Assembly: GCA_905233845.1 (NCBI GenBank)
Contig: CAJOFH010000004.1
Location: 1 to 64,000 of the forward strand
Direction of reading: 5' to 3'
Source: an uncultured Muribaculaceae bacterium
GTDB lineage: Bacteria > Bacteroidota > Bacteroidia > Bacteroidales > Muribaculaceae
DNA: 64,000 nucleotides
Under the pieces are notes generated by a model, which saw only the letters and a program-made list of their open reading frames with translations, was not told the origin of the DNA and did not search any database. Below, one piece after another: positions 1 to 64,000 of this stretch; position 1 is the first letter of the stretch, and each line of letters opens with the position of its first letter. Made by a program: the position numbers and the translations under genes.

Positions 1-206
1 AGTTGCGCTGCGCTCCACTACTAAGTTATTTCCGATTCTAACAGCACATCATCATTATTTTTTCAAGATAAAATTATGCATTTCTATCTTGAATGTTCAC
101 AAATTACACGCTTATTACACGCTTATTTTGTGTTTCTATTCAATATTTATTATCTTTGCAATCACAAAAAAACTAACACCTAACTACTAATAACTAAAAA
201 ACCAAC
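1..206. other. Upstream intergenic region with 11-bp tandem repeat
   Basis: No gene is supported here. Two back-to-back copies of ATTACACGCTT lie at 103-113 and 114-124, just before the promoter of the DUF805 gene. Any gene to the left lies outside the window. Confidence 0.5.
127..158 (+). promoter_or_regulatory. Bacteroidetes-type promoter of the DUF805 gene
   Basis: TTTG at 127-130, a 20-base spacer and TATCTTTG at 151-158 match the primary sigma factor promoter of Bacteroidetes. The start codon at 207 leaves a leader of roughly 40 bases. Confidence 0.7.
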
Positions 207-695
207 ATGGCTTTAATACAATGCCCTGAATGTGGCAAAATGGTCTCGGACATGGCTCCAAACTGCCCAAACTGCGGAAGACCTATCAGCAACCAACAAC
301 CACCACCCAACTATCAACAGCCTCCAAGCTATCAAGCGGCACCTCATAATCTCGGGAATAACTCTCCCGACTATGGCAACGCGATAGTCGAATGCTTCAC
401 TAAAAAATTTGTCGACTTCTCAGGACGAGGACGACGCTCCGAGTTCTTCCCCTTCCTGCTCTGCAACTCATTAGTGTGGCTCCTGGTGCGATTCGTTATT
501 AATATTCCCATTTTTTCCATCATAACCTTTATTGTTCTCCTTATCCCACTGCTCGCCGCCGAAGTGAGGAGAATGCACGACATAGGGAAAAGCGGATGGT
601 GGATACTCGTTCCCATTCTGCCCTTCATCTTCGCCTTCCAAGACTCCGACCGAGGACCCAACCAATACGGCCCCTCACCCAAATACCCCAACTGA
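207..695 (+). CDS. Zinc-ribbon DUF805 membrane protein
   Basis: The N-terminus (about residues 5-26) carries two CxxC pairs, CPEC and CPNC, forming a zinc ribbon. A Pro/Gln/Tyr-rich linker follows (about 30-50). The rest is a DUF805 domain: hydrophobic helices, then the family hallmark RRMHDIGKSGWW and a second hydrophobic stretch, ending in an N-x-YG-x-SP motif. DUF805 proteins are small inner-membrane proteins of unknown function. The combination of an N-terminal ribbon with DUF805 is common in gut bacteria. The gene stands alone behind its own promoter. Family assignment is firm; no biochemical role can be given. Confidence 0.85.
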   Translation: MALIQCPECGKMVSDMAPNCPNCGRPISNQQPPPNYQQPPSYQAAPHNLGNNSPDYGNAIVECFTKKFVDFSGRGRRSEFFPFLLCNSLVWLLVRFVINIPIFSIITFIVLLIPLLAAEVRRMHDIGKSGWWILVPILPFIFAFQDSDRGPNQYGPSPKYPN

Positions 696-763
696 TAATC
701 CTCATGAGGACAATTAGGGTTATAATCTCGTCACTTCACTATCACGAATGATTGTAACATACT

Positions 764-839
764 AATTCTCTCAACTATCTTCCATAAACAAAAACAAAAT
801 AATCATGAAACGAACAGTAATCCTACTTTTAACTATCGC
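764..839 (+). repeat. Duplicated 5' leader/signal-sequence cassette, copy 1
   Basis: This stretch covers the untranslated leader and first 12 codons of the gene at 805. It aligns without gaps to 3519-3594, with only two mismatches by hand count (at 800 and 839). The sequences downstream encode different mature proteins. Confidence 0.8.
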
Positions 840-1554
840 CGTGGCGCTGATTATTGGAGACAGCATTGATGCCAAAGTGAAGGGGAAACGTCGCTCAAAT
901 AATCGAACGACTCAATCAACAAAGCTCCCAGCAAGCATTAATGAGTTGATGAGATTTACAGACAAATATAGTAATCGTGGCAGTAGATTTGTTCACCTTG
1001 CCCATTGTCCAACCAGAAATGATTATATTAAAACTATTGCCAAAGAAAATGAAGACTGGTCAGTTGATGTAAAAATATATATAAACAAACAATCCTTTCA
1101 GAGATTCAAGTTTGAAATGACCGTACCTGCCGATGTGATTGAGATTCATTACCTGGACGCAAACTTTGACGGATATACCGATATTTTTGTTGGAAAAGAC
1201 CAATTATATACTCACAGTGGGGTATATTTATGGAATCCTGATATCAAGTGTTTTGAAGAAGCCGATTTTCGGTTTATAGATGTATTCTTTCTCGATCCTG
1301 CCAACAAGTTATGTTATTTCTTCTACAATGACATGAACTCAGATAACTACTACAAATATTACTGGGAAGGTCGAAAAATGAAATGTATTGAATTTGTCAC
1401 AATTGACTACTATGAGAATAGCGATAAAGGTTTCGATGAATATATTATAGGCACAGGGGATCCTTATGGTGATAAAAATACAATAACAATTAAATATCGG
1501 ACAACCGATAAAAAACAACTGCCACAATGGTGGAAAGATTTTACGCAGAATTAG
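805..1554 (+). CDS. Secreted protein, array member 1 (FG-GAP-like)
   Basis: A signal peptide of about 23 residues, with basic MKRT start and hydrophobic core ending near SIDAKVK, is followed by a Lys/Arg-rich junction, so the protein is exported. Around residues 113-135 it has DANFDGYTDIFVG, a calcium-loop-like DxNxDGxxD motif typical of FG-GAP or XAC2610-type secreted proteins, followed by an LWNP motif. The same motifs occur in the gene at 2683, which is its closest relative in the window. The gene is AT-rich compared with housekeeping neighbours. First of six consecutive genes with related leaders. Function unknown. Confidence 0.75.
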   Translation: MKRTVILLLTIAVALIIGDSIDAKVKGKRRSNNRTTQSTKLPASINELMRFTDKYSNRGSRFVHLAHCPTRNDYIKTIAKENEDWSVDVKIYINKQSFQRFKFEMTVPADVIEIHYLDANFDGYTDIFVGKDQLYTHSGVYLWNPDIKCFEEADFRFIDVFFLDPANKLCYFFYNDMNSDNYYKYYWEGRKMKCIEFVTIDYYENSDKGFDEYIIGTGDPYGDKNTITIKYRTTDKKQLPQWWKDFTQN

Positions 1555-1625
1555 AGGTAGAACAAGTAAATAAAAGATAATTCAGAATTAGTTCTTTCAA
1601 ATAATAAGTTAAAAACATAATAATC

Positions 1626-2075
1626 ATGAAGAAAACTCTATCAATACTATTGATGATACTCCTAGTGTCAGTCCTTGCAACAAGTGATGCCGATGCCAAA
1701 ACTCGCAAGAAAAACCACAAGGAGCAATCCTCGCGTATTCATATTAGCGCAAATATAAGTGGCACTATGGGACAAGACAAATCTTTTGGTCTTTGTTTGG
1801 ATGGAACGAAAGGAAATATTCAAGATAACTATGGCAATATTATTTATAAAGTAAAGGTTGATTCCTTTAAGAACAACAGATTAATTCTTTCACTATACAA
1901 GAATGGAAAAAAAGTTGCCAAAATGGATGGCACTGTTGAATCAGAATCGATTGTATATGAAGACTCAAAAATAAGATCCACCTATATCTCATGGTATGAT
2001 GGTCAAATCTTCTTTTTTAATAATAACGAGTTTGAATATTCTACAGTATTCACCTTTGACATGCCTGGAGATTAA
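1626..2075 (+). CDS. Secreted protein, array member 2
   Basis: The 149-residue product begins with a signal peptide (MKKTLSILLMILLVSVLA) ending near the TSDADAKTRKK junction, which matches the DAK(V/T) plus basic junction of the other array members. The mature part is about 120 residues of alternating polar and hydrophobic segments, suggesting a small beta-rich domain. No family is recognised. It lacks the DxNxDG motif of members 1 and 4 and the GPHAFY motif of members 5 and 6, so it shares only the leader type. Confidence 0.7.
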   Translation: MKKTLSILLMILLVSVLATSDADAKTRKKNHKEQSSRIHISANISGTMGQDKSFGLCLDGTKGNIQDNYGNIIYKVKVDSFKNNRLILSLYKNGKKVAKMDGTVESESIVYEDSKIRSTYISWYDGQIFFFNNNEFEYSTVFTFDMPGD

Positions 2076-2124
2076 TTTCACCAAAATTATTATCAAAAAT
2101 ATACAATATCAATAATCAACCTTC

Positions 2125-2616
2125 ATGAAACGTTTTACAATCTTAATACTGACTATCGCATTCGCACTGATGGCTGGCAATATCGTTGACGCCAAAGTAA
2201 AGAAATCGCATCACAAAGCAAAAACCACTGCAACCGCTTCTAAATGGATTGAAATAACGAGAAGTGACACATATATCTATTATTATAGTCCCGACATCAA
2301 ATTGCAAGTAGACAATGATGGGTATTATATTATCACTTTTAAAAGAGTGCCGATAAAAAGTTATTTAGAGAGTGATCGACAACAAGGTATAAGCCTATTA
2401 AACAATCCACTATACAAAAATTATACTCATACCATACTACAATATAAAGTTGATATTGACAGAATGCGTTTGATGATCTTGAATGCAGCTTCATTCGCAA
2501 ATAACACTTTGTTAGATATATTCACCCCCTCAAATATTGAATGGATGAATACTGATTACGATACTATAGGTTACGGAATAGCTAAAGCAGCACGATATAT
2601 TGTCAGAGGCTATTGA
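2125..2616 (+). CDS. Secreted protein, array member 3 (possible adhesin E-like)
   Basis: The leader MKRFTILILTIAFALMAGN ends at VDAKVKK, very close to the leader of the gene at 2683. The mature region opens with a WIEI segment and ends with a short W-x-x-x-D-x-x-x-IGYGIAKAA stretch. This layout loosely resembles the small surface-adhesin E-type domain of other Gram-negative secreted proteins, but that is a weak guess. It lies 49 bases after the previous stop and 66 bases before the next start, so co-transcription is possible. Confidence 0.7.
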   Translation: MKRFTILILTIAFALMAGNIVDAKVKKSHHKAKTTATASKWIEITRSDTYIYYYSPDIKLQVDNDGYYIITFKRVPIKSYLESDRQQGISLLNNPLYKNYTHTILQYKVDIDRMRLMILNAASFANNTLLDIFTPSNIEWMNTDYDTIGYGIAKAARYIVRGY

Positions 2617-2682
2617 CAAACACTTAATTCTCACCACTATCTTCCATAAACAATAAACTACAAACAAAAAAACGAAAAAATT

Positions 2683-3459
2683 ATGAAACGATTTGCAATC
2701 ATACTTCTGACTATAGCAGTCGCATTGATGGCTGGCAGTGGCGTTGACGCCAAGGTGAAACGCACAAAACGCACCAAAAATGTCACAACAAAGCTCCCAG
2801 CAAACCTCAACGAGCTGATGCGGGCTCCAAGCATCAAGACCAATGCCGATGGGGTTTATTTCATCAACCGTGATGCGCCCAGGAGTTTGACGCATCTCAA
2901 GGTTGTCAACAAGGAAATTGACAGCCAGGATTTTAAGGCCACAATTTATGTTGACGGCAAGTTGGTGCAAACGGTGAAGCATGCTGCGACACAAAACGAG
3001 ATAAAATTCTTTGATGCAAACTTCGACGGCTATGTCGACATCCTTTTTGGTGCAGCTTACCCTCGTGAGTATAGTGCCATTTTCTTGTGGAACCCAGCAA
3101 ACAAAAAGTATGTCGAAAGTCTCAACAATGGCAGTTTCAATGGGCTGATGGTTGTCAACCCAGGCGCAAAAGAACTCTACTCCTATCTCTCGGGAGGCGC
3201 AAGCTATAGCGGTTACTCTATCTCAAAGTGGCAGGGCAATAAGCTCGTGGAAACTGAACGTCTTGTAGAAATCGAGCCCAGCGACATTCAGGATTATGCC
3301 AACTATGGCTATTGCATGCAGTACAGCGTGATCAACGGCAATTATAATGAAGGCTCCATTAGGCCATATCTCATCCTAGAAACCAATGAGCTCTCAATTG
3401 TTCCAAGCAAGTGGAGAACCATCATGAACAACGTTAACACATGTTTCAATGATTATTAA
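2683..3459 (+). CDS. Secreted protein, array member 4 (FG-GAP-like)
   Basis: Paralogue of the gene at 805. Both have an MKR signal peptide, the VDAKVK junction, the phrase TKLPA followed by N/SINELMR, a DANFDGY(T/V)DI calcium-loop-like motif, and an LWNP motif. The 258-residue product is probably a small secreted or outer-surface beta protein. Base composition is less AT-rich than in array members 1-3. The untranslated leader also resembles that of member 1 (ACTATCTTCCATAAACAA), so the duplication includes the 5' region. Confidence 0.75.
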   Translation: MKRFAIILLTIAVALMAGSGVDAKVKRTKRTKNVTTKLPANLNELMRAPSIKTNADGVYFINRDAPRSLTHLKVVNKEIDSQDFKATIYVDGKLVQTVKHAATQNEIKFFDANFDGYVDILFGAAYPREYSAIFLWNPANKKYVESLNNGSFNGLMVVNPGAKELYSYLSGGASYSGYSISKWQGNKLVETERLVEIEPSDIQDYANYGYCMQYSVINGNYNEGSIRPYLILETNELSIVPSKWRTIMNNVNTCFNDY

Positions 3460-3518
3460 CTCCACCACGAACTGTCTTTTATGTATCAATTCACGCTACC
3501 AAATACAAGTAGAGCAAA

Positions 3519-3594
3519 AATTCTCTCAACTATCTTCCATAAACAAAAACAAAAAAATCATGAAACGAACAGTAATCCTACTTTTAACTATCGT
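3519..3594 (+). repeat. Duplicated 5' leader/signal-sequence cassette, copy 2
   Basis: Near-identical to 764-839 (74 of 76 bases by hand count). It spans the untranslated leader and signal-peptide start of the gene at 3560, whose mature part is unrelated to that of the gene at 805. Confidence 0.8.
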
Positions 3595-4057
3595 CGTCAC
3601 TCTGATGGCGACCACCGACGCAAGCGCCAAAGGCAAAATACGCAAAAGCCGAGGCACAACTATCCCCATCGCCAGCACTATCATGTCATTTATTAACAAG
3701 TTAGACAAGAGTGACCATGCTACTAGGATAACTCCCCCCGCAGGAATTAAGCTAATAGCATCCAATTTGCAGGAAATAGATGATTCCATCGATTATGGCT
3801 GGTTAATTTTTGGAAACAACGTGTCATTAATATGTGACAGTAATGGTAATGTAGATGATATTAATGTTACTGGCCCTCATGCTTTTTATTTCGACTGGAA
3901 TAATTGTAGTGACGCTGGTAATATTATATTCTTCAAGTCAAAAGACGACTGTGATACATTCCTGCGCACTTTTAAGAAAACAAGATACTATTATAAGGGC
4001 TGCAAACCATTATTTGAAGAAGGATGGTATCAAATAATACTTGTTTCTGGCAACTGA
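3560..4057 (+). CDS. Secreted protein, array member 5 (GPHAFY type)
   Basis: An open frame reaches back to 3449 and overlaps the previous gene, but the ATG at 3560 is preferred. It starts the MKRTVILLLTI signal peptide and has the same leader context as the gene at 805. The 165-residue product has a cleavage region near TDASAKGK. Its mature part shares GN-V-x-TGPHAFY, an aromatic/Cys segment and a C-terminal E-x-GW-(Y/F) motif with the gene at 4127, so these two are mature-domain paralogues. Function unknown; export is likely. Confidence 0.75.
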   Translation: MKRTVILLLTIVVTLMATTDASAKGKIRKSRGTTIPIASTIMSFINKLDKSDHATRITPPAGIKLIASNLQEIDDSIDYGWLIFGNNVSLICDSNGNVDDINVTGPHAFYFDWNNCSDAGNIIFFKSKDDCDTFLRTFKKTRYYYKGCKPLFEEGWYQIILVSGN

Positions 4058-4126
4058 TGAGCAATCATTTTATCAGATTACCGTTTTTTGCAATAATAAA
4101 CGACATATCAAACAAATAAATTAATC

Positions 4127-4627
4127 ATGAAACAATTCTTCAAACTCTCAATCATTGTACTAGCACTGGTGTGCATCGCTACACCCATGACAGATGCAAA
4201 AGTCAAAAATTCTCACCGCAGGGCTACAACATCACGCAGTGGAATCCCTTCGGCTAAATCACTTGAGGATATAACTATGTACCTCGAGAACCCTAAAAAA
4301 GTCAAACAAATGACTGGATTAACAAGGCTTTACTATTATATTGAAAAACCTTGCCTAGACAACCACTTTGTTGAAGGTGGATCTTTCATCTATGGTAAGA
4401 ACGCAAAAGCCGATAAACGAGGTAATGTCACAGCAACAGGTCCTCACGCTTTTTATTACAACTATTGCCATGATTTCTCATGTGAAGGATGGGAATATGG
4501 TTTCAGTGACGAATCCGACCGTGATAATTTCTGGAACGAATTAAGTAAAACTCAAGACGATATGGACGAATCCTACGTGAAAAAATACGAAAAAGGCTGG
4601 TTTACGATTGGCTGGGTAGGATGGTGA
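4127..4627 (+). CDS. Secreted protein, array member 6 (GPHAFY type)
   Basis: The leader MKQFFKLSIIVLALVCIATP ends at MTDAKVKN, keeping the DAKVK junction of the array, although the hydrophobic core differs from the MKRTVILLLTI leaders. The mature part matches the gene at 3560 through GNVTATGPHAFY and the EKGWFTIGW end. It has three cysteines. Last gene of the array. No known family recognised; secreted or periplasmic location inferred. Confidence 0.75.
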   Translation: MKQFFKLSIIVLALVCIATPMTDAKVKNSHRRATTSRSGIPSAKSLEDITMYLENPKKVKQMTGLTRLYYYIEKPCLDNHFVEGGSFIYGKNAKADKRGNVTATGPHAFYYNYCHDFSCEGWEYGFSDESDRDNFWNELSKTQDDMDESYVKKYEKGWFTIGWVGW

Positions 4628-4743
4628 TATTTTTGTTTTTATTCTTGAGATGAAATCTATTGGGTTGAGATGCCTTTACTTGACACTAATAATTATATTT
4701 GTCTAAATCACCCCTATTTTGCACTGCTTGCCGCCAAAAGATT

Positions 4744-4830
4744 CTTGAAAAAGTGTGAGATTTCAGCGAAAGTCGCTTGAAAAAGTGTAACTTTGCAGTG
4801 AAAAGTCGCTTGAAATATTGTGACTCTTTT
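4744..4830 (+). repeat. 32-33 bp tandem repeat upstream of the sulfatase-fold gene
   Basis: Three units begin at 4744, 4776 and 4809, each opening with CTTGAAA. The first two also share AAAGTGT and end in AAAGTCG. The second unit contains TAACTTTG at 4788-4795, which could act as a -7 element for the gene starting at 4896. The rest of 4628-4895 holds nothing recognised. Confidence 0.6.
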
Positions 4831-4895
4831 TCCTATTTTATTGACTTTTAGCCACATAATTGGCCCTTCTCTCAAAAACTGCAAACAATAGACTG

Positions 4896-6911
4896 ATGAA
4901 ATCCACTATATACGAATCAAAATCCTCAAACTCCATACGACACAAAATACTCTCATCACGTTTTGCGCCGGTGGTGGCGGTGGTCATCAACTTGTTGATG
5001 GCCTATGTGGTCTATTTCTTGGCGCGTGTGACCTACCTGCTTGAGAACTATAGCATTTTCTCTCAAGGGCTCGACACACAGGGACTACTGAGCGTGTTCC
5101 AAGGAGGATTTATGTTCGACTCCTCGGCTATCATGTACACCTGCGCGCTTTACATCGTCATGATGCTTTTGCCACTCCACCTCAAGGAGCGTCCACGTTA
5201 CCACAAGGTGTGCAAATGGCTCTTTGTCATTGTAAACGCCATTACACTGGCCATGAACCTGATGGATGCTGTCTACTTCCAATACACGAGTCGGCGCACT
5301 ACCAGCACCATCTTCTCGGAATTCAGCCACGAGGGTAATCTGGGAACGATATTCGGCACCGAGATGCTGCGACACTGGTATCTTGTGCTCTTGGCAATTG
5401 TGCTGGTGTGGCTTCTTTGGAAGCTTTATGTCATGCCACGCCTCACGGTAAAGCACGCACGCTCATGGCGTTATTACCTTATTATGACAGTCGCCTTGTT
5501 GGCAATGATACCTACCATAATTTGTGGCATGCGTGGCGGACTTGCTACCGCTGTTCGTCCCATCGCGATTAGCAATGCCAACCAATATGTCGACCGTCCC
5601 GTAGATGCAGCTCTGGTGCTCAACACACCGTTCTCGATGCTGCGCACCATGGGCAAAAACGTCTACACCAACCCTCACTATTTCAAAGATGAAGCGCAGC
5701 TCGAGGCTGTCTACACTCCCGTGCACCAGCCTGGCGATACCGCTATTTTCTCCCCCAAGAATGTTGTGGTAATCATCGTGGAGAGCTATAGCAAGGAATA
5801 TATTGGCTTCTTCAACCACAACCTCGATGGAGGCACATACAAAGGATATACCCCATTCCTCGACTCACTGCTCACAAAGTCGCTTACCTTCAAATACAGC
5901 TACGCCAACGGCCGCAAGAGCATCGACGCAATGCCCAGCGTGCTCTCAAGCATACCCATGATGAAAGAGCCGTTCTTCCTCACGCCAGCATCGATGAACA
6001 ACTTGAGCGGCATGGCACGACAGCTCGACGGCAAAGGCTACACCACAGCATTTTTCCATGGAGCGCAAAACGGCTCTATGGGATTCCAAGCCTTCGCACG
6101 AGCCACTGGCTACCAGCAATATTTGGGGCGCACCGAGTTTAACGCCGACCCCACTACTCGTGGCAACAAGGACTTTGACGGCACATGGGCAATATGGGAC
6201 GAACCGTTCCTGCAGTTTATGTGCCACAAAATCAATGGCTTCAAGCAGCCTTTCCTCGCCACAGTGTTCACCGCATCGAGCCACCACCCGTTCAGGGTAC
6301 CCGAGGAACTGGAACAGCAGTTCCCCGAGGAAGGAACACACCCCATTCACCGCTGCGTGCGATACACCGACATGGCACTGCGGTACTTCTTCGAGGAAGC
6401 CGCCAAGCAGCCGTGGTATAACAACACCATCTTTGTCTTGACAGCCGATCACTCCAATTTCCCCACCCACGATTTGTACAAAACTGACCTGGGACGCTAT
6501 ATGGCACCTATCGCCTTCTACACACCCAACGGCAGCCTCGCCCCCGCCGTACGCGAAGATGTGATAATGCAGCAGGCGAGCATCATGCCCACCCTGATGG
6601 GAATCATGGGATACGACCAGCCCTACCTTGCATTCGGCTGCGACGTGCTCAACACGCCACCTGAGCAAACTTGGGCGTTTAGTTACAACAACGGCATTTA
6701 CCAGTATCTGCAAGGCGACTGGATGATGCAGCATGACGGCGACAAGGTCAAGGCGATGTATCGCTTCAAGGAAGACCCAATGCTCAAGCAAAATATGGTG
6801 GGGAAAGTTCCAACCCAAGCCGCCATGGAGCGCCAGCTTAAAGCCCTCATTCAGCAATACATGACGCGCATGACCGACAACCGCCTCACCGCCACAAGCA
6901 GCAAGAAATAA
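4896..6911 (+). CDS. LtaS/alkaline-phosphatase-superfamily membrane sulfatase-like protein
   Basis: About four or five membrane helices occupy residues 20-215, followed by a large extracytoplasmic sulfatase/LtaS-type domain. The motif NVVVIIVESYSKEYIGFF is the first metal-binding strand (acidic residue in VES), GRKSIDAMPSVLSSIP is the nucleophile region, and FVLTADHSNF is the late metal-binding D-H pair. Family members transfer phosphoglycerol or phosphoethanolamine groups to envelope polymers or lipids. The nucleophile site seems to be Ser rather than the Thr of classical LtaS. The TTG at 4860 is open in frame, but the ATG at 4896 (MKSTIYES) is preferred. Confidence 0.85.
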   Translation: MKSTIYESKSSNSIRHKILSSRFAPVVAVVINLLMAYVVYFLARVTYLLENYSIFSQGLDTQGLLSVFQGGFMFDSSAIMYTCALYIVMMLLPLHLKERPRYHKVCKWLFVIVNAITLAMNLMDAVYFQYTSRRTTSTIFSEFSHEGNLGTIFGTEMLRHWYLVLLAIVLVWLLWKLYVMPRLTVKHARSWRYYLIMTVALLAMIPTIICGMRGGLATAVRPIAISNANQYVDRPVDAALVLNTPFSMLRTMGKNVYTNPHYFKDEAQLEAVYTPVHQPGDTAIFSPKNVVVIIVESYSKEYIGFFNHNLDGGTYKGYTPFLDSLLTKSLTFKYSYANGRKSIDAMPSVLSSIPMMKEPFFLTPASMNNLSGMARQLDGKGYTTAFFHGAQNGSMGFQAFARATGYQQYLGRTEFNADPTTRGNKDFDGTWAIWDEPFLQFMCHKINGFKQPFLATVFTASSHHPFRVPEELEQQFPEEGTHPIHRCVRYTDMALRYFFEEAAKQPWYNNTIFVLTADHSNFPTHDLYKTDLGRYMAPIAFYTPNGSLAPAVREDVIMQQASIMPTLMGIMGYDQPYLAFGCDVLNTPPEQTWAFSYNNGIYQYLQGDWMMQHDGDKVKAMYRFKEDPMLKQNMVGKVPTQAAMERQLKALIQQYMTRMTDNRLTATSSKK

Positions 6912-6990
6912 CCCAGTAATGTCTACTAGTTTGCCTAGAACAACTAGATAATCTAGAATGTCTAGAACTGAAAAATAATAAACCACAACT
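6912..6990. repeat. Degenerate CTAGA-type 9-bp repeat
   Basis: Between 6918 and 6970 the motif CTAGAA/TCTAGA recurs at roughly 9-base steps, as in ATCTAGAATGTCTAGAACT. A similar stretch occurs at 25475-25512. Confidence 0.55.
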
Positions 6991-7593
6991 ATGAAACAAG
7001 ACCAATTCAACAATATCATCAAGAGCAACGCCCAACTCATTGAGCAGATAAGAAACAGCGCTCACGAGCTGCATGCCAGTGTGAACCAATTCTATGATGG
7101 CCACCCCTATGGTTTCCACCTCGACATGGTTGCCGACTCGGTCTATCGCTATGGTCACCTCGTGTGTGACAACTCCGACGATGTGGTGCCTATGCTTTTT
7201 GGCGCCTACTATCACGACAGCATCGAAGACGCACGACTCACCTACAACGATGTGCTTAATGCTGCTTCACAATTCATGGACGAGCGAAAAGCTCTCATAG
7301 CCACCGAGATTGCTTACGCCCTCACCAACGATAAAGGACGCACACGAGCCGAGCGAGCTGGTGAGAAATACTATAATGGCATTCGTGAAACACCCTATGC
7401 TCCCTTCGTTAAACTCGCCGACCGCCTGGCAAATATCAAGCACTCCTGCATTGGCGGCAACCAGCGCATGAAGCAAATCTACAAAGAAGAACTCCCCCAC
7501 TTCCTCCAGGCCATCGCTCCCAAAACTGACGACCCACGCCACTCCCTCCCACAACCAATGATCGACGCAATAATGAAACTAATTGAAGATTAG
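6991..7593 (+). CDS. HD-domain phosphohydrolase (SpoT/RelA hydrolase-like)
   Basis: The protein shows the HD superfamily pattern: an early His near residue 43, the HD doublet H75-D76 in YYHDSIEDARLTY, and a later Asp near 144 in KLADRLANIKHS. The HDSIEDA and ADRLxNIKH context is that of the (p)ppGpp hydrolase domain of the RelA/SpoT family. There is no synthetase, TGS or ACT domain, and the length (200 residues) fits small stand-alone hydrolases (MESH1-like). Substrate could be (p)ppGpp or another nucleotide; this is inferred from the motif only. It follows the sulfatase-fold gene by 79 bases. Confidence 0.8.
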   Translation: MKQDQFNNIIKSNAQLIEQIRNSAHELHASVNQFYDGHPYGFHLDMVADSVYRYGHLVCDNSDDVVPMLFGAYYHDSIEDARLTYNDVLNAASQFMDERKALIATEIAYALTNDKGRTRAERAGEKYYNGIRETPYAPFVKLADRLANIKHSCIGGNQRMKQIYKEELPHFLQAIAPKTDDPRHSLPQPMIDAIMKLIED

Positions 7594-7617
7594 TAATAAA
7601 TATTTTTCATTTTTGAG

Positions 7618-7625
7618 TAACTTTG
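7618..7625 (+). promoter_or_regulatory. Probable -7 element of the CorA-type gene
   Basis: TAACTTTG fits the Bacteroidetes TAnnTTTG element, 38 bases before the ATG at 7664. No clear upstream TTTG at the usual spacing. Confidence 0.5.
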
Positions 7626-7663
7626 TGCTCTCCTACTGATAAAACCTTATAATCTGCTGAATT

Positions 7664-8593
7664 ATGATAACCTATTGGAAATATGACAAACGATACAACC
7701 AGATTGAGGAATGGGTGCCTGGGTGCTGGATTCGTGTGAGCAATCCCACAGCCGAGGAGCTTGAGACGCTCGAGAGCCGATGGCAGGTGCCTCTCGACGA
7801 GGTGCGCGACGCTTACGATGCCGACGAGCGTCCACGCCTGGACCAGGCCGACAATTGGGTCACGGCTATTGTTCGCATTCCAAACAGCTATGTCGATGAT
7901 GATAATGACACAGTGTTCACCACTCGCCCGCTGGCAATCCTGATGAGTGGCGACGTGTTTGTCACCGTTAGCTTCTTCGACAGCCCAGTGCTATCCGACT
8001 TCATCGCATGGAGCAACCGCCGAGGCCAACCCGAGCGCCGTGACTACGACATGATGCTGTCTATCTTGCTCTCCAGCTCGGTATGTTATCTCAAGTACCT
8101 GAAACAAATGAATATCATGATGAAGACCGCCGAGGAACGACTCGAGAAGTCGATGGATAACGACGAACTTCAAAAGATGATGGGGCTTGGAAAATTCCTC
8201 ATCTACTTCATCACATCGCTCCGTGGCAACGATATGGTATTCACAAGGCTTAAAAAACTGCTGCGCAACGCCTCCTACGACGAAGACCTACTCGATGACG
8301 TGGAGATTGAGATGCAGCAGGCCTACGACACCGCCAATATCTATAGCAAGATTCTAGACCGGCAGCAGTCATCCTACGCTTCCATCATAGGTAACAACAT
8401 GAACGTGATAATGCGCACCCTCACCGTCATCACAATTATCCTGATGGTACCCACTGGTATCGCGGGTTTCTATGGCATGAACGTGCCCAATGGAATGGAA
8501 TCCTGGGCGTGGGGATTTGTGTTTGCCATCCTTCTCTCGCTAATCCTGTCGATTTTGATTTACGTATACCTCAAGCGCAAGAAGCTCATTTGA
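7664..8593 (+). CDS. CorA-family divalent cation transporter
   Basis: The long soluble N-terminal region is followed by two C-terminal membrane helices. The first helix ends in the diagnostic GMN motif (YGMNVPNG, G271-N273), and the last ends in a basic LKRKKLI tail, as expected for the pentameric CorA Mg2+/Co2+ channel with the cytoplasmic funnel at the N-terminus. Length (309) is normal. The next gene starts 4 bases after its stop codon, so both are probably one transcript. Whether the ion is Mg2+, Co2+ or Zn2+ cannot be told from sequence. Confidence 0.92.
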   Translation: MITYWKYDKRYNQIEEWVPGCWIRVSNPTAEELETLESRWQVPLDEVRDAYDADERPRLDQADNWVTAIVRIPNSYVDDDNDTVFTTRPLAILMSGDVFVTVSFFDSPVLSDFIAWSNRRGQPERRDYDMMLSILLSSSVCYLKYLKQMNIMMKTAEERLEKSMDNDELQKMMGLGKFLIYFITSLRGNDMVFTRLKKLLRNASYDEDLLDDVEIEMQQAYDTANIYSKILDRQQSSYASIIGNNMNVIMRTLTVITIILMVPTGIAGFYGMNVPNGMESWAWGFVFAILLSLILSILIYVYLKRKKLI

Positions 8594-8597
8594 CGAT

Positions 8598-9527
8598 ATG
8601 CAGTTCCTGGGCGAGATGATTTCTATTGGCGTGGCGTTCTCATGGACAGCCACCGCACTGCTCAGCGAGATGGGCAGCAAGCGCATGGGCAATGTCACGC
8701 TCAACTTCGTGCGAATGGCCATCACCTTGCTGTTCTCGGCCATATTGTTCTGGATAGTGACAGGCAGCCCATTGCCAGCCCAAGCCAGCAACGAGGCCTA
8801 CCTGTGGATGATGCTCTCAGGACTTGTAGGCTATGTGATAGGTGATTTCTGCCTCTTCCAGTGCTATATCATCATCGGGTCGAAGTTTGGCCAACTATTC
8901 ATGACTCTTGCACCCATCACTGCAGCCATAATGGCATGGTTCACGCTGGGTCAAGAGATAAGACCCACTGCCCTACTCGCTATGGCCGTTACCCTCACAG
9001 GTATCGCCATCACCGTGCTCGGACGCAGCGATCAGGGACACAAATTATCGCTCAAACTGCCGCTCAATGGTGTACTATTTGCCATTGGTGCCGCTGTGTG
9101 CCAGGGTGTGGGGCTCGTGCTCAGCAAGATTGGCATGGACCACTACGAAGCTTCATTGGTTACTCCTTGCGAACCCTGGATTCTGCCTTTCTACGCCAAC
9201 GTGTTCCGATGCATCGCGGGCATCACAGGTTTCACCATCTTGCTCATGTTACGCGAGGGCTTTGCTCCCTTGCGCAAGAATATCACCGACCGCACAAGCA
9301 TGACGGTCGCCACGCTAACCACAATCTTCGGGCCCTTTGTTGGCGTTGGATGCTCACTGCTCGCTGTGCAGTACACCAGCGCAGGCATCGCCAGCACCCT
9401 CATGGCTCTCACTCCCATCATCATCATCCTGCCAGCATGGTGGCTTTTCAAACAGCCCATCACTCTCAAAAGCGTCATTGGCGCCCTAATCTCTGTCACT
9501 GGCGTCTCCCTCTTCTTCCTCCTATAA
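8598..9527 (+). CDS. EamA/DMT-superfamily transporter
   Basis: Two EamA repeats give about ten membrane helices across 309 residues. The first half holds the typical SGLVGYVIGDFCLFQCY segment and the second the LTPIIIILPAWWLFKQPI(T)LKSVIGALI segment that ends most DMT permeases. Family members export amino acids, nucleotide sugars or other metabolites; the substrate is not predictable here. It is translationally close to the CorA-type gene (4 bases apart). Confidence 0.88.
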   Translation: MQFLGEMISIGVAFSWTATALLSEMGSKRMGNVTLNFVRMAITLLFSAILFWIVTGSPLPAQASNEAYLWMMLSGLVGYVIGDFCLFQCYIIIGSKFGQLFMTLAPITAAIMAWFTLGQEIRPTALLAMAVTLTGIAITVLGRSDQGHKLSLKLPLNGVLFAIGAAVCQGVGLVLSKIGMDHYEASLVTPCEPWILPFYANVFRCIAGITGFTILLMLREGFAPLRKNITDRTSMTVATLTTIFGPFVGVGCSLLAVQYTSAGIASTLMALTPIIIILPAWWLFKQPITLKSVIGALISVTGVSLFFLL

Positions 9528-9548
9528 CCAGATTATCAGATGAAAAAG

Positions 9549-9582
9549 GAATTGTGCATTATGAATTGTGCATTATGAATTA
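9549..9582. repeat. GAATTGTGCATTAT tandem repeat, copy A
   Basis: The 14-base unit GAATTGTGCATTAT occurs twice and partly a third time. The same unit is repeated at 17211-17258 before folK. The second unit supplies the TTG of the recF promoter. Confidence 0.75.
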
Positions 9583-9596
9583 TTTTAGTACCTTTG
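9566..9596 (+). promoter_or_regulatory. recF promoter built on a repeat
   Basis: TTG at 9566-9568 (inside the GAATTGTGCATTAT repeat), a 20-base spacer and TACCTTTG at 9589-9596. The recF ATG is only 7 bases after the -7 box, so the transcript would have almost no leader. Confidence 0.65.
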
Positions 9597-9603
9597 CAGT
9601 GCT

Positions 9604-10728
9604 ATGACACTGGAGCAGATTTCCATATTGAACTACAAGAATATCACCGAGGCGCAGTTACAGTTCTCGCCAAAAGTGAACTGCCTTATTGGCAACAACG
9701 GTATGGGAAAAACCAACGTGCTCGACGCAATCTACTACCTGAGCTACTGCAAGAGTTTCACCACCAGCAACGAACACATAGCAGCAATCAAACACGATGC
9801 CGATTTCTTGATGCTCCAAGGCCGATACAGCCGTAAGGGCTCAACCGAGGAAATTGCTTTGAGTGTACAACGTGGCAAGCGCAAGACGGTGAAACGCAAT
9901 GGCAAAGACTACAAGCGGCTGAGCGAGCACATAGGACTGCTTCCTCTGGTAATGATTTCTCCACTCGACTGGGACTTGATACGTGGTGGCAGTGAGGAGC
10001 GTCGTAGGCTTATGGATCAAATCATCTCGCAGGGCAACCGCCAGTATCTCGACGCGCTAATACGCTATAACAAGGCTCTGGAGCAGCGCAACTCCATGAT
10101 AAAGAACGACTACCGCGACCCCTTGCTCTATGAGAGTGTGGAGCAGGTAATGGATGCAACAGCCACCATCATCTACAAAGAACGCCAGCAATGGCTAGAG
10201 GAGTTCTCACCCTACTTCATGCGTTATTATCAGGCCATAGCAGGCGATGCTGAGCAAGTGCGTCTGAGCTATAAGAGTCACTTGGGCGAACTCTCGATGC
10301 AGCAGATTTTCAACGCCAACCGTGACCGTGACCACATCATGGGCTACACCACGCGCGGTGTGCATCGCGACGACATCGACTTGTGGCTCGGCAGCCACTC
10401 CATGCGAAAAACCGGCTCACAAGGTCAGTGCAAGACCTACACCATCGCTTTGCGCCTTGCGCAGTTTGAGTTCCTGAAGAAATACACTGGCACGACTCCC
10501 ATACTGCTCCTAGATGACATCTTCGACAAACTCGACGAGCAACGCGTTGTGAGCATCATCAACGTGGTGAGTAACAGCCAGGACTTCGGGCAAATTTTCA
10601 TCACCGACACCAACCGCACACATCTCGACGAGATAATCTCGATGATGAGCGGCGACTATGCCATGTTTATGGTCGAGAACGGTAACATAACACCCATCGC
10701 CAGCCGTCAGGAGGAGGCAAACCAATGA
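9604..10728 (+). CDS. recF: DNA replication and repair protein RecF
   Basis: An SMC-like ATPase that helps load RecA at gaps. Walker A is GNNGMGKTN near residues 32-40, the ABC-type signature region is GSQGQCKTYTIALRLAQ, and Walker B is ILLLDDIFDKLDEQR; all are intact. Length (374) is normal. The N-terminus MTLEQISILNYKNI matches the family start, which supports the ATG at 9604 despite its closeness to the promoter. It overlaps the next gene by 4 bases (ATGA). Confidence 0.97.
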   Translation: MTLEQISILNYKNITEAQLQFSPKVNCLIGNNGMGKTNVLDAIYYLSYCKSFTTSNEHIAAIKHDADFLMLQGRYSRKGSTEEIALSVQRGKRKTVKRNGKDYKRLSEHIGLLPLVMISPLDWDLIRGGSEERRRLMDQIISQGNRQYLDALIRYNKALEQRNSMIKNDYRDPLLYESVEQVMDATATIIYKERQQWLEEFSPYFMRYYQAIAGDAEQVRLSYKSHLGELSMQQIFNANRDRDHIMGYTTRGVHRDDIDLWLGSHSMRKTGSQGQCKTYTIALRLAQFEFLKKYTGTTPILLLDDIFDKLDEQRVVSIINVVSNSQDFGQIFITDTNRTHLDEIISMMSGDYAMFMVENGNITPIASRQEEANQ

Positions 10729-11015
10729 AACGCACCGAGGCAAAGTCGATAGCCGAAATCATTGGCGACTTCATGCAGCAAGAGGACATCGAAACCGCAG
10801 TTCTCGAACAAAAAGCTCTGAGACTATGGCACCAAGTGGTGGGACCTGGAGTCAACCGCATGACCACCGAACGCTTCGTCGATAACGGAGTAATAACAGT
10901 GAAAATCTCCTCGGCAGCCCTCCGCAACGACCTCATGCTCTCACGCTCCACAATCATCGCTCAGCTCAACCAACTAGTAGGCAAGCCAGTAATAAAAGAA
11001 ATCATCTTCAGGTGA
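10725..11015 (+). CDS. DUF721/DciA-like protein
   Basis: A 96-residue protein of the DUF721 family, with the conserved core (LWHQVVGPGVNRMTTERFVDNGVITVKISSAALRNDL) ending in an INQLVG-type segment. In many bacteria lacking DnaC/DnaI-type loaders, the DUF721 protein DciA helps operate the replicative helicase. Its start overlaps the recF stop (ATGA), a common gene order near bacterial origins. The specific role as helicase operator is inferred from the family, not seen. Confidence 0.85.
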   Translation: MKRTEAKSIAEIIGDFMQQEDIETAVLEQKALRLWHQVVGPGVNRMTTERFVDNGVITVKISSAALRNDLMLSRSTIIAQLNQLVGKPVIKEIIFR

Positions 11016-11058
11016 TTTGGCACTGGAAAGGAAAACCTCCACTAAGAAAGAAATCCAA

Positions 11059-11595
11059 TTAGGAAAAAGTAAGTGTTAATCGCAGAAGTAAGATGTAATC
11101 GGCTAAATCTTTAGGGAAATCTTCAGCTATTCCATCGCCTCTATTTCCCTCATACCATTTTGCATAGGCTACGTTACCTTGAATTCTTACATCCTTCCTA
11201 TAGGAATCATATTTAGGATTATTCATAAGCGAATTAAGCTTTTTTACCCACTTTGGGCTTGCCACAATAACAGTTGTGTACTCTAAATAATCATGACAAA
11301 CAGCATGCCATGGACCATCATCCTCGATTTGCATAACAAACATATCATCATCGTCTGATTTTTCAATTATACGAGCTTCTTCGGGTGATACTATTCTATC
11401 TATTGTTGACATGCCTGAAAGTGTTATCTTCCAAATTTTCACTTTGTTGAAAGACGAACTCTTTCTTCCTTTCTTTACAGTTTGTTTTGGGGCAGCATAA
11501 GTCGCAGCATTTAAAGTATTATTACTAAAGTCAAAAAAAACAACATTCAGAATAATAGTTGCGATAACAAGAAAATACGATATGATTTTTTTCAT
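11059..11595 (-). CDS. Secreted AT-rich hypothetical protein
   Basis: The frame is open to 11670, but the ATG at 11595 starts a clean signal peptide (MKKIISYFLVIATIILNVVFF) and follows a CAAATATA element at 11630. After the leader comes a Lys-rich junction (KQTVKKGRKSS), as in the six-gene array at 805-4627. The mature part has DGPWHAVCHDY, faintly like the GPHAFYYNYCHD of the gene at 4127, so it may be a distant stray member. No known family. AT-rich, between GC-richer neighbours, convergent with the DciA-like gene. Confidence 0.7.
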   Translation of the reverse strand: MKKIISYFLVIATIILNVVFFDFSNNTLNAATYAAPKQTVKKGRKSSSFNKVKIWKITLSGMSTIDRIVSPEEARIIEKSDDDDMFVMQIEDDGPWHAVCHDYLEYTTVIVASPKWVKKLNSLMNNPKYDSYRKDVRIQGNVAYAKWYEGNRGDGIAEDFPKDLADYILLLRLTLTFS

Positions 11596-11629
11596 AATTA
11601 ATCTAGTTTTATGTGTTAGGAATATGTTG

Positions 11630-11637
11630 CAAATATA
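11630..11637 (-). promoter_or_regulatory. Probable -7 element of the gene ending at 11059
   Basis: CAAATATA (TATATTTG on the minus strand), 34 bases before the chosen start at 11595. No clear -33 partner. Confidence 0.45.
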
Positions 11638-11770
11638 GGCAATTTTTATCTTTTGGTAAAACATTTTCAAAGATTACCTTAACAATGAACTTTAGACATA
11701 GTTATTCTGCTTTTTCAAAAAATAATCCCGAAAATGGTTTACTTTCTGCACGAGTCTTGGAGAAAAATCG

Positions 11771-11778
11771 TAACTTTG
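11771..11778 (+). promoter_or_regulatory. -7 element of the thioesterase gene
   Basis: TAACTTTG lies 18 bases before the ATG at 11797. This supports the internal ATG as the start and not the one at 11734, which lies upstream of the promoter element. Confidence 0.55.
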
Positions 11779-11796
11779 CAACACAAATATAACAAT

Positions 11797-12231
11797 ATGG
11801 ACTTTAATATTACTAACCCTTTTCACTGCGAAATTCCTATTCAGTTGCGGTTCAGCGACCTTGACACTCTGGGTCACGTCAACAACTCGGTATATCTCAA
11901 CCTCTTTGACCTGGGCAAGAGCGAATACTTTCAACGTGCCGCTGGTGAACGTCAGGACTGGAACAACGTGAACGTTGTGATTGCAAACATCAACTGCAAC
12001 TTCATTCACCAGACTCTCTTTGACGAACCGCTAGTAGTAAAGACACAGGTTGACCATGTGGGCAACAAGAGCTTCACGGTGCTGCAGGTTCTGCAAAACT
12101 CCGCTACTGGCGAGGTGAAATGTGTGTGTTCGCAAGTGATGGTCTACCTCGACCCTGAGACTCGTACTCCCGCCCCTCTGCCTCAGCATTGGCGCGACTG
12201 CTTCGCCGCCTTCGAGGGTCGTGAGATGTAG
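11797..12231 (+). CDS. Hotdog-fold acyl-CoA thioesterase (4HBT family)
   Basis: The segment LRFSDLDTLGHVNNSVYLNLFD contains the 4-hydroxybenzoyl-CoA thioesterase pattern D-x-D-x-x-GHVNN-x-x-Y, with the catalytic Asp and the GHVNN loop. The 144-residue length suits a single hotdog domain. It presumably hydrolyses an acyl-CoA or acyl-ACP thioester in the cytoplasm; the acyl group is unknown. The upstream Met at 11734 is rejected because a promoter-like TAACTTTG sits between it and the preferred ATG. Confidence 0.88.
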   Translation: MDFNITNPFHCEIPIQLRFSDLDTLGHVNNSVYLNLFDLGKSEYFQRAAGERQDWNNVNVVIANINCNFIHQTLFDEPLVVKTQVDHVGNKSFTVLQVLQNSATGEVKCVCSQVMVYLDPETRTPAPLPQHWRDCFAAFEGREM

Positions 12232-12333
12232 AAACTTCACTGTTTTTTGAGTTATCATTCCTTAATTTTTGCTAAATATTATTAAGTTTTCGGCCACAAT
12301 CAACTAGATTTGATGCTATATCGCTGATTACTA

Positions 12334-12364
12334 TTGCGATTGTGTAGATTTATTACTACCTTTG
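12334..12364 (+). promoter_or_regulatory. Promoter of the rimP-nusA-infB cluster
   Basis: TTG at 12334-12336, a 20-base spacer and TACCTTTG at 12357-12364. The leader to the rimP ATG at 12470 is about 100 bases and contains a hairpin. Confidence 0.7.
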
Positions 12365-12381
12365 CACCGCAATTCCGAACG

Positions 12382-12403
12382 GAGGGGGCTCTGAAGCTTC
12401 CTC
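12382..12403 (+). promoter_or_regulatory. Hairpin in the rimP leader
   Basis: GAGGGGGC and GCTTCCTC can pair (8 bp, two G-U) around a TCTGAA loop, at the start of the rimP leader and followed by a T-rich stretch. It could be an attenuator or just a leader structure; no known riboswitch is recognised. Confidence 0.35.
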
Positions 12404-12469
12404 TATTTTGTTATAATTTGGGAAAAGGCACAAAATGTGGCGCTTGTTCCATTTTCATAAAAATAGGTA

Positions 12470-12934
12470 ATGATTGACAAGAAAGAACTTACAAGTGTGA
12501 TAGATAAAGCCCTTGAGGGCAGCAAGATGTTTCTCGTGAAGCTCACTGTGAGCAACGACAACGTGATTGACGTGCAGCTCGACAGCGTCGAGAGCATCAC
12601 CATCGACGATTGCATCGCAGTAAACGATGCGGTTCACGCAGCCTTTGACCAGGACGTGGAGGACTATGAGCTCACTGTGGGCTCATACAGCCTCACCGAA
12701 CCCTTTTTGGTGCTCAAGCAATATGAGAAAAACCTGGGCGGAGAGGTCGAAGTGCTCACCGCTGACGGCCACAAACTCAAAGGCACTCTCACTAGCGCCA
12801 ATGAGGAGCAATTCACTATCACAGTTTCTACTAAAACCAAAATTGAGGGCAAGAAGCGCCCCGAGATGGTCGATGTGGAGCACTCGTTCAAGTATGACGA
12901 AATAAAGTACACAAAAAATATATTACAGTTTTAA
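12470..12934 (+). CDS. rimP: Ribosome maturation factor RimP
   Basis: RimP assists late assembly of the 30S subunit. The N-terminal domain contains VESITIDDCIAVNDAVHAAFDQ, equivalent to the conserved SxDDCxxxSR region, followed by YELTVGSYSLTEP, which corresponds to the YxLEVSSPGxxRP motif but is diverged, as usual in Bacteroidetes. The C-terminal SH3-like domain ends in DEIKYTKNILQF. Length (154) is typical. The position directly before nusA and infB is the classical rimP-nusA-infB order and makes the call secure. nusA starts 8 bases downstream. Confidence 0.95.
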   Translation: MIDKKELTSVIDKALEGSKMFLVKLTVSNDNVIDVQLDSVESITIDDCIAVNDAVHAAFDQDVEDYELTVGSYSLTEPFLVLKQYEKNLGGEVEVLTADGHKLKGTLTSANEEQFTITVSTKTKIEGKKRPEMVDVEHSFKYDEIKYTKNILQF

Positions 12935-12942
12935 ACACAATT

Positions 12943-14205
12943 ATGGCTAAGAAAGTAGAAACGGTCGATATGGCCGACCAGTTTTCGGAGTTTAAAGAGT
13001 TGAAGAACATCGACAAGACCACTATGATTAGTGTCTTAGAGGAGTCGTTCCGTAGCGTCATTGCCAAGATGTTTGGCACCGACGAGAATTTCGACGTGAT
13101 TATGAACCCCGACAAGGGCGACTGCGAGATTTACCAAAACCTCGAGGTAGTGCCCGACGGCGAAGTTCAGAATCCCAACCAGCAGATAGGGTTGACCGAC
13201 GCTCGCAACGATAAGGAGAGTCCCGACCCTGACTGCGAGATTGGCGAGGAACATACCCGCAAAATCGACTTCGCGAAGTTTGGCCGCCGCGCCATCCTTA
13301 ACCTGCGCCAAACTCTTGCCAGCAAGATTTTGGATTTGCAGAAAGATGCCATCTACAATAAGTTCAAGGACTTAGAGGGCGAACTCGTCATAGGAGAGGT
13401 TTACCAGAGCTGGAAGCGTGAGGCATTGCTGCTCGATGACGAGAAAAACGAGCTCATCTTGCCCAAGGAAAACCAAATTCCTACCGACAACTTCCACAAG
13501 GGTGATACCGTTCGTGCTGTCATCCACAAGGTTGACAACCAGAACAACAACCCCAAAATCATTGTCTCTCGCACAAGCGACCTCTTCCTGCGCCGACTCT
13601 TTGAGCTTGAGGTGCCCGAGATTCACGATGGTCTTATCGTTATCCGTTCCGTTGCCCGCAAGCCAGGAGAGCGCGCTAAGATTGCCGTTGAGAGCTATGA
13701 CGACCGCATCGATCCAGTGGGAGCATGCGTTGGCGTTAAGGGTTCACGCATCCACGGCATTGTGCGCGAACTGCGCAACGAGAACATCGACGTGATTAAC
13801 TACACCAGCGACCCTGTCCTCTTTATCCAGCGTGCTCTTAGCCCTGCCAAGATTACCTCGATTCGCATTGAAGAGGAGAAAAAGCACGCCGAAGTATTCC
13901 TGCGTCCCGACGAGGTGTCACTCGCCATCGGACGTGGCGGCCTCAACATCAAGCTCGCCTCAATGCTCACAGGATACACCATCGACGTTTACCGCGACAT
14001 CGACAACGATGAGGACGACGTTTACCTCGACCGCTTCAACGACGAGATTGACCAGTGGGTTATCGACGCTCTCAAGGGTATAGGTTGCGCTACAGCCAAG
14101 GCTGTTCTCAACACCCCACGTCAGGAACTCGTGGACCGAGCCGACCTTGAGGAAGACACCGTCGACGAGGTGCTGGCTATCCTCAAAGCTGAGTTTGAGG
14201 ATTAA
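12943..14205 (+). CDS. nusA: Transcription termination/antitermination factor NusA
   Basis: NusA binds RNA polymerase and nascent RNA and modulates pausing and termination. The order is an N-terminal RNAP-binding domain, an S1 domain (GELVIGEVYQSWKREALL and following), and KH domains with the hallmark DPVGACVGVKGSRIHGIVREL and LAIGRGGLNIKLASMLTGY. A short acidic C-terminal helix-hairpin region follows. Length 420. It lies between rimP and infB and is probably co-transcribed from the promoter at 12334. Confidence 0.97.
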   Translation: MAKKVETVDMADQFSEFKELKNIDKTTMISVLEESFRSVIAKMFGTDENFDVIMNPDKGDCEIYQNLEVVPDGEVQNPNQQIGLTDARNDKESPDPDCEIGEEHTRKIDFAKFGRRAILNLRQTLASKILDLQKDAIYNKFKDLEGELVIGEVYQSWKREALLLDDEKNELILPKENQIPTDNFHKGDTVRAVIHKVDNQNNNPKIIVSRTSDLFLRRLFELEVPEIHDGLIVIRSVARKPGERAKIAVESYDDRIDPVGACVGVKGSRIHGIVRELRNENIDVINYTSDPVLFIQRALSPAKITSIRIEEEKKHAEVFLRPDEVSLAIGRGGLNIKLASMLTGYTIDVYRDIDNDEDDVYLDRFNDEIDQWVIDALKGIGCATAKAVLNTPRQELVDRADLEEDTVDEVLAILKAEFED

Positions 14206-14279
14206 TATACCTATTCCCTCCTCCACAACTTGCATAAAAGCACAAAACTAAAGAATCATACACTCGTTATTTTTATTCT

Positions 14280-17102
14280 ATGCGCGTAAAATTAAGTAAA
14301 GTAATTAAAGATTTGAATGTTGGCCTTCAAACCATCCAAGACTTCTTCACCAAGAAGAAGATTGAACTGGATGTTACCCCCAACACCAAGATTGATGAGG
14401 ACATTCTGGATATTCTCATCAAGGAATTCAAGCCCGACATGGAGCAAAAGCTCAAGTCGGAATACTTCACCAGCTCTAGGCAAAAGGAAAAAACCAAGCA
14501 AGCCGAAGAGACCAAGCAACCTCAAGAGGTGAAAACCGAAACCGAGTTGAGAAAACCAAAGGTGATTGGTAAAATTGACCTCGACTCTGCCGGGAAACCT
14601 GTTGCTAAAAAAGAGGAACCAGCGACTGAACAACAGCCGGTGGCTCCCGTTATGGCTCAACCACAAGTAAAAGAAAAAGAGCAAGAACAGCCCGCCATTA
14701 AGCCCGAAGTGGAGGCACCCAAGGAGGAACCAAAGCCTGCTGAAGTAAAGGTTGCCGACGACTCTACACAAGAGAGCGAAGAGAGCAAGCACACCCAAAC
14801 CAGCGACGAGAAACAGGAGAATGCCGAGAAGGCTGAGACTTCTGAGGCTCCAGCCGACAATTCCACTGAAATTTTCACCACATCAAAACCAGTTCTCAAG
14901 ACTAACATCAACGTTGTGGGGAAAATCGACCTCTCGGCCATCAACCAGTCGACTCGCCCAAAAAAGAAGACCAAAGAGGAGCGACGTCAAGAACGACTCG
15001 CCAAGGAGAAGGCTCGCCAGACCGAGGACGGCGTGAAGAAGAAACGTCGTCGCATAGGTCGTGAGAAAATCGACATAGAAAAAGCCGCACAGCAAATCCA
15101 GAACAACAGCGGCAGCAACAAGAACGCAAAGAACAAAGATAACGAGAGCAACACAAGCAAGAAGAAAGAGAAAAAGAGCAAGAGGCCACTGCGTCCACAA
15201 ATCAATGAGGAAGACGTGCAGCGTCAGGTGAAGGAGACACTCGCACGACTCACCAACAAGAAGCAGAACATGGGTGCTAAGTGGCGTCGCGAGAAACGCG
15301 AAGCCGTGCGTGAGGAGGAGAGCAAGGAGGCAGCTCTGCAAGCAGCCGAAAAGAAGACTCTCAAACTTACCGAGTTCGTTACTGCCAACGACTTGGCAAT
15401 GATGATGAACGTCCCAATCAACAAGGTTATTGGCACTTGCATGAACTTGGGAGTGATGGTTTCTATCAACCAGCGACTCGATGCCGAGACTATCAACATC
15501 GTGGCCGAAGAGTTTGGCTTCAAAACCGAATATGAGAGCGCCGACGTGGTAGAGGCAATCCACGAGGAAGAGGATAATCCCGAAGATCTCCAGCAGCGTC
15601 CACCAGTAGTCACCGTGATGGGTCACGTTGACCATGGTAAGACTTCGTTGCTCGACTACATACGCAAGAGTAACGTAATCGCTGGCGAGGCTGGTGGTAT
15701 CACTCAGCACATTGGTGCCTATAACGTGAAACTGCCAAACGGTCGTCGCATTACATTCCTCGATACCCCAGGTCACGAGGCGTTCACCGCCATGCGTGCG
15801 CGTGGTGCCAAGGTGACCGACATCGTAATCGTGATTGTGGCTGCCGACGACAACGTCATGCCACAGACCAAGGAGGCGCTCAACCATGCCTCGGCAGCAG
15901 GTGTGCCTATCGTCTTCGCTATCAACAAGATTGATAAAGACGGAGCTAATCCCGAGAAAATCAAAGAGGAGCTCGCCAACATGAACTACCTCGTTGAGGA
16001 CTGGGGAGGAAAATACCAAAGCCAAGACATCTCAGCAAAGAAAGGTATTGGTGTTGAGGAACTCATGGAGAAAGTGCTCCTTGAGGCCGATATGCTCGAC
16101 CTGAAGGCCAATCCCGACCGCAAAGCCACTGGCTCTATCATCGAGTCGTCGCTCGATAAGGGACGTGGTTACATCGCCACAGTGCTCGTCGACAACGGCA
16201 CACTCAAGGTGGGCGACATCGTGCTCGCCGGTACTCACTACGGTAAGGTTAAGGCGATGTTCAACGAGCGCAACCAGCGCATCAAGGAAGCCGGACCTTC
16301 TTCACCAGCTCTGATTTTGGGTCTGAACGGAGCGCCTACAGCAGGCGACAAGTTCAACGTTATGGACACCGACCAAGAGGCGCGTCAAATCGCCAACCGT
16401 CGCGAGCAGCTGCAGCGTGAGCAGACTCAGCGCACTCAGCACCGCCGTACTCTTGAGGACATTGGTCGTCTGCGTGCTCTGGGTGAGTTCCACGAACTCA
16501 ACATCATCGTCAAGGGTGATGTGGACGGCTCTATCGAGGCTTTGGGCGATTCGCTCATCAAGCTCTCTACTCCTGAGGTACAAGTCAACGTCATCCACAA
16601 GGCTGTGGGTGCCATCAGCGAGAGCGACGTAACCCTGGCGGCTGCCAGCGACGCCTATATCATCGGTTTCCAGGTGCGTCCTTCGGCCGATGCCAAGCGC
16701 CTGGCAGCGCAAGAGGGTGTGGACATTCGCATCTACTCTATCATCTACGATGCCATCGAGGAAATCAAGAGCGCCATGGAAGGTATGCTTTCGCCCGACA
16801 TCAAGGAGGAGGTCATTGGCAATGCCGAAATCAAGGATGTATTCCACATCAGCAAGGTGGGAACTATTGCGGGAGCTATTGTAAAGGATGGCAAACTCAA
16901 GCGTGGATGCAAGGTGCGCGTGATTCGCGATGGCATTGTGCGTCACACGGGCACTTTGGCATCGCTCAAGCGCTTCAAGGATGACGCCAAGGAGGTCACT
17001 AATGGCTATGAATGCGGTTTCAGTGTTCAGAGTTTCAACGACCTCGTTGTTGGCGACATTGTAGAGGCCTTCGAGGAAATCGAAGTTCAAAAGACCCTCT
17101 AA
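14280..17102 (+). CDS. infB: Translation initiation factor IF-2
   Basis: A GTPase that brings initiator tRNA to the small ribosomal subunit. The N-terminal IF2_N domain is followed by a low-complexity Lys/Glu/Pro/Gln-rich linker (about residues 70-370). The GTPase core then starts near residue 444 with G1 GHVDHGKT, followed by G3 DTPGHE and G4 NKID, and domains II-IV to the C-terminus. The long charged linker is typical of Bacteroidetes IF-2; total length 940. It follows nusA by 74 bases and has the rare start codon context ATGCGCGTAAAA. Confidence 0.97.
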
Positions 17103-17210
17103 TTTTAGAGTAGAAAGTACGAAGGACGAAGTAGGAATTCAATATCCGCTTTGTCCTTTTTACTTTTCACTAGATTATGAATTATATATAAAAAAGAAGC
17201 TACAACCCCA

Positions 17211-17258
17211 ATTATGCATTGTGCATTATGAATTGTGCATTATGAATTGTGCATTATA
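17211..17258. repeat. GAATTGTGCATTAT tandem repeat, copy B
   Basis: About three and a half imperfect units of the same 14-base repeat seen at 9549-9582, here between infB and folK and just before the folK start. Confidence 0.75.
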
Positions 17259-17275
17259 ATAACCCCAACTTCTAT

Positions 17276-17767
17276 ATGCTCTACTATCTCAATATAGGCT
17301 CTAATCTTGAGGACCGCGAGGGAAACCTCTGGGCGGCCGACCTAAGGCTGTCTTTAGACCTCGGGCTCGTGGTGGCGCGCTCAAGCATCGTTGAGAGCGA
17401 GCCCTGGGGTTTTGAGAGCGAGAATGGCTTTTTGAACATGGGAATAGCTGTCGACAGCCACTACTCCCCTATCGAGGCTCTGAACATAATCCACGACATT
17501 GAGCATGAATTGAACCGTGGGTATAGCCATCGTGACAGCGAGGGCAATTATGTGGACCGACTCGTCGACATCGACATAATGGCGATTGACGATCTCGTTA
17601 TCGACCTGCCAAGCCTGCAAGTGCCTCACCGGCACCTGCCACGTCGTGACTTTTTCCTCAAACCTATGGCTGAACTTGCCCCCACTTGGCAACACCCCAC
17701 ACTGCACCTAACCGCGCAGCAAATGCTCGACAACCTAAATTCCATCAACGCAGCACAGGCCAATTGA
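17276..17767 (+). CDS. folK: 2-amino-4-hydroxy-6-hydroxymethyldihydropteridine diphosphokinase
   Basis: FolK (HPPK) transfers pyrophosphate from ATP in folate synthesis. The N-terminus YYLNIGSNLEDREGNL matches the family G-S-N-x-x-x-R/D-x-x-NL motif. RLVDIDIMAIDDLVI carries the two metal-binding Asp residues (DID), and the PHRHLPRRDFFLKPMAEL segment is the usual C-terminal motif (P-H-x-x-x-x-R-x-F-x-L-x-P). The GTG at 17249 lies inside the repeat, so the ATG at 17276 is preferred. Its last 23 bases overlap the end of the convergent minus-strand gene. Confidence 0.93.
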   Translation: MLYYLNIGSNLEDREGNLWAADLRLSLDLGLVVARSSIVESEPWGFESENGFLNMGIAVDSHYSPIEALNIIHDIEHELNRGYSHRDSEGNYVDRLVDIDIMAIDDLVIDLPSLQVPHRHLPRRDFFLKPMAELAPTWQHPTLHLTAQQMLDNLNSINAAQAN

Positions 17768-18449
17768 AGTTCTTAAGCTTCTTCTCCAACTCTTTCTCTC
17801 GACCACCCAAATAACTGTCGACAAGCGCATGAAACTGCACCGAATGGTTCATGTGGGTGAGATGAGCCAACTCATGACAAATAGTAAGCTCAATAAGCTC
17901 CTCAGGCAGAAACATAAGGTTTGCCGACAACTGTATCACCTTCCCAGGTGTGCAATGACCTAATTTGCGCAATCCACGCCCTATCTCATATCTCACAGGT
18001 GCGACACCCAAACGCCTGCTAATAATCTGTGCCAACGGCACAAGCTTCTTGCTTGCATGCGAGTCAAGCGCTACGCGCAACGCCTTCGATACCCACTCTT
18101 TATTGCTAGGCTCATCCAAGTCAATCCCTTTAGGCACAAGCACATCTACATTGTCGCTACTATGCTTGAAAAGTATCAAATTAGGCTTCTTGTCCTGCTC
18201 ATGGATGGACAACGTCAACCCATAGCACTGAATCATCTGCCCTAAGTGGTAATCTACAGTGCTTTTCTCTTTTCTGACCCTGAGTTTCTCACGAAACTTG
18301 TCGAGACTGCTGCGCAATTCCTTCTCGGTCACACCATGAGGAGCATTCATGTATAGAATGCCACCCTTCCACCGCATAGTAATGTTGCGCATATTATAGC
18401 GCAAACTCACCATCACCCTACCAAATTCCTTATCCTCAAGATAATACAT
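17745..18449 (-). CDS. YgjP/DUF45-type metallopeptidase
   Basis: The C-terminal part has ELTICHELAHLTHMNHSVQFHALV, the zincin-like HExxH motif in the HELAH-x-x-x-x-NHS-x-x-F form that defines the YgjP/DUF45 family (SprT/WSS1-like fold). The N-terminal 140 residues form the usual beta-rich domain. These are cytoplasmic zinc proteins of poorly known role; a protease function in protein-DNA crosslink repair is suggested for relatives only. The stop codon lies inside the 3' end of folK (23-base convergent overlap). Confidence 0.88.
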   Translation of the reverse strand: MYYLEDKEFGRVMVSLRYNMRNITMRWKGGILYMNAPHGVTEKELRSSLDKFREKLRVRKEKSTVDYHLGQMIQCYGLTLSIHEQDKKPNLILFKHSSDNVDVLVPKGIDLDEPSNKEWVSKALRVALDSHASKKLVPLAQIISRRLGVAPVRYEIGRGLRKLGHCTPGKVIQLSANLMFLPEELIELTICHELAHLTHMNHSVQFHALVDSYLGGREKELEKKLKNFNWPVLR

Positions 18450-18489
18450 AATAGCAAGGATTACCCTCTATAATATCTAAAACTGTGAA

Positions 18490-19272
18490 CTATGAACTCA
18501 CCTGCACGGGTATCCCAGTCTCTTTCTCGATGTGGCGCGCTATGCGCTTGAGGTCCGCTGCAGGCACCTTAACGAGTTTCTCCTCTGGGGTCTTGCGGTC
18601 AATGGTGTAGAGCATTATTTCCTTAGGTTTTATCGCAAGATAAGCGTTGATTAGCGCGTCAATCTCGGCATCAGTGGTGTTGTCTACAATATTACCGTCA
18701 TGCTCACCACGCACCATCATGGTCTGCACAATGCACTTGCCGCCAAAGGCCTTCAAGTCCTCAATCACTCCTTCGGGCAGCACATTAGGTGATACTGGAC
18801 GGTTAATCAGGCGCATGGTGCGAGCCACAGCGCTGTCGAGCTTGAGGATATTATTGTCCACCTGCTTGAGTGCGGCTATCACACTGGGCTTTCCTGCCAT
18901 TGTTGCGTTGCTCAACACCGAAACCTTAGCTTCGGGATAGTAGTGGTTGCGCAAGTTTATCACATCATGCACTATTTCCTTGAAGTTTGGGTGCAGCGTG
19001 GGTTCACCGTTGCCCGAAAAGGTGATTACATCGAGTTTTTCGCCAGCCTCGTGCATAGCCTGCAGCTTGTTCTTGAGCTGTTTTTTCAGCGTCTCACGTT
19101 TTGCCACGCCTGTCGTGCCTGGACCTTGGGCATTATATCCAGCCTCGCAGTAAAGGCAGTCAAATGAGCAAATTTTGCCATCGTTAGGCATCAGGTTGAT
19201 GCCTAACGACGTTCCCAGCCTGCGGCTATGGATGGGACCAAATATCGTGCTTGTGAATAATACCGTTTGCAT
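18490..19272 (-). CDS. Radical SAM enzyme (TYW1-like family)
   Basis: The 4Fe-4S/SAM motif appears as C-x3-C-x2-C in CSFDCLYCEAG (about residues 35-43), preceded by GPIHSRRLGTSLGINLMP, which is characteristic of a bacterial radical SAM family related to wybutosine-type (TYW1) enzymes. TFSGNGEPTLHP is the second conserved block. No extra Fe-S domain is present (260 residues). Substrate unknown. It is the first gene of a minus-strand pair with the YgjP-type gene and follows the flavodoxin gene closely; flavodoxin can serve as an electron donor to radical SAM enzymes, though this one appears exported. Confidence 0.82.
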   Translation of the reverse strand: MQTVLFTSTIFGPIHSRRLGTSLGINLMPNDGKICSFDCLYCEAGYNAQGPGTTGVAKRETLKKQLKNKLQAMHEAGEKLDVITFSGNGEPTLHPNFKEIVHDVINLRNHYYPEAKVSVLSNATMAGKPSVIAALKQVDNNILKLDSAVARTMRLINRPVSPNVLPEGVIEDLKAFGGKCIVQTMMVRGEHDGNIVDNTTDAEIDALINAYLAIKPKEIMLYTIDRKTPEEKLVKVPAADLKRIARHIEKETGIPVQVSS

Positions 19273-19292
19273 AATTCTCGTAAAAAACGATT

Positions 19293-20171
19293 TTATCTTA
19301 CAACCTTAGTAAACACAGGTGCCTCACCATTGACAACAATCACATAGACCATCATCTCCCTTGGTGGACGCATCGCGATGTTTGGGTCAACTGGACCCTC
19401 TCGCTTCTCGGTGGCAGTGAACAGATATTCAGTGCCATCGGGAATGGCGCGTGAAGCGACTGTCAATGCTTTGGCGTTTTTCATCATCGGGTAATCACCC
19501 ACTGCAGCATCAAAGATGGCAGCCTCCTCAGTGCTCACAAAATGAGGCTTGGAGAATTCTCCAGGCTTCACATATTTTCCCTTGAGGAAACCGCTTGCCT
19601 TCAGGAACTGGTCTACCTCCTTGGGCATTGCTGCCATACGCGCAGCGCGCACTCCATAACCATCAAGAACCTCGGCCCCTTTCTGCTTGGCTTCAAGTAT
19701 CATTACACTCGACTCAAGACCTCCACTGCCAAAGGTGCAGAATGGCACTACTTTCTTGCCGCTCAAATCCACTTTGTTTAGAAAAGCTTCAATAGGGGGA
19801 GCAAAGGTGCCAAACCAAATGGGATATCCCAAGAATATCACGTCATACTTTGAAACGTCAACTTTCAATGGTCTAATCTCGGGGATTATGCCATTATTAC
19901 TTTCCTTCTTGCAACGCTCTATGGTTGCTTGAAAATCCCCGTCATAGGGCTTAACAGGCACCACTTCAGCAATGTCGGCGCCAAGCTTTCTTGCTATTTC
20001 CTTGGCAACGGCCTTGGTGTTCGACGTTTGCGAATAATACACTACCAGCACCTTTTGTACCCGTTTAGGATGCGGCCTACGATTCTTTTTACGTGCTTGT
20101 GCAGCAGGGCAGCACACTATTGCCAGCAATAATGCCGACACAATTCCTAACACTAATGTCTTTGTCTTCAT
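19293..20171 (-). CDS. Exported flavodoxin-family protein
   Basis: A signal peptide (MKTKTLVLGIVSALLLAIVCCPAAQA) precedes a flavodoxin fold. The FMN phosphate loop is YYSQTSNTKAVA, followed by FLGYPIWFGTFAPP and FCTFGSGGLESSV, both typical FMN-contacting segments of the flavodoxin_4 family. Residues from about 200 onward form an extra region without clear relatives. The double Cys near the signal peptide end (VCCPA) might allow a lipoprotein, but the signal-I-type AQA site fits better. A periplasmic quinone or redox role is inferred only. Confidence 0.85.
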   Translation of the reverse strand: MKTKTLVLGIVSALLLAIVCCPAAQARKKNRRPHPKRVQKVLVVYYSQTSNTKAVAKEIARKLGADIAEVVPVKPYDGDFQATIERCKKESNNGIIPEIRPLKVDVSKYDVIFLGYPIWFGTFAPPIEAFLNKVDLSGKKVVPFCTFGSGGLESSVMILEAKQKGAEVLDGYGVRAARMAAMPKEVDQFLKASGFLKGKYVKPGEFSKPHFVSTEEAAIFDAAVGDYPMMKNAKALTVASRAIPDGTEYLFTATEKREGPVDPNIAMRPPREMMVYVIVVNGEAPVFTKVVR

Positions 20172-20184
20172 AATCTATTTATTT

Positions 20185-21423
20185 TTAGGTTATTATTCTG
20201 TCAAATAGCTCAATATACTGCTGAGCAATCTTTGAAGCTGCAAACTTACGTTCCACCTCACTGTGCAAAAATTCGCGTGATACATTGGCACCAATCGCCC
20301 ACTCTATGCCTGCTGCCACGCTCGCTGGGTCTTTATACTCAGCTATGTAACCTGTCTTGAGATGCTCCACAATATCAGCCTGACCACCCTTTCCGAAGGT
20401 CACGGGCAGACATCCGCTCGCCTGACCCTCAATAAGGGTTCCTGGCAAGTTCTCATAAAGGGCGGTTGACAGCACTATGTCACTGTGACGATACAGACTG
20501 CTCAGCTGCTCTGTTGAAGATATCGTCCCGAGATAGGTGCAAGGTATCTTAATCTTGCTAAGCAGCGTTTTGTCATGCAAGTCACCATATAGCACTAAGT
20601 GTATCTTGCTTGCGAGTTCTGGCTTGTTATCAGCTATATATTGCGTGGTCTCGATAAGCTCCTTGAAGCCTTTTACCTCAACGTCGAGTCGGCGTGCGCC
20701 CATCACCATGATTTTCTTGTCGGCAGGTATGCCTTCAAAGCCGCCTGTCTGTCTCGTGCAGTCGAAGTCGTCGATAGGAAAGGCGTTATAAATGACACTC
20801 AAGTCGCTGTTAGCCATCGTTTTGCTCTGCTTGCAGCACTCGGCGAGCCAATGGCTCACTGCAACAAAATGGATGGACACCTGCTCATAGAGCTTGCGCT
20901 TTTTCTCCTGAATAGTCGTGGAGAGGTCTTTGCCATTGGTCTCAAGTAGCGGACAGCTGTGACAATGGTCTTTATATCGTTCACAATCAAACGAATAGTG
21001 GCACACGCCCGTGCAGTTCCACATGTCGTGCATGGTCCACACTATTGGCTTGCCGCTCTTCGCGAGCTGCTCCACTCCCTTAAGCGACAATGTGCCTTGG
21101 TTCACCCAATTTAAGCACACCACATCGGCATCTTTTACCCAAGGGTGAGAAGCGAGATTGATGCCGTGCGAACCAGTGTCTATCTTGAACAAAGTGTCGC
21201 GACGCATACCGTTGCGCAGGAACACACCCAGCCGCTCGGCAAGGAAGTTCCACTTATTGCGCCACTTGCCGCCCATAACGCCCACCAACTCATCGTCGCT
21301 CTGTTTGTCGATGACGAGCATACGAGCGTCTATTCCTGCGTCTTGAAGTGCATGAACCAGCCTGAGCGACACTATCGCCGCACCGCCCTGCATATCACTA
21401 TGATTAACAACAACAACTTTCAT
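20185..21423 (-). CDS. Family 4-type glycosyltransferase
   Basis: A GT-B glycosyltransferase of 412 residues. The N-terminus VVVNHSDMQGGAAIVSLRLVHAL has the GG(A)A acceptor-domain loop, and the C-terminal half holds the nucleotide-sugar site: ENLPGTLIEGQASGCLPVTFGKGGQADIV (E-x7-E motif region). A Cys-rich insert around residues 140-165 (CTGVCHYSFDCERYKDHCHSC) suggests a bound metal. The next gene begins 4 bases before in transcription order (acyltransferase at 21428), so both probably act on the same surface glycan. Sugar specificity unknown. Confidence 0.88.
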   Translation of the reverse strand: MKVVVVNHSDMQGGAAIVSLRLVHALQDAGIDARMLVIDKQSDDELVGVMGGKWRNKWNFLAERLGVFLRNGMRRDTLFKIDTGSHGINLASHPWVKDADVVCLNWVNQGTLSLKGVEQLAKSGKPIVWTMHDMWNCTGVCHYSFDCERYKDHCHSCPLLETNGKDLSTTIQEKKRKLYEQVSIHFVAVSHWLAECCKQSKTMANSDLSVIYNAFPIDDFDCTRQTGGFEGIPADKKIMVMGARRLDVEVKGFKELIETTQYIADNKPELASKIHLVLYGDLHDKTLLSKIKIPCTYLGTISSTEQLSSLYRHSDIVLSTALYENLPGTLIEGQASGCLPVTFGKGGQADIVEHLKTGYIAEYKDPASVAAGIEWAIGANVSREFLHSEVERKFAASKIAQQYIELFDRIIT

Positions 21424-21427
21424 AGTG

Positions 21428-22012
21428 TCATTGTTTTAAGGGTAAATCTACTGCTTCGCCATTTAGTTTCACGATCCTTGCAGGATTGCCCGCTACTGTG
21501 CAATTGTCGGGCACATCGCTGCTCACCACGGCACCGGCGCCTATCGTGGCGTTGTCGCCAATCTTCACTCCACCAAACACCGTCGCTCCAGTGAAAATCT
21601 TCACATTATCACCAATCACTGGGCGCTGGCCATTCTTGTCGTTGCCAAGCGTCACCAGTTGCAGGCAATAGAAGTTTTTCCCTATCTTCTCGGCATTGAG
21701 ATAGGTGGCATAGTTATGTTCGAAATGGCACCCCTCCCCTATCGACGGGCACCAAATGTTGAGCGTGCGCTCGGGGGGCAGCAACCACTTGATAAACACC
21801 GATCTATACTCACCGAGACGATAGTAGAACAAATTGCGGAAAACACGCTGGCGGGTGCACACCTTGATGAAGGGCACCACACCACCATCGCCCTCGCCAT
21901 ACTGGCACAAATCTCGGTCTATGACCTTCTTGTGGCACAAGTAAAAAGCGATGTGGGGAAGCATCCTTATCGAGGACGCCGAGAGCAAAGCAAATTGTGT
22001 GTAAGGATTCAT
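21428..22012 (-). CDS. Hexapeptide-repeat acetyltransferase (CysE/LbH family)
   Basis: From about residue 110 the protein consists of left-handed beta-helix hexapeptide repeats (VIGDNV-KIFTGA-TVFGGV-KIGDNA-TIGAGA-VVSSDV) and ends in the typical PDNCTVAGNPARIVK cap. It resembles serine acetyltransferases but lies between glycosyltransferase genes, so it more likely acetylates a sugar of a surface polysaccharide. Length 194. Its stop is 4 bases from the glycosyltransferase start. A CAAAAGTA element at 22040 may provide a promoter. Confidence 0.85.
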   Translation of the reverse strand: MNPYTQFALLSASSIRMLPHIAFYLCHKKVIDRDLCQYGEGDGGVVPFIKVCTRQRVFRNLFYYRLGEYRSVFIKWLLPPERTLNIWCPSIGEGCHFEHNYATYLNAEKIGKNFYCLQLVTLGNDKNGQRPVIGDNVKIFTGATVFGGVKIGDNATIGAGAVVSSDVPDNCTVAGNPARIVKLNGEAVDLPLKQ

Positions 22013-22039
22013 ATCGTGGCGAGTAATGTTTATTCACTG

Positions 22040-22047
22040 CAAAAGTA
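22040..22047 (-). promoter_or_regulatory. Probable -7 element before the acyltransferase gene
   Basis: CAAAAGTA (TACTTTTG on the minus strand), 27 bases before the start at 22012. The upstream partner is poorly spaced. Confidence 0.4.
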
Positions 22048-22112
22048 ACTAAAATCTTTGACAATTCCTTCTTAACGCCACTAAAAAATTACTCCCCCTA
22101 CTCCCTTACAAC

Positions 22113-23222
22113 TCACTCATTCAGCAGTTGACTATAAAGCGAGGTTATCTTATTGTAGAAAGCCTCATAGTTGAGATGCGTGTCAAAGTCTTTCTTGGCT
22201 TGCTTGCCCAGACGATGCGTTAACTCGCGGTCATTGCACAAGGTCTTTAGAGCTTCGGCCAACTGCTCCACACTGTTGGGCTTGACAAGGATGCCATTCT
22301 CCATGTCGCGCACATACTCGGGCTGAGCGCCGTTGTGGGTAGTGATGATGGGCTTGCCCTGCTTCATGTACTCAAGGTTACTGATGCCCTGCATCTCTTG
22401 AATTGTAGATGGCTGCACGCCAAAGTCGCATTGCCACAGGTAGCCGTGCATATTACACTGAAATCCAAGCAGATAAACATTATGAACAAGCTTATTCTCA
22501 ATGATAAAACTCTTGATGCGCTGCACTGCTTTGGGCTGCCCATCCCCTATCAACACGAGTTTGTAGCTGTCACGGTCAAGCTCTTTAATAGCATTGAGCA
22601 GCACGTCAACACCTTTCTCGCGGTTAAGACGACTATGGAACATGATAAGCGACTGCTCAGGTGTCATTTTCAATTCCTTGCGCAAGTCGGGAACTGGAGC
22701 CTGAGCACTGGTGTCGGTGTTGAGCACACTCTCGGGAATCACGCTGGTTATCGACTTCTTGATGCGTGGCGCAGCATGTGCGAGGAAATGGTCATAGGCA
22801 AACTGCGACACAAAGACATAGTGGTCTATGCTTCGATACACTTTTTTCGACACATAGTTGAAAGTGGGCTTCTTAAGGGAGTGAGGCGTGAACACAACTT
22901 TGGTGTTTGGGTTGTCGCTGATGATGCGAGCCATCACGGCCGTCACAGCATCGCGATAGGTATGGACATGCACAATGTTCTTGCCTTTGCGCAACATTCG
23001 CGCAAGCCTCACAGGACTGTCAATGTCTCTAATGCCCTTGAGCGGAAGAATCGAAACGGGGATGTCCATCTTCTGGAACTGCTCGATGATGTCATTATTT
23101 TTTGCACTGACAACCTCGACATAGAAATGAGGGTCGTGACGCATGTGAGCCACAAGGTCGCTGGCATAACGCTCTGCCCCACCCCACGTCTTGCTCGATA
23201 CTATGTGAAATACATTTATCAT
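22113..23222 (-). CDS. Family 4 glycosyltransferase
   Basis: The frame is open to 23321, but the ATG at 23222 (MINVFHIVSSKTWGGAERYASDLV) gives the canonical GT4 start with its GGAER acceptor loop. The C-terminal domain has IMFHSRLNREKGVDVLLNAIKEL (K-G-V-D phosphate loop) and, towards the end, PIITTHNGAQPEYVRDMENGILV, the nucleotide-sugar site. The E-x7-E motif is modified (EMQGISNLEYMKQGKPI). Probably cytoplasmic or membrane-peripheral, acting on surface polysaccharide with its two downstream neighbours. Confidence 0.88.
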   Translation of the reverse strand: MINVFHIVSSKTWGGAERYASDLVAHMRHDPHFYVEVVSAKNNDIIEQFQKMDIPVSILPLKGIRDIDSPVRLARMLRKGKNIVHVHTYRDAVTAVMARIISDNPNTKVVFTPHSLKKPTFNYVSKKVYRSIDHYVFVSQFAYDHFLAHAAPRIKKSITSVIPESVLNTDTSAQAPVPDLRKELKMTPEQSLIMFHSRLNREKGVDVLLNAIKELDRDSYKLVLIGDGQPKAVQRIKSFIIENKLVHNVYLLGFQCNMHGYLWQCDFGVQPSTIQEMQGISNLEYMKQGKPIITTHNGAQPEYVRDMENGILVKPNSVEQLAEALKTLCNDRELTHRLGKQAKKDFDTHLNYEAFYNKITSLYSQLLNE

Positions 23223-23465
23223 GATAATAATTTTTTGGCTTTTTTGATTTATGTCACGAAGATAGTAAAAATTATTGACTTCAGACTCGGGTATTTGCCT
23301 TGATTTTTGAAAAAAGCGCAAAAAAATGCAAGGAAAACGGCTTTATTAAGCCACTATCAATATTCATCTCGTTGTGTTTCAATATATTACCTTAACAACA
23401 CTCTTGTTTCGGATTTTAACTTAGAAAAACGAGAAAAATCAAGAAACAGCACTCCCCTACCCATC

Positions 23466-25292
23466 TTATGTATTATTTGCGTTCTGAAGCGCCTCGACTA
23501 CCAAGCGTGCTTTATTTGCTCCCACAACAAGAGAAATTTCGTCGGCCGAAGCATCTTTTATTCGTTTCACGCTCTTAAAATGTTTCAGCAGTGCGTTGCG
23601 AGTTGCGGGTCCTATTCCCTTGATGTCGTCAAGTTGGCTATGAATTTGAGTTTTGCTGCGTTTGTTGCGGTGATGCTTAATACCAAAACGGTGAGCTTCA
23701 TCGCGCAGCTTCTGAATAACCCTAATAGTCTCGCTGTTTTTATCAATATAGAGCGGCACACTGTCACCTGGGAAATAAATCTCGTCAAGGCGTTTTGCGA
23801 TGCCTATAGCAGCGATTGTTCTACGCAAACCCAACTCTTCGAGCACCTCGACAGCGGCATTTAACTGGCCTTTTCCTCCATCAACAACGAGTAATTGAGG
23901 CAGCTCTTCACCTTCATTTAGCAGTCTTGTGTAACGTCGATTTATTACCTCACGCATCTGAGCATAGTCGTCGTTGCCATCGGCGGTCTTGATATTGAAA
24001 TGGCGATATTCTTTCTTCGCTGGCTTAGCGTTGCGGAACACTACGCAAGCCGCCACGGCACTAGTTCCTGAAATGCTGCTGTTGTCAAAACACTCAATGT
24101 GATGCGGGAGCACATCGAGGTGCAAATCCTTCTTCATGGCTGTAAGGGTGCGTGTGACGCGTTGCTCAGGATTGAGCTTCTCCATGCGCTTGAGTTTCTC
24201 GGTGCGATATTGCTCAGCATTTTTAAGCGAAATAGCCACGAGTTTGCGTTTGTCTCCTCGCTGTGGTACTACGTAATCAATTCCTTCTATCTCAAAATCG
24301 GGCACCACATTCACGAGAATTTCTTTCACTTTATCGTGCTTATAGGTCTCGTTGAATCGTTCTCTGATGTCACGCACAGCAGTGGAGATTATTTCTTCGT
24401 TGGTCTCATCCGATCCCGCATCTTGAAACTTATATTCTACCGTTAGACTTTGCACAATCGCGCCATTGCGCATGTGCATGAAATTGACATAGGCAGCTCC
24501 CTCATCACGCACAATTGTGAACACGTCAATATTGTGGATAGTTGGATTAACAATGACCGATTTTGCACGATAATTCTCAAGCAACATATACTTGCGCTTG
24601 AGCAATTCGGCTTCCTCAAATTTCAACTCTTCGGCTCGTGCCATCATTTCCTGCATGAGAAAATCGCTCACTTGCTTGGTGTCGCCGTTGAGGATTTTGA
24701 CTATATTATCTATGTGTCCCGAATATGTTTCATGTGAAACAAATCCCTGACAACAGCCCTCACAATTCTTGATGTGGTACTGCAAACAGAGTTTGTATTT
24801 GCGGTTTTCGACATTTTCTTGAGTTAGTGGATGCCGACAGGTACGGATAGGGTAGAGCTGTTTGATTGTGTCGACAAGAGCATGGGCGACCTCAGTTTTA
24901 GGGTAGGGACCATAATATTTCGCACCTTTGGCATGCTTTTCTCGGGTAAGGAAGACTCGTGGAAAAAGCTCTTTTGTAACGCAAATCCAGGGGTAGGACT
25001 TGTCATCCTTTAGAAGCACGTTATAACGCGGCTGGAACTCCTTTATTAGGCTGTTCTCGAGGTCAAGAGCTTCTTCTTCGCTGTTGACAACGATATATTT
25101 CATATCCCAGATGTTGCGCACGAGAAGATTGGTGCGCACAACAGGATGAATGCGGTTGAAGTAGGAGTTCACGCGACGCTTTAGGTTCTTCGCCTTGCCA
25201 ACATAGATAACCACGCCTTCCCGGTTCAGGTATTGATACACACCTGGACTGTCGGGAAGGAGCGATATTTTCAACTTCAACTCGTCGCGCAT
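23466..25292 (-). CDS. uvrC: Excinuclease ABC subunit C
   Basis: UvrC makes both incisions in nucleotide excision repair. The N-terminal GIY-YIG nuclease domain is SPGVYQYLNREGVVIYVGKAKNLKRRVNSYF (3' incision). A UVR motif lies near residues 200-235, an RNase H-like domain with CFDNSSISGTSAVAACVVF follows (5' incision), and a helix-hairpin-helix ends the protein (IKGIGPATRNALLKHFKSV). Length 608 is normal. A parS-like palindrome is embedded in its coding sequence at 24726-24741, encoding part of FVSHETYSG. Downstream of ybeY, mnmG and apt on the same strand. Confidence 0.97.
   Translation of the reverse strand: MRDELKLKISLLPDSPGVYQYLNREGVVIYVGKAKNLKRRVNSYFNRIHPVVRTNLLVRNIWDMKYIVVNSEEEALDLENSLIKEFQPRYNVLLKDDKSYPWICVTKELFPRVFLTREKHAKGAKYYGPYPKTEVAHALVDTIKQLYPIRTCRHPLTQENVENRKYKLCLQYHIKNCEGCCQGFVSHETYSGHIDNIVKILNGDTKQVSDFLMQEMMARAEELKFEEAELLKRKYMLLENYRAKSVIVNPTIHNIDVFTIVRDEGAAYVNFMHMRNGAIVQSLTVEYKFQDAGSDETNEEIISTAVRDIRERFNETYKHDKVKEILVNVVPDFEIEGIDYVVPQRGDKRKLVAISLKNAEQYRTEKLKRMEKLNPEQRVTRTLTAMKKDLHLDVLPHHIECFDNSSISGTSAVAACVVFRNAKPAKKEYRHFNIKTADGNDDYAQMREVINRRYTRLLNEGEELPQLLVVDGGKGQLNAAVEVLEELGLRRTIAAIGIAKRLDEIYFPGDSVPLYIDKNSETIRVIQKLRDEAHRFGIKHHRNKRSKTQIHSQLDDIKGIGPATRNALLKHFKSVKRIKDASADEISLVVGANKARLVVEALQNANNT
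24726..24741. promoter_or_regulatory. parS-like palindrome inside uvrC
   Basis: TGTTTCATGTGAAACA differs by one base from the parS consensus TGTTnCACGTGAAACA. It lies 1.47 kb from a perfect site at 26196. ParB probably tolerates this substitution, but binding is not shown. Confidence 0.65.
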
Positions 25293-25600
25293 CTAACCCC
25301 CCAAAAATCTATAATCAACGCAAAAAAGCGTGTTTTTTCAATGTTGTTTTAACACCATCAACACACTACTTTTACGCGCAAAAAACAAAATATAGATATG
25401 AAAACCATTTATTACAACTCGTCCATTTTGTCCCAGCTGTCCCAGCCGTCCCAACTGCCCCAGTCGTCCCATGAATCTAGAACGTCTAGAAAGTCTAGAA
25501 CATCTAGAGCTTCTATGAAAATCAAGTTACTCAACCCCCAGCCCCCTCTAAGCAAGAGCGGGCGGTGGTGGTGTATAACCAAGCAATGGCGAGCCTCAAA
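25293..25600. repeat. Intergenic region with degenerate 9-bp repeats
   Basis: No gene supported. From 25421 to 25471 a GTCCCAGC-like unit recurs at about 9-base steps; from 25475 to 25512 a TCTAGAACG/A-like unit does. A run of CCCCCAGCCCCCTCTAAG follows near 25541. A short frame through these repeats is judged not to be a gene. Confidence 0.6.
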
Positions 25601-26143
25601 TCACTCTCCCTCGAAGTCGAAGAGAGATGTCACCTCCACGTCAGCAGGGAAGAGGTTGCGGCCCTTGAGGTCTACAAGCTCACAAATGAAGTTGATGTAA
25701 ACCTTCTTGGGATTCATGGTCTGCACGAGGTCAAGAGCAGCAGCCATAGTTCCGCCTGTGGCAAGCAGGTCATCATGCATGAGCACAACGTCGTCGGGCG
25801 TGATGGCGTCCTCGTGAATCTCAATAGTGTCCTCACCATACTCCTTAGTATAGGTCTTCTTGATGGTCTTGGCAGGCAATTTGCCGGGTTTGCGCAGGGG
25901 TACGAAACCAGCACCCAGCGCCTCGGCAAGAATGGCGCCAAAGATAAAGCCACGAGCCTCGACGCCTACAACCTTGGTGATGCTTTTGTCTTTATATAAC
26001 TCAACAAGGGCATCGCGCATGACGCGCATCGACTCAGCATCTTTCATTACTGTGGTGAGATCTCTGAACAAAATTCCCTTTATTGGAAAATCGGGAATGC
26101 TCCTTACCTTACTCTTAACGTATTCAATTCTTTCTTTTTCCAT
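25601..26143 (-). CDS. apt: Adenine phosphoribosyltransferase
   Basis: Apt salvages adenine to AMP using PRPP. The PRPP-binding motif is VVLMHDDLLATGGTMAAA, and VVGVEARGFIFGAILAEALGAGFVPLRKPGKLP carries the base-binding and flexible-loop regions typical of Apt. The frame is open to 26212, where it would translate the parS palindrome (FHVKH); the ATG at 26143 (MEKERIEYVKSKVRSIPDFPIKGI) matches the family start and gives 180 residues. Located between mnmG and uvrC. Confidence 0.96.
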   Translation of the reverse strand: MEKERIEYVKSKVRSIPDFPIKGILFRDLTTVMKDAESMRVMRDALVELYKDKSITKVVGVEARGFIFGAILAEALGAGFVPLRKPGKLPAKTIKKTYTKEYGEDTIEIHEDAITPDDVVLMHDDLLATGGTMAAALDLVQTMNPKKVYINFICELVDLKGRNLFPADVEVTSLFDFEGE

Positions 26144-26195
26144 AACAGTGAAAATATTTAGTTTTGTTCTGTTTTCAAAATAGGGGAGAGGTGAA

Positions 26196-26211
26196 TGTTT
26201 CACGTGAAACA
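26196..26211. promoter_or_regulatory. parS centromere site
   Basis: TGTTTCACGTGAAACA is a perfect 16-bp palindrome matching the bacterial parS consensus bound by ParB (Spo0J). It lies between apt and mnmG (gidA), a classical origin-proximal location. No parA or parB gene is in the window. Confidence 0.88.
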
Positions 26212-26222
26212 ATGGAAGTCTT

Positions 26223-28100
26223 TCATCGACCCATGAGCACCAACAATATGTTGATGTCGCTCGGTGAGATGCCCGGGATGCGCGATGCTTGACCTATGGT
26301 CTCGGGGTTGATTTTCTCCAATTTCTGACGTGCCTCGGTAGATAGTTGGAGGATGGTTGAGTAGTCAAACTTATCTTTAATATACAACTTGTCGAGGCGG
26401 CCAATTTTCTCGGCAATCATCTCCTCACGCTGGATGTAGCCGTGATATTTAATCTTAATCTCTGCTGCCTCTATTATCTCTTCTCGACGCTCTTCTTCAA
26501 GGGCATCAAGCTTCTCTTTCAGAGCAGGGATAAACAGCGCAACTTGCTGAATATCAAGCTGTGGGCGCAGCAATAGGTCATAGAGTTTGAGACCTTGTTT
26601 AAGTGGTTGATAACCAGCCCTTTCAAGCGACGGATTAATCAACGCAGCCTTAACAGAATAGTTGCGGGCAAACTCCACCAAATCATCAACTTGCTCACGT
26701 TTGGTGACCATGAGTTCGTAGCGTTCCTGGGAGACGAGCCCCAGTTCGTAGCCTCGGGGGGTGAGGCGCATGTCGGCATCGTCCTGACGCAGCAGGATGC
26801 GGTGCTCGGCTCGTGAGGTGAACATGCGGTATGGCTCGTCAACGCCTTTTGTCACGAGGTCATCAATAAGCACGCCTATATAAGCCTCGTCGCGGGCGAG
26901 GACAAAGGGTTCTCTGACATGCACCTGCTGGTGGGCGTTGATACCGGCCATCAGACCTTGTCCTGCTGCCTCTTCATAGCCTGTGGTACCATTGACCTGA
27001 CCAGCGAAATATAGGTTTTTCACCAGTTTTGTCTCAAGGGTGTGAGTGAGCTGGCGTGGGTCAAAGAAGTCATATTCTATAGCATAGCCTGGACGATAAA
27101 CTTGTGCGTTGCGCAGCGCTGGAATCTTACTTAGGGCCTCAATCTGCACATCCCACGGCATCGACGACGAGAAGCCATTGAGATACATCTCCTGGGTAGT
27201 TTCGCCCTCGGGCTCAATGAAGAGCTGATGTGAGTCTTTGTCGGGGAAGGTGACGAGCTTGGTCTCGATGCTTGGGCAATAGCGAGGGCCAACGCTCTGA
27301 ATCTGACCGTTATAAAGGGGAGAGTAGGGGAGTCCTTCATGTAGCACCTGATGCACTTCTTCGTTGGTGTAGACTATCCAGCAGGGACGTTGGCGCAACT
27401 CGCTACGGACACCAGGCAGGAAGGAAAAATGATGGAAGTCGTTCTCTCCGTCCTGACGTTGGGCTTGGCTGTAGTCGATGGTGCGCGCGTCAAGGCGAAC
27501 TGGCGTACCGGTCTTCATGCGGTTGGAGCTGAAGCCAAGCTCTACAAGCTGCTCGGTGATGCCACGAGAGGCGGGCTCGGAGACTCGTCCGCCCTCTACC
27601 TGTACGCTGCCCACATGCATGAGTCCGTTGAGGAAGGTGCCAGCGGTGAGAATGACGGCCTTGGCGTTGAATGTAACACCGAAAGCAGTCTTAACGCCTT
27701 TCACCACGCCATCGTCGATGACGAGGCCAGTGGCGCTGTCTTGCCACATATATAGATTGGGGGTAGCGTCCAGTATCTTACGCCAATTCTCAATGAATCG
27801 GGTGCGGTCGCTTTGCGAACGAGGACTCCACATGGCTGGTCCTTTGCTGCGGTTGAGCATACGGAACTGGATGGAACTTCGGTCGGTGACGATACCCATC
27901 TGGCCACCCAAAGCGTCAATCTCACGTACTATCTGCCCCTTGGCGATGCCGCCCACAGCAGGGTTACAGCTCATCTGAGCCACTTTGTTCATGTCCATGG
28001 TGATGAGCAGGGTAGGGGAGCCTAACCGTGCCGCGGCGCACGCCGCCTCACAGCCAGCATGTCCAGCACCAATCACTATGACATCGTAGTCGTATCTCAT
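26223..28100 (-). CDS. mnmG: tRNA uridine 5-carboxymethylaminomethyl modification enzyme MnmG
   Basis: MnmG (GidA) is the FAD subunit of the MnmE-MnmG complex that modifies wobble U34 of tRNAs. The FAD-binding GxGxxG is VIGAGHAGCEAACAAARLG at residues 10-28. Further family blocks are CNPAVGGIAKGQIVREIDALGG, GTFLNGLMHVG, GQVNGTTGYEEAAGQG and the C-terminal GISPSDINILL. Length 625 is normal. It overlaps ybeY by 4 bases and is followed at 11 bases by a parS site. Confidence 0.98.
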   Translation of the reverse strand: MRYDYDVIVIGAGHAGCEAACAAARLGSPTLLITMDMNKVAQMSCNPAVGGIAKGQIVREIDALGGQMGIVTDRSSIQFRMLNRSKGPAMWSPRSQSDRTRFIENWRKILDATPNLYMWQDSATGLVIDDGVVKGVKTAFGVTFNAKAVILTAGTFLNGLMHVGSVQVEGGRVSEPASRGITEQLVELGFSSNRMKTGTPVRLDARTIDYSQAQRQDGENDFHHFSFLPGVRSELRQRPCWIVYTNEEVHQVLHEGLPYSPLYNGQIQSVGPRYCPSIETKLVTFPDKDSHQLFIEPEGETTQEMYLNGFSSSMPWDVQIEALSKIPALRNAQVYRPGYAIEYDFFDPRQLTHTLETKLVKNLYFAGQVNGTTGYEEAAGQGLMAGINAHQQVHVREPFVLARDEAYIGVLIDDLVTKGVDEPYRMFTSRAEHRILLRQDDADMRLTPRGYELGLVSQERYELMVTKREQVDDLVEFARNYSVKAALINPSLERAGYQPLKQGLKLYDLLLRPQLDIQQVALFIPALKEKLDALEEERREEIIEAAEIKIKYHGYIQREEMIAEKIGRLDKLYIKDKFDYSTILQLSTEARQKLEKINPETIGQASRIPGISPSDINILLVLMGR

Positions 28101-28531
28101 TGTTCAAACACGTTTTCCGTCAGCATTGCAAGCGCTTCGTTCTCATTTTGCTCCATAATCTCGCGCTCACCAGGTCCTTTATCGTTGATGCCGCACAGGT
28201 GCAGCACACCATGTATTATCACGCGCAGCAACTCTCCCTGATAGTCAACTCCCAGCTGCTCAGCATTGGAGCGCACGGTATCAAGCGAAATCACCATGTC
28301 ACCACTGATGCGGTGGCTATTGCTATAGTCAAAGGTAATAATGTCGGTGTAGTAGTCATGTTGCAGGAATTGCTTGTTAGTGGCGAGGATATACTCATCG
28401 TCACAAAACACATAGGTCAACGCGCCAACACTCTTATCATGCGCACGAGCCACTGCCTCAATCCATCTCTCCACCTTATCGACATCAACACGAGGCATCT
28501 CAACATTCTGTGTCATAAAACAAACTTCCAT
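28097..28531 (-). CDS. ybeY: Endoribonuclease YbeY
   Basis: YbeY is a metal-dependent RNase for 16S rRNA maturation and ribosome quality control. The metal motif is HGVLHLCGIND (H107, H111), with Asp at position 117 where most bacteria have a third His; an Asp there appears to be usual in Bacteroidetes. TDIITFDY and GDMVISLDTV are further family blocks. The start may be M1 (28531) or M6 (28516). The end overlaps mnmG by 4 bases, so the two are translationally coupled. Confidence 0.94.
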   Translation of the reverse strand: MEVCFMTQNVEMPRVDVDKVERWIEAVARAHDKSVGALTYVFCDDEYILATNKQFLQHDYYTDIITFDYSNSHRISGDMVISLDTVRSNAEQLGVDYQGELLRVIIHGVLHLCGINDKGPGEREIMEQNENEALAMLTENVFEQ

Positions 28532-28558
28532 GCATCACCGTTTTAAAAAATGAAATGC

Positions 28559-28590
28559 AAAGATAATAATAATTATTGACAAATACAAAT
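28559..28590 (-). promoter_or_regulatory. Promoter of the ybeY-mnmG operon
   Basis: On the minus strand, TTTG (28587-28590), 20 bases, then TATCTTTG (28559-28566). The leader to the ybeY start at 28531 is about 25 bases. Confidence 0.7.
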
Positions 28591-28591
28591 C

Positions 28592-29269
28592 TTAGGATTT
28601 TATGGGCTCAATGTTGAGGATTGCCACGGTTGCCACGGCATTTGGGAGGTTTATCAATTTGAATGTGGCACTTGGTATCAACTCTGTTAATGGAATGGCT
28701 TCACCGGTCTTGGTGACTTCAAACGATGGGAAATCATGGGTCAAGCCACGGCCTGTTGCTTTGGCATAGCTCTCTTTCAGGGTCCACAGCTGTGTGAAAA
28801 ACAATTCTTGCTCTTCTACACTCTCCATGGCATCAAGCCGCGAAATCTCAGCCTCGCTCATGGTGTAGTTCACAAGGCTGCGACGCAATTTGACAATCTG
28901 CTGAACATCAACGCCCACTGGAGCATCACACAACGCACATGCCACAAGGGTGCCACTGTGCGACAGGTTGAAATGAAGTTCGGAATGGTTGGCAAACACT
29001 GGCTTGCCATGCTCACCCTCGGCATATTCCATGTCGCGCTCACGCAACCCATGCTCCATAAGCATATCGTCAAGTAGCAGACCAGCACCCGCACTGAGCC
29101 ACTTGCCGCGCTCAAAACGATAACGCACAGTCTTGTCACGACGGTAATGAGACAACCGGCACAACGCATCATCTAAAGCCCCAGGAGCTCCAAGACCTTC
29201 CACATCAGCAATCTTCACCGTGCAATTACGCACGCTAAACTGCCTCAATATTTCAAGACTACGCATCAT
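28592..29269 (-). CDS. 4'-phosphopantetheinyl transferase superfamily protein
   Basis: Transfers phosphopantetheine from CoA to a carrier protein. The family signature is VGVDVQQI (Asp near 121; most members have GxDxE) and LWTLKESYAKATGRGL (W-x-x-K-E-(S/A)-x-x-K, with E166 and K170). HFNLSHSGTLVACAL is the third motif. At 225 residues it is the Sfp type, not the short AcpS type. The Gln after GVDV replaces a frequent metal-coordinating Glu. Divergent from tcdA with back-to-back promoters. Confidence 0.9.
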   Translation of the reverse strand: MMRSLEILRQFSVRNCTVKIADVEGLGAPGALDDALCRLSHYRRDKTVRYRFERGKWLSAGAGLLLDDMLMEHGLRERDMEYAEGEHGKPVFANHSELHFNLSHSGTLVACALCDAPVGVDVQQIVKLRRSLVNYTMSEAEISRLDAMESVEEQELFFTQLWTLKESYAKATGRGLTHDFPSFEVTKTGEAIPLTELIPSATFKLINLPNAVATVAILNIEPIKS

Positions 29270-29278
29270 TTATTCATG

Positions 29279-29309
29279 CAAAAGTATAACAATTTGGCGC
29301 TATTATCAA
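29279..29309 (-). promoter_or_regulatory. Promoter of the phosphopantetheinyl transferase gene
   Basis: On the minus strand TTG (29307-29309), 20 bases, TACTTTTG (29279-29286). It is only 10 bases before the start at 29269 and overlaps the control region of the divergent tcdA promoter. Confidence 0.6.
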
Positions 29310-29326
29310 GAAAAATTGTATCTTTG
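29293..29326 (+). promoter_or_regulatory. Promoter of tcdA
   Basis: TTTG at 29293-29296, a 22-base spacer and TATCTTTG at 29319-29326, 21 bases before the ATG at 29348. Confidence 0.65.
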
Positions 29327-29347
29327 TGCAAATAATCGTGAGGCGAC

Positions 29348-30091
29348 ATGGGACAAAAGGTAATCAACGATAGGTTTCAGCGCACTGAGATGCTCCTGGG
29401 TAAGGAGGCAGTGGCAGCGCTCGCTGGGTGCCACGTGGCGGTGTTTGGCGTGGGAGGCGTGGGCGGCTATGCCGTCGAGGTGCTGGCACGGAGTGGGGTA
29501 GGGGCGATAGACCTCTACGACAACGATGTGGTAACTCCCTCCAACATCAACCGACAGATTATCGCCACAACAAGCACCATTGGCCGACATAAGGTGGATG
29601 TGGCTGCCGAACGTATATGCGACATCAATCCTAACTGCAAAGTGCAGGAATTCAAAATGTTCTATGTCGTGGCGAACGCCGACGAGGTCGATCTCTCGCA
29701 ATATGACTACGTGGTCGACTGTATCGATACCGTGAGCGCAAAAATGGAATTGGTGCGCCGATGCACACGGTTGGGAGTACCCATCATTTGCAGTATGGGA
29801 GCTGCCAACAAACTCGATGCCACAGCGTTCCAAGTTGCCGACATCAGTGAGACCGATGTCGACCCTCTCGCGCGCATCATGCGTAAAAAGCTCCGCAAGG
29901 AGGGAATAGAGCATTTCAAGTGTGTCTTCAGCAAGGAGCAACCTCATGAGTCGCTTGAACCATGTGAAGATGCCGAGCAGACCAAGCGACCCATCCCAGC
30001 CAGCAACGCCTGGGTGCCCGCCGCAGCAGGTTTAGTGCTAGGTGGCGAGGTCGTCCTTGACCTTATTTCTAAACATCAAAAAGACATCTAA
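29348..30091 (+). CDS. tcdA: tRNA threonylcarbamoyladenosine dehydratase (ThiF/E1 family)
   Basis: An E1-like ATPase that cyclises t6A37 to ct6A in tRNA. The nucleotide loop is VFGVGGVGGYAVEVLARSGVG (GxGGxG), followed by D-x-D-x-V-x-x-SNINRQ in DLYDNDVVTPSNINRQ, and a later ATP-contacting Asp in DYVVDCIDTVSAK. The end WVPAAAGLVLGGEVVLDLI is typical of TcdA/YgdL rather than ThiF or MoeB, and the 247-residue length agrees. No Cys pairs for zinc are seen. The next gene starts 5 bases after the stop. Confidence 0.92.
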   Translation: MGQKVINDRFQRTEMLLGKEAVAALAGCHVAVFGVGGVGGYAVEVLARSGVGAIDLYDNDVVTPSNINRQIIATTSTIGRHKVDVAAERICDINPNCKVQEFKMFYVVANADEVDLSQYDYVVDCIDTVSAKMELVRRCTRLGVPIICSMGAANKLDATAFQVADISETDVDPLARIMRKKLRKEGIEHFKCVFSKEQPHESLEPCEDAEQTKRPIPASNAWVPAAAGLVLGGEVVLDLISKHQKDI

Positions 30092-30096
30092 TTCGC

Positions 30097-31059
30097 ATGG
30101 GTTTTAAGGATAAAATAGAGAAATTCCGCCAGTGGCAACGCGAACCCTTGGATTATTCCTATAGTAAGGATGATGTGCACCATTGCCAATGCTGTGGTGA
30201 GGACTACAATGGCAATTTCTGCCCTGCTTGTGGACAGCGAGCCACTCTTGGACGCATCAATTGGAACTCGGTTAGAGTAGGCATCATGGACTTGTGGGGA
30301 ATGGGCGGCCGCTCACTGCCACGCACACTCTGGCACCTTCTGTTGCGCCCCGGCTATCTCATTGGTGACTATATAAGTGGCAAGCGCCAGGTAAGCTTCC
30401 CTCCTGTGAAGATGCTGGTGATTGTAGCTCTTGTGGTGTTCTTAATTGTTAATTGGACCGATCCTACCTTTTTTCAAGACACAACACAAGGAGCAGTTAC
30501 TGATGGTATGAGCGCCCATGAGAAATCTAGTTATTACTTTGTTCTTTTTTTCGAAAAACTACAAAAACATATTGATTGGATGGCATTGTTGTTTCTCTCG
30601 TTTCTTATCTATCCAACTTGGGTAACCTTCCATTACGCTCCTCGTCACGACCACCACACCCTACCTCAAGGTTTCTTTATTCAAGTATTCAACAGCACGA
30701 TTGTGCTTATTATCATTCTTTTTCTTGGTTTCTGTGATTCTATTTTACCCTCTGAAAATATAACTAGTACTATATTCTGTATTGTTGTTTTTCTTCAATT
30801 GTTGCGCACCTATCAGCAACTGTTTGGTTATAATTGGTGGAGCACAATATGGCGACTACTGGTTGTGATTATGGCTGGTGTTGTAATGATTGTTGCAGGT
30901 GTGGTCTTATCGGGTTTCGTGATGTTTGCACTATTTGGCGATATGGATAGTTCTTTAAGAAATGGTTTTAAATTCATATTATTAATTATCGTCGCAATGA
31001 TTCTACTCGTTGGCAGTCACTTGATAAATAAGAGAACTAGTAAGAGAGGGGACAGTTGA
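30097..31059 (+). CDS. DUF3667 membrane protein with zinc ribbon
   Basis: Near the N-terminus (about residues 25-46) CQCCGEDYNGNFCPACGQRA forms a zinc ribbon, followed by RINWNSV and the segment LLRPGYLIGDYISGKRQVSFPPVKMLVIVALVVFLIV, which defines the DUF3667 family. Four or so further helices follow to the C-terminus. Function of the family is unknown. It begins 5 bases after tcdA, suggesting co-transcription. The second half is markedly more AT-rich than the first. Confidence 0.88.
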   Translation: MGFKDKIEKFRQWQREPLDYSYSKDDVHHCQCCGEDYNGNFCPACGQRATLGRINWNSVRVGIMDLWGMGGRSLPRTLWHLLLRPGYLIGDYISGKRQVSFPPVKMLVIVALVVFLIVNWTDPTFFQDTTQGAVTDGMSAHEKSSYYFVLFFEKLQKHIDWMALLFLSFLIYPTWVTFHYAPRHDHHTLPQGFFIQVFNSTIVLIIILFLGFCDSILPSENITSTIFCIVVFLQLLRTYQQLFGYNWWSTIWRLLVVIMAGVVMIVAGVVLSGFVMFALFGDMDSSLRNGFKFILLIIVAMILLVGSHLINKRTSKRGDS

Positions 31060-31065
31060 GAGTCC

Positions 31066-31147
31066 TTATCTCCTTTGATTCCTTTATTTCCTTTATTTCC
31101 TTTATTTCCTTTATCTCCTTTAACTCATTTAATTCCTTTCACTCCTT
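31066..31147. repeat. TTTATTTCC 9-bp tandem repeat between convergent genes
   Basis: About eight units of a 9-base repeat (TTTATTTCC and variants such as TTTATCTCC) fill the gap between the DUF3667 gene and the 3' end of aroK. The last variants run into the last codons of aroK. Confidence 0.75.
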
Positions 31148-31687
31148 CATCCCCTTTAAAATAACTGCAAGTCGCTGCGCGCTGTCCTTGATTTCTTCCT
31201 CGCTCTCGAGATAGGTGGAGTCAAACTGCAACTGCGCTTTCTTGTAGTATTTGCTCCTTGCCTTAAGGCCTTTTTTTACCGATTCCTTTATTTCCTCGTC
31301 GCTCATATTGTTGAGCAGCGGACGCTTGATGCGCTGCTCGGGAAGCACCAACCGTGATGTCATCCGCTCCACGCTCGTGCGCAGCCACACCGTGATGCCT
31401 ACACTATTCATCAGTTCCATATTCCCTGCTTGCAGCGGGGTGCCGCCACCACACGCCACAATCGTGTCGCCACCACAGGCAGCAACCTCCTCAAGAGCCG
31501 CCCGCTCCAACAGACGAAAATGCGCCTCACCACTAGTCATGAAAATCTCCTTCGCTGTCATCCCCTCCTTTTCCTCTATATAGTAATCCAAATCCACAAA
31601 ACGCCAACCAAGCAACCGCGCCAGCGGCTCCCCAAGAGTCGTCTTTCCACAACCCATATACCCTATCAAAAACACCGTCATCATCAT
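31139..31687 (-). CDS. aroK: Shikimate kinase
   Basis: Phosphorylates shikimate in aromatic amino acid synthesis. The Walker A loop is GYMGCGKTT (residues 9-17) and FVDLDYYIEEKEGM gives the shikimate-binding D-x-D region. VACGGGTPL is the conserved substrate-binding GGG loop. The LID arginine lies in the LPEQRIKRPLL segment. Length 182 is normal. Three Met codons stand at the start (MMMTVFLIG); any may be used. The stop codon falls in the neighbouring simple repeat. Confidence 0.95.
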   Translation of the reverse strand: MMMTVFLIGYMGCGKTTLGEPLARLLGWRFVDLDYYIEEKEGMTAKEIFMTSGEAHFRLLERAALEEVAACGGDTIVACGGGTPLQAGNMELMNSVGITVWLRTSVERMTSRLVLPEQRIKRPLLNNMSDEEIKESVKKGLKARSKYYKKAQLQFDSTYLESEEEIKDSAQRLAVILKGMKE

Positions 31688-31763
31688 TAATGACTCTTAA
31701 GAGGTCCCCCGTATCGCGGTGAGAAGTATAAATATCTTGCGCATAATTATGTTTTTAATAATG

Positions 31764-31792
31764 CAAAGTTACTGTTTTTTCTGACACAGCAA
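31764..31792 (-). promoter_or_regulatory. Promoter of aroK
   Basis: On the minus strand TTG (31790-31792), 18 bases, TAACTTTG (31764-31771), giving a leader of about 70 bases. Confidence 0.55.
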
Positions 31793-32044
31793 GCATTTCC
31801 AGTGAAAATGTTGTCTTTTATTGAGTGGATGTGGTGTTGTAGTTTTGTGAAAAAAATTTGCTTCTGTCGACGACGGTTCGCCAATGTTCAAGCGAGCTTG
31901 ACGTTACCCTCGCTCAATCGCAGATTTCTATAAGGGAACACTGCTCAACGGCGTACAAATCCGACAGTTGAGGTACGTTTGCCTATTCGAAAAAAATGGT
32001 ATGGAATTTTTTATAATATAAACCTCTATTTGATAAAAACAAAC

Positions 32045-32052
32045 TATCTTTG
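32045..32052 (+). promoter_or_regulatory. -7 element of the lipoprotein gene
   Basis: TATCTTTG, 30 bases before the ATG at 32083. Confidence 0.55.
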
Positions 32053-32082
32053 CAGTAGTATATTAACCAATATTGTATTGAT

Positions 32083-33117
32083 ATGAGAAAGAACCTTCTT
32101 AGCTTTATTGCATTAATCGCCGTGTTGGTATTCATTCCATCATGCAAGGATTCAAGTGATGAACCAGAATTTCCAGATAAAGATAAAAAATCCTTTGCTT
32201 TTTTCTTTTTCCCATTTCTTAATGATGGTGGGGTACACTTTACTTCTGGTTTTGATGATTACGATTGTGTTAATCCTTATATTGTCAAACCAGATTGTTT
32301 CGAGATAATAGACGGCAAATGGTACGCTTTGGAATATAACGCATATATTTCGGGGGGCACCGATGTAAACTTGCTTGTGAATGGAGAGAAGAAATCCACA
32401 ATATTGAGTAATTGCTCCGCAGTGATAAATGCGGTTACCTATCAAGAAGATGGACGCTTCAAAGCCTATATTTTCTATTATGATGCCGATGATAATTACC
32501 ATGGTATCTTATATGATAATGGCGAGATAAAGCAGATAGACGGATTGACCGATTTTGAACGTATATTATTTCTAAAAGTAATTAATAACGATGTATATAT
32601 AGTTTGGAACTTTGATGTCCAAGACGTTTATGAAATAGGCAATATCGTTATTACCAAGAATGGCACCCCCGTTGAACAGAACATAAAGTTGCCAAAAAAC
32701 TCACATGTTAAGTATTTCCAAGATTTGTGTGTCGAGGGTTCAACAATTTACACATTCTTTACTTTGGTATTAGATGGATATCAAAATCAAGCTTATTATG
32801 CTAAGGACAATAAACTTGTAAAGATGACAGGACTTCATACTGTAAGTTACGCTCAAGTTGTTGACGGCATAGTTTATGGTTTGGGTACAGTATACGAGGA
32901 AGGCCAGTACTGTTGCTTTTGGAAAGATGGGGATGCCACAAGAATCATGCCCGAGTCAGCACCAGTGTCGCCACGTGGTCTAGTGGTGGAAAATGGTGAC
33001 GTTTACTATTTTGTGACAAATTATGCTTTGGAACCTGATGTATCAATCCTTTTCAAGAATGGAAAAGAATACTACCGACTTGATGGTGAATGTTCGGGTT
33101 TTAGACTTCTCGATTAA
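32083..33117 (+). CDS. Putative lipoprotein, beta-propeller-like
   Basis: A lipoprotein signal peptide ends in the lipobox FIPSC (Cys at residue 21), followed by an acidic KDSSDEPE stretch, which in Bacteroidetes often marks surface export. The mature region shows a loosely repeated pattern of short beta segments with YA-x-x-NGE-type, WKDGD and FKNGK turns (LLVNGEKK, LYDNGEIK, ITKNGTP, CFWKDGDATR, LFKNGKEYY), suggesting a beta-propeller. No known family. AT-rich and preceded by a clear -7 element. Confidence 0.75.
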   Translation: MRKNLLSFIALIAVLVFIPSCKDSSDEPEFPDKDKKSFAFFFFPFLNDGGVHFTSGFDDYDCVNPYIVKPDCFEIIDGKWYALEYNAYISGGTDVNLLVNGEKKSTILSNCSAVINAVTYQEDGRFKAYIFYYDADDNYHGILYDNGEIKQIDGLTDFERILFLKVINNDVYIVWNFDVQDVYEIGNIVITKNGTPVEQNIKLPKNSHVKYFQDLCVEGSTIYTFFTLVLDGYQNQAYYAKDNKLVKMTGLHTVSYAQVVDGIVYGLGTVYEEGQYCCFWKDGDATRIMPESAPVSPRGLVVENGDVYYFVTNYALEPDVSILFKNGKEYYRLDGECSGFRLLD

Positions 33118-33138
33118 GTAAGAAACTTCGTCTTTGAT

Positions 33139-33169
33139 TTTGCAATTATCTCGTCTTGCACTATCTTTG
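33139..33169 (+). promoter_or_regulatory. Promoter of the RNase HI gene
   Basis: TTTG at 33139-33142, a 19-base spacer and TATCTTTG at 33162-33169. The first ATG at 33172 lies only 2 bases after the box, i.e. at or before the expected transcription start, so the ATG at 33190 is the likelier start. Confidence 0.6.
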
Positions 33170-33189
33170 CGATGAAAAAGCAAGAAACT

Positions 33190-33846
33190 ATGTCGAGCAA
33201 TAAGAGAAAATGGTATGTCGTGTGGATTGGCGCTGAGCCTGGAGTGTGCGACACGTGGACCGAATGCCAACTTCGCACTAAGGGCTATCCTGGGGCACGT
33301 TACAAGAGCTTCGACAACCAGCAGGATGCAATCGAGGCATGGCGCAACGGATATGAGGAGGAGGCACGCAAAGTGCTGCGCGCCATCGCCAATGCACCTC
33401 GTCGCAAGGACGAGGTGGACTACACGCTCATCCCCGAAATTATTCCCGGCAGCTGGGCAGTGGATGCCGCCTGCAGCAAGAATCCCGGCGCTATGGAATA
33501 TCGCGGAGTGGACGTCTATACTGGTGCACAGATTTTCCATCAAGGACCATACCAGCAGGGTACAAACAACATAGGCGAATTCCTCGCCATCGTACATGCC
33601 CTCGCGTTGCTCTACAACCGCGGTGACTCGACCACCGCCATCTACAGCGACAGCCGCACAGCACAAATATGGGTCCGCAAGCGCAAATGCGGCACCAAAC
33701 TTGAGCGTACTCCTCAAAACGCCCGTCTGCTCGACATCGTGGCGCGTGCCGAGCAATGGTTACAAACCCACACCTACCAGAACCCTATCTACAAGTGGCA
33801 GACCGAGAAATGGGGCGAAATCCCCGCCGACTTCGGCCGAAAGTAA
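33190..33846 (+). CDS. Ribonuclease HI with N-terminal viroplasmin domain
   Basis: The first 50 residues (KWYVVWIGAEPGVCDTWTECQLRTKGYPGARYKSF) are a caulimovirus-viroplasmin-type RNA/DNA hybrid-binding domain, as found in eukaryotic and Bacteroidetes RNase H1. The catalytic domain follows with the Asp in AVDAACSKNPG, Glu in NNIGEFLAI and Asp in YSDSRTAQIW. It degrades RNA in RNA-DNA hybrids. The start is set at the second Met because the promoter overlaps the first (33172). The Fic gene begins 26 bases later. Confidence 0.92.
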   Translation: MSSNKRKWYVVWIGAEPGVCDTWTECQLRTKGYPGARYKSFDNQQDAIEAWRNGYEEEARKVLRAIANAPRRKDEVDYTLIPEIIPGSWAVDAACSKNPGAMEYRGVDVYTGAQIFHQGPYQQGTNNIGEFLAIVHALALLYNRGDSTTAIYSDSRTAQIWVRKRKCGTKLERTPQNARLLDIVARAEQWLQTHTYQNPIYKWQTEKWGEIPADFGRK

Positions 33847-33872
33847 GAAATCTTAAACCCTAAATAAATAGT

Positions 33873-34655
33873 ATGTTCCAAAAAGAGATAAAGCATTATG
33901 AGCAGGTGCGTGCCCAATATGAGCAGCAAATAACCACTAAAATGTCAAGCAAGGACCTTCTCGACTGGCACGAAGTGCTCTTCTCGTGCCACTCCTGCGC
34001 AATTGAGGGCAACTCCTTTACCCTCGACGACACGCGTTTGCTGCAAGAGAAAGGCCTTGGGATGGTACCTGTGGGGCGCTCACTGCTTGAATGTACCGAG
34101 ATTGCCGACCATTTCAGGGCTTTCCGTTTCATTACGTCTCATCTTGATGATCCGTTCGATGAGAATCTCTTGAAAGAGACTAATCGCTTGGTAACCCAAA
34201 ACACTCTTGCCTACCGTGTTCCCGATGCCGTGCCTGGCGAATACACTACCTGCGACATGGCGGCTGGCGATACTCTCTTTGGTGACCACAATAAACTGAT
34301 AGCACGAGTGCCAAGCCTTATGGAATCAACAGCCAAAACCTTAGATGGCGATATACACCCTGTGATTGTGGCTGCACGTTTCCATGGCTTCTTTGAATAC
34401 CTACACCCATTCCGCGACGGCAATGGCCGCACTGGTCGCCTGCTCTCAAACTGGATTCTGCTTCATTGCGGTCATCCGCTCATTATCATCGACATAAAAG
34501 ACCGTGCAGCCTATATCGACGCCTTGAAAAAGATTCGCAGCGAAGGCACCGATGAGTACCTTATTGCATTCTTCTTTGCCGCAGCCACAACTCGCATGGA
34601 AAATGAGTTGGCCCAAAAACATCGCAATACTCATCTAGGTCCATTCCTGTTCTAG
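33873..34655 (+). CDS. Fic-family protein, autoinhibited class (copy 1)
   Basis: The Fic motif HPFRDGNGRTGR (residues 178-189) is complete, with the catalytic His, so AMP transfer (or another nucleotide-type transfer) to a protein hydroxyl is expected. An inhibitory-helix motif S-x3-E-G (SCAIEG, residues 41-46) lies N-terminal to the Fic core, which marks a class II self-inhibited Fic enzyme. Length 260. A second copy at 36169 differs at about 37 of 260 positions (about 86% identical by hand count). Target unknown; no antitoxin gene is adjacent. Confidence 0.92.
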   Translation: MFQKEIKHYEQVRAQYEQQITTKMSSKDLLDWHEVLFSCHSCAIEGNSFTLDDTRLLQEKGLGMVPVGRSLLECTEIADHFRAFRFITSHLDDPFDENLLKETNRLVTQNTLAYRVPDAVPGEYTTCDMAAGDTLFGDHNKLIARVPSLMESTAKTLDGDIHPVIVAARFHGFFEYLHPFRDGNGRTGRLLSNWILLHCGHPLIIIDIKDRAAYIDALKKIRSEGTDEYLIAFFFAAATTRMENELAQKHRNTHLGPFLF

Positions 34656-34736
34656 CGACTTGATATCTTCCCTAAGAAAAATCTCAAATATGAGATTTCG
34701 ATGGCACGTTATGGCCCATAATACACCAAAATTCAT

Positions 34737-34744
34737 TATCTTTG
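34737..34744 (+). promoter_or_regulatory. -7 element of the cysteine desulfidase gene
   Basis: TATCTTTG, 44 bases before the GTG at 34789. No convincing -33 partner. Confidence 0.45.
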
Positions 34745-34788
34745 CCGTCATAAACCATAAACCACATTTTTCTTAGAATTTATCTATT

Positions 34789-36096
34789 GTGACAACCGAA
34801 GAACAAAAAGAAATCATCGCGCTCATTAAGCAACAAGTGGTGCCAGCCATTGGATGCACCGAGCCGATTGCTGTGGCACTCTGCGTCGCCAAGGCAACAG
34901 AACTGTTGGGGCAGATTCCCGACAAAGTGGAAGTGCGACTCAGCGCCAACATACTCAAAAATGCCATGGGCGTGGGAATCCCCGGAACGGGAATGATAGG
35001 ACTGCCTATCGCCGTTGCATTAGGAGCAATTATAGGCAAGCCCGAGAAGGAGCTGGAGGTGCTATGCGATTGCAATAAGCAGGCGGTAGAGCGTGGCAAG
35101 CAGTATATTGCCGAGGATAGAATCCATATCTCGCTCGAGGAGAACGACCCCGACAAACTCTATATCAATGTCATCGTGACCGCCGACGGGCACGAAGCGG
35201 AGGCGCGCATCAAGACGCACCACACCCACTTTGTGCTCCTGCGCAAGGACAATGAGGTGCTCTCCGATAACGACAAACCCTCTTGCCAGTGCGACTCAAT
35301 GGAGGGTGCCGAAGAGCCTAAACTGACCCTACGAAAGGTATATGACTTTGCAATGGAGACCGACCTTGATGACCTGCGCTTCATCCTTGAGGCGAAACGA
35401 CTCAACGAGGCCGCCGCTCAGAGTGGACTCCGCGAGAACTACGGTCACCAGTTGGGTAAGACCATGCAGTCGCCATTGGGACGAGGTATCATGGGCGACA
35501 GCATTTTCTCAAAGGTGCTCTCGGTTACCAGCTGTGCCTGCGATGCACGCATGGCGGGTGCCATGGTGCCCGTGATGAGCAATTCGGGCTCGGGAAACCA
35601 GGGCATATGTGCAACAATGCCAGTCGTGGTCTTTGCCGAGGAGAACCATAACACCGAGGAAGAGACCATAAGAGCGCTCATCATCTCAAACCTTACCGCC
35701 ATCTACATCAAGCAGACACTGGGAGCGCTTTCAGCGTTGTGCGGATGCGTCGTGGCGTCGACAGGCAGCAGTTGCGGCATCACCTATCTCATGGGAGGCA
35801 CCTATGAGCAAATATGCTACTCGGTCAAGAACATGATTGCCAATCTAACCGGCATGATTTGTGATGGCGCAAAGCCCTCGTGCACGCTCAAGCTCACCAG
35901 CGGTGTAAGTACTGCTATGCTCAGCGCCATGCTCGCCATGCAGCACAAGTATGTGTCTTCGCAGGAGGGAATCATCGACGACGATGTGGACCAGAGCATC
36001 CACAACCTCACCGCCATAGGCAGCAAGGGAATGGATGTGACCGACCGCTTCGTCCTCGACATCATGACCCACAAAACCAACGTGAAAAATTCATAA
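34789..36096 (+). CDS. L-cysteine desulfidase family protein (UPF0597, CyuA-like)
   Basis: The 435-residue protein matches the UPF0597/YhaM family, whose characterised members (CyuA) are 4Fe-4S enzymes that split L-cysteine to pyruvate, sulfide and ammonia; serine dehydratase alpha subunits are related. Conserved blocks are PAIGCTEPIAVALC, NSGSGNQGICATMPV and CVVASTGSSCGITYLMGG, giving the Cys residues expected for the cluster. The start is a GTG. It is placed between two near-identical Fic genes, which is unusual. Physiological substrate inferred from family. Confidence 0.87.
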   Translation: MTTEEQKEIIALIKQQVVPAIGCTEPIAVALCVAKATELLGQIPDKVEVRLSANILKNAMGVGIPGTGMIGLPIAVALGAIIGKPEKELEVLCDCNKQAVERGKQYIAEDRIHISLEENDPDKLYINVIVTADGHEAEARIKTHHTHFVLLRKDNEVLSDNDKPSCQCDSMEGAEEPKLTLRKVYDFAMETDLDDLRFILEAKRLNEAAAQSGLRENYGHQLGKTMQSPLGRGIMGDSIFSKVLSVTSCACDARMAGAMVPVMSNSGSGNQGICATMPVVVFAEENHNTEEETIRALIISNLTAIYIKQTLGALSALCGCVVASTGSSCGITYLMGGTYEQICYSVKNMIANLTGMICDGAKPSCTLKLTSGVSTAMLSAMLAMQHKYVSSQEGIIDDDVDQSIHNLTAIGSKGMDVTDRFVLDIMTHKTNVKNS

Positions 36097-36168
36097 TAAT
36101 TTTTCTATAAAAAAAGAGTTACAAGCATATCGTGCAGCTATTGTGTGGATTTCAAGACTTATAATCTA

Positions 36169-36951
36169 ATGTTTCAAAAAGAGATAGAACGTTACGAGCG
36201 AGTGCGAGCCGACTATGAGGAACGCATCGTCAAGAGGATGTCGAGCAAGGATTACCTTGACTGGCATGAAGTACTGTTCTCATGTCACTCATGTGCCATT
36301 GAGGGCAACTCATTTACCCTCGACGACACTCGAGTTCTTCAAGAGAAAGGTCTTGGTATGGTACCAGTGGGCCAGTCGTTACTGGAATGTACTGAGATTG
36401 CCGATCATTTCAGAGCGTTCCGTTACATCACCTCTAATCTTGATGCACCCTTTGACGAGGCTTTACTGAAAGAGACAAATCGCTTGGTAACCGAGAACAC
36501 TTTAGCTTATCGTGTTCCCGATGCAATTGCTGGGGAATACACGACTTGCGACACGGCTGCAGGTGACACTGTGTTTGGCAACCATGAGAAACTGATTGCG
36601 CGTGTGCCTGGCTTGATGGAATCGACTGCCGAGGCATTGACGCGTGACATCCACCCAGTGATTGTTGCAGCACGATTCCATGGTTTTTTTGAATACCTGC
36701 ACCCTTTCCGCGACGGCAATGGACGCACTGGACGACTGCTCTCCAACTGGATTATGCTGCACTGCGGTCATCCACTTATCATCATTGACATCAAAGACCG
36801 AGCAGCCTATATTGATGCCCTTCGAAAAATACGCAGCGAAGGCACCGACGAATACCTTATCTCATTCTTCTTCGCAGCCGCAACCACTCGCTTGGAAACC
36901 GAACTGGCACAAAAAGTCAAAAACACCCATCTAGGAGCGTTCTTTTTCTAA
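36169..36951 (+). CDS. Fic-family protein, autoinhibited class (copy 2)
   Basis: A 260-residue paralogue of the gene at 33873. The GTG at 36145 is open in frame, but the ATG at 36169 (MFQKEIERYERV) reproduces exactly the start and length of copy 1. HPFRDGNGRTGR and the inhibitory SCAIEG are unchanged. Differences cluster in the first 30 residues and at scattered surface-like positions (for example Gln/Arg near 69-70), while the core is nearly invariant. That suggests both copies are functional and possibly differ in target. The UPF0158 gene follows 17 bases later. Confidence 0.9.
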   Translation: MFQKEIERYERVRADYEERIVKRMSSKDYLDWHEVLFSCHSCAIEGNSFTLDDTRVLQEKGLGMVPVGQSLLECTEIADHFRAFRYITSNLDAPFDEALLKETNRLVTENTLAYRVPDAIAGEYTTCDTAAGDTVFGNHEKLIARVPGLMESTAEALTRDIHPVIVAARFHGFFEYLHPFRDGNGRTGRLLSNWIMLHCGHPLIIIDIKDRAAYIDALRKIRSEGTDEYLISFFFAAATTRLETELAQKVKNTHLGAFFF

Positions 36952-36968
36952 TCATAAACTCAACCACA

Positions 36969-37445
36969 ATGAAAATCAATTCACGAGAAGAACTGCTCAG
37001 TGAGATTGCCCAAGCCCTTCAATGGCAGTTTCAAGAGGCTGATGCCTATTACTGCATCGACATAACCAAGCAAGAGATTTTCTTGGTAACAGAATATGAC
37101 TGCGGAGCAGATGAAGAAGAATTGCCAGCCGATGGTGACGTAGTTTTTGTCATTGAACCTCTGGAAACATGGGAAAAAGTCGACATGATGAAAGACTTCG
37201 CATGTGAACAATCAAGAGACAATGCCACCAAACTGCTGGAGGCTTTACAATGGAGACATTTCTTCGGGCGATTCAAGGATGTCGCTGCCAGCATAGGAGT
37301 GCTTGACAACTGGTACAAATATGAAGAGGCACGCTTCAACCTGCTTGCCGAGCAGTGGCTCAAAGACAAAGGGATTGACTTTATCAACGATAAAATCACC
37401 GCCAGCCGCCATGGATCCATCTACGAAGCTCCAAGCAACGACTGA
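36969..37445 (+). CDS. UPF0158 family protein
   Basis: A 158-residue protein with the pattern of UPF0158 (PF03682): an N-terminal EI-x-x-AL segment, a middle LEALQWRHFFGRFKDVAA block, and a C-terminal NWYKYEEARFNLLAEQWLKDKGIDF. The F-(G)-RFKD and the W-(Y)-x-(Y)-E-x-R stretches are the family hallmarks. Function unknown. It follows the second Fic gene at 17 bases and could be co-transcribed with it. Acidic protein, likely cytoplasmic. Confidence 0.78.
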   Translation: MKINSREELLSEIAQALQWQFQEADAYYCIDITKQEIFLVTEYDCGADEEELPADGDVVFVIEPLETWEKVDMMKDFACEQSRDNATKLLEALQWRHFFGRFKDVAASIGVLDNWYKYEEARFNLLAEQWLKDKGIDFINDKITASRHGSIYEAPSND

Positions 37446-37572
37446 GACGAGTATGACGAGTGGAATTAGGAAAACTAAGCCCCACTCATCATCTCAGAAT
37501 GTACTTTTGATTTTTTTGCAAATCTAGACAGTTTTTACAGTTAACAGTCTGCCCCCCTTCACAATGTGTGAT

Positions 37573-37612
37573 ATAGAAAAAACAAACACTGCAGCGGTTG
37601 TCCGAGCAGTGC
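37573..37612 (-). terminator. Intrinsic terminator of the LRR-dockerin gene
   Basis: On the minus strand a hairpin with stem GCACTGC/GCAGTG (37587-37611) and an inner CGG/CCG stem is followed by TTTGTTTTTTC. It sits just beyond the stop codon at 37640. Confidence 0.65.
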
Positions 37613-37639
37613 TTGAAATGACGTGACTATTTTTTGTTT

Positions 37640-39052
37640 TTACTGATTGCCAAGCAAGTAATTGTAAATAGCGGTTATGTCGGCTGCTGTGATTGTGCCA
37701 TCGCCGTCCACGTCGCCAGTGGAGAGATAGGTTGTATTACCATTGAGCAAATAGTTATAAAGTGCTGTCACATCGCTACTCGTCACATAACCGTCGCAAT
37801 CCACATCTCCAGGGGTATTGACACACTGCTCATAATCGTCAACAAGAACATATTTGTTCCAAGGTGAAAGACTTTGGTACAAAGCTAAGGTCCCTTTTGG
37901 TACATGAACGACGCATGTACTATTGATAAATGGATTGGAAGGAGAAAAACTAACGTTTTGTGGCTCTTTTATAGGACTATAAACATGGGCAAGGCTATAA
38001 CACTGTGAGAAAGCATAAGACTCAACAGTTTTTAATGAGTCAGGTAAATACACACTTTCAAGACTATCACATCTGGAAAACGCACTGTTTCCAATTGTAC
38101 TAACATTTTTAGATATTACAATTGTTTTAAGAGAATAACAATGATAAAATGTTTGATTCGGAATCGAAGTTAATGACTCACTAAGTTTCACATTCTTTAG
38201 ACTTGAACATCCATTAAACACATTAGTACCAAGTGTAGTAACAGAATTATCCATTACAACACTTGTAAGATTGATACATCCTTTAAAAACAGAATAATCT
38301 ATTGAAAGGACTGAATTAGGAATATATATTTCAGTAAGCCCACTATTAATAAAAGCTGATCTTCCAATTGCTGTTACAGATGCGGGAATATCCACATGGT
38401 TTAGCTTAACGGCATTGTTGGCAATTTCTGGTGGGATGTATTGTACTTCATTACCAAAAGTAAGTGTCTCAAGATTTTGTAGAACAGCAGCAGTATAAGT
38501 AATTCCACCACCAAGATCTCCTTGATCTGCGCTTATAGCATTCCAGGTTAGCTCTTTTAAATTTGTGGATTCATAAAAACATGTTGTTTGGTTGTTATGG
38601 AACTTATAATTAGGCCCCACTGTTATGTGAGTCAAATTAGGGCTACTGTTAAATGCTGATGAAAATGATTTACAGCCGAGATATACACTCTCTAAACTTG
38701 GGCCACTGAGACCACTTGCACCACCAATTTCATCTGAGATAATGATGCTTTTTGTGTGTTCTCCACCAGAGATTGAGGCAGAAGACACTCTCAGCACCTT
38801 CGTTTTATGAATTTCTGTATTGTTGACCCATACTGAATAATGGTAAACCACAGTATTTGGGACTACGATACTTTCAGGATCAGTGTTGTCAGCGGCTAAG
38901 CCATTACAATAGGCAACTGCATTAGTTTCATCAATACCTTCATACCATGAGGTGCTATAAGATAAACCATTGTAGTCAAAATAATCAGCATAAAGCCCAA
39001 AAGAGAAATTACAAAAAAGTAGTAAAAAAAATAGTTTTGTTTTCATACGCAT
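37640..39052 (-). CDS. BspA-type leucine-rich repeat protein with dockerin-like C-terminus
   Basis: A signal peptide (MRMKTKLFFLLLFCNFSFGLYA) is followed by about 350 residues of LRR_5 (BspA-type) repeats of the form I-P-x-S-V-x-x-I-G-x-x-A-F (for example IPASVTAIGRSAFINSGLTEIYIP). The C-terminal 60 residues carry two dockerin-type calcium loops: GDVDCDGYVTSSDVTALYNYL and GDVDGDGTITAADITAIYNYL. Expected to be secreted or surface-bound and to take part in protein-protein contact. The same C-terminal module ends the C10 peptidase at 49726. AT-rich. Confidence 0.9.
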   Translation of the reverse strand: MRMKTKLFFLLLFCNFSFGLYADYFDYNGLSYSTSWYEGIDETNAVAYCNGLAADNTDPESIVVPNTVVYHYSVWVNNTEIHKTKVLRVSSASISGGEHTKSIIISDEIGGASGLSGPSLESVYLGCKSFSSAFNSSPNLTHITVGPNYKFHNNQTTCFYESTNLKELTWNAISADQGDLGGGITYTAAVLQNLETLTFGNEVQYIPPEIANNAVKLNHVDIPASVTAIGRSAFINSGLTEIYIPNSVLSIDYSVFKGCINLTSVVMDNSVTTLGTNVFNGCSSLKNVKLSESLTSIPNQTFYHCYSLKTIVISKNVSTIGNSAFSRCDSLESVYLPDSLKTVESYAFSQCYSLAHVYSPIKEPQNVSFSPSNPFINSTCVVHVPKGTLALYQSLSPWNKYVLVDDYEQCVNTPGDVDCDGYVTSSDVTALYNYLLNGNTTYLSTGDVDGDGTITAADITAIYNYLLGNQ

Positions 39053-39357
39053 AAAAGTTTAGCAGTTAGTAAAAGCCCTCTTTGGTCTCCGAATCAAGGT
39101 TTATGTTTATTAATAGTCAATACAAATAAGTAGCGTGGAGACTTTTCTGATTATCAACTTGGTAGTATCAGCAAACACCTTCGAAAAATAAACAGTTAAT
39201 CCCACGCGGCTTGCTATTCCACATAATATGGACGCAAATTGCATACATGAGCGTTAAAACTGTTGTATCCCTCTCTGAATGAAATTTTGGCGATTTCCTA
39301 AGTAAGGATAAAACAAAAACGCTACGAAATGTCTTCAAGTAGTGTGTTGAATTGTTG

Positions 39358-39388
39358 CAAAATTACTGATAATTTATGAAAATACAAA
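39358..39388 (-). promoter_or_regulatory. Possible promoter of the LRR-dockerin gene
   Basis: On the minus strand TTTG (39385-39388), 19 bases, TAATTTTG (39358-39365). It would give a leader of about 300 bases. Confidence 0.4.
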
Positions 39389-39549
39389 AAGATAAGGCAA
39401 AAAACTGCGTTTTGAGGCAAATAAATGGTTATATTTAAAATCCAACATTAAATAAATATGTCTACAACTGAATATTGACTTCTTGTTCACTATTTATCAA
39501 AATCTTATTAAAAATGTAGCATCAAATGGTGTTGTATTCAGTTTTTTTG

Positions 39550-39557
39550 TACCTTTG
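39550..39557 (+). promoter_or_regulatory. -7 element of glnA
   Basis: TACCTTTG, 56 bases before the glnA ATG. The nearest TTG (39532) is closer than usual. Confidence 0.5.
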
Positions 39558-39613
39558 TCAAAATTTTCGACACAATTACACTATTAACAACTTATAAAAC
39601 AAAAAACTAAATT

Positions 39614-41119
39614 ATGAACAACGACGCTTTGGTATTCAATGCCAATGAATTGGTTGCATTTTTGCAAAAGCCTAAAGAAGAATTCACTAAAGCCGACATC
39701 GTGCGTTTTATTACGGAGAATGACGTTGAGATGGTCAACTTCATGTATCCTGGCGGTGACGGTAAGCTCAAAACCTTGAACTTCGTAATCACCGACCTCG
39801 ACTACCTCGACACAATCCTCACATGCGGTGAGCGTGTTGACGGTTCGAGTCTGTTCACTTTCATCCAGGCAGGCAGCAGCGACCTTTATGTGATGCCTCG
39901 CTACTCAACCGCCTTTGTGGATCCGTTTGCCGAGATTCCCACACTGTGCATGCTCTGCTCTTACTTCGACAAAGACGGCAATCCTCTCGCCAGCTCTCCC
40001 GAGCAGACCCTCTCCAAGGCCTGCCACTCATTCAAGGAAGTGACTGGTCTTGAGTTCCACGCCATGGGCGAGCTCGAATATTATGTCATCGAAAGTGAAG
40101 AAGAAGCATTCCCCGCTATCGACCAACGCGGATATCACGAGAGCGCTCCATACGCTAAGTACAACAACTTCCGCCAGCTGTGCATGAAGTACATCGCGCA
40201 GACCGGCGGTCAAATCAAATACGGCCACAGCGAGGTGGGCAACTTCACACAAGACGGTTTGCTCTATGAGCAGAACGAGATTGAGTTCCTTCCCGTTCCC
40301 GCCGAAGAGGCTGCCGACCAGTTGATGCTTGCCAAATGGGTAATCCGCAACCTGGCTTACCAGCTTGGCCTCAATGTCACCTTCGCCCCCAAGATTACTG
40401 TGGGTAAGGCTGGCTCGGGTCTGCATGTACACATGCGCCTGATGAAAGACGGCAAGAACCAGATGCTCGAGAATGGCGTGCTGAGCGAAGTGGCTCGCAA
40501 GGCTATCGCCGGAATGATGGACTTGGCTCCAAGTATAACCGCCTTTGGAAACAAGAATCCAACTTCTTACTTCCGCTTGGTTCCCCATCAAGAGGCTCCC
40601 ACCAACGTGTGCTGGGGCGACCGCAACCGTTCGGTTCTCGTTCGCGTGCCACTGGGATGGAATGCCGACGCCGACATGTGCCACTTGGCTAACCCACAGG
40701 AGACCGACAGCAAGCGCGACACCAGTATCAAGCAGACTGTGGAGATGCGCTCGCCCGACGGAAGCGCCGACCTCTATCAGCTGCTCGCTGGCTTGTGCGT
40801 AGCCTGTCGCCACGGCTTTGAGATGCCCAACGCTCTCGAAGTTGCCGAGAAGACCTACGTTAACGTCAACATCCACGACAAGGAGCATGAGGACCGCCTC
40901 AATGACCTCGCTCAGCTCCCCGACAGCTGTGTTGCCAGTGCCGACTGCCTCGAGAAGCAACGCGCCGTTTATGAGCAGCACGGAGTCTTCAGTCCTGCCA
41001 TGATCGACGGTATCATCGCACAACTGCGCTCTTACAACGACAGCACTCTTCGTGCCGACATCAGCAGCAGCCACAAGGCCATCAAGAAGCTCGTCGACAC
41101 CTACTTCCACTGCGGATAA
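39614..41119 (+). CDS. glnA: Glutamine synthetase, type I-like
   Basis: Makes glutamine from glutamate, ammonia and ATP. The beta-Grasp N-domain (VDGSSLFTFIQAGSSDLYVMPRYST) carries the D-G-S-S motif. KITVGKAGSGLHVHMRLMKDGKN is the ATP-binding signature, and NPTSYFRLVPHQEAPTNVCWGDRNRSVLVRVP the glutamate-site region with its key Arg residues. No C-terminal adenylylation Tyr loop was confirmed. At 501 residues it is a short GlnA rather than the long GSIII (GlnN) also used by Bacteroidales. Ends in a good terminator. Confidence 0.92.
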   Translation: MNNDALVFNANELVAFLQKPKEEFTKADIVRFITENDVEMVNFMYPGGDGKLKTLNFVITDLDYLDTILTCGERVDGSSLFTFIQAGSSDLYVMPRYSTAFVDPFAEIPTLCMLCSYFDKDGNPLASSPEQTLSKACHSFKEVTGLEFHAMGELEYYVIESEEEAFPAIDQRGYHESAPYAKYNNFRQLCMKYIAQTGGQIKYGHSEVGNFTQDGLLYEQNEIEFLPVPAEEAADQLMLAKWVIRNLAYQLGLNVTFAPKITVGKAGSGLHVHMRLMKDGKNQMLENGVLSEVARKAIAGMMDLAPSITAFGNKNPTSYFRLVPHQEAPTNVCWGDRNRSVLVRVPLGWNADADMCHLANPQETDSKRDTSIKQTVEMRSPDGSADLYQLLAGLCVACRHGFEMPNALEVAEKTYVNVNIHDKEHEDRLNDLAQLPDSCVASADCLEKQRAVYEQHGVFSPAMIDGIIAQLRSYNDSTLRADISSSHKAIKKLVDTYFHCG

Positions 41120-41139
41120 TATAACTTTTTCCAATCAAT

Positions 41140-41178
41140 AAAGGTGATGATTCAACAACGAATTATCGCCTTTTTTCT
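41140..41178 (+). terminator. Intrinsic terminator of glnA
   Basis: AAAGGTGAT and ATCGCCTTT pair (9 bp, one G-U) with an additional ATT/AAT, followed by TTTTTTC. Confidence 0.75.
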
Positions 41179-41264
41179 TTCTCTCTTCCATTTTATCAAC
41201 GTTAATTTTAATTAAGGGAAGGGTGTAATGTGGCTTGCATGAGGTGAGTTTAGAAATTTATATT

Positions 41265-41272
41265 TATATTTG
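41265..41272 (+). promoter_or_regulatory. -7 element of the DUF2723 gene
   Basis: TATATTTG, 54 bases before the ATG at 41327. Confidence 0.5.
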
Positions 41273-41326
41273 TAGGTTTTTTAATGAATATTTCATTAGT
41301 GCGATAATTAATAACATCCAATAAAG

Positions 41327-44300
41327 ATGAAGAAGTATAACATTATCAACAACACACTCGGCTGGCTGGTGTTCCTGGTGGCTGCCATTACCTATATGCT
41401 CACCATCGAGCCCACAGCGAGCTTCTGGGACTGCCCAGAATTTGTTTCTCAAGGTTATAAACTCGAAATTGGCCACCCGCCCGGAAACCCTATGTTTATC
41501 CTGGCGGCACGCTTTGCTGCCAACTTTGCTGGTGGCGACGTGATGGCAGTGGCCAAATGCGTCAACGCCATGTCGGCAATCCTGAGTGCAGCAACAATCC
41601 TGCTGCTGTTCTGGACCATCACCCACCTGGTTAAGAAGCTGGTGGTGAAGCGCGATGACGAAGAGATTTCACTGGCACAGTATCTGGTGATTATGGGCAG
41701 TGGCCTATGTGGCGCTCTCGCCTACGCGTGGAGTGACACCTTCTGGTTCTCGGCTGTGGAGGCCGAGGTATATGCCTTCTCGTCGTTCTGCACCGCCCTG
41801 GTATTCTGGTTAATCCTCAAGTGGGAAAACCGTGCCGACAGCCCCAGCAGCGACCGTTACTTGATATTGATAGCCTACGTCTTTGGCGTGTCGCTTGGCG
41901 TTCACTTGCTGAACTTGCTGGCGATACCCGCCATTGCGTTGATATTCTACTATCGTCGTACAAAAGAGAGCACAGCCAAAGGGTCGATTATCACACTGTT
42001 AATCTCATTTGTGATTATTGTCCTCATCCTTTACGGACTGGAGCCCGGCTTCATAGAGATGGCAGGTTACTTCGAGCGCTTCTTCGTCAACACGCTTCAC
42101 ATGAGCTACAACAGCGGTGTGCTTGTCTATGCCCTCCTGCTGCTTGGCTCAATGGCTTGGGCACTCTTTGAACTCCACCGTAACAAGAGCGAGAACCTCA
42201 AACGCCTGTCGGTGTTCGTGACCATCGTTCTCTCGGGCATGCTCATGCTCACCAACACCCTGTGGTTCCCCATTATCCTAATTATCGCCCTGGGCGTGTA
42301 TCTATTCATTTTTGCCAAGCGATTGTCGCCACGCCTCTATAGCAACGCCATCTTGTGCATAATGATGATTTTCATTGGCTTCTCGTGCTATGCTTTGGTG
42401 CTCGTGCGCAGTAGCGCCAACCTTCCACTCGACGAGAACTCGCCTAATAGTCCCTTTGCATTGACCAGCTATCTGAGTCGTGACCAATATGGCAAGTCAC
42501 CACTGGTTTATGGAAACACTCTGTATTCACAAGTTCAACGCAACAGTGAAGGCAAACCCGTCATCAAGGAAGGCCCACACAAATACACCCGCGTAGTGAA
42601 AACCGAGGAAGGTCAGCCCAACGAGTACGTAGATTTGGGTCCACAGGAAGAAGGTGTTTATGCTCCCGAGACCGAGATGCTCTTCCCCCGCATCCATAGT
42701 TCGGCCCATGCTCAAAACTATGCCGATATTCTTGGCGAAGATGAAGTGGGAACCCCCGTTAACGCCAGCATCTATGTTGATGAATATGGTAACTCTATAC
42801 AACAAATGCCTATCAACAAGCCCACATTTACCGAGAACCTGCAGTTCTTCTTCGGCTACCAGCTCGACTACATGTACTGGCGCTACTTCATGTGGAACTT
42901 TGCAGGACGTCAAAACGACATCCAGGGCAACGGCCCTGGTGACGTGACACGAGGTAACTGGATTAGCGGATTCTCATTCATCGACAATCCACGTTTGGGC
43001 GACCAGCAATACCTGCCCGACGACTATGGCACTGGCAACAAGGGTCACAACAAGTTCTACCTGTTGCCGCTACTAATGGGAATCATTGGTCTGCTGTGGC
43101 AAGCCTTCTCGGGCAAGAAAGGCATTGAACAGTTCTGGGTGGTGTTCTTCCTATTCTTCATGACAGGCATCGCTATTGTGATGTACCTGAACCAAACACC
43201 CAACCAGCCACGCGAACGAGACTATGCCTACGCTGGCTCGTTCTACGCCTACGCCATCTGGATTGGTATGGGAGTAGCCGCATTGTGGCGCTTGGCAATG
43301 TTCTTTATCGAAAAGAAGAAAAAGAGCAACGACGACAGCAAGCAAGCCGTTGCTGAGCACAAAAACAACGGTGCTGCATTGGCACTCGCAAGTGTTGCCG
43401 CCCTTATTGGCATTGTTGTTCCCTTGCAAATGGTGAGCCAGACGTGGGACGACCACGACCGCTCGGGACGCTACTGCGCTCGTGACTTTGGCGAGAACTA
43501 CCTGCAGAGCGTTGACAAGGATGCCATACTCTTCTGTAACGGTGATAATGACACCTTCCCATTGTGGTATCTGCAAGAGGTAGAGGGTGTGCGCACCGAT
43601 GTGCGTGCCGTCAACCTGAGCTACCTCGCAACCGACTGGTACATCGCTCAGATGCAGCGCGCTGCCTATGACAGCAAACCACTGCCAATGCATGCCGATC
43701 CATTGACCTACGCCTACGATAAGCGTCAATACGGCTACATTGCAAATGGTATCACCAGCGATAGCCCTATTACTGTCGATGAGTTGTTCAAGAACTACTA
43801 CAACGACGAGACCTTCAAGAACAACAGCTACGGCGAACCAATGTTCAGCAATTCTAAGATACTTATCCCCACCAACGTGGATGCAGCAATCAAGGCTCGA
43901 GTAATCCCTGAGTCGTTGCGCGACTCAACTGTAGATACCATAGCAGTTGACCTTGCCCAAGCAGCAGGAAGCGGCATGAGTGCTAGTCAGACTATGATTG
44001 TAGACCTCATCTCAAGCAGTATCGCTGGTGGCTGGAAGCGTCCTGTTTACTTCGCCACCACTATCCCCGAGAGCCTGTTCATGGGATTCTCTCCCTATAT
44101 GCTTAACACTGGTATGGCTTACCAAATCTCACCTGTCTTTACCAAAGATGTCGAGAAGCAAGACAAACCTTGCAACACCGACAAGATGTATGACATCGTG
44201 ACCAAGAAGTTCAAATGGGGCGGCCTCGACAAGGCTAAACCTGGCAGTATCTATCTTGATGAGACTGTCATACGCATGGTTACAACCACCCGCAATGCCA

Positions 44301-44908
44301 TGTTCTCACTTGCCGACGCATTGCTCACCGAGGGCAACAAGGCTGCGCTCAATGGCGACCAGACCCGCGCCGACGATCGTTACGCCAAGGCTGAGGAAAT
44401 CCTTGACTTGATGACCAAGAAACTTCCTGCCAAAGCCTGTCCTTATCAAGGTGGACTGAGCCTGTATGTCGCTCAAACCTATGCCAACATTGGTGAGCAT
44501 GGCAAACGCGCCAGCGCCAGCCAGAAAGCCGAGAAGCTTGTCTCAAGCGAACTTATGCGCTATGCCCAGTATGCCATCTACTATGAGTCGCTTGCTGATC
44601 GGAGTCTCGATGGACAATTGTCGCAAAGCGATATGGCTGTAATTAATCAACTCATCCCAGCTCTATTTGAGGTCTACCGCAAGGTCAATCCCAATGGAAT
44701 CGACAAGCTCATCAACAAGTTTAAGAACGTGAGTGTTGCCGGCAGAAAAATATCTTCCGACTTAATCGAAGTCTTGACCATGAGTTACGATGAGCGTGAG
44801 GAACAGATGAGACAACAGATGCAGCAGATGCAAGCCCAAGAGGCAGCACAGGCTGCCGAAGCTCCCGACCAGGAAGGAGCGTTCTCTCTCGATAGTTTTG
44901 CGCAATAA
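41327..44908 (+). CDS. DUF2723 membrane glycosyltransferase-like protein
   Basis: A 1193-residue polytopic protein. The first helix is followed by EPTASFWDCPEFVSQGYKLEIGHPPGNPMF, the DUF2723 signature, resembling the acidic first loop of GT-C mannosyltransferases. About a dozen helices follow to residue 670, including YLNQTPNQPRERDYAYAGSFYAYAIW, and then a large soluble domain with a Tyr/Asp-rich middle (GDNDTFPLWYLQEVEGVRTDVRAVN). The C-terminal 200 residues look TPR-like and end in a Gln-rich stretch. The family occurs throughout Bacteroidetes; protein O-glycosylation or a lipid-linked sugar role is inferred from GT-C resemblance. Confidence 0.88.
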   Translation: MKKYNIINNTLGWLVFLVAAITYMLTIEPTASFWDCPEFVSQGYKLEIGHPPGNPMFILAARFAANFAGGDVMAVAKCVNAMSAILSAATILLLFWTITHLVKKLVVKRDDEEISLAQYLVIMGSGLCGALAYAWSDTFWFSAVEAEVYAFSSFCTALVFWLILKWENRADSPSSDRYLILIAYVFGVSLGVHLLNLLAIPAIALIFYYRRTKESTAKGSIITLLISFVIIVLILYGLEPGFIEMAGYFERFFVNTLHMSYNSGVLVYALLLLGSMAWALFELHRNKSENLKRLSVFVTIVLSGMLMLTNTLWFPIILIIALGVYLFIFAKRLSPRLYSNAILCIMMIFIGFSCYALVLVRSSANLPLDENSPNSPFALTSYLSRDQYGKSPLVYGNTLYSQVQRNSEGKPVIKEGPHKYTRVVKTEEGQPNEYVDLGPQEEGVYAPETEMLFPRIHSSAHAQNYADILGEDEVGTPVNASIYVDEYGNSIQQMPINKPTFTENLQFFFGYQLDYMYWRYFMWNFAGRQNDIQGNGPGDVTRGNWISGFSFIDNPRLGDQQYLPDDYGTGNKGHNKFYLLPLLMGIIGLLWQAFSGKKGIEQFWVVFFLFFMTGIAIVMYLNQTPNQPRERDYAYAGSFYAYAIWIGMGVAALWRLAMFFIEKKKKSNDDSKQAVAEHKNNGAALALASVAALIGIVVPLQMVSQTWDDHDRSGRYCARDFGENYLQSVDKDAILFCNGDNDTFPLWYLQEVEGVRTDVRAVNLSYLATDWYIAQMQRAAYDSKPLPMHADPLTYAYDKRQYGYIANGITSDSPITVDELFKNYYNDETFKNNSYGEPMFSNSKILIPTNVDAAIKARVIPESLRDSTVDTIAVDLAQAAGSGMSASQTMIVDLISSSIAGGWKRPVYFATTIPESLFMGFSPYMLNTGMAYQISPVFTKDVEKQDKPCNTDKMYDIVTKKFKWGGLDKAKPGSIYLDETVIRMVTTTRNAMFSLADALLTEGNKAALNGDQTRADDRYAKAEEILDLMTKKLPAKACPYQGGLSLYVAQTYANIGEHGKRASASQKAEKLVSSELMRYAQYAIYYESLADRSLDGQLSQSDMAVINQLIPALFEVYRKVNPNGIDKLINKFKNVSVAGRKISSDLIEVLTMSYDEREEQMRQQMQQMQAQEAAQAAEAPDQEGAFSLDSFAQ

Positions 44909-44928
44909 ACAATTCTTTTGTTGACATA

Positions 44929-44965
44929 ACACCACCAGCGAGCACACACTCGCGGTGGTGTTTTT
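44929..44965 (+). terminator. Intrinsic terminator after the DUF2723 gene
   Basis: ACACCACC-A-GCGAG pairs with CTCGC-GGTGGTGT around a CACACA loop and is followed by TTTTT. Confidence 0.9.
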
Positions 44966-44983
44966 GATAATAACCACTTTACA

Positions 44984-45607
44984 ATGCTAATTGAGCGCCC
45001 ACCATTGCTTTACCGAATGTTGTTTCCTGAAACCATCTGGCGTATTCAGAAACGGCAAAAGACCGTGTATCTCACCTTCGACGATGGCCCAATCCCCGAA
45101 GTCACACCGTGGGTGCTCGATACCCTTGACCGCTATGGCATAAAAGCGACGTTTTTCATGGTGGGCGACAATGTGGCGCGCAATCCCGAGCTCTTTGAGG
45201 AGGTGAAACGCAGAGGACATACCGTGGGCAACCACACCATGAACCATGTGCAGGGAGCTCACACCTCCACACGAGCCTATCTGCACAACGTGTTCAAGGC
45301 ACACGACCTTATCCAATCGCCACTCTTCAGGCCGCCACACGGATTGCTGCGTTGGGCTCAGAGCAAGGTCCTGCGTGGACGGTTCACCATCATCATGTAT
45401 GACCTCGTTACTCGCGACTACAGTAAGAAACTGAAGCCAGAACAAGTGTTTGCCAACGTGAAGCGATTTGCCCGCAATGGCTCCATCATCGTGTTCCACG
45501 ACTCGCTAAAGGCAGAGCAAAACATGAAATATGCCCTGCCACGGGCTATAGAGTGGCTACAAGAAAAAGGCTACAAATTCGATACCATAGGACCCAAAAG
45601 CACTTAA
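44984..45607 (+). CDS. Polysaccharide deacetylase (NodB homology)
   Basis: Carbohydrate esterase 4 fold: motif 1 VYLTFDDGPIPEVTPW (catalytic Asp and metal Asp in TFDDGP), motif 2 HTVGNHTMNH (metal His residues, H-x3-H), motif 3 FRPPHGLLRW (R-x-P-H/Y-G) and a late HDSL His motif. No signal peptide is visible, so a cytoplasmic or short-anchored location is possible. Length 207. It probably removes N-acetyl groups from a glycan or peptidoglycan-like sugar. queG starts 4 bases after its stop. Confidence 0.92.
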   Translation: MLIERPPLLYRMLFPETIWRIQKRQKTVYLTFDDGPIPEVTPWVLDTLDRYGIKATFFMVGDNVARNPELFEEVKRRGHTVGNHTMNHVQGAHTSTRAYLHNVFKAHDLIQSPLFRPPHGLLRWAQSKVLRGRFTIIMYDLVTRDYSKKLKPEQVFANVKRFARNGSIIVFHDSLKAEQNMKYALPRAIEWLQEKGYKFDTIGPKST

Positions 45608-45611
45608 CACG

Positions 45612-46562
45612 ATGAATAGCGCACACATAAAGCAGGTGGCTCAAGAGCTGGGATTTGATGCTTGTGGCATTGCCCAAGTACATCGCATCGATGATGAGGC
45701 TGCTGCGCGCTATGAACAGTGGCTCAATGAAGGCAAAAACGGGTGTATGGCATGGGCGCAAAACTATCAGGAAATACGCGAGAATCCTGAGCTGCTACTT
45801 GAAGGGGCACAGAGTGTGATAGTGGTGGCTATGAACTACTATCCGCAGGTGTTCCAGCCTGAAGAGGCACCACAGTTTGCCTACTATGCCTATGGCCGCG
45901 ACTATCACGAAGTGATAAAGCAACGGTTGTGGCAACTTGGCGAAGCCATCAAGCGCGAGACAGGATGCACATCGAGGGCATGTGTCGACTCGGCACCATT
46001 GCGTGAGCGGTATTGGGCGCAACGTGCTGGTGTGGGTTTTGTGGGATGGAACAACCAGCTGATTATCCCTAACAAAGGGTCATATTTCTTCTTGGGAGTC
46101 CTCGTCACCACACTTGAACTCGAGCCCGACGAGCCATGCTTGGAACACTGTTTGCAATGTGGCGCATGCGAGAAGGCGTGTCCCAGTGGAGCTTTGCGAT
46201 GCGGCGAGACTGTGGATGCACGTCGTTGCCTATCGTGCTTGACTATTGAGCACAAGGGCGAATTGCCCGAGTGGGTGGCTGGAGTGATAGGGAATAGGGT
46301 GTACGGCTGTGACGAGTGCCAAAAGTGCTGCCCTCATAACCGCGATGCCATTGGTAACACCACGCCTGAGTTCCAGCCAAAACCAGAACTGCTGGCACTC
46401 ACGCTCAACGACATCCTGTCGATGACACAGGAGCAGTTCAGCAAGTTGTTCTCGCACAGTGCAGTCAAGCGCGCCAAGCTCGCTGGCCTGCAGAGGAACG
46501 CAAGAACAGTTGAGAGGAGAGTGGAGAGAGGAGAGAGGAGAGAGGAAAGAGGTGAAAGGTGA
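45612..46562 (+). CDS. queG: Epoxyqueuosine reductase
   Basis: Catalyses the last step of queuosine synthesis with cobalamin and two 4Fe-4S clusters. The cluster ligands are seen in CLQCGACEKACPSGALRC and CLSCL-x-n-GCDECQKCCPHN. VIVVAMNYYP and DSAPLRERYWAQRAGVGFVGWN are the cobalamin/substrate blocks. The usual C-terminus ends at SAVKRAKLAGLQRNA; the following 20 residues (about 297-316, Arg/Glu-rich) are translated from a GAGAGG-type simple repeat. Starts 4 bases after the deacetylase gene. Confidence 0.95.
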   Translation: MNSAHIKQVAQELGFDACGIAQVHRIDDEAAARYEQWLNEGKNGCMAWAQNYQEIRENPELLLEGAQSVIVVAMNYYPQVFQPEEAPQFAYYAYGRDYHEVIKQRLWQLGEAIKRETGCTSRACVDSAPLRERYWAQRAGVGFVGWNNQLIIPNKGSYFFLGVLVTTLELEPDEPCLEHCLQCGACEKACPSGALRCGETVDARRCLSCLTIEHKGELPEWVAGVIGNRVYGCDECQKCCPHNRDAIGNTTPEFQPKPELLALTLNDILSMTQEQFSKLFSHSAVKRAKLAGLQRNARTVERRVERGERREERGER

Positions 46563-46565
46563 GAG
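46515..46565. repeat. GAGAGG purine simple repeat at the queG 3' end
   Basis: Seven or so GAGAGGA/AGAGGA-like units, encoding the terminal Arg/Glu tail of QueG and running a few bases past its stop codon. Confidence 0.65.
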
Positions 46566-46609
46566 TGGAAAGAAAAGATAGTTAAATGAGTAATATAAAT
46601 TGACCGATA

Positions 46610-47434
46610 ATGAAGAAAATAATTATAATATTGATGCTACTTGTTGCTGCACAGCAAGTTGCTGTAGCACAAATTGGGCAGATTGCAGCAATGCGCAATA
46701 AGGTGGATGATGGCTACAACTTCTGGCTCTATGCTCCTAATGAATACTATGACTACGACGATGAGCTGTTTCCCGTGGTGATTTTCCTGCACGGCAAGAG
46801 CTTGTGCGGCAACGACATGAACCGCTCACGCAAGTATGGTGTCATCAACGCATTGGAGATGGGTCTGCACATCGAAGCGCTGGCTATTGCACCACAGAAC
46901 CCTGGCGGCAGCTGGAAACCCGACAAAATCAGCCGCATACTCGACTGGGTGCTCGAAAACTACCGCGCCGACCCTTACAAGGTGTACGTCATCGGCATGA
47001 GTTTGGGAGGATATGGCACCATGGACTTTGTGGAGACCTATCCCGAAAAGGTGACGGCTGCGATGGCATTGTGTGGCGGAACCACTCTGAGAGATGTTCA
47101 AGGACTTGGCACATTGCCATTCTGGATAATGCACGGCACAGCCGACCAAGCCATCAACATCTCACAATCGAAGAAGGTGGTGAGCGACCTGCAAAACGCT
47201 GGCAATGACCGCTTGCTGCGCTATGACTGGATACCTGGAGCCTCGCATGGCGCTCTCTCTCGCATCTTTTACCTGCAACAGACCTACGAGTGGTTCTTCC
47301 AGCATGACAAGCAACGCAACCCTGACGAGGTGGACCGCAGCATCCGCATCACTCAAAGCGACATGGACAATGCCTATCGCAACCTCAACACCCATGGCGG
47401 TCAAATCGTCACTGTCAACCATTTAGACCGTTGA
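46610..47434 (+). CDS. Secreted alpha/beta-hydrolase (esterase family)
   Basis: A signal peptide (MKKIIIILMLLVAAQQVAVA) precedes an alpha/beta-hydrolase. PVVIFLHGKSLCGND is the oxyanion-hole region, GMSLGGYGTMDF the nucleophile elbow (G-x-S-x-G), LPFWIMHGTADQAINI the acid region and PGASHGALSR the likely catalytic His. It looks like a PHB-depolymerase or D-type esterase family member; the true substrate cannot be told. Expected to act in the periplasm. It follows queG by 47 bases but has its own ribosomal start region. Confidence 0.87.
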   Translation: MKKIIIILMLLVAAQQVAVAQIGQIAAMRNKVDDGYNFWLYAPNEYYDYDDELFPVVIFLHGKSLCGNDMNRSRKYGVINALEMGLHIEALAIAPQNPGGSWKPDKISRILDWVLENYRADPYKVYVIGMSLGGYGTMDFVETYPEKVTAAMALCGGTTLRDVQGLGTLPFWIMHGTADQAINISQSKKVVSDLQNAGNDRLLRYDWIPGASHGALSRIFYLQQTYEWFFQHDKQRNPDEVDRSIRITQSDMDNAYRNLNTHGGQIVTVNHLDR

Positions 47435-47517
47435 TACCATTGAGAGAAAAGCACTTGTCGCAGCTATTCTCAATTGTTAAAATCTATAATTTGCTATGCA
47501 GTTTTAATAATAATAAC

Positions 47518-47525
47518 TAAATTTG
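47518..47525 (+). promoter_or_regulatory. -7 element of the 3'-5' exonuclease gene
   Basis: TAAATTTG with TTTG 24 bases further upstream (47490-47493), a slightly long spacer. Confidence 0.45.
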
Positions 47526-47566
47526 CACTACCTAAATAGGTTGTAAAAGAATTAGAGAGAAAAGAT

Positions 47567-48205
47567 TTGAAAATTTCGATTGACAAAGCAGTGATTCATC
47601 AAATGCCGCAGGTGATGTTCCCTGGCGACATTCATGTCATTGACACGATTTATCACGTCAACGAGGCTGTCAATGTACTCAAGCATTGTGAACTAGTGGG
47701 CTTCGACACCGAGACGCGTCCCTCATTCCGCAAGGGAGTGGTTCACAAGACAGCACTAATCCAAATCTCTACACTCGACGAGTGTTTCCTCTTTCGCACG
47801 TGCAAGATAGGAGTTCCCGAAGCATTAGCACAATACCTCGCTTCGCCGCATCACAAGAAGGTGGGGCTGTCGCTTCACGACGACTTCAAGATAATGAGCA
47901 AATTTGGTAATTGCCATGAACCTGCTGGGTTTATTGATTTGCAGGATGTAGTAGGAGAGTATTGCATTACCGACATCAGTCTGCAAAAAATCTATGCCAT
48001 TCTCTTTGGCGAAAAAATTGCCAAAGGCCAGCAGCTCACCAACTGGGAGGCACCTGAGCTAACCCCTGCTCAGCAAAACTACGGCGCAGTTGACGCATGG
48101 GCATGCCTCAAAATCTACAACCACCTCACACAAGGTCTTTTCAATCCCAATCTATCACCATATATTGTAAACGAAGATGACAACGAAGAAAAACAGCAAG
48201 ATTAA
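47567..48205 (+). CDS. 3'-5' exonuclease (RNase D/DEDDy family)
   Basis: The start is a TTG at 47567. The resulting N-terminus MKISIDKAVIHQMPQVMFPGDIHVIDT keeps the usual family opening, so the TTG is preferred over the ATG at 47603. Exo I is VGFDTETRPSF (D-x-E), Exo II LSLHDDFKIM, and Exo III YGAVDAWACLKIYNHL (Y-x3-D). A single DEDDy exonuclease domain of 212 residues, without HRDC. It probably trims RNA or DNA 3' ends. Its last 29 bases overlap the start of the next gene. Confidence 0.9.
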   Translation: MKISIDKAVIHQMPQVMFPGDIHVIDTIYHVNEAVNVLKHCELVGFDTETRPSFRKGVVHKTALIQISTLDECFLFRTCKIGVPEALAQYLASPHHKKVGLSLHDDFKIMSKFGNCHEPAGFIDLQDVVGEYCITDISLQKIYAILFGEKIAKGQQLTNWEAPELTPAQQNYGAVDAWACLKIYNHLTQGLFNPNLSPYIVNEDDNEEKQQD

Positions 48206-48434
48206 GCGTTCAGTGGTATTCCCCATCATTATGCTCGTCTACCTAGCGGTAATGGCATGGATAGGACGCGACCGTCTTGAGCGTGGCGAATATCTCTACT
48301 ACTTTGGCATCATCGCCATTGGGCTTATCATCATCGTCCTACTCTATTTCTCACTGCGCAAGAAAGAGCAACTGCAACAGCAAAGAGAAGAAAGAGAGCA
48401 ATACGGCACCTACGAGGAAGAAAAAGACAAATAA
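48177..48434 (+). CDS. Small two-helix membrane protein
   Basis: An 85-residue protein with two hydrophobic helices (about residues 13-27 and 43-58) and a Gln/Glu/Arg-rich C-terminal coil. The ATG lies within the exonuclease coding sequence (29-base overlap). No known family. Translational coupling with the exonuclease suggests a joint or at least co-regulated function; this is inference. A cytoplasmic-membrane location is expected. Confidence 0.72.
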   Translation: MTTKKNSKIKRSVVFPIIMLVYLAVMAWIGRDRLERGEYLYYFGIIAIGLIIIVLLYFSLRKKEQLQQQREEREQYGTYEEEKDK

Positions 48435-48451
48435 TGCCATCGCGCTGGGTT

Positions 48452-48601
48452 GAGTCTCACGCAAAAAGCGCAAAATTAATCAAACAACTTGAACACAACT
48501 TGCACAACAAATGTGGGTTGTGTGGGACAGTTTTTGAAAAAACTTTTTACACCGCGCCGGCGGTGCAATACATTGACAACTCCCAGGTGCGTGTGGGACA
48601 G
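48452..48601. repeat. Structured repeat, copy A
   Basis: A ~150-base element with AGTCTCACGCAAA, GCACAACAAATGTGGGTTGTGTGGG (CACAAC/GTTGTG hairpin), ACAGTTTTTGAAAA and the block GGTGCAATACATTGACAACTC. Nearly identical to copy B at 49452-49609. Confidence 0.8.
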
Positions 48602-48831
48602 TTTTTGAAAAAAAATTTTGATTGATGGGACTTGGGGGATTTTGGGGACAGGTGACGATTTTGGGACAGGTGGGACAAATTTGTGTCAACTTTTTTCAGG
48701 AAAAGGGGTGGCAATATGTCAATGAGCGCTATATTACAAAGATATGGTTTAGTCAAGGAGGAAGACAATATTAAAATAAAATTTTGAGGGCTTAGTTTTG
48801 CCACGCATATATCGCAAAAAGCGAATTGTTA

Positions 48832-48893
48832 TCTCGCAAAATAGAGCAAACAACTGGAACGACTTGTATACAACAAATGTGGGTTGTGTGGGG
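48832..48893. repeat. Structured repeat, partial copy C
   Basis: Keeps CTCGCAAAAT, CAAACAACTGGAAC, CTTGTATACAAC and the ATGTGGGTTGTGTGG hairpin half, but lacks the right end of copies A and B. Confidence 0.65.
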
Positions 48894-48927
48894 CTGACTC
48901 GAGTCAACTAAGTACAAAAAATAACGG

Positions 48928-49350
48928 TTATTCCATTTCCAGCAACCATTTCCAGCAAGGGACAACGTCAATCGTTCCATGCGGGTCACTGATTGTGCCT
49001 TCTTCTTCATAAGTTAGGATTATGCGTCTCTTGCATGGATATACATTTGGTAGTTTTGAAAGCGCGTTAGCTTCTCTTTTGCGTGTTTCTCCATCAGCTA
49101 TAGAGAATGATACCTGAATGGCAAGCTCATCATCAGGAACGTAGAAATCCACCTCTACATTTGAATGATAGTAGAACACCCTTTCGTTGTCTTGATCATG
49201 ACCGTACTTGCGAAATGATAAAGCTACAACATTTTCAAGTAAAGCAGTGTCGGCATTAATCAGTTGAAGCGAAAGTAATCCATTGTCGATGAAGTAGTAC
49301 TTGCAAATACTTTCTCTTTCAAGAAAAGCCGAGGCTATAATATTGTAATT
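48928..49350 (-). pseudogene. C-terminal remnant of an AAA ATPase with DUF4143 domain
   Basis: An open frame without a proper start encodes AFLERESICKYYFIDNGLL, ALLENVVALSFRKYG, VFYYHSNVEVDFYVPD and ELAIQVSFSIADGETRKREANAL, the C-terminal DUF4143 nuclease-fold-like region of the AAA/DUF4143 family. The ATPase half is absent: two TAA codons lie just upstream (at 49351 and beyond). The remnant ends at 48928 with its natural C-terminus. It sits between structured repeat copies, which may have caused the deletion. Confidence 0.8.
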
Positions 49351-49451
49351 TTATTAAATGACATTTTATAAATCTTTGCATATTTACAAATTATTATTTT
49401 ATAAAACAAGTGTTGTTTTACTTTTTTTATAGCTACAACTTGTATATAACT

Positions 49452-49609
49452 AGTCTCACGCAAATATCGCAAAAACAAATCAAACAACTGGAACAACTTG
49501 TATACAACTTGCACAACAAATGTGGGTTGTGTGGGACAGTTTTTGAAAAAAACTTTTTACACCGCGCCTGTGGTGCAATACATTGACAACTCCCAGGAGC
49601 GTGTGGGAG
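49452..49609. repeat. Structured repeat, copy B
   Basis: The second full copy of the element at 48452-48601, differing by scattered substitutions and short indels (for example an ACAACTTG insertion). It also contains the CACAAC/GTTGTG hairpin. Confidence 0.8.
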
Positions 49610-49663
49610 ACTCAAGTCTCACGCAAATATCGCAAAAAGCGTGGCGATTGGTTCAAAGTGTGT

Positions 49664-49704
49664 AAAAACAAAAGTGCCCCGTTGTGAGGCACTTTTGTTT
49701 TTTT
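49664..49704 (-). terminator. Bidirectional terminator of the C10 peptidase gene
   Basis: A 10-bp stem CAAAAGTGCC/GGCACTTTTG (49669-49678 and 49688-49697) with T-runs on both sides; on the minus strand it lies 22 bases beyond the stop codon at 49726. Confidence 0.85.
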
Positions 49705-49725
49705 ATTATGGTGTGAGTCAATATA

Positions 49726-52700
49726 TTATACTCCCATCAGAATGTTGTAGACGAAGGTGATGTCGCTTGAGGTGATGCTGCCGTCGTTGTCTTGGTCGCC
49801 GTTGACGATTTGTGAGTCATCACCTGTAAGGATGAAGCTGTAGAGTGCTGTGACGTCGGCACTTGTCACCTCGCCGTCTCCGTCCACATCGCCAGGAACG
49901 GTTTGTTGTTGCTGTGCCTCGCCCGGCAGCAGTATGTCGTTATGGCTATCGAGAGCGGCAAGCTCCTTGAAATAGGCGCGGAATGGTGCTACGGTGCCGT
50001 TGCCCCACTGTGCCAATGAACCTGCAGCGTTCACGTTGTAGATGTCCTCCAGGCTCTGCTCCACGAATGTGCCAGCCATAATGTAACTCTCACCACTGGT
50101 GTAGGCGATGGGCTCGGCCTTGAGCAATGCGTTGCTTGCGCTCCAAGTGATAGGAGTGTTGATGAGATTGGCTGCCTTGTTAATGGCGATGATGTAGGGC
50201 ACGTTGGCCTCGATGCCTTGCACCTCATTGAATTTCACCACGCCGTCCTCTTCTTGAGCGAAGCGCTCAATCCACACGCCGCTGCTTGCCGAGCAAGTGG
50301 CAGGAGTGAAAGGTAGCACGATGGTGCTCCAGTTCTCGGCAACACCCTCTTGGCGGGCCTTGGTGAATGTGCGTTCGTAGCTGATGCTCTGAGCGGTGAA
50401 GCTCTGTGGGATGAAGTAGGGATATCCGTCCTTCAAAACGATGCTCGAAGCAGTTGCTCCTGCCACTATGTTGCAGCCATTAAGGCTTGCTGGTGCCGAA
50501 GCTCCCTCGTCAATGAAGTAGATGGTGTTGGGGTTGCTGTTTGGCACAATGTTGCTAAGGCTGAGGCTTTCGAGGCTCACGGCAGCCACATCGGCAGCCA
50601 CTTGGAATCCCTCAACTGGTTTGTTTCCGTTGCGCTCGCCCTGTGCGTTCCATGTGATGATACCAGGAAGGATATCATAGTAAATCGATTCGCCAGAATG
50701 AACGAGGTTCACAAGGTGAGTTCCCTCTTCGTCGTCGGGCACATTGTTGCGGGCATAGACGTTCATAGAGTAGGTAGAACCATAGGCAAGATTGTCGAAG
50801 TCAAAGTAAAGTGTCTTCGACTCACCAGCAGCAAGCGAGAGTTGGCTCTGCTTGTAAGTCACCATTGTACCCTTGCCATTCTCCACAATGAACAGTGGTG
50901 CAAGCACATATTTGCTGTAGGCACCATTGCTATGGTTGGTGATAGTTGCACTGAATCGTGCATGACTGTCGTAGATTACGTCGTTGTTGCTTGGATTGTC
51001 GGCAGGTACTGCGTTCTCAGCATTAATCACTACCGAGAGGTTGAGTTCCTCAGCTTCCTGGCTTTCGCCAATGGTTACAGTGCCGCTACCTATGTTGATG
51101 AAGCTGCCGTACTGGTCAAGGCGCATGAGCCTTACGGTCTTGGTTCCCGACGAAGCGGGAGTAACGTTGAAGGTCACTACTGATTCCTCACCGGGGAGAA
51201 CCTCGGCTTGTACTACAGTGGTGTACTGTGAGTACATATCGATTTGCTGCCCTCCAAAGTCGAGATATAGGTCTCCAAAGAAGCGGTCAACACTGTTGTT
51301 CTTAACAGTCACATTCACTTGTTCCTTCACACCTACGCGCTCACCACCGGTGAACTCCCAGTTAGTAGTTTGGAGGTTGATAACAGGATGTGCTGAAGCA
51401 GTAGCCGAGTAGTTGGTCATGTTCACCTCAAGATAGTGGCGGTCGGTCTCCTTCATGAGCTTCCACTCGCTAGTGCCTTCCACTTGGTAGGCTCCAACGA
51501 GGCGGTAGGTTCCTGTGAGGCCGGCACCAAACTTGATAACATTAGAAGCATTTGAAGCTATACCCGAACCAATAGAACGAGTCTCGCCAAGTGCCGAAGT
51601 AGTGACGGTGAAGTAACCCACATCCTCCGAGTTGGCCAGCACGTTGAATGAGCTATCGATAGGATTATACAGTGCCAATGCTGCCTTGAATCGCTTGCCA
51701 GTTCCAGAGTGGTCAGAGAAGCTGATTTTCACAATCTTTGACTTGTAAATCTTGAATGGAGCTGACACGTTATCACGGTCCCATCCACTAGGTCCACTAA
51801 TGGCTGTAGCGGTGAGGGCTGGCTCTTCCTCATCGTCGTCGCCGCCAGGTGTTGCTCCACCAGGAATGACGTTATAGACGATGTTCTGTTTCATGTTGTA
51901 GCCTTCGGCGCTTGATGAGCCGCCAATGCCACTGGCATAGGGGTTGAGCACTGCAAGCTGGAAGTAGCCGTTGCCCAAGCCTCCCCATCCCCAGTTGATG
52001 TGGAAGTAGTTGCCATATTCATATCCGTCACAAATGAACGAGTGTCCACCGCCACTACCGGCTGTACCGTTATAAATCATTGGGCGTCCTGCAACGAGCT
52101 CTTGATACACCATCTCGTCCCACACCTCTTGTGTGTAGTCGTTGCGATAGGCGAGCTTAGAGCCGTAGCCAAAGAGGGCGAATCCCTTAGGAATATCGTC
52201 GGTGTAGGCACCAGTTGACGACACACCATACTGCGACTTGACGGCGCAGCCCACATAGTACATGAGGTGTGCTACAGCCGATGTGTAGACTTCGTCCTCG
52301 GCACCAGTATAGGTATCGCGCATGTGAGCCCAGTCAAAAGTAGTGATAGGCAACTCTTCCATCTGTACGGTGCTATAGTTGAAGTTGCCATCACTAATGG
52401 TGAAAGAGTAAGCAGGGATTACCTGGGTGGTCTGTTCGGGATATTTGTAGTAATTCATCAGCTGCGACATTGAAGTGGCGACACAGCCTGTGTAGGCGAG
52501 TTCATAGCCATCTTCCTCGTTGTCGGAGTTCATGAACTGAGGGCACTCGTTCCAATAGGGAGTAGCTTGGTCCCACTTGCTGGTGATGAGTGGAGCGATA
52601 GAGTTGCGTGTGTCGACCACGTCACGAGTCTTGGGAGCTGCTATCGCGTCCTTTATATTTGACACTTTGTCGAGCAGAGCAATTTGCTGAGCATACTCGT

Positions 52701-53034
52701 TGAGCCAAGCCTTCATGTTGGCAGGTGCTTTGGCCTCGTCAAAATATCCTTCATCGCTATAGCCCAGAACGGGGTTGATGCGGTCATCGCCCGAGACGAT
52801 GACGAAACCTTGGTTGTTGCCAACGTTGAAGATGTAGAAGGCAGCCTGATTGCCACTCTTCATCATGCTGTTGCTAAGGGCAACAGGACTCAGGCTGTTG
52901 TCAGCAATATGCTTCTTGCTCAAGAAGCTCGAGGCCTCCTTACGAGCTTGATTCTGAGTGATGGGAGCAGCTTGCGCTAGCAAGCCAATGCTCAAGAAAA
53001 ACATGAGCAGACCTAAAATGCGGTTTTTTGTCAT
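49726..53034 (-). CDS. C10-family (streptopain-like) cysteine peptidase with dockerin-like C-terminus
   Basis: The order is signal peptide (MTKNRILGLLMFFLSIGLLAQA), an inhibitor_I69-type propeptide (about 25-150) and the C10 peptidase domain with catalytic Cys near 183 (YTGCVATSMSQLMNYY) and His near 330 (HSFICDGYEYGNYFHINWGWGG). Beta-rich Ig-like regions fill residues 400-1000, and a dockerin-like C-terminus with two loops follows (GDVDGDGEVTSADVTALY and GDQDNDGSITSSDITFVY). A secreted protease, made as a zymogen. The C-terminal module matches that of the LRR gene at 37640. Length 1102. Confidence 0.95.
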   Translation of the reverse strand: MTKNRILGLLMFFLSIGLLAQAAPITQNQARKEASSFLSKKHIADNSLSPVALSNSMMKSGNQAAFYIFNVGNNQGFVIVSGDDRINPVLGYSDEGYFDEAKAPANMKAWLNEYAQQIALLDKVSNIKDAIAAPKTRDVVDTRNSIAPLITSKWDQATPYWNECPQFMNSDNEEDGYELAYTGCVATSMSQLMNYYKYPEQTTQVIPAYSFTISDGNFNYSTVQMEELPITTFDWAHMRDTYTGAEDEVYTSAVAHLMYYVGCAVKSQYGVSSTGAYTDDIPKGFALFGYGSKLAYRNDYTQEVWDEMVYQELVAGRPMIYNGTAGSGGGHSFICDGYEYGNYFHINWGWGGLGNGYFQLAVLNPYASGIGGSSSAEGYNMKQNIVYNVIPGGATPGGDDDEEEPALTATAISGPSGWDRDNVSAPFKIYKSKIVKISFSDHSGTGKRFKAALALYNPIDSSFNVLANSEDVGYFTVTTSALGETRSIGSGIASNASNVIKFGAGLTGTYRLVGAYQVEGTSEWKLMKETDRHYLEVNMTNYSATASAHPVINLQTTNWEFTGGERVGVKEQVNVTVKNNSVDRFFGDLYLDFGGQQIDMYSQYTTVVQAEVLPGEESVVTFNVTPASSGTKTVRLMRLDQYGSFINIGSGTVTIGESQEAEELNLSVVINAENAVPADNPSNNDVIYDSHARFSATITNHSNGAYSKYVLAPLFIVENGKGTMVTYKQSQLSLAAGESKTLYFDFDNLAYGSTYSMNVYARNNVPDDEEGTHLVNLVHSGESIYYDILPGIITWNAQGERNGNKPVEGFQVAADVAAVSLESLSLSNIVPNSNPNTIYFIDEGASAPASLNGCNIVAGATASSIVLKDGYPYFIPQSFTAQSISYERTFTKARQEGVAENWSTIVLPFTPATCSASSGVWIERFAQEEDGVVKFNEVQGIEANVPYIIAINKAANLINTPITWSASNALLKAEPIAYTSGESYIMAGTFVEQSLEDIYNVNAAGSLAQWGNGTVAPFRAYFKELAALDSHNDILLPGEAQQQQTVPGDVDGDGEVTSADVTALYSFILTGDDSQIVNGDQDNDGSITSSDITFVYNILMGV

Positions 53035-53109
53035 AAAAAACGTGGTTAAAAGGTTAAAAAATAGTTGTTTATAAATAAGTTTGGTTTCTCAATTTTTAAT
53101 TAGAGAGAG

Positions 53110-53140
53110 CAAATATACAATTATTATTCATATATGCAAA
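53110..53140 (-). promoter_or_regulatory. Promoter of the C10 peptidase gene
   Basis: On the minus strand TTTG (53137-53140), 19 bases, TATATTTG (53110-53117), giving a leader of about 70 bases. Confidence 0.65.
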
Positions 53141-53289
53141 ATTTGTTCAACAAATAGAGCTGAAAAATCGGTATAATGCAGGGAAGAGGGAAGAGGGGAG
53201 AGGGAAGGGGGGAGGACTCTCAACTCTCCATTCTCGACTCTCAACTATCTACACTTCACTCTTGACTCTTGACTCTCGACTCTCTACTA

Positions 53290-53321
53290 TTTGGTGTTTT
53301 GGGAAAATGTGTGTACTTTTG
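53290..53321 (+). promoter_or_regulatory. Promoter of the sigma2-TM-TPR gene
   Basis: TTTG at 53290-53293, a 20-base spacer and TACTTTTG at 53314-53321, 25 bases before the ATG at 53347. It lies inside the in-frame extension to 53269, which argues for the later start. Confidence 0.7.
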
Positions 53322-53346
53322 TGTCGTAACAATAAAAACTGACGTG

Positions 53347-54327
53347 ATGGACTATAATGATAATATTCTCGTTGATTTTGCTGGCATGCAGTGGGAGAAG
53401 GTACGCAACTATTTGAGTAAGGATTTCTCGTTAGGAGCTACTGACTGCGAAGTGGTGTTTCATGACTCGTTTGCAGCGTTATATGATTTTATCAGATGGG
53501 GGAGTTTGCCACTCCAATCATCGCTGTCAAATTTTTTTCTTGGCATCTGCAAGAAAAAAGCCCACGAACTACTGAAAAAGCAGTCTCGAGAAGTCACTAT
53601 CGACGATGCCCCACTTGATTCCAGCAGTGATGACGATGATGCCGCCATCATTGCAGCTATCAAGAACAGCGACAAGGACAGAATGAGAACTATTGCCTGG
53701 AACGTGACGCATAATATTGACTTAGCTACCGCTTCGACCGAACCGTTGCCTGTGCCTCCACCCATGCCAATTCCTCAGACATTGCAGCCGGCCCCCCAGT
53801 CACCGACACAACCATGGCAAGAGCCTGAATCAAAACCATCTAATAAAAAGAAAGTGATTGGTATAGTGATTGGTGTGGCAGCACTCATGCTGTTTATCAC
53901 TCTAGGTTTATTATTAAGAAAAAATGTGGGTAATCCCCATAACATTTCCACTGAAAACGTGGTTTGTGACACCCCTTACGTTGAGCCAAGCTATGATGAA
54001 GACCTCTTATATGCCGAATTAGACACCATCTCACCCATGGGAAAAGAAATCTATGAACTACTCGTCAATGTCAAGAATGAAGAGAACTTGAAAAGCACTA
54101 TTTCGCAGCTTGAACAACTTTGGAAAAAATCTCAAGAAACTCCAAGCAATTCATACAGTGCTTTTGCACCTCAAATTGGATATACTCTTGCTCTTGCCTA
54201 TAAGCAGGATAACGACATTGCGAATGCAAAGTTGGCTTTACGCAAAGTGATGTCAATCGAGCCAGAGGGAACAGAATATGGCAACAGGGCGAGAAGACTG
54301 CTCGAAGAACTGAAAAAGATGAAGTGA
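53347..54327 (+). CDS. Sigma-region-2-like domain fused to membrane helix and TPR-like tail
   Basis: Residues about 10-95 look like region 2 of an ECF-type sigma factor: KDFSLGATDCEVVFHDSFAALYDFIRWG and LPLQSSLSNFFLGICKKKAHELLKK, the pattern of Bacteroidales sigma-70-family proteins. Region 4 is absent. A Pro-rich spacer, one membrane helix (VIGIVIGVAALMLFITLGLLL, about 183-203) and a TPR-like C-terminal domain (about 240-326) follow. The protein therefore cannot act as a usual sigma factor; a membrane-bound regulator is more likely. The ATG at 53347 is preferred over the upstream frame extension. Convergent with the minus-strand operon. Confidence 0.8.
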   Translation: MDYNDNILVDFAGMQWEKVRNYLSKDFSLGATDCEVVFHDSFAALYDFIRWGSLPLQSSLSNFFLGICKKKAHELLKKQSREVTIDDAPLDSSSDDDDAAIIAAIKNSDKDRMRTIAWNVTHNIDLATASTEPLPVPPPMPIPQTLQPAPQSPTQPWQEPESKPSNKKKVIGIVIGVAALMLFITLGLLLRKNVGNPHNISTENVVCDTPYVEPSYDEDLLYAELDTISPMGKEIYELLVNVKNEENLKSTISQLEQLWKKSQETPSNSYSAFAPQIGYTLALAYKQDNDIANAKLALRKVMSIEPEGTEYGNRARRLLEELKKMK

Positions 54328-54551
54328 ATCACTGTTGTCCAGTAAAAATGAAATAGCTGCTCCTCTAGAGGAGCTGTCACGAATTGCCTGAGAAGTATGA
54401 CAAATATCTTGAAAAACAACATCTTGCCCTATCATACTCCCCCCTACCCCCTCTATCTTAGAGGGGGAGCTAAAACACTGAATATAAGGATAAAAATTCA
54501 TCGAACTCAGGTTATCTTAGAGGGGGAGTAAAAAAAGACTCGCCCCTTTTT
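54328..54551. repeat. Intergenic hairpin repeats between convergent genes
   Basis: A perfect 16-base palindrome GCTCCTCTAGAGGAGC (54359-54374), a strong hairpin CCCCCTCTA-TCT-TAGAGGGGG (54447-54467), and a second copy of ATCTTAGAGGGGGAG near 54515-54530. The repeats may end transcription from both sides; no U-run follows the palindrome. Confidence 0.6.
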
Positions 54552-55169
54552 TTACTTGAGGTAGGTAATAATGAGGTAGGTGAGCAGGAGCAGGAAGAAC
54601 AATAAGCCACAGCCACCTGGAATGGAACATGCGCAACCACGGGAGCGAGGCATGGAGTCAGGGTTCTGGCTTTGAGCCTGCTCCAACTGCTCTTTTATCT
54701 GTTTCTCGGTCTCATAACGTCGTCCACGGTTCCAATAGTTGCTGGTAAGACGGCTGTCATGATCAATGAGAATCTTGCGTGGATGCATACCGTCGAATGG
54801 CGCCACCACCTTGTTGTCCTCGAGCTGCTGCATAAGAGTCTCGGCACGCTCGGGAGTGATGTCGAAATATCGCTGTAGCATGGGGAGAGTGAGTGCGTCA
54901 CATGTCTTCACATAGTCGACAGCCGCACGGTAGAGCGGATCAAGACCTTCGAGCATCTGCTGCTCCTCGTAGTATTGCTCTCCCTTGAATTGTGGTGGCT
55001 TGTGCTCCAGTTGCTCTATTGGTGCCTTCTCGGTGGGGATATAAGCTATTCCGTCAACAATCTTCAGCACCGACATGCAATTTGGGCATGTGATGGTGTG
55101 GTTGAGCTTCGTCAGCTCCTCCTCGCTTTGATTGGTGACAAATCCACACTTAGGACATTCGATTTTCAT
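54552..55169 (-). CDS. Zinc-ribbon, winged-helix, tail-anchored protein
   Basis: The N-terminus has CPKC and CPNC pairs (residues 4-33), a zinc ribbon. Residues about 80-140 (YRAAVDYVKTCDALTLPMLQRYFDITPERAETLMQQLEDNKVV) look like a FtsK gamma-type winged helix, the DNA-binding module of FtsK. A Cys/Gly-rich turn (CACSIPGGCG) leads into a single C-terminal membrane helix (LLFFLLLLTYLIITYL). It is the last gene of the minus-strand tubulin/Hsp70 block, 21 bases after the next zinc-ribbon gene. Role unknown; a membrane-tethered DNA- or protein-binding adaptor is inferred. Confidence 0.78.
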   Translation of the reverse strand: MKIECPKCGFVTNQSEEELTKLNHTITCPNCMSVLKIVDGIAYIPTEKAPIEQLEHKPPQFKGEQYYEEQQMLEGLDPLYRAAVDYVKTCDALTLPMLQRYFDITPERAETLMQQLEDNKVVAPFDGMHPRKILIDHDSRLTSNYWNRGRRYETEKQIKEQLEQAQSQNPDSMPRSRGCACSIPGGCGLLFFLLLLTYLIITYLK

Positions 55170-55190
55170 TGTTGTTCAGATACTATATTT

Positions 55191-55886
55191 TTAGAAAATA
55201 GAGCCCTCACCATTAACAATATAGAGGATAAAGAATATTGCCACAATGATAATAGTGAAAGTGAGGCAACCCATGATACTGAAGATGCCACTATCCCAAC
55301 TTTTGTTGGATTTTTTTTGTTTTTTGTTAGCTGGTTTTCGTGTATTGCTTGCCATGGGTTGTCTTACTCTGTTTCTTGGGTCTACAGGCTGTTGTTGCCC
55401 ATATCCCAATGGTGGTTGATTGATAGCATTGTTTCGGTTGCCTTGAGGCGCTACGTTGGTATTACCCCTGTAGGACGGTGGAGCAACTTTGGCAAATCGT
55501 CCACATTTAGGGCAAAAGTTCACACCCTGCCTCAGGAATGCTCCACAATACTTGCAGTAGCGCATCACGGCATCGGCGGCAGATTGTGATTGTTGTTGTG
55601 AAGCAGGATTGTAGGCCGGTGGAACAGCAGCTGGCTTGTCGTTAACCGTTGTGGGTGGTGCCTGCTGTGAATCTGTATTAATTTTGTCGTTAGAGTTTCC
55701 ATCCACCTGCTCTTCTTGCTTATTATCAACGCCATCGAGTGAATCCAACTCAGGCTTTATCTGTTCAAAGCCTTCAAGTTCAATGTCATAGAGGCACTGG
55801 GGGCACACGTAGTGTCCCTCAAGTTTTTCTATCTCGTTGATAGAGACGTCAATATGTTTCCCGCAATGGGGGCAGAAGATATTCAT
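55191..55886 (-). CDS. Double zinc-ribbon membrane protein
   Basis: The start is set at the internal ATG 55886 (MNIFCPHCGKHIDV) and not at 55928, because the zinc ribbon follows at once. One CPHC/CPQC ribbon is at the N-terminus; a second, CKYCGAFLRQGVNFCPKCGRF, lies about residues 120-141. A Pro/Asn/Gln-rich linker follows, then a Lys-rich segment and one C-terminal membrane helix (IFSIMGCLTFTIIIVAIFFILYIV). A small domain-poor adaptor of the same operon, probably membrane-anchored with the ribbons in the cytoplasm. Family not recognised. Confidence 0.75.
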   Translation of the reverse strand: MNIFCPHCGKHIDVSINEIEKLEGHYVCPQCLYDIELEGFEQIKPELDSLDGVDNKQEEQVDGNSNDKINTDSQQAPPTTVNDKPAAVPPAYNPASQQQSQSAADAVMRYCKYCGAFLRQGVNFCPKCGRFAKVAPPSYRGNTNVAPQGNRNNAINQPPLGYGQQQPVDPRNRVRQPMASNTRKPANKKQKKSNKSWDSGIFSIMGCLTFTIIIVAIFFILYIVNGEGSIF

Positions 55887-55970
55887 TGGTGGAAGGTGAA
55901 AAGTGGATGGAGGAAGTAGGAAATACAACGAAGACAGTACTTATTACTTCCTCCATTCAACTTTAGTTAT

Positions 55971-57305
55971 TTACTCATAATGAACGATGGCTTTGACCAC
56001 GATGTGCCACTTGCCATTCTCGAGCTGTGCGCGTCCTGCGCGGTCGGTAACGATGCGCGACTTGCCAGCAGTAGACTGGATGTTGTTGCCTGAGCAAGCA
56101 CGGGTGAGAGTGTCGCCAGGCATGAGAAGTGCAAGCTTATGAGCCTCGGCCTTGTTGATAACGGTAAACGAACCGCTCTTGCCGTTCATGGTAGTGAGCT
56201 CAAAGATGGAGTTTCCAGGCTCATACTGAGAAGATGAGCGCGAGAAGTTGTCATCCTCGTCGGGCTTAGCCATAAAGAGAATCTTAGGCTCGCCAAAAGC
56301 TGGAGCAGTCTTGACAGGCTCTTTCTTGGTGTCGTCGGCCTTCTTAGTATCGTCGGCCTTCATTGGCTCAATGGCTTTCTTAGGACCGTCAACCTTTTTG
56401 GGCTCTTGCTTCACAGGCTGCTTGTCACCACCTGCGGGGCGGTTTCCAAACTGGATTTTCTTGGTTTGAGGCAGATCATCCTTTTTTCCGTCAAGTGGTT
56501 GCTTGCCCTGAGCGTTCTTTGCTGGCATAGCAGCAACAGCAGCTCCACTCTTGAGAGCAGCACGCAACTTGTCGATTTGCTTCTGCAAGTTGTTGATATC
56601 CTCGTGGTTGTCACGTGCAGCAGCCTGACTCTCCTTGCGGGCTTGCATAGCGAGGAAAGTGCCAATAGCGCCCAGACCTAAACCCAGAATCGAGAGGATG
56701 TAGAGCAAACCATGTCCAGAATCGCTATCCTTGTTTTCTTCCTTCTTGACTTCTTCGTTGGCGTTGGCGGTGTCCTCGGCAACATTAACGGTCTCGCCGT
56801 TGCCGTCGGTTGTCACTGTTACCTTGCTGTCATCGACAGCTGCCTCGTTGGGAGCTGGTGCCTCACTTTGGGTGTTTACCTCGTTGCCTGTGTGAGTAGC
56901 ATTGTATTTCACGGTGGCATTCCTCACACCGTTTTTGATTACAGAACCTTTCTCATACACGCTGGCAACGGTCTCGACCAACTTGTCCACATCGCCAGAC
57001 TCATTCTCATGCGCTTTGAGTTTGTTGTAGTAGTTCATCCACTTCTCGCGGCTACCGTACATCGACTTGAGGTCGTCGAGCGAATAGTTCTCATTGGTCC
57101 TCGACACAACCTGGTTGTCGGCCTGAGCAAAGCCCAAGTCACGTGCAATCCACTGAGCGCCAATGGCCAGACCATGGTTCCACTGCCCTTGCGACAGATT
57201 TGATGATTTCTCGGGAGCAGGAGCCTGCTGAGCTTGTTGAGCATCTTGCCCCATCGCTGTCATGGCACCCATGACGCACACTAAGATAAAAATAATTTTT
57301 TTCAT
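55971..57305 (-). CDS. Signal-peptide membrane protein with conserved C-terminal domain
   Basis: A signal peptide (MKKIIFILVCVMGAMTAMG) precedes a Gln/Ala-rich stretch and a folded segment with WNHGLAIGAQWIARDLGFAQ. A central membrane helix (HGLLYILSILGLGLGAIGTFLAM, about 205-227) is followed by a coiled region and a low-complexity Lys/Pro/Asp-rich linker with repeated (P/M)KADDTKK. The C-terminal 110 residues form a compact domain with NSIFELTTMNGKSGSFTV and RACSGNNIQSTAGKSRIVTDRAGRAQLENGKWHIV. No known family. The layout places one domain outside and one inside the inner membrane, fitting a bridge for the neighbouring nucleotide-binding proteins. Confidence 0.75.
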   Translation of the reverse strand: MKKIIFILVCVMGAMTAMGQDAQQAQQAPAPEKSSNLSQGQWNHGLAIGAQWIARDLGFAQADNQVVSRTNENYSLDDLKSMYGSREKWMNYYNKLKAHENESGDVDKLVETVASVYEKGSVIKNGVRNATVKYNATHTGNEVNTQSEAPAPNEAAVDDSKVTVTTDGNGETVNVAEDTANANEEVKKEENKDSDSGHGLLYILSILGLGLGAIGTFLAMQARKESQAAARDNHEDINNLQKQIDKLRAALKSGAAVAAMPAKNAQGKQPLDGKKDDLPQTKKIQFGNRPAGGDKQPVKQEPKKVDGPKKAIEPMKADDTKKADDTKKEPVKTAPAFGEPKILFMAKPDEDDNFSRSSSQYEPGNSIFELTTMNGKSGSFTVINKAEAHKLALLMPGDTLTRACSGNNIQSTAGKSRIVTDRAGRAQLENGKWHIVVKAIVHYE

Positions 57306-57358
57306 TTCGATTGATGGCTTTATAATTTATTATGTTATTTATTACACATTAATAGAGT

Positions 57359-60300
57359 TTATATCGTGTTAGAAATCACCTCGTTGCAGAGGTTTTTCAA
57401 GAGGTTGTGGCGGATGATGCCTATGATGGGGTAGAAGAACGGCACGTCCTCAATGGCCTCGTCGCCTGTGTAGCGCCCCTTGAGATAATTGCCAATGCCC
57501 GCTGTAAGATAGTTGCCAATGTTGTCACTGATGACACTAATGAAGATGCGGAACACCTTGTTGTCGATGCCGAACTCATCTTTAGTAACATTGTCGCACA
57601 GCGAGATGAAGAACTCGTTGAAGGCTCGCACCTGCTCGATGAGCTTGTCGCGCACCTCGATATCATAGACCGACTTGATGGTTAGCGGCTTCTCGTCGAT
57701 CATCGAGTAGCAATACTTCATGGCGTTGACGTTGCGAGGCGTGAGCCGCTGCACGTCGACGTTGCCATCCATGCGCAGACTCTCGAGCTTGATACCGCCA
57801 CGGCTGGTGATTTGCTTGGGATTGCTTTGCTCAATCTTGATAGAGAAGCGCTCGGTGAACTCTTTCTCAAACACCTTCTCGAGAATAAGCTTAGTGAACT
57901 CAGTAACCTGATCCTGGGTGCCCAGAATGTTCAAAATCTTAGAGCCTGTGCCGCTGAAGTAGATTTGCTTGGGCATCTCGTAGTCACGCGCCTTCATCGA
58001 CTGAGCAATGTAGTAGATGATTGCGGCGTAGAAGTACATGAAGATGAGCTTGCGCTGCGAGTCATTTCGCAGCAATGTGTTGTAGCTGTAAATGTTACGG
58101 TCCACCTCACGCAGCTTGCGCAACTGCTCAACATTCTCGATTGAGAAGAGGAAGGCGTTAACGTCCTGCGAACGCTTGCGCTTGAGCACGTCTTGCAATA
58201 TACTATTGAGGTAGCCTATGTCATTGTTCTTGGAAATCAGCCGCTTGAAGTACTCGCCATAGTGACGGATGAGCGGGTTGTTATCGGCATCGCGCTCGGT
58301 GAATGCGTCGCCAAAGATTGCATCGCCAGCAAAACGGAATGACGAGATAGCCACTGGCTCGGTGTCGAGGCGATTGGCTGTGGGCTGATAAATCACGGTA
58401 TCGGTAGTGCCACCACCAATATCGATAGAGACAAAGCTGCCACCACTCACATCGTCGCCCTTATAGAAATAGGCTGGGGCGATGCTCTCGGGATAGGCGT
58501 GGAGATGACTGGTGTCCTCGCCAAAGTAGGTGTGATACAGCTCGTTCCAAGTGTCGTCGAGTTTGCGACGGTCGCTACCTCCCATACTAACTGGGAAGAA
58601 ATAGACGATGCTGGTGCGATTAAGGTCACCATTCTCGAGCAACACCTTTGCCTTGATGAGCAGCACCAGCTCGCGCAAGAACTCGCGCGAGAGTGTGATG
58701 TCGCCCATCCACTTGAGATTGGTTGTGATGTCGTAGCCGTCGAAGTACTGGCGCTCATAGAGGAACGGGATGTTAATGTCGCCAAAAAGTTTGTGGCCAC
58801 CAGTGCTGATGGCATTGCGGGCGAGAGCACTTCGCAATGGGAAACCGTACACCTTGTCAATGTCGCTGGGCAGGAATTCCACACGCTGCAACTGGTCGGC
58901 AAAGAGCAATGTGCCACGTTTGAGCAACGATGCGATAAGTACCTGATGCTCGCCATGAGCAAATTGCAAGTCTTGCGCATCGTGACCACGTTCCGACCAC
59001 TCGACGTGGCTATTGGTGGTGCCGAAGTCGACTGCAAAAATCAGCTCTTTGCTACTTGCCACATAGGGCTTCCACAAAGGAACAACATATCCTGAGAATT
59101 CTCCCGAAGGAGTACTTATATTGGTCTTTATGAAGTCGAAAGTGCCCTCTAAATCGTAATATTTGGTAGAATAGGTACCCTCGGAACGGGTCTTACCGCT
59201 AATCTTAAGGTTGTCGGTAAGCATACCGTTCTTGAAGAACTGGAGCGAGGCATTGCCACCCTCTATCATTGTGAAGAGCTGGACGGTGTAATCGTCCTTA
59301 TAATTGGTGCGGACGAACGGGAAAATGGCTGTGGACATCACCACATTAGTGATGATGCGACCAGTGCCACGCTTCTCGTCGAACTGCCACGAGGGGTCAT
59401 CGATGGGGTAGTAGTTGCGAGTCAGCTCAATGTATCGCTTCTTGAGCGGCACACGCAGCGTCACGTTGACCGAGCCGTCGATGAGCTCTTCCATCTCGAG
59501 CATGTTGCGGCCATGCACCTGCTTAGTAACGTCGCTGGCGTTGAAATACTTGAAGAACTCCTCGGTGAGCGGCAGCAGATAACCGTTGTTAGAAGGCATC
59601 ATCTTGTTGATAACGTTGCCGTTGAAATAGTGACTCTCGTCGATGGGACCTGCAAGACGAATGAGAGTGTCCTGCAAGAAGTCGCCTGTGGTGATAAAAG
59701 GATAGATGATGCTCGTGTCGGGGAGTTTGCGCTTGTTGATAGGGATACTACCCACATAGACCTGAGTGGAGCTGTCCCATTCCTTGTCGATGTAGATATA
59801 GTGGTCAACACTGCCGTTGAAGTTATTGCGAAGCACAAGTGGCAGAGGACCTTCAACCTGTCGGGTTGGAGCTATCACAAAGTCGCTGTTTTCGGCAGAC
59901 GTCTTGATGTCGCGAGCGCGCTTGTGATAAAGTCGTGCTCCAAGCACCGTCACCTCGTCATCGCCAACAAAGGGGTCGAACTCCAAGTCCAATCGCTCAA
60001 CCAAACGAGGTGCGAGTTCATGATTCAGTGCTTCAAGGTTAGGAATCACCTGTGTGAGTCGGCGGTAAAGCTCAGGCTTTTTCTGCATGATGATATCCTT
60101 GTTCTTGAGCATATAGTCGTAAACGCCTTTCACTGAGGTGCGCAGCGTGGGGAAGGCATTGAAGAGCATGAACATGTAGTAGACGAAATCCTCGTCGCGC
60201 TGCCACAGGTCGCGGGTGTCACTGTCGAATAGCGAAATACCTTGCTCTACCTTGATGCCAGAAATTGGTTTCTCACTCTCGCGAGGCACGGCGATGGTCA

Positions 60301-60790
60301 TCGACGATGGCGAGGTGGCACCTATCACCTGACTGTTCCACAAAAGGATATACCAATCGGTAAGCAGATTGAAGTTATACTTAGTGTCGCTGCCGAGGAA
60401 GAGTTCGAGAGTCTCGCCATAGAGACGGTGCTCAGGTTCGCTCTTGAGGCGCTCAATCTGCTCTTCACGGTTCCAGCGCACGATGTGCAGATAGTCCTTG
60501 TGGTTCTCGAAATCGAAGAAAAGCTGTGCCACGTCGAGGGCGTTAGACACCAATCGCTTGTCCATCATCGAACCGCTCAGACGAGCATTGCTTGAGAGAT
60601 GCTCAAAGGCGTTCTTCACCAAGTCGAGCTGGGCGAAAGGACTCGGAATGGCAGTGCGAGGGTTCTCGCTCATGCCACCGTTGGGGTCCTTGATTTGCTT
60701 GATGTCGTCGTCAACATAGGGGGCAACAGGAATCCAGTCCTGCGCGCTCGTCTTCGTTGTCTTTTTGTTATATGATAGTACTTGACTCAT
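57359..60790 (-). CDS. Large Hsp70/actin-fold ATPase-like protein
   Basis: The ATPase core lies in the middle: phosphate-1 loop AVDFGTTNSHVEW (about residue 585), phosphate-2 loop SIDIGGGTTDTVIY (about 787), adenosine motif YFSGTGSKILNIL (about 945). These are the three hallmark motifs of the Hsp70/actin/sugar-kinase superfamily, here clearly Hsp70-like. About 580 residues precede and 180 follow the core, with no recognised domain. Total length (1143) is twice that of DnaK, and the substrate-binding domain of DnaK is not seen. It may be related to large SrfB-type proteins; this should be tested. Next to the tubulin-like gene in one block. Confidence 0.82.
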   Translation of the reverse strand: MSQVLSYNKKTTKTSAQDWIPVAPYVDDDIKQIKDPNGGMSENPRTAIPSPFAQLDLVKNAFEHLSSNARLSGSMMDKRLVSNALDVAQLFFDFENHKDYLHIVRWNREEQIERLKSEPEHRLYGETLELFLGSDTKYNFNLLTDWYILLWNSQVIGATSPSSMTIAVPRESEKPISGIKVEQGISLFDSDTRDLWQRDEDFVYYMFMLFNAFPTLRTSVKGVYDYMLKNKDIIMQKKPELYRRLTQVIPNLEALNHELAPRLVERLDLEFDPFVGDDEVTVLGARLYHKRARDIKTSAENSDFVIAPTRQVEGPLPLVLRNNFNGSVDHYIYIDKEWDSSTQVYVGSIPINKRKLPDTSIIYPFITTGDFLQDTLIRLAGPIDESHYFNGNVINKMMPSNNGYLLPLTEEFFKYFNASDVTKQVHGRNMLEMEELIDGSVNVTLRVPLKKRYIELTRNYYPIDDPSWQFDEKRGTGRIITNVVMSTAIFPFVRTNYKDDYTVQLFTMIEGGNASLQFFKNGMLTDNLKISGKTRSEGTYSTKYYDLEGTFDFIKTNISTPSGEFSGYVVPLWKPYVASSKELIFAVDFGTTNSHVEWSERGHDAQDLQFAHGEHQVLIASLLKRGTLLFADQLQRVEFLPSDIDKVYGFPLRSALARNAISTGGHKLFGDINIPFLYERQYFDGYDITTNLKWMGDITLSREFLRELVLLIKAKVLLENGDLNRTSIVYFFPVSMGGSDRRKLDDTWNELYHTYFGEDTSHLHAYPESIAPAYFYKGDDVSGGSFVSIDIGGGTTDTVIYQPTANRLDTEPVAISSFRFAGDAIFGDAFTERDADNNPLIRHYGEYFKRLISKNNDIGYLNSILQDVLKRKRSQDVNAFLFSIENVEQLRKLREVDRNIYSYNTLLRNDSQRKLIFMYFYAAIIYYIAQSMKARDYEMPKQIYFSGTGSKILNILGTQDQVTEFTKLILEKVFEKEFTERFSIKIEQSNPKQITSRGGIKLESLRMDGNVDVQRLTPRNVNAMKYCYSMIDEKPLTIKSVYDIEVRDKLIEQVRAFNEFFISLCDNVTKDEFGIDNKVFRIFISVISDNIGNYLTAGIGNYLKGRYTGDEAIEDVPFFYPIIGIIRHNLLKNLCNEVISNTI

Positions 60791-60800
60791 AATAGTTGTC

Positions 60801-60845
60801 AGTTTTTTGCTATAGATTCTCTAGATGTTCTAGAATTGATAAGTT
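60801..60845. repeat. Short CTAGA-type repeat
   Basis: CTCTAGATGTTCTAGAAT in the 61-base gap between the tubulin-like and Hsp70-like genes, of the same type as the repeats at 6918-6970 and 25475-25512. Confidence 0.5.
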
Positions 60846-60851
60846 TTCCAC

Positions 60852-62381
60852 TTAATTGATATTATCGTAGCGGTCGGTGATAATTTTCTCGGCGGCAGTA
60901 TAGAACAGGTCCATGAGTTTGAGTTCAGGATTGCTGCCGTAACTGTTATTGTCGCGGCTAAGCTTGTTCATCTCGGCCTTAAAGACGTCGTTGTCAACCT
61001 TCTTGCTTCCAAAGATGCTCTTCTTGGTGAGCACCTTGTGTATGGCCTTGTTCATGTCCATCTCGTCCTCGTTGAAGAGGGTGACATGGCGACGGTTGTG
61101 GAGCATCTCGCTAGTCCATTCGATATAGCTGTCGAAAAACTGCTGGGTGAGGATGCGGTAGAACTGTGTGCCCATGAACTCGCGAGTAATCTTGGGCGAG
61201 TCCTCGGTAAAGCCCTGACCAATGATTCCCCTCAAGCCAGTTCTCAAGAAGATGTAGAGCAAGTGTAACTTAACGAGTGGACGATATATCATAGCGCGTG
61301 TTTCCTGGCCGAAGCCCGAGAAGTCGACGAAATCGGTGTCGTGCTCCAGACCATACTCAAAGGCCTTGGTAGGCAAGGGTTCGCCAGTGGCAAGGTCGGT
61401 GAGCTCACTGTCATCAAGACTCAGGAACTTGAACGGAGCCATAGCTCCCACCATCTCGATGAGGTGAGCAGGGTCATGCTGGTCGCGCTTGTCGCCTGGG
61501 TCGTAGGCATAGGGAGCGTTGTGGCCGTGGTCTCCCAAGTAGAAGATGGCATTCACAGCGTTACGACCATTACCTGTTAGTGTGTTGTTGTAATATTCGA
61601 GCGCGCTCTGCGTCTTAACGATAAAGTCGGCGTTGTCGATTCGCTTGTCGTTCTTGTCTTCGCTTTCCATAAGCGAGAAGTATGGGAGGACGGTGAGTCC
61701 ACCGATGGGTGCACGCTGAAGGAAAGCCTTGTTCTTGGCATCAATATTCTTGGCTTGACGGATATTCTTCACGATGATTGGAAATCCTGCAGCTCCAGTA
61801 CCTCCAAAGATGCTGCTGATAAAGAAGATGCGGTCACCGTCGGCAAAGACGTTGGCAAAAGCCTTGAACTCGTTGCTGTCCTTGATGCCATTCAGCGCCA
61901 CGCTGCCAATATTAGGCGAGCCCACGAAGCCAATACTCATCTTATTCTCGAGCTGATAGTCGGCAAAGAGCAGAGAAGTGAGCGCCTGGTTAGGCTCGTT
62001 CATGGTATTATAGCTGATGAAATCGCGGAACTTGTAGTTCTCGACGGCGGCTAGGTTGAAGATGAACGAGTCGTCGAGTGGCACTTGGCTGCTCGACACC
62101 ACTTCTTTCAATGTCGAGATTTTGGTGGCGAAGAAGCCGTTGGCATTGGCATTCTTGCCATAGAGGCGGTCGCGGATGGCGCTATAGGCACTTAGGAGCT
62201 TCTCGGTGCGCTTGAGGTCGGCATTCGACTTGTGAGGGTCGATGATGATGGGCACAAGCTCCACATCTTGCAGCGGGTGTCCATTAGAGTCGACAGGCCT
62301 CACGCCAGCGGCGCAAAGCATTATCATCGACTTGAGCACGCGTGAACCGGTGCCTCCTATTGCAAATATAAATAGTTTCAT
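60852..62381 (-). CDS. Tubulin/FtsZ-like protein
   Basis: The N-terminal strand-loop FIFAIGGTGSRVLKSM (residues 4-19) and the glycine-rich loop ISSIFGGTGAAGFPIIV (G193-G199) resemble the first nucleotide-binding loop and the GGTGxG signature of tubulin/FtsZ; ELVPIIIDPHKSNADLKR between them matches the dinucleotide-contacting strand of the Tubulin_2 group. Length 509 is longer than FtsZ, and the C-terminal third has no known motif. It probably binds GTP and may polymerise; this is inference. Fifth-from-last gene of a minus-strand block together with an Hsp70/actin-fold protein. Confidence 0.78.
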   Translation of the reverse strand: MKLFIFAIGGTGSRVLKSMIMLCAAGVRPVDSNGHPLQDVELVPIIIDPHKSNADLKRTEKLLSAYSAIRDRLYGKNANANGFFATKISTLKEVVSSSQVPLDDSFIFNLAAVENYKFRDFISYNTMNEPNQALTSLLFADYQLENKMSIGFVGSPNIGSVALNGIKDSNEFKAFANVFADGDRIFFISSIFGGTGAAGFPIIVKNIRQAKNIDAKNKAFLQRAPIGGLTVLPYFSLMESEDKNDKRIDNADFIVKTQSALEYYNNTLTGNGRNAVNAIFYLGDHGHNAPYAYDPGDKRDQHDPAHLIEMVGAMAPFKFLSLDDSELTDLATGEPLPTKAFEYGLEHDTDFVDFSGFGQETRAMIYRPLVKLHLLYIFLRTGLRGIIGQGFTEDSPKITREFMGTQFYRILTQQFFDSYIEWTSEMLHNRRHVTLFNEDEMDMNKAIHKVLTKKSIFGSKKVDNDVFKAEMNKLSRDNNSYGSNPELKLMDLFYTAAEKIITDRYDNIN

Positions 62382-62450
62382 TTATCGTCGTTTATCGTTT
62401 TTTGTTTATCATTCATGGAAAACTTGTGAGATAATCTCAACTCCCTCTCA

Positions 62451-62891
62451 TTACTGAGGAATGGGCGTGTGGCGGCAGTTGCTGCTCCACCATCTTATCG
62501 AGAACGAAGCAATGACAAAGGTCACTGCAGTAAACAAGATGTTGTAAAACGCAAAAGTGAACTCGGATGTGGAGTAGTCAAAGCCCTCAAGGAAGTTATC
62601 AATCACGATATAGCACACCACTGGTGTGAGCACGCTGGCAATGCCCAACATCGCCAACCAGTGATACCAGCGGTCGAACTTCACCGAGTTAATCACATAG
62701 TAGTAAATGGCCGCCAAGCCCCATGCCATGGCAATGGTAATGGCTGCCACCGAGCCATAAGCTCCCGTGTTATACATCTGGTCGCTGAAGCCGTTGACAT
62801 TATAAACAGCCTCATATAGCTCTACCCTAAAAATCCAGAACAGAACGCTCAAAACCGCTCCAATAACTAGAAATATTACTTTATCTCGCAT
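62451..62891 (-). CDS. Four-helix membrane protein
   Basis: 146 residues with four predicted membrane helices (about 5-22, 46-66, 78-98, 112-132), separated by short polar loops; the N-terminal and C-terminal ends are both basic. No known family. It begins 11 bases after the stop of the vWA-like gene and precedes the tubulin-like gene by 69 bases, so it probably serves as a membrane partner in the same block. Confidence 0.72.
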   Translation of the reverse strand: MRDKVIFLVIGAVLSVLFWIFRVELYEAVYNVNGFSDQMYNTGAYGSVAAITIAMAWGLAAIYYYVINSVKFDRWYHWLAMLGIASVLTPVVCYIVIDNFLEGFDYSTSEFTFAFYNILFTAVTFVIASFSIRWWSSNCRHTPIPQ

Positions 62892-62902
62892 CTTAAAAAA
62901 AT

Positions 62903-64000
62903 TTAGTTTTCGAGTTTAATTACAATTTTACCATAAGTGTCGTTGCCAGCCGAGAAGGCATCATATATACCCTGCAAAAAGCGTTCCAAACCAAAAGTGG
63001 TGGTAGCGAAGCCAGCCACCGAGGAGTCGGTGTCGCTGGTTGACGACGACTCTTTTATCCAATTGGGGAACTGGTTGGCAAGGGTTATCGACAGTTCATC
63101 GTGTGAAGTGTTGAACTTACCCTTGGCAGTAATCAGGTGTGTCATGCCATCGAGGTAGGTGCGGTTGTTGTTAGTAATGTCATCAGGACTGATGGCACGT
63201 ATTGTGATTCCAAAACCGCTCTGCGACTGCACGGTATAGTTTGCCACATTGCTTAAGAACGCGTCATCCTTGTTCAATGGCTTGAGGTTTGCAGCGATAG
63301 TAAAGCAAAGTATGCCAGTCTCGCGGTCGCCCTCACAGTCAATGAGCTTGTTCTGCTCATCGCGCGCCACTCTGAACCGTCCCACGTTGTCCTTCCAGTC
63401 GGGCACCACCTTCACATTAAGCTCGCTCTGCGCTTGATTGAAACGATAGCTGTTCTTCACTGCACTGGGGTGCAGGAACTTAGCATACTTGTCGTCGGCG
63501 CTCATGCGATCGATAGTCGATGCGTCGGCAACAATTATCAAGTAGAAGGGACGCTTGCCATTATAGGCAAAAGGTTGACCGTTATAAGGATAATACTGTC
63601 CGTTGTAGTCGCCCATCATCTGGTTGACAATGATTGACTTACCTTTATAGGTCTTGAAAATGCTTGTTGCCACGCTGTTCTCCTCGTTGAGGATTTTCTC
63701 GATGCTCACGTCGGCAGTGTTCTGTGGCGAGTAGATGAGGTCGGTAACAAGCACACTCACGTTGCCTGGCTTCTGCGCTTGGATAATCTTCTCGAAGATA
63801 AGCTTGAAATCGGTGTAACTGGCATTGCCAGTACCCTTTGTGCTCTCGTAGATGTTGCGATCCTGCAAGAACGAGTCAACAGTGCCACTATAGGGGTAGA
63901 TGTTGTCGTTCACGATGTTGATTTTAACACCGTCCTTGCTTGGGAAGAAGTTTATGAGATCATTGACAGCCTTCTTGAGCTGGCCGCCACCACCTGGAGT
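62903..64000 (-). CDS. Probable vWA-like protein, 5' end outside the window
   Basis: The frame is open to the window edge. The first visible residues (TPGGGGQLKKAVNDLINFFP) continue the same frame past the GTG at 63913, so that codon is not the start. About 365 residues are visible. VSVLVTDLIYSPQN with its Asp resembles the later metal-site strand of a von Willebrand A domain, and RPFYLIIVADASTIDRM is another conserved block. The N-terminal metal-site motif would lie beyond the window. C-terminal half unknown. First visible gene of the tubulin/Hsp70 block. Confidence 0.7.
   Translation of the reverse strand, partial: TPGGGGQLKKAVNDLINFFPSKDGVKINIVNDNIYPYSGTVDSFLQDRNIYESTKGTGNASYTDFKLIFEKIIQAQKPGNVSVLVTDLIYSPQNTADVSIEKILNEENSVATSIFKTYKGKSIIVNQMMGDYNGQYYPYNGQPFAYNGKRPFYLIIVADASTIDRMSADDKYAKFLHPSAVKNSYRFNQAQSELNVKVVPDWKDNVGRFRVARDEQNKLIDCEGDRETGILCFTIAANLKPLNKDDAFLSNVANYTVQSQSGFGITIRAISPDDITNNNRTYLDGMTHLITAKGKFNTSHDELSITLANQFPNWIKESSSTSDTDSSVAGFATTTFGLERFLQGIYDAFSAGNDTYGKIVIKLEN

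Follow-up and report, generated by a model that had tools for sequence, protein, structure and literature searches.

Seven consecutive minus-strand genes at the end of the window (the whole stretch of 64,000 nucleotides analyzed here, from an uncultured Muribaculaceae bacterium) form a conserved unit, in which a divergent tubulin-superfamily protein is encoded next to a large predicted actin/Hsp70-superfamily ATPase, among partners that are largely membrane linked. We give close to an even chance, though slightly below it, to the reading of this block as a single envelope-spanning, nucleotide-driven assembly. All seven open reading frames of the preliminary description were found again, separated by 21, 84, 53, 61, 69, and 11 bases (11 to 84 in that description) when the zinc-ribbon gene at 55191..55886 is counted from the ATG at 55886. 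The features, with their presence in 33 related loci, are as follows.

54552..55169, minus strand: 205-aa protein with a zinc ribbon, FtsK-gamma, and a C-terminal TM-like segment (21/33)
55191..55886, minus strand: zinc-ribbon protein of 231 aa; hydropathy shows a C-terminal TM-like segment (24/33)
55971..57305, minus strand: SP/TM protein of 444 aa, probably bitopic (30/33)
57359..60790, minus strand: 1143-aa protein, an N-terminal part of ~580 residues followed by a predicted actin/Hsp70-superfamily ATPase domain at ~580 to 1020 (33/33)
60852..62381, minus strand: tubulin/FtsZ-superfamily protein of 509 aa, divergent Tubulin_2-like (30/33)
62451..62891, minus strand: TM146, a membrane protein of 146 aa; hydropathy shows four TM-like segments (30/33)
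62903..64000, minus strand: vWA-type lipoprotein, truncated at the window edge, with a signal peptide, a lipobox-like Cys29, and an ExSxS MIDAS-like pattern (29/33)

The complete vWA-type gene spans 62903 to 64372 (489 aa) on the contig, which runs to 83,311 bases; the MIDAS portion falls outside the window. Upstream of the block, the contig has another two minus-strand genes, at 64537 to 65403 (five TM-like segments) and at 65431 to 66543 (a zinc ribbon). We take the seven genes as the conserved unit because the former had no match in the 33 loci, while the matches to the latter, in 22 of them, covered only 9 to 53% of its length and fell where the second zinc-ribbon gene stands. Co-occurrence of the block genes exceeds chance. 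Several of the loci are cut by their own ends (L012 and L032 begin within the ATPase gene, L020 begins at TM146, and L023 and L034 end within the ATPase gene), and L013, in genome G691, is a true exception, the three searched genes lying on three contigs; the scattering named beforehand as refuting the idea occurs in this one genome. The block was co-conserved in relatives. The tubulin and ATPase genes were adjacent in 84 of 90 family loci (one entry per tubulin locus, though some had two matched stretches), with gene order kept across several families. A separate three-gene comparison was confined to the 49 loci in which each gene was represented by a copy of sufficient length; fragmentary loci and L034 were dropped.

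As to its spread, the block was present in all 40 sampled genomes of its own genus and in 42 of 257 genomes of the same family outside the genus, giving 82/297 for the family, and in 13/395 for the phylum. A single-sequence ATPase search of the phylum matched 11 of 296 genomes, five of these matches being borderline (3e-4 to 1e-3) and to frames of ~430 aa, which were taken for other actin-fold proteins. In one strain, a prophage-like insert splits the ATPase gene. A divergent tubulin-ATPase pair is carried by a mobilizable plasmid, a tubulin-ATPase tandem by a cyanobacterial plasmid, and the core with the motor described below by two IMG/VR contigs, 95 to 98% identical to each other.

Sequence-only searches of profiles against solved structures gave nothing significant for the tubulin (best value, 0.46) or for the ATPase (0.18), and both proteins were then modeled. 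The designation of the former as tubulin-like is backed by profile or model, the GTPase domain matching Tubulin_2. Among 19 members, the glycine loop reads SSIFGGTGAAGF in 18 and SSIFGGTGSSGF in one; GGTG is retained, and positions outside it differ from the superfamily signature GGGTG(S/T)G (given in the available part of PMC2875224), which none of the 19 carries. The model has a helical C-terminal part (helices 359 to 381 and 406 to 427). Foldseek matched it weakly (1.4e-3 at best, some rows being nucleoside hydrolases); the clear list came from VIA.

The giant protein had been called Hsp70-like, a label now backed by profile or model that is best taken to mean membership of the actin/Hsp70 superfamily, FtsA, MreB, and PilM scoring no lower than DnaK. 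Foldseek ranked DnaK/Hsp70 first (1.5e-8), and by VIA Z score on the ATPase domain FtsA came first, with MreB and PilM within 1. Of 19 ATPase members, three matched Pfam FtsA (PF14450; best, 0.0018), and HSP70 was absent among their Pfam matches at an E value of ≤0.1. Nor does the layout correspond to that of an Hsp70 chaperone, an N-terminal ATPase followed by a substrate-binding domain, the ATPase domain occupying residues ~580 to 1020 of 1143.

The assignment of the lipoprotein as vWA type was made because its MIDAS-like E, S, and D positions are invariant: E115, S117, D211, and the T/S position are present in 18/18 aligned relatives, and S119 is present in 17. The lipobox-like Cys29 is likewise present in 18/18. 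Pfam vWA matched neither the window part nor the 18 full-length members, and the fold is a putative one; the sequence-only structure search with this profile was also not significant (best, 0.59). The expectation of membrane partners agreed with hydropathy and export-type signals for most of the set. The SP/TM protein has, in order, a signal-peptide-like start, an export-side region, a TM-like segment at ~199 to 222, a charged linker, and a conserved C-terminal domain of ~100 residues. The 231-aa protein, scanned without its first Met, matched Pfam Zn_ribbon_3 (1.4e-8) and DZR (1.2e-7). The 205-aa protein matched FtsK_gamma (1.9e-12; 47.1 bits versus a cutoff of 30.6), a domain kept in 11/11 scanned homologues, and the sole other FtsK-gamma match in the genome was an 837-aa frame taken to be FtsK. 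Where this frame has YNRAGRIMDQLE, the block protein has PERAETLMQQLE; given the residues of this domain that contact DNA, KOPS reading by the latter seems unlikely.

A ZorA/ZorB-type pair follows the core in L051, L054, L082, L083, L087, L089, L091, L100, L102, and L103, and L092 has the pair with core genes but without the ATPase. Two weak places (G000, 5.5e-4; G452, 8.4e-4) were set aside from the 15 of the ZorB count. Against PADLOC, the L051 pair matched ZorA2 (3.5e-5) and ZorB1 (6.8e-13). Motor neighbors in relatives include trypsin-like peptidases matching RT-Protease_XI (1.1e-19 in L082 and 3.5e-18 in L100) and, in L102, a DUF4357 protein like the candidate PDC-S14 (PADLOC, 1.6e-24) and an Endonuclease_NS (9.7e-41). 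Neither ZorA nor ZorB was found in the window operon by Pfam or PADLOC, and the L051 ZorA query had no match in the window's own genome in a search run without a positive control. At 0.01, PADLOC gave no match for six block proteins (a set leaving aside the second zinc-ribbon protein), and no match named ZorC/D, ZorE, or ZorF/G appeared among these six and ten relatives' proteins.

This composition is less novel than had been supposed. Predicted systems with vWA and FtsZ-like (FtsZl1) proteins, some with OmpA-domain partners, have been in print since 2010 (PMC2875224, available in part), and conflict systems centered on GTPases and involving tubulin, vWA, and HSP70 were reported in 2020 (PMC7159879, also available in part). 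As in the FtsZl1 (Tubulin_2, PF13809) systems, whose alignment includes Bacteroides caccae, a tubulin-superfamily gene lies beside a vWA-type gene, there sometimes signal peptide bearing, and many partners are membrane linked, with OmpA-domain proteins in some genomes (PMC2875224). FtsZl1 operons frequently include a protein kinase or a divergent GTPase, and their FtsZ-like protein has an extended coiled coil between the GTPase and helical C-terminal domains (PMC2875224); the Pfam matches listed for the window operon include no such GTPase or protein kinase, and in one relative (L097) a Pkinase is encoded upstream. The present operons differ further in the actin/Hsp70-superfamily ATPase directly downstream, a near-constant partner, in the MotA-type partner that relatives pair with an OmpA/MotB-type protein, and in the window glycine loop FGGTGAAG. 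The available text of PMC2875224 does not contain "Hsp70" or "MotA," and its lone "actin-like" is in a reference title. The DO-GTPase/GAP1-N2 conflict systems (Kaur et al. 2020; PMC7159879) likewise bring together tubulin and vWA, one vWA being extracellular, and TM proteins but center on a TRAFAC GTPase and GAP1. In the available part of that paper, the overview combines GTPases with tubulin and an HSP70 protein, the detail treats tubulin and HSP70 as nonoverlapping themes, in Firmicutes and Actinobacteria, ExbB and MotA are unmentioned, and "ZorA" is just an author name. No DO-GTPase or GAP1 was among the Pfam matches listed for the window operon (one list giving the best 25 of 29). The Pfam library presumably contains models for them. 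Zorya combines ZorA/ZorB with ZorC/D, ZorE, or ZorF/G, and the available text of its description mentions no tubulin, Hsp70, or vWA (PMC11890865). Several relatives share ZorA/ZorB-type proteins with Zorya; the window operon has none, and PADLOC matches of the tested neighbors bear no Zorya effector names. The FtsZ-FtsA pair of the divisome brings tubulin-fold and actin-fold proteins together at the inner membrane, a pairing predicted for the window proteins as well, although these are distant in sequence and have other partners. A literature search, mostly outside subscription journals, returned nothing joining tubulin, actin/Hsp70-fold, and ZorA/ZorB proteins (the sole match for ZorA, ZorB, and tubulin has tubulin in a reference title) and no work supplying a mechanism for the 2010 FtsZ-like/vWA prediction.

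The suggestion of an envelope-bound mechanical machine or a conflict system thus retains its composition (with vWA recognized by motif), its co-conservation, and a largely membrane-linked set of parts and loses its novelty as worded; the mechanical version gains weight because several relatives have the MotA/MotB (ZorA/ZorB)-type pair immediately downstream of the core. Sequence or model shows the order and co-conservation of the genes, the tubulin and actin-superfamily folds, the nucleotide motifs, the export-type signals, and the link to ZorAB in relatives; the vWA fold, complex formation, polymerization, the passing on of force, and the purpose are inferred. In such a single assembly, the divergent tubulin GTPase and the large actin-superfamily ATPase would be cytoplasmic partners, probably assembling as a filament, ring, or patch tethered to the membrane. 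The bitopic SP/TM and four-TM proteins would relay the state of this assembly across the inner membrane to the exported vWA-type lipoprotein, whose metal-site domain may clamp an envelope partner or target. Force could be supplied in several relatives by the ZorA/ZorB-type stator, presumably proton driven. In the window's genus, zinc-ribbon/FtsK-gamma tail-anchored proteins follow the core and the operon has no such pair; therefore, the device would use GTP/ATP alone or borrow a motor. We regard as rather unlikely the wider generalization that several Bacteroidota families have an envelope-spanning, filament-plus-motor device in which tubulin-fold and actin-fold NTPases (FtsZ/FtsA-like, beyond ordinary division) are coupled both to a proton-driven stator of ZorAB/MotAB type and to an exported clamp of vWA type, a device to which the tubulin-ATPase pair of Cyanobacteria is related and of which the window genus has a motor-less version. 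What is added to the 2010 prediction are likely Bacteroidota partners: next to the tubulin an actin-superfamily ATPase and, for several lineages, a motor of ZorA/ZorB type. Should the parts make up one machine, a single envelope device would unite an ion-driven stator with cytoskeletal NTPases, and defense versus envelope upkeep would become testable for FtsZ-like paralogue systems in harmless gut and soil Bacteroidota.

A Zorya-like phage defense (conflict) machine, whose envelope part would sense infection damage, with tubulin/actin as the switch and an accessory protein as the effector, is a real possibility that still falls well short of even. It is favored by the ZorA/ZorB-type genes of relatives (the L051 values above), by the protease, PDC-S14-like, and Endonuclease_NS genes adjoining the motor in L082, L100, and L102, by the IMG/VR contigs and the mobilizable plasmid, and by the patchiness beyond the genus (42/257). 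However, presence in 40/40 own-genus genomes is atypical of a defense locus, the window version has no recognized effector, six block proteins lack PADLOC matches at 0.01, and the tubulin was unmatched in 50,697 phage records. The same 40/40 and the mostly membrane-linked partners speak for a housekeeping cytoskeleton that remodels the envelope or membrane, after the proposal by Makarova and Koonin that FtsZ-like and FtsA-like proteins shape or organize the inner membrane (PMC2875224, available in part), as do the high ranks of FtsA, MreB, and PilM and the operon's terminal FtsK-gamma domain, shared in this genome with the presumed FtsK. Patchiness in the family (82/297) and phylum (13/395), the prophage-like insert in the ATPase gene, the varied accessory genes, and plasmid carriage count against it, and we hold it to be somewhat unlikely.

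A chaperone device, with the Hsp70-fold protein refolding or assembling clients, the vWA-type protein as cochaperone, and the tubulin as regulatory GTPase, would fit the first rank of DnaK/Hsp70 in Foldseek, the HSP70 known from conflict systems in which vWA and tubulin likewise occur (PMC7159879, available in part), and a 1069-aa protein upstream in L085 that matches Pfam HSP70 (2.1e-6). It is very improbable given the missing HSP70 matches, the C-terminal ATPase domain with scant space for a standard substrate-binding domain, and the export signal on the vWA-type protein and none on the ATPase. A chance neighborhood of seven unrelated genes, for which L013 could be cited, is already contradicted by the adjacency and order counts and by the tandem on a cyanobacterial plasmid, and deserves practically no credence.

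Other candidates were set aside. SrfB (PF07520)/SrfABC, an initial suspicion for the ATPase, matched one of 19 members (0.074) and the window protein at 0.14 (10.6 bits versus a cutoff of 27.1); the GAK system was suggested by a match of the vWA-type part to NCBIfam XXXCH (0.024) far below that model's cutoff. A viral origin was rejected on the phage records, the two IMG/VR contigs being only putatively viral. One of the 18 full-length vWA-type members carries a Pfam TSP_3 repeat (2.5e-4). The ZorB match in the window's own genome (5.5e-4) proved to be a MotA/OmpA pair outside the block, by Sel1-repeat and SprT-like genes on another contig (C53), which may have a role in trans for the block.

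All seven minus-strand ORFs of the preliminary description were found, with gaps of 11 to 84 bases. The vWA-type gene runs past the window end and is completed on the whole contig (C4 of this genome, 83311 bases) at 64372, giving a product of 489 aa. Two further minus-strand genes lie upstream of the block on contig C4, followed by a plus-strand gene whose product we take to be PpiD-like:

64537-65403, minus strand, contig C4: five-TM-like protein, directly upstream of the block, beyond the window
65431-66543, minus strand, contig C4: zinc-ribbon protein, upstream neighbor beyond the window

A single scan with one genome per species yielded 33 loci with relatives of the giant ATPase (the 1143-aa protein with an actin/Hsp70-superfamily domain), and all nine genes were searched in them by tblastn. 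The conserved unit is the seven genes originally described, since the gene at 64537-65403 had no match in any of the 33 loci, while the second upstream gene matched in 22 (9 to 53% of its length covered), where the block's own second zinc-ribbon gene stands. Presence among the 33 loci was 33 for the ATPase, 30 each for the four-TM protein TM146, the tubulin, and the SP/TM protein, 29 for the vWA-type gene, 24 for the second zinc ribbon, 21 for the zinc-ribbon/FtsK-gamma gene, and 0 for TM288. Two loci (L012 and L032) start within the ATPase gene, leaving 31 to be judged for the upstream side. The tubulin preceded the ATPase on the same strand in 30 of these, including L021, where 2.7 kb and an extra ORF separate them. 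The exception was L013, whose ATPase had no other block genes beside it; its genome (G691) matched the tubulin (1.1e-232) and the vWA-type gene (1.6e-193) on contigs C136 and C77, so that the three genes searched are spread over three contigs. Therefore, the block can come apart with ATPase, tubulin, and vWA-type gene retained. Scattered genes in relatives, which the preliminary description named as a refuting result, were seen in this one genome. That there is a conserved module is firmly supported.

The tubulin profile matched 13/395 genomes of the phylum and 82/297 of the family. Within the family search, own and same-genus rows were all positive (40/40), the nonmatching rows, of which a part is listed, opening with “same family,” which sorts after any same-genus rows; outside the genus, 42 of 257 family genomes matched. 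The ATPase profile matched 83/297 family genomes, and according to the family lists, 81 had both proteins, G534 the tubulin alone, and G494 and G541 the ATPase alone. At 84 of 90 tubulin loci, the ATPase lay no more than 5 kb downstream, on the tubulin's strand. For the remaining six, it was on a different contig (G540, G683, and G590) or none was listed beside the tubulin (G685 C2, G534 C65, and G475 C184). Across 49 loci, pairwise distances of tubulin and ATPase were correlated (rho, 0.951), as were those of the vWA-type protein with tubulin and ATPase (0.904 and 0.901). Since these values stand without a housekeeping baseline, what the sequence distances show is joint descent, not contact. 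In G475 (C319, L111 2889 to L112 17575; 64.8 to 105.6 kb), the ATPase gene is interrupted by a prophage-like insert of ca. 40 kb, which encodes a Phage_Mu_F protein (1.1e-15); the system therefore seems dispensable there. At locus L088 (G411 C14), ATPase-like ORFs of 1223 and 909 aa stand in tandem, counted as one place in the family ATPase profile search; G411, an own-genus genome, also carries a copy of the core on C11.

Outside the window's genus, the core can run on into two extra genes of ZorA/ZorB type. In L051, the first matched MotA_ExbB (2.6e-4, just below the cutoff) and PADLOC ZorA2 (3.5e-5), and the second matched OmpA weakly (0.0099) and PADLOC ZorB1 (6.8e-13); the PADLOC matches of the pair come from the L051 proteins only. 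In L054, the ZorB-type protein matched Pfam OmpA at 2.2e-5, below the cutoff, and the ZorA-type protein had no Pfam match. With profiles built from the L051 and L054 proteins, the pair was found after the core in L051, L054, L082, L083, L087, L089, L091, and L100 and on IMG/VR contigs L102 and L103; the SP/TM protein was unmatched in L083, L087, L089, L102, and L103. In L092 (7125-12267, G390 C38; listed genome contamination of 13%), the pair directly follows the vWA-type, four-TM, and tubulin genes, the last with a stop, and the ATPase was not found. No such pair was found downstream of the ATPase in the window or, among others, in L049, L053, L085, L088, L090, L095, L097, L098, and L099. Pair-bearing loci are scattered over several places in the ATPase clustering (average linkage), which suggests that the pair was lost or gained more than once. 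Searching the family genomes with the ZorB-type profile gave 15 places (13 strong and 2 weak); 11 of the 13 strong ones adjoined the ATPase on the same contig, and one (G475) was on another contig. The last strong place was on G411 C13 (L110 5473-9982), where the ZorA/ZorB-type pair came after a protein of 780 aa that matched PD-(D/E)XK weakly, and neither tubulin nor ATPase was found in that stretch.

Relatives also have other genes bordering the core. L085, L099, and L100 have trypsin-like peptidases there (L082 and L098 neighbors share their BLAST cluster), and L102 has both Endonuclease_NS and a DUF4357 protein; YkuD and SH3_3 occur in L053, an aspartyl protease in L049, and an upstream protein kinase in L097. 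In PADLOC, two peptidases matched RT-Protease_XI, and the proteins following ZorB in L083, L087, and L102 matched candidate PDC-S14. In the relatives tested, these genes look like conflict cargo. Upstream of the core, L085 (1641-4847) encodes a second protein of ca. 1,100 aa matching Pfam HSP70 (2.1e-6), and genes of like size occur in L084, L098, and L099; two proteins of actin/Hsp70 fold may be present in some branches.

There were 6 tubulin matches among 72,556 plasmid records and none among 50,697 phage records. On Gloeothece plasmid NC_014503, typed as mobilizable, a tubulin gene (Tubulin_2, 2.2e-10) and an ATPase gene (profile, 1.1e-21) stand in tandem; the plasmid's products are annotated as “tubulin-like doman-containing protein” and hypothetical proteins. 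By eye, with no profile matches, a four-TM-like protein lies upstream, two SP-like proteins lie downstream, and a divergent lipoprotein has DGSGSM.

FtsZl1 was described by Makarova and Koonin (2010) (PMC2875224), who found it in operons alongside vWA, kinase, GTPase, and OmpA-domain genes and suggested a role in membrane remodeling; a 2023 paper (PMC9871819) ties this group to Tubulin_2. In Kaur et al. (2020) (PMC7159879), conflict systems built around GTPases include tubulin and vWA and also HSP70, tubulin and HSP70 appearing together in the overview and as “non-overlapping” themes in the detailed section. The tubulin/actin-ATPase/ZorAB combination was not found in passages of the PMC2875224 main text or of PMC7159879. 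The window tubulin departs from the glycine-loop signature, and the kinase/GTPase partners are missing from the window; we therefore file the system as a divergent variant and not a plain FtsZl1 system.

As for function, presence in every genome of the genus sample favors upkeep; defense is favored by patchiness outside the genus, carriage on a plasmid and contigs, and motor and cargo genes in relatives. The best reading of the block, at close to an even chance, is an envelope-spanning NTP-driven machine. That tubulin/actin-fold NTPases, a ZorAB/MotAB-type stator, and an exported vWA-type clamp would form one machine, motorless in the window genus, seems rather unlikely. L092 without its ATPase and the missing Pfam vWA match slightly weaken both. 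Elsewhere in this genome, contig C53 (L109 8952-14024) has a separate pair, MotA_ExbB plus OmpA domain, ahead of a Sel1-repeat protein of 1002 aa and an SprT-like protein; this is perhaps another motor-linked system.
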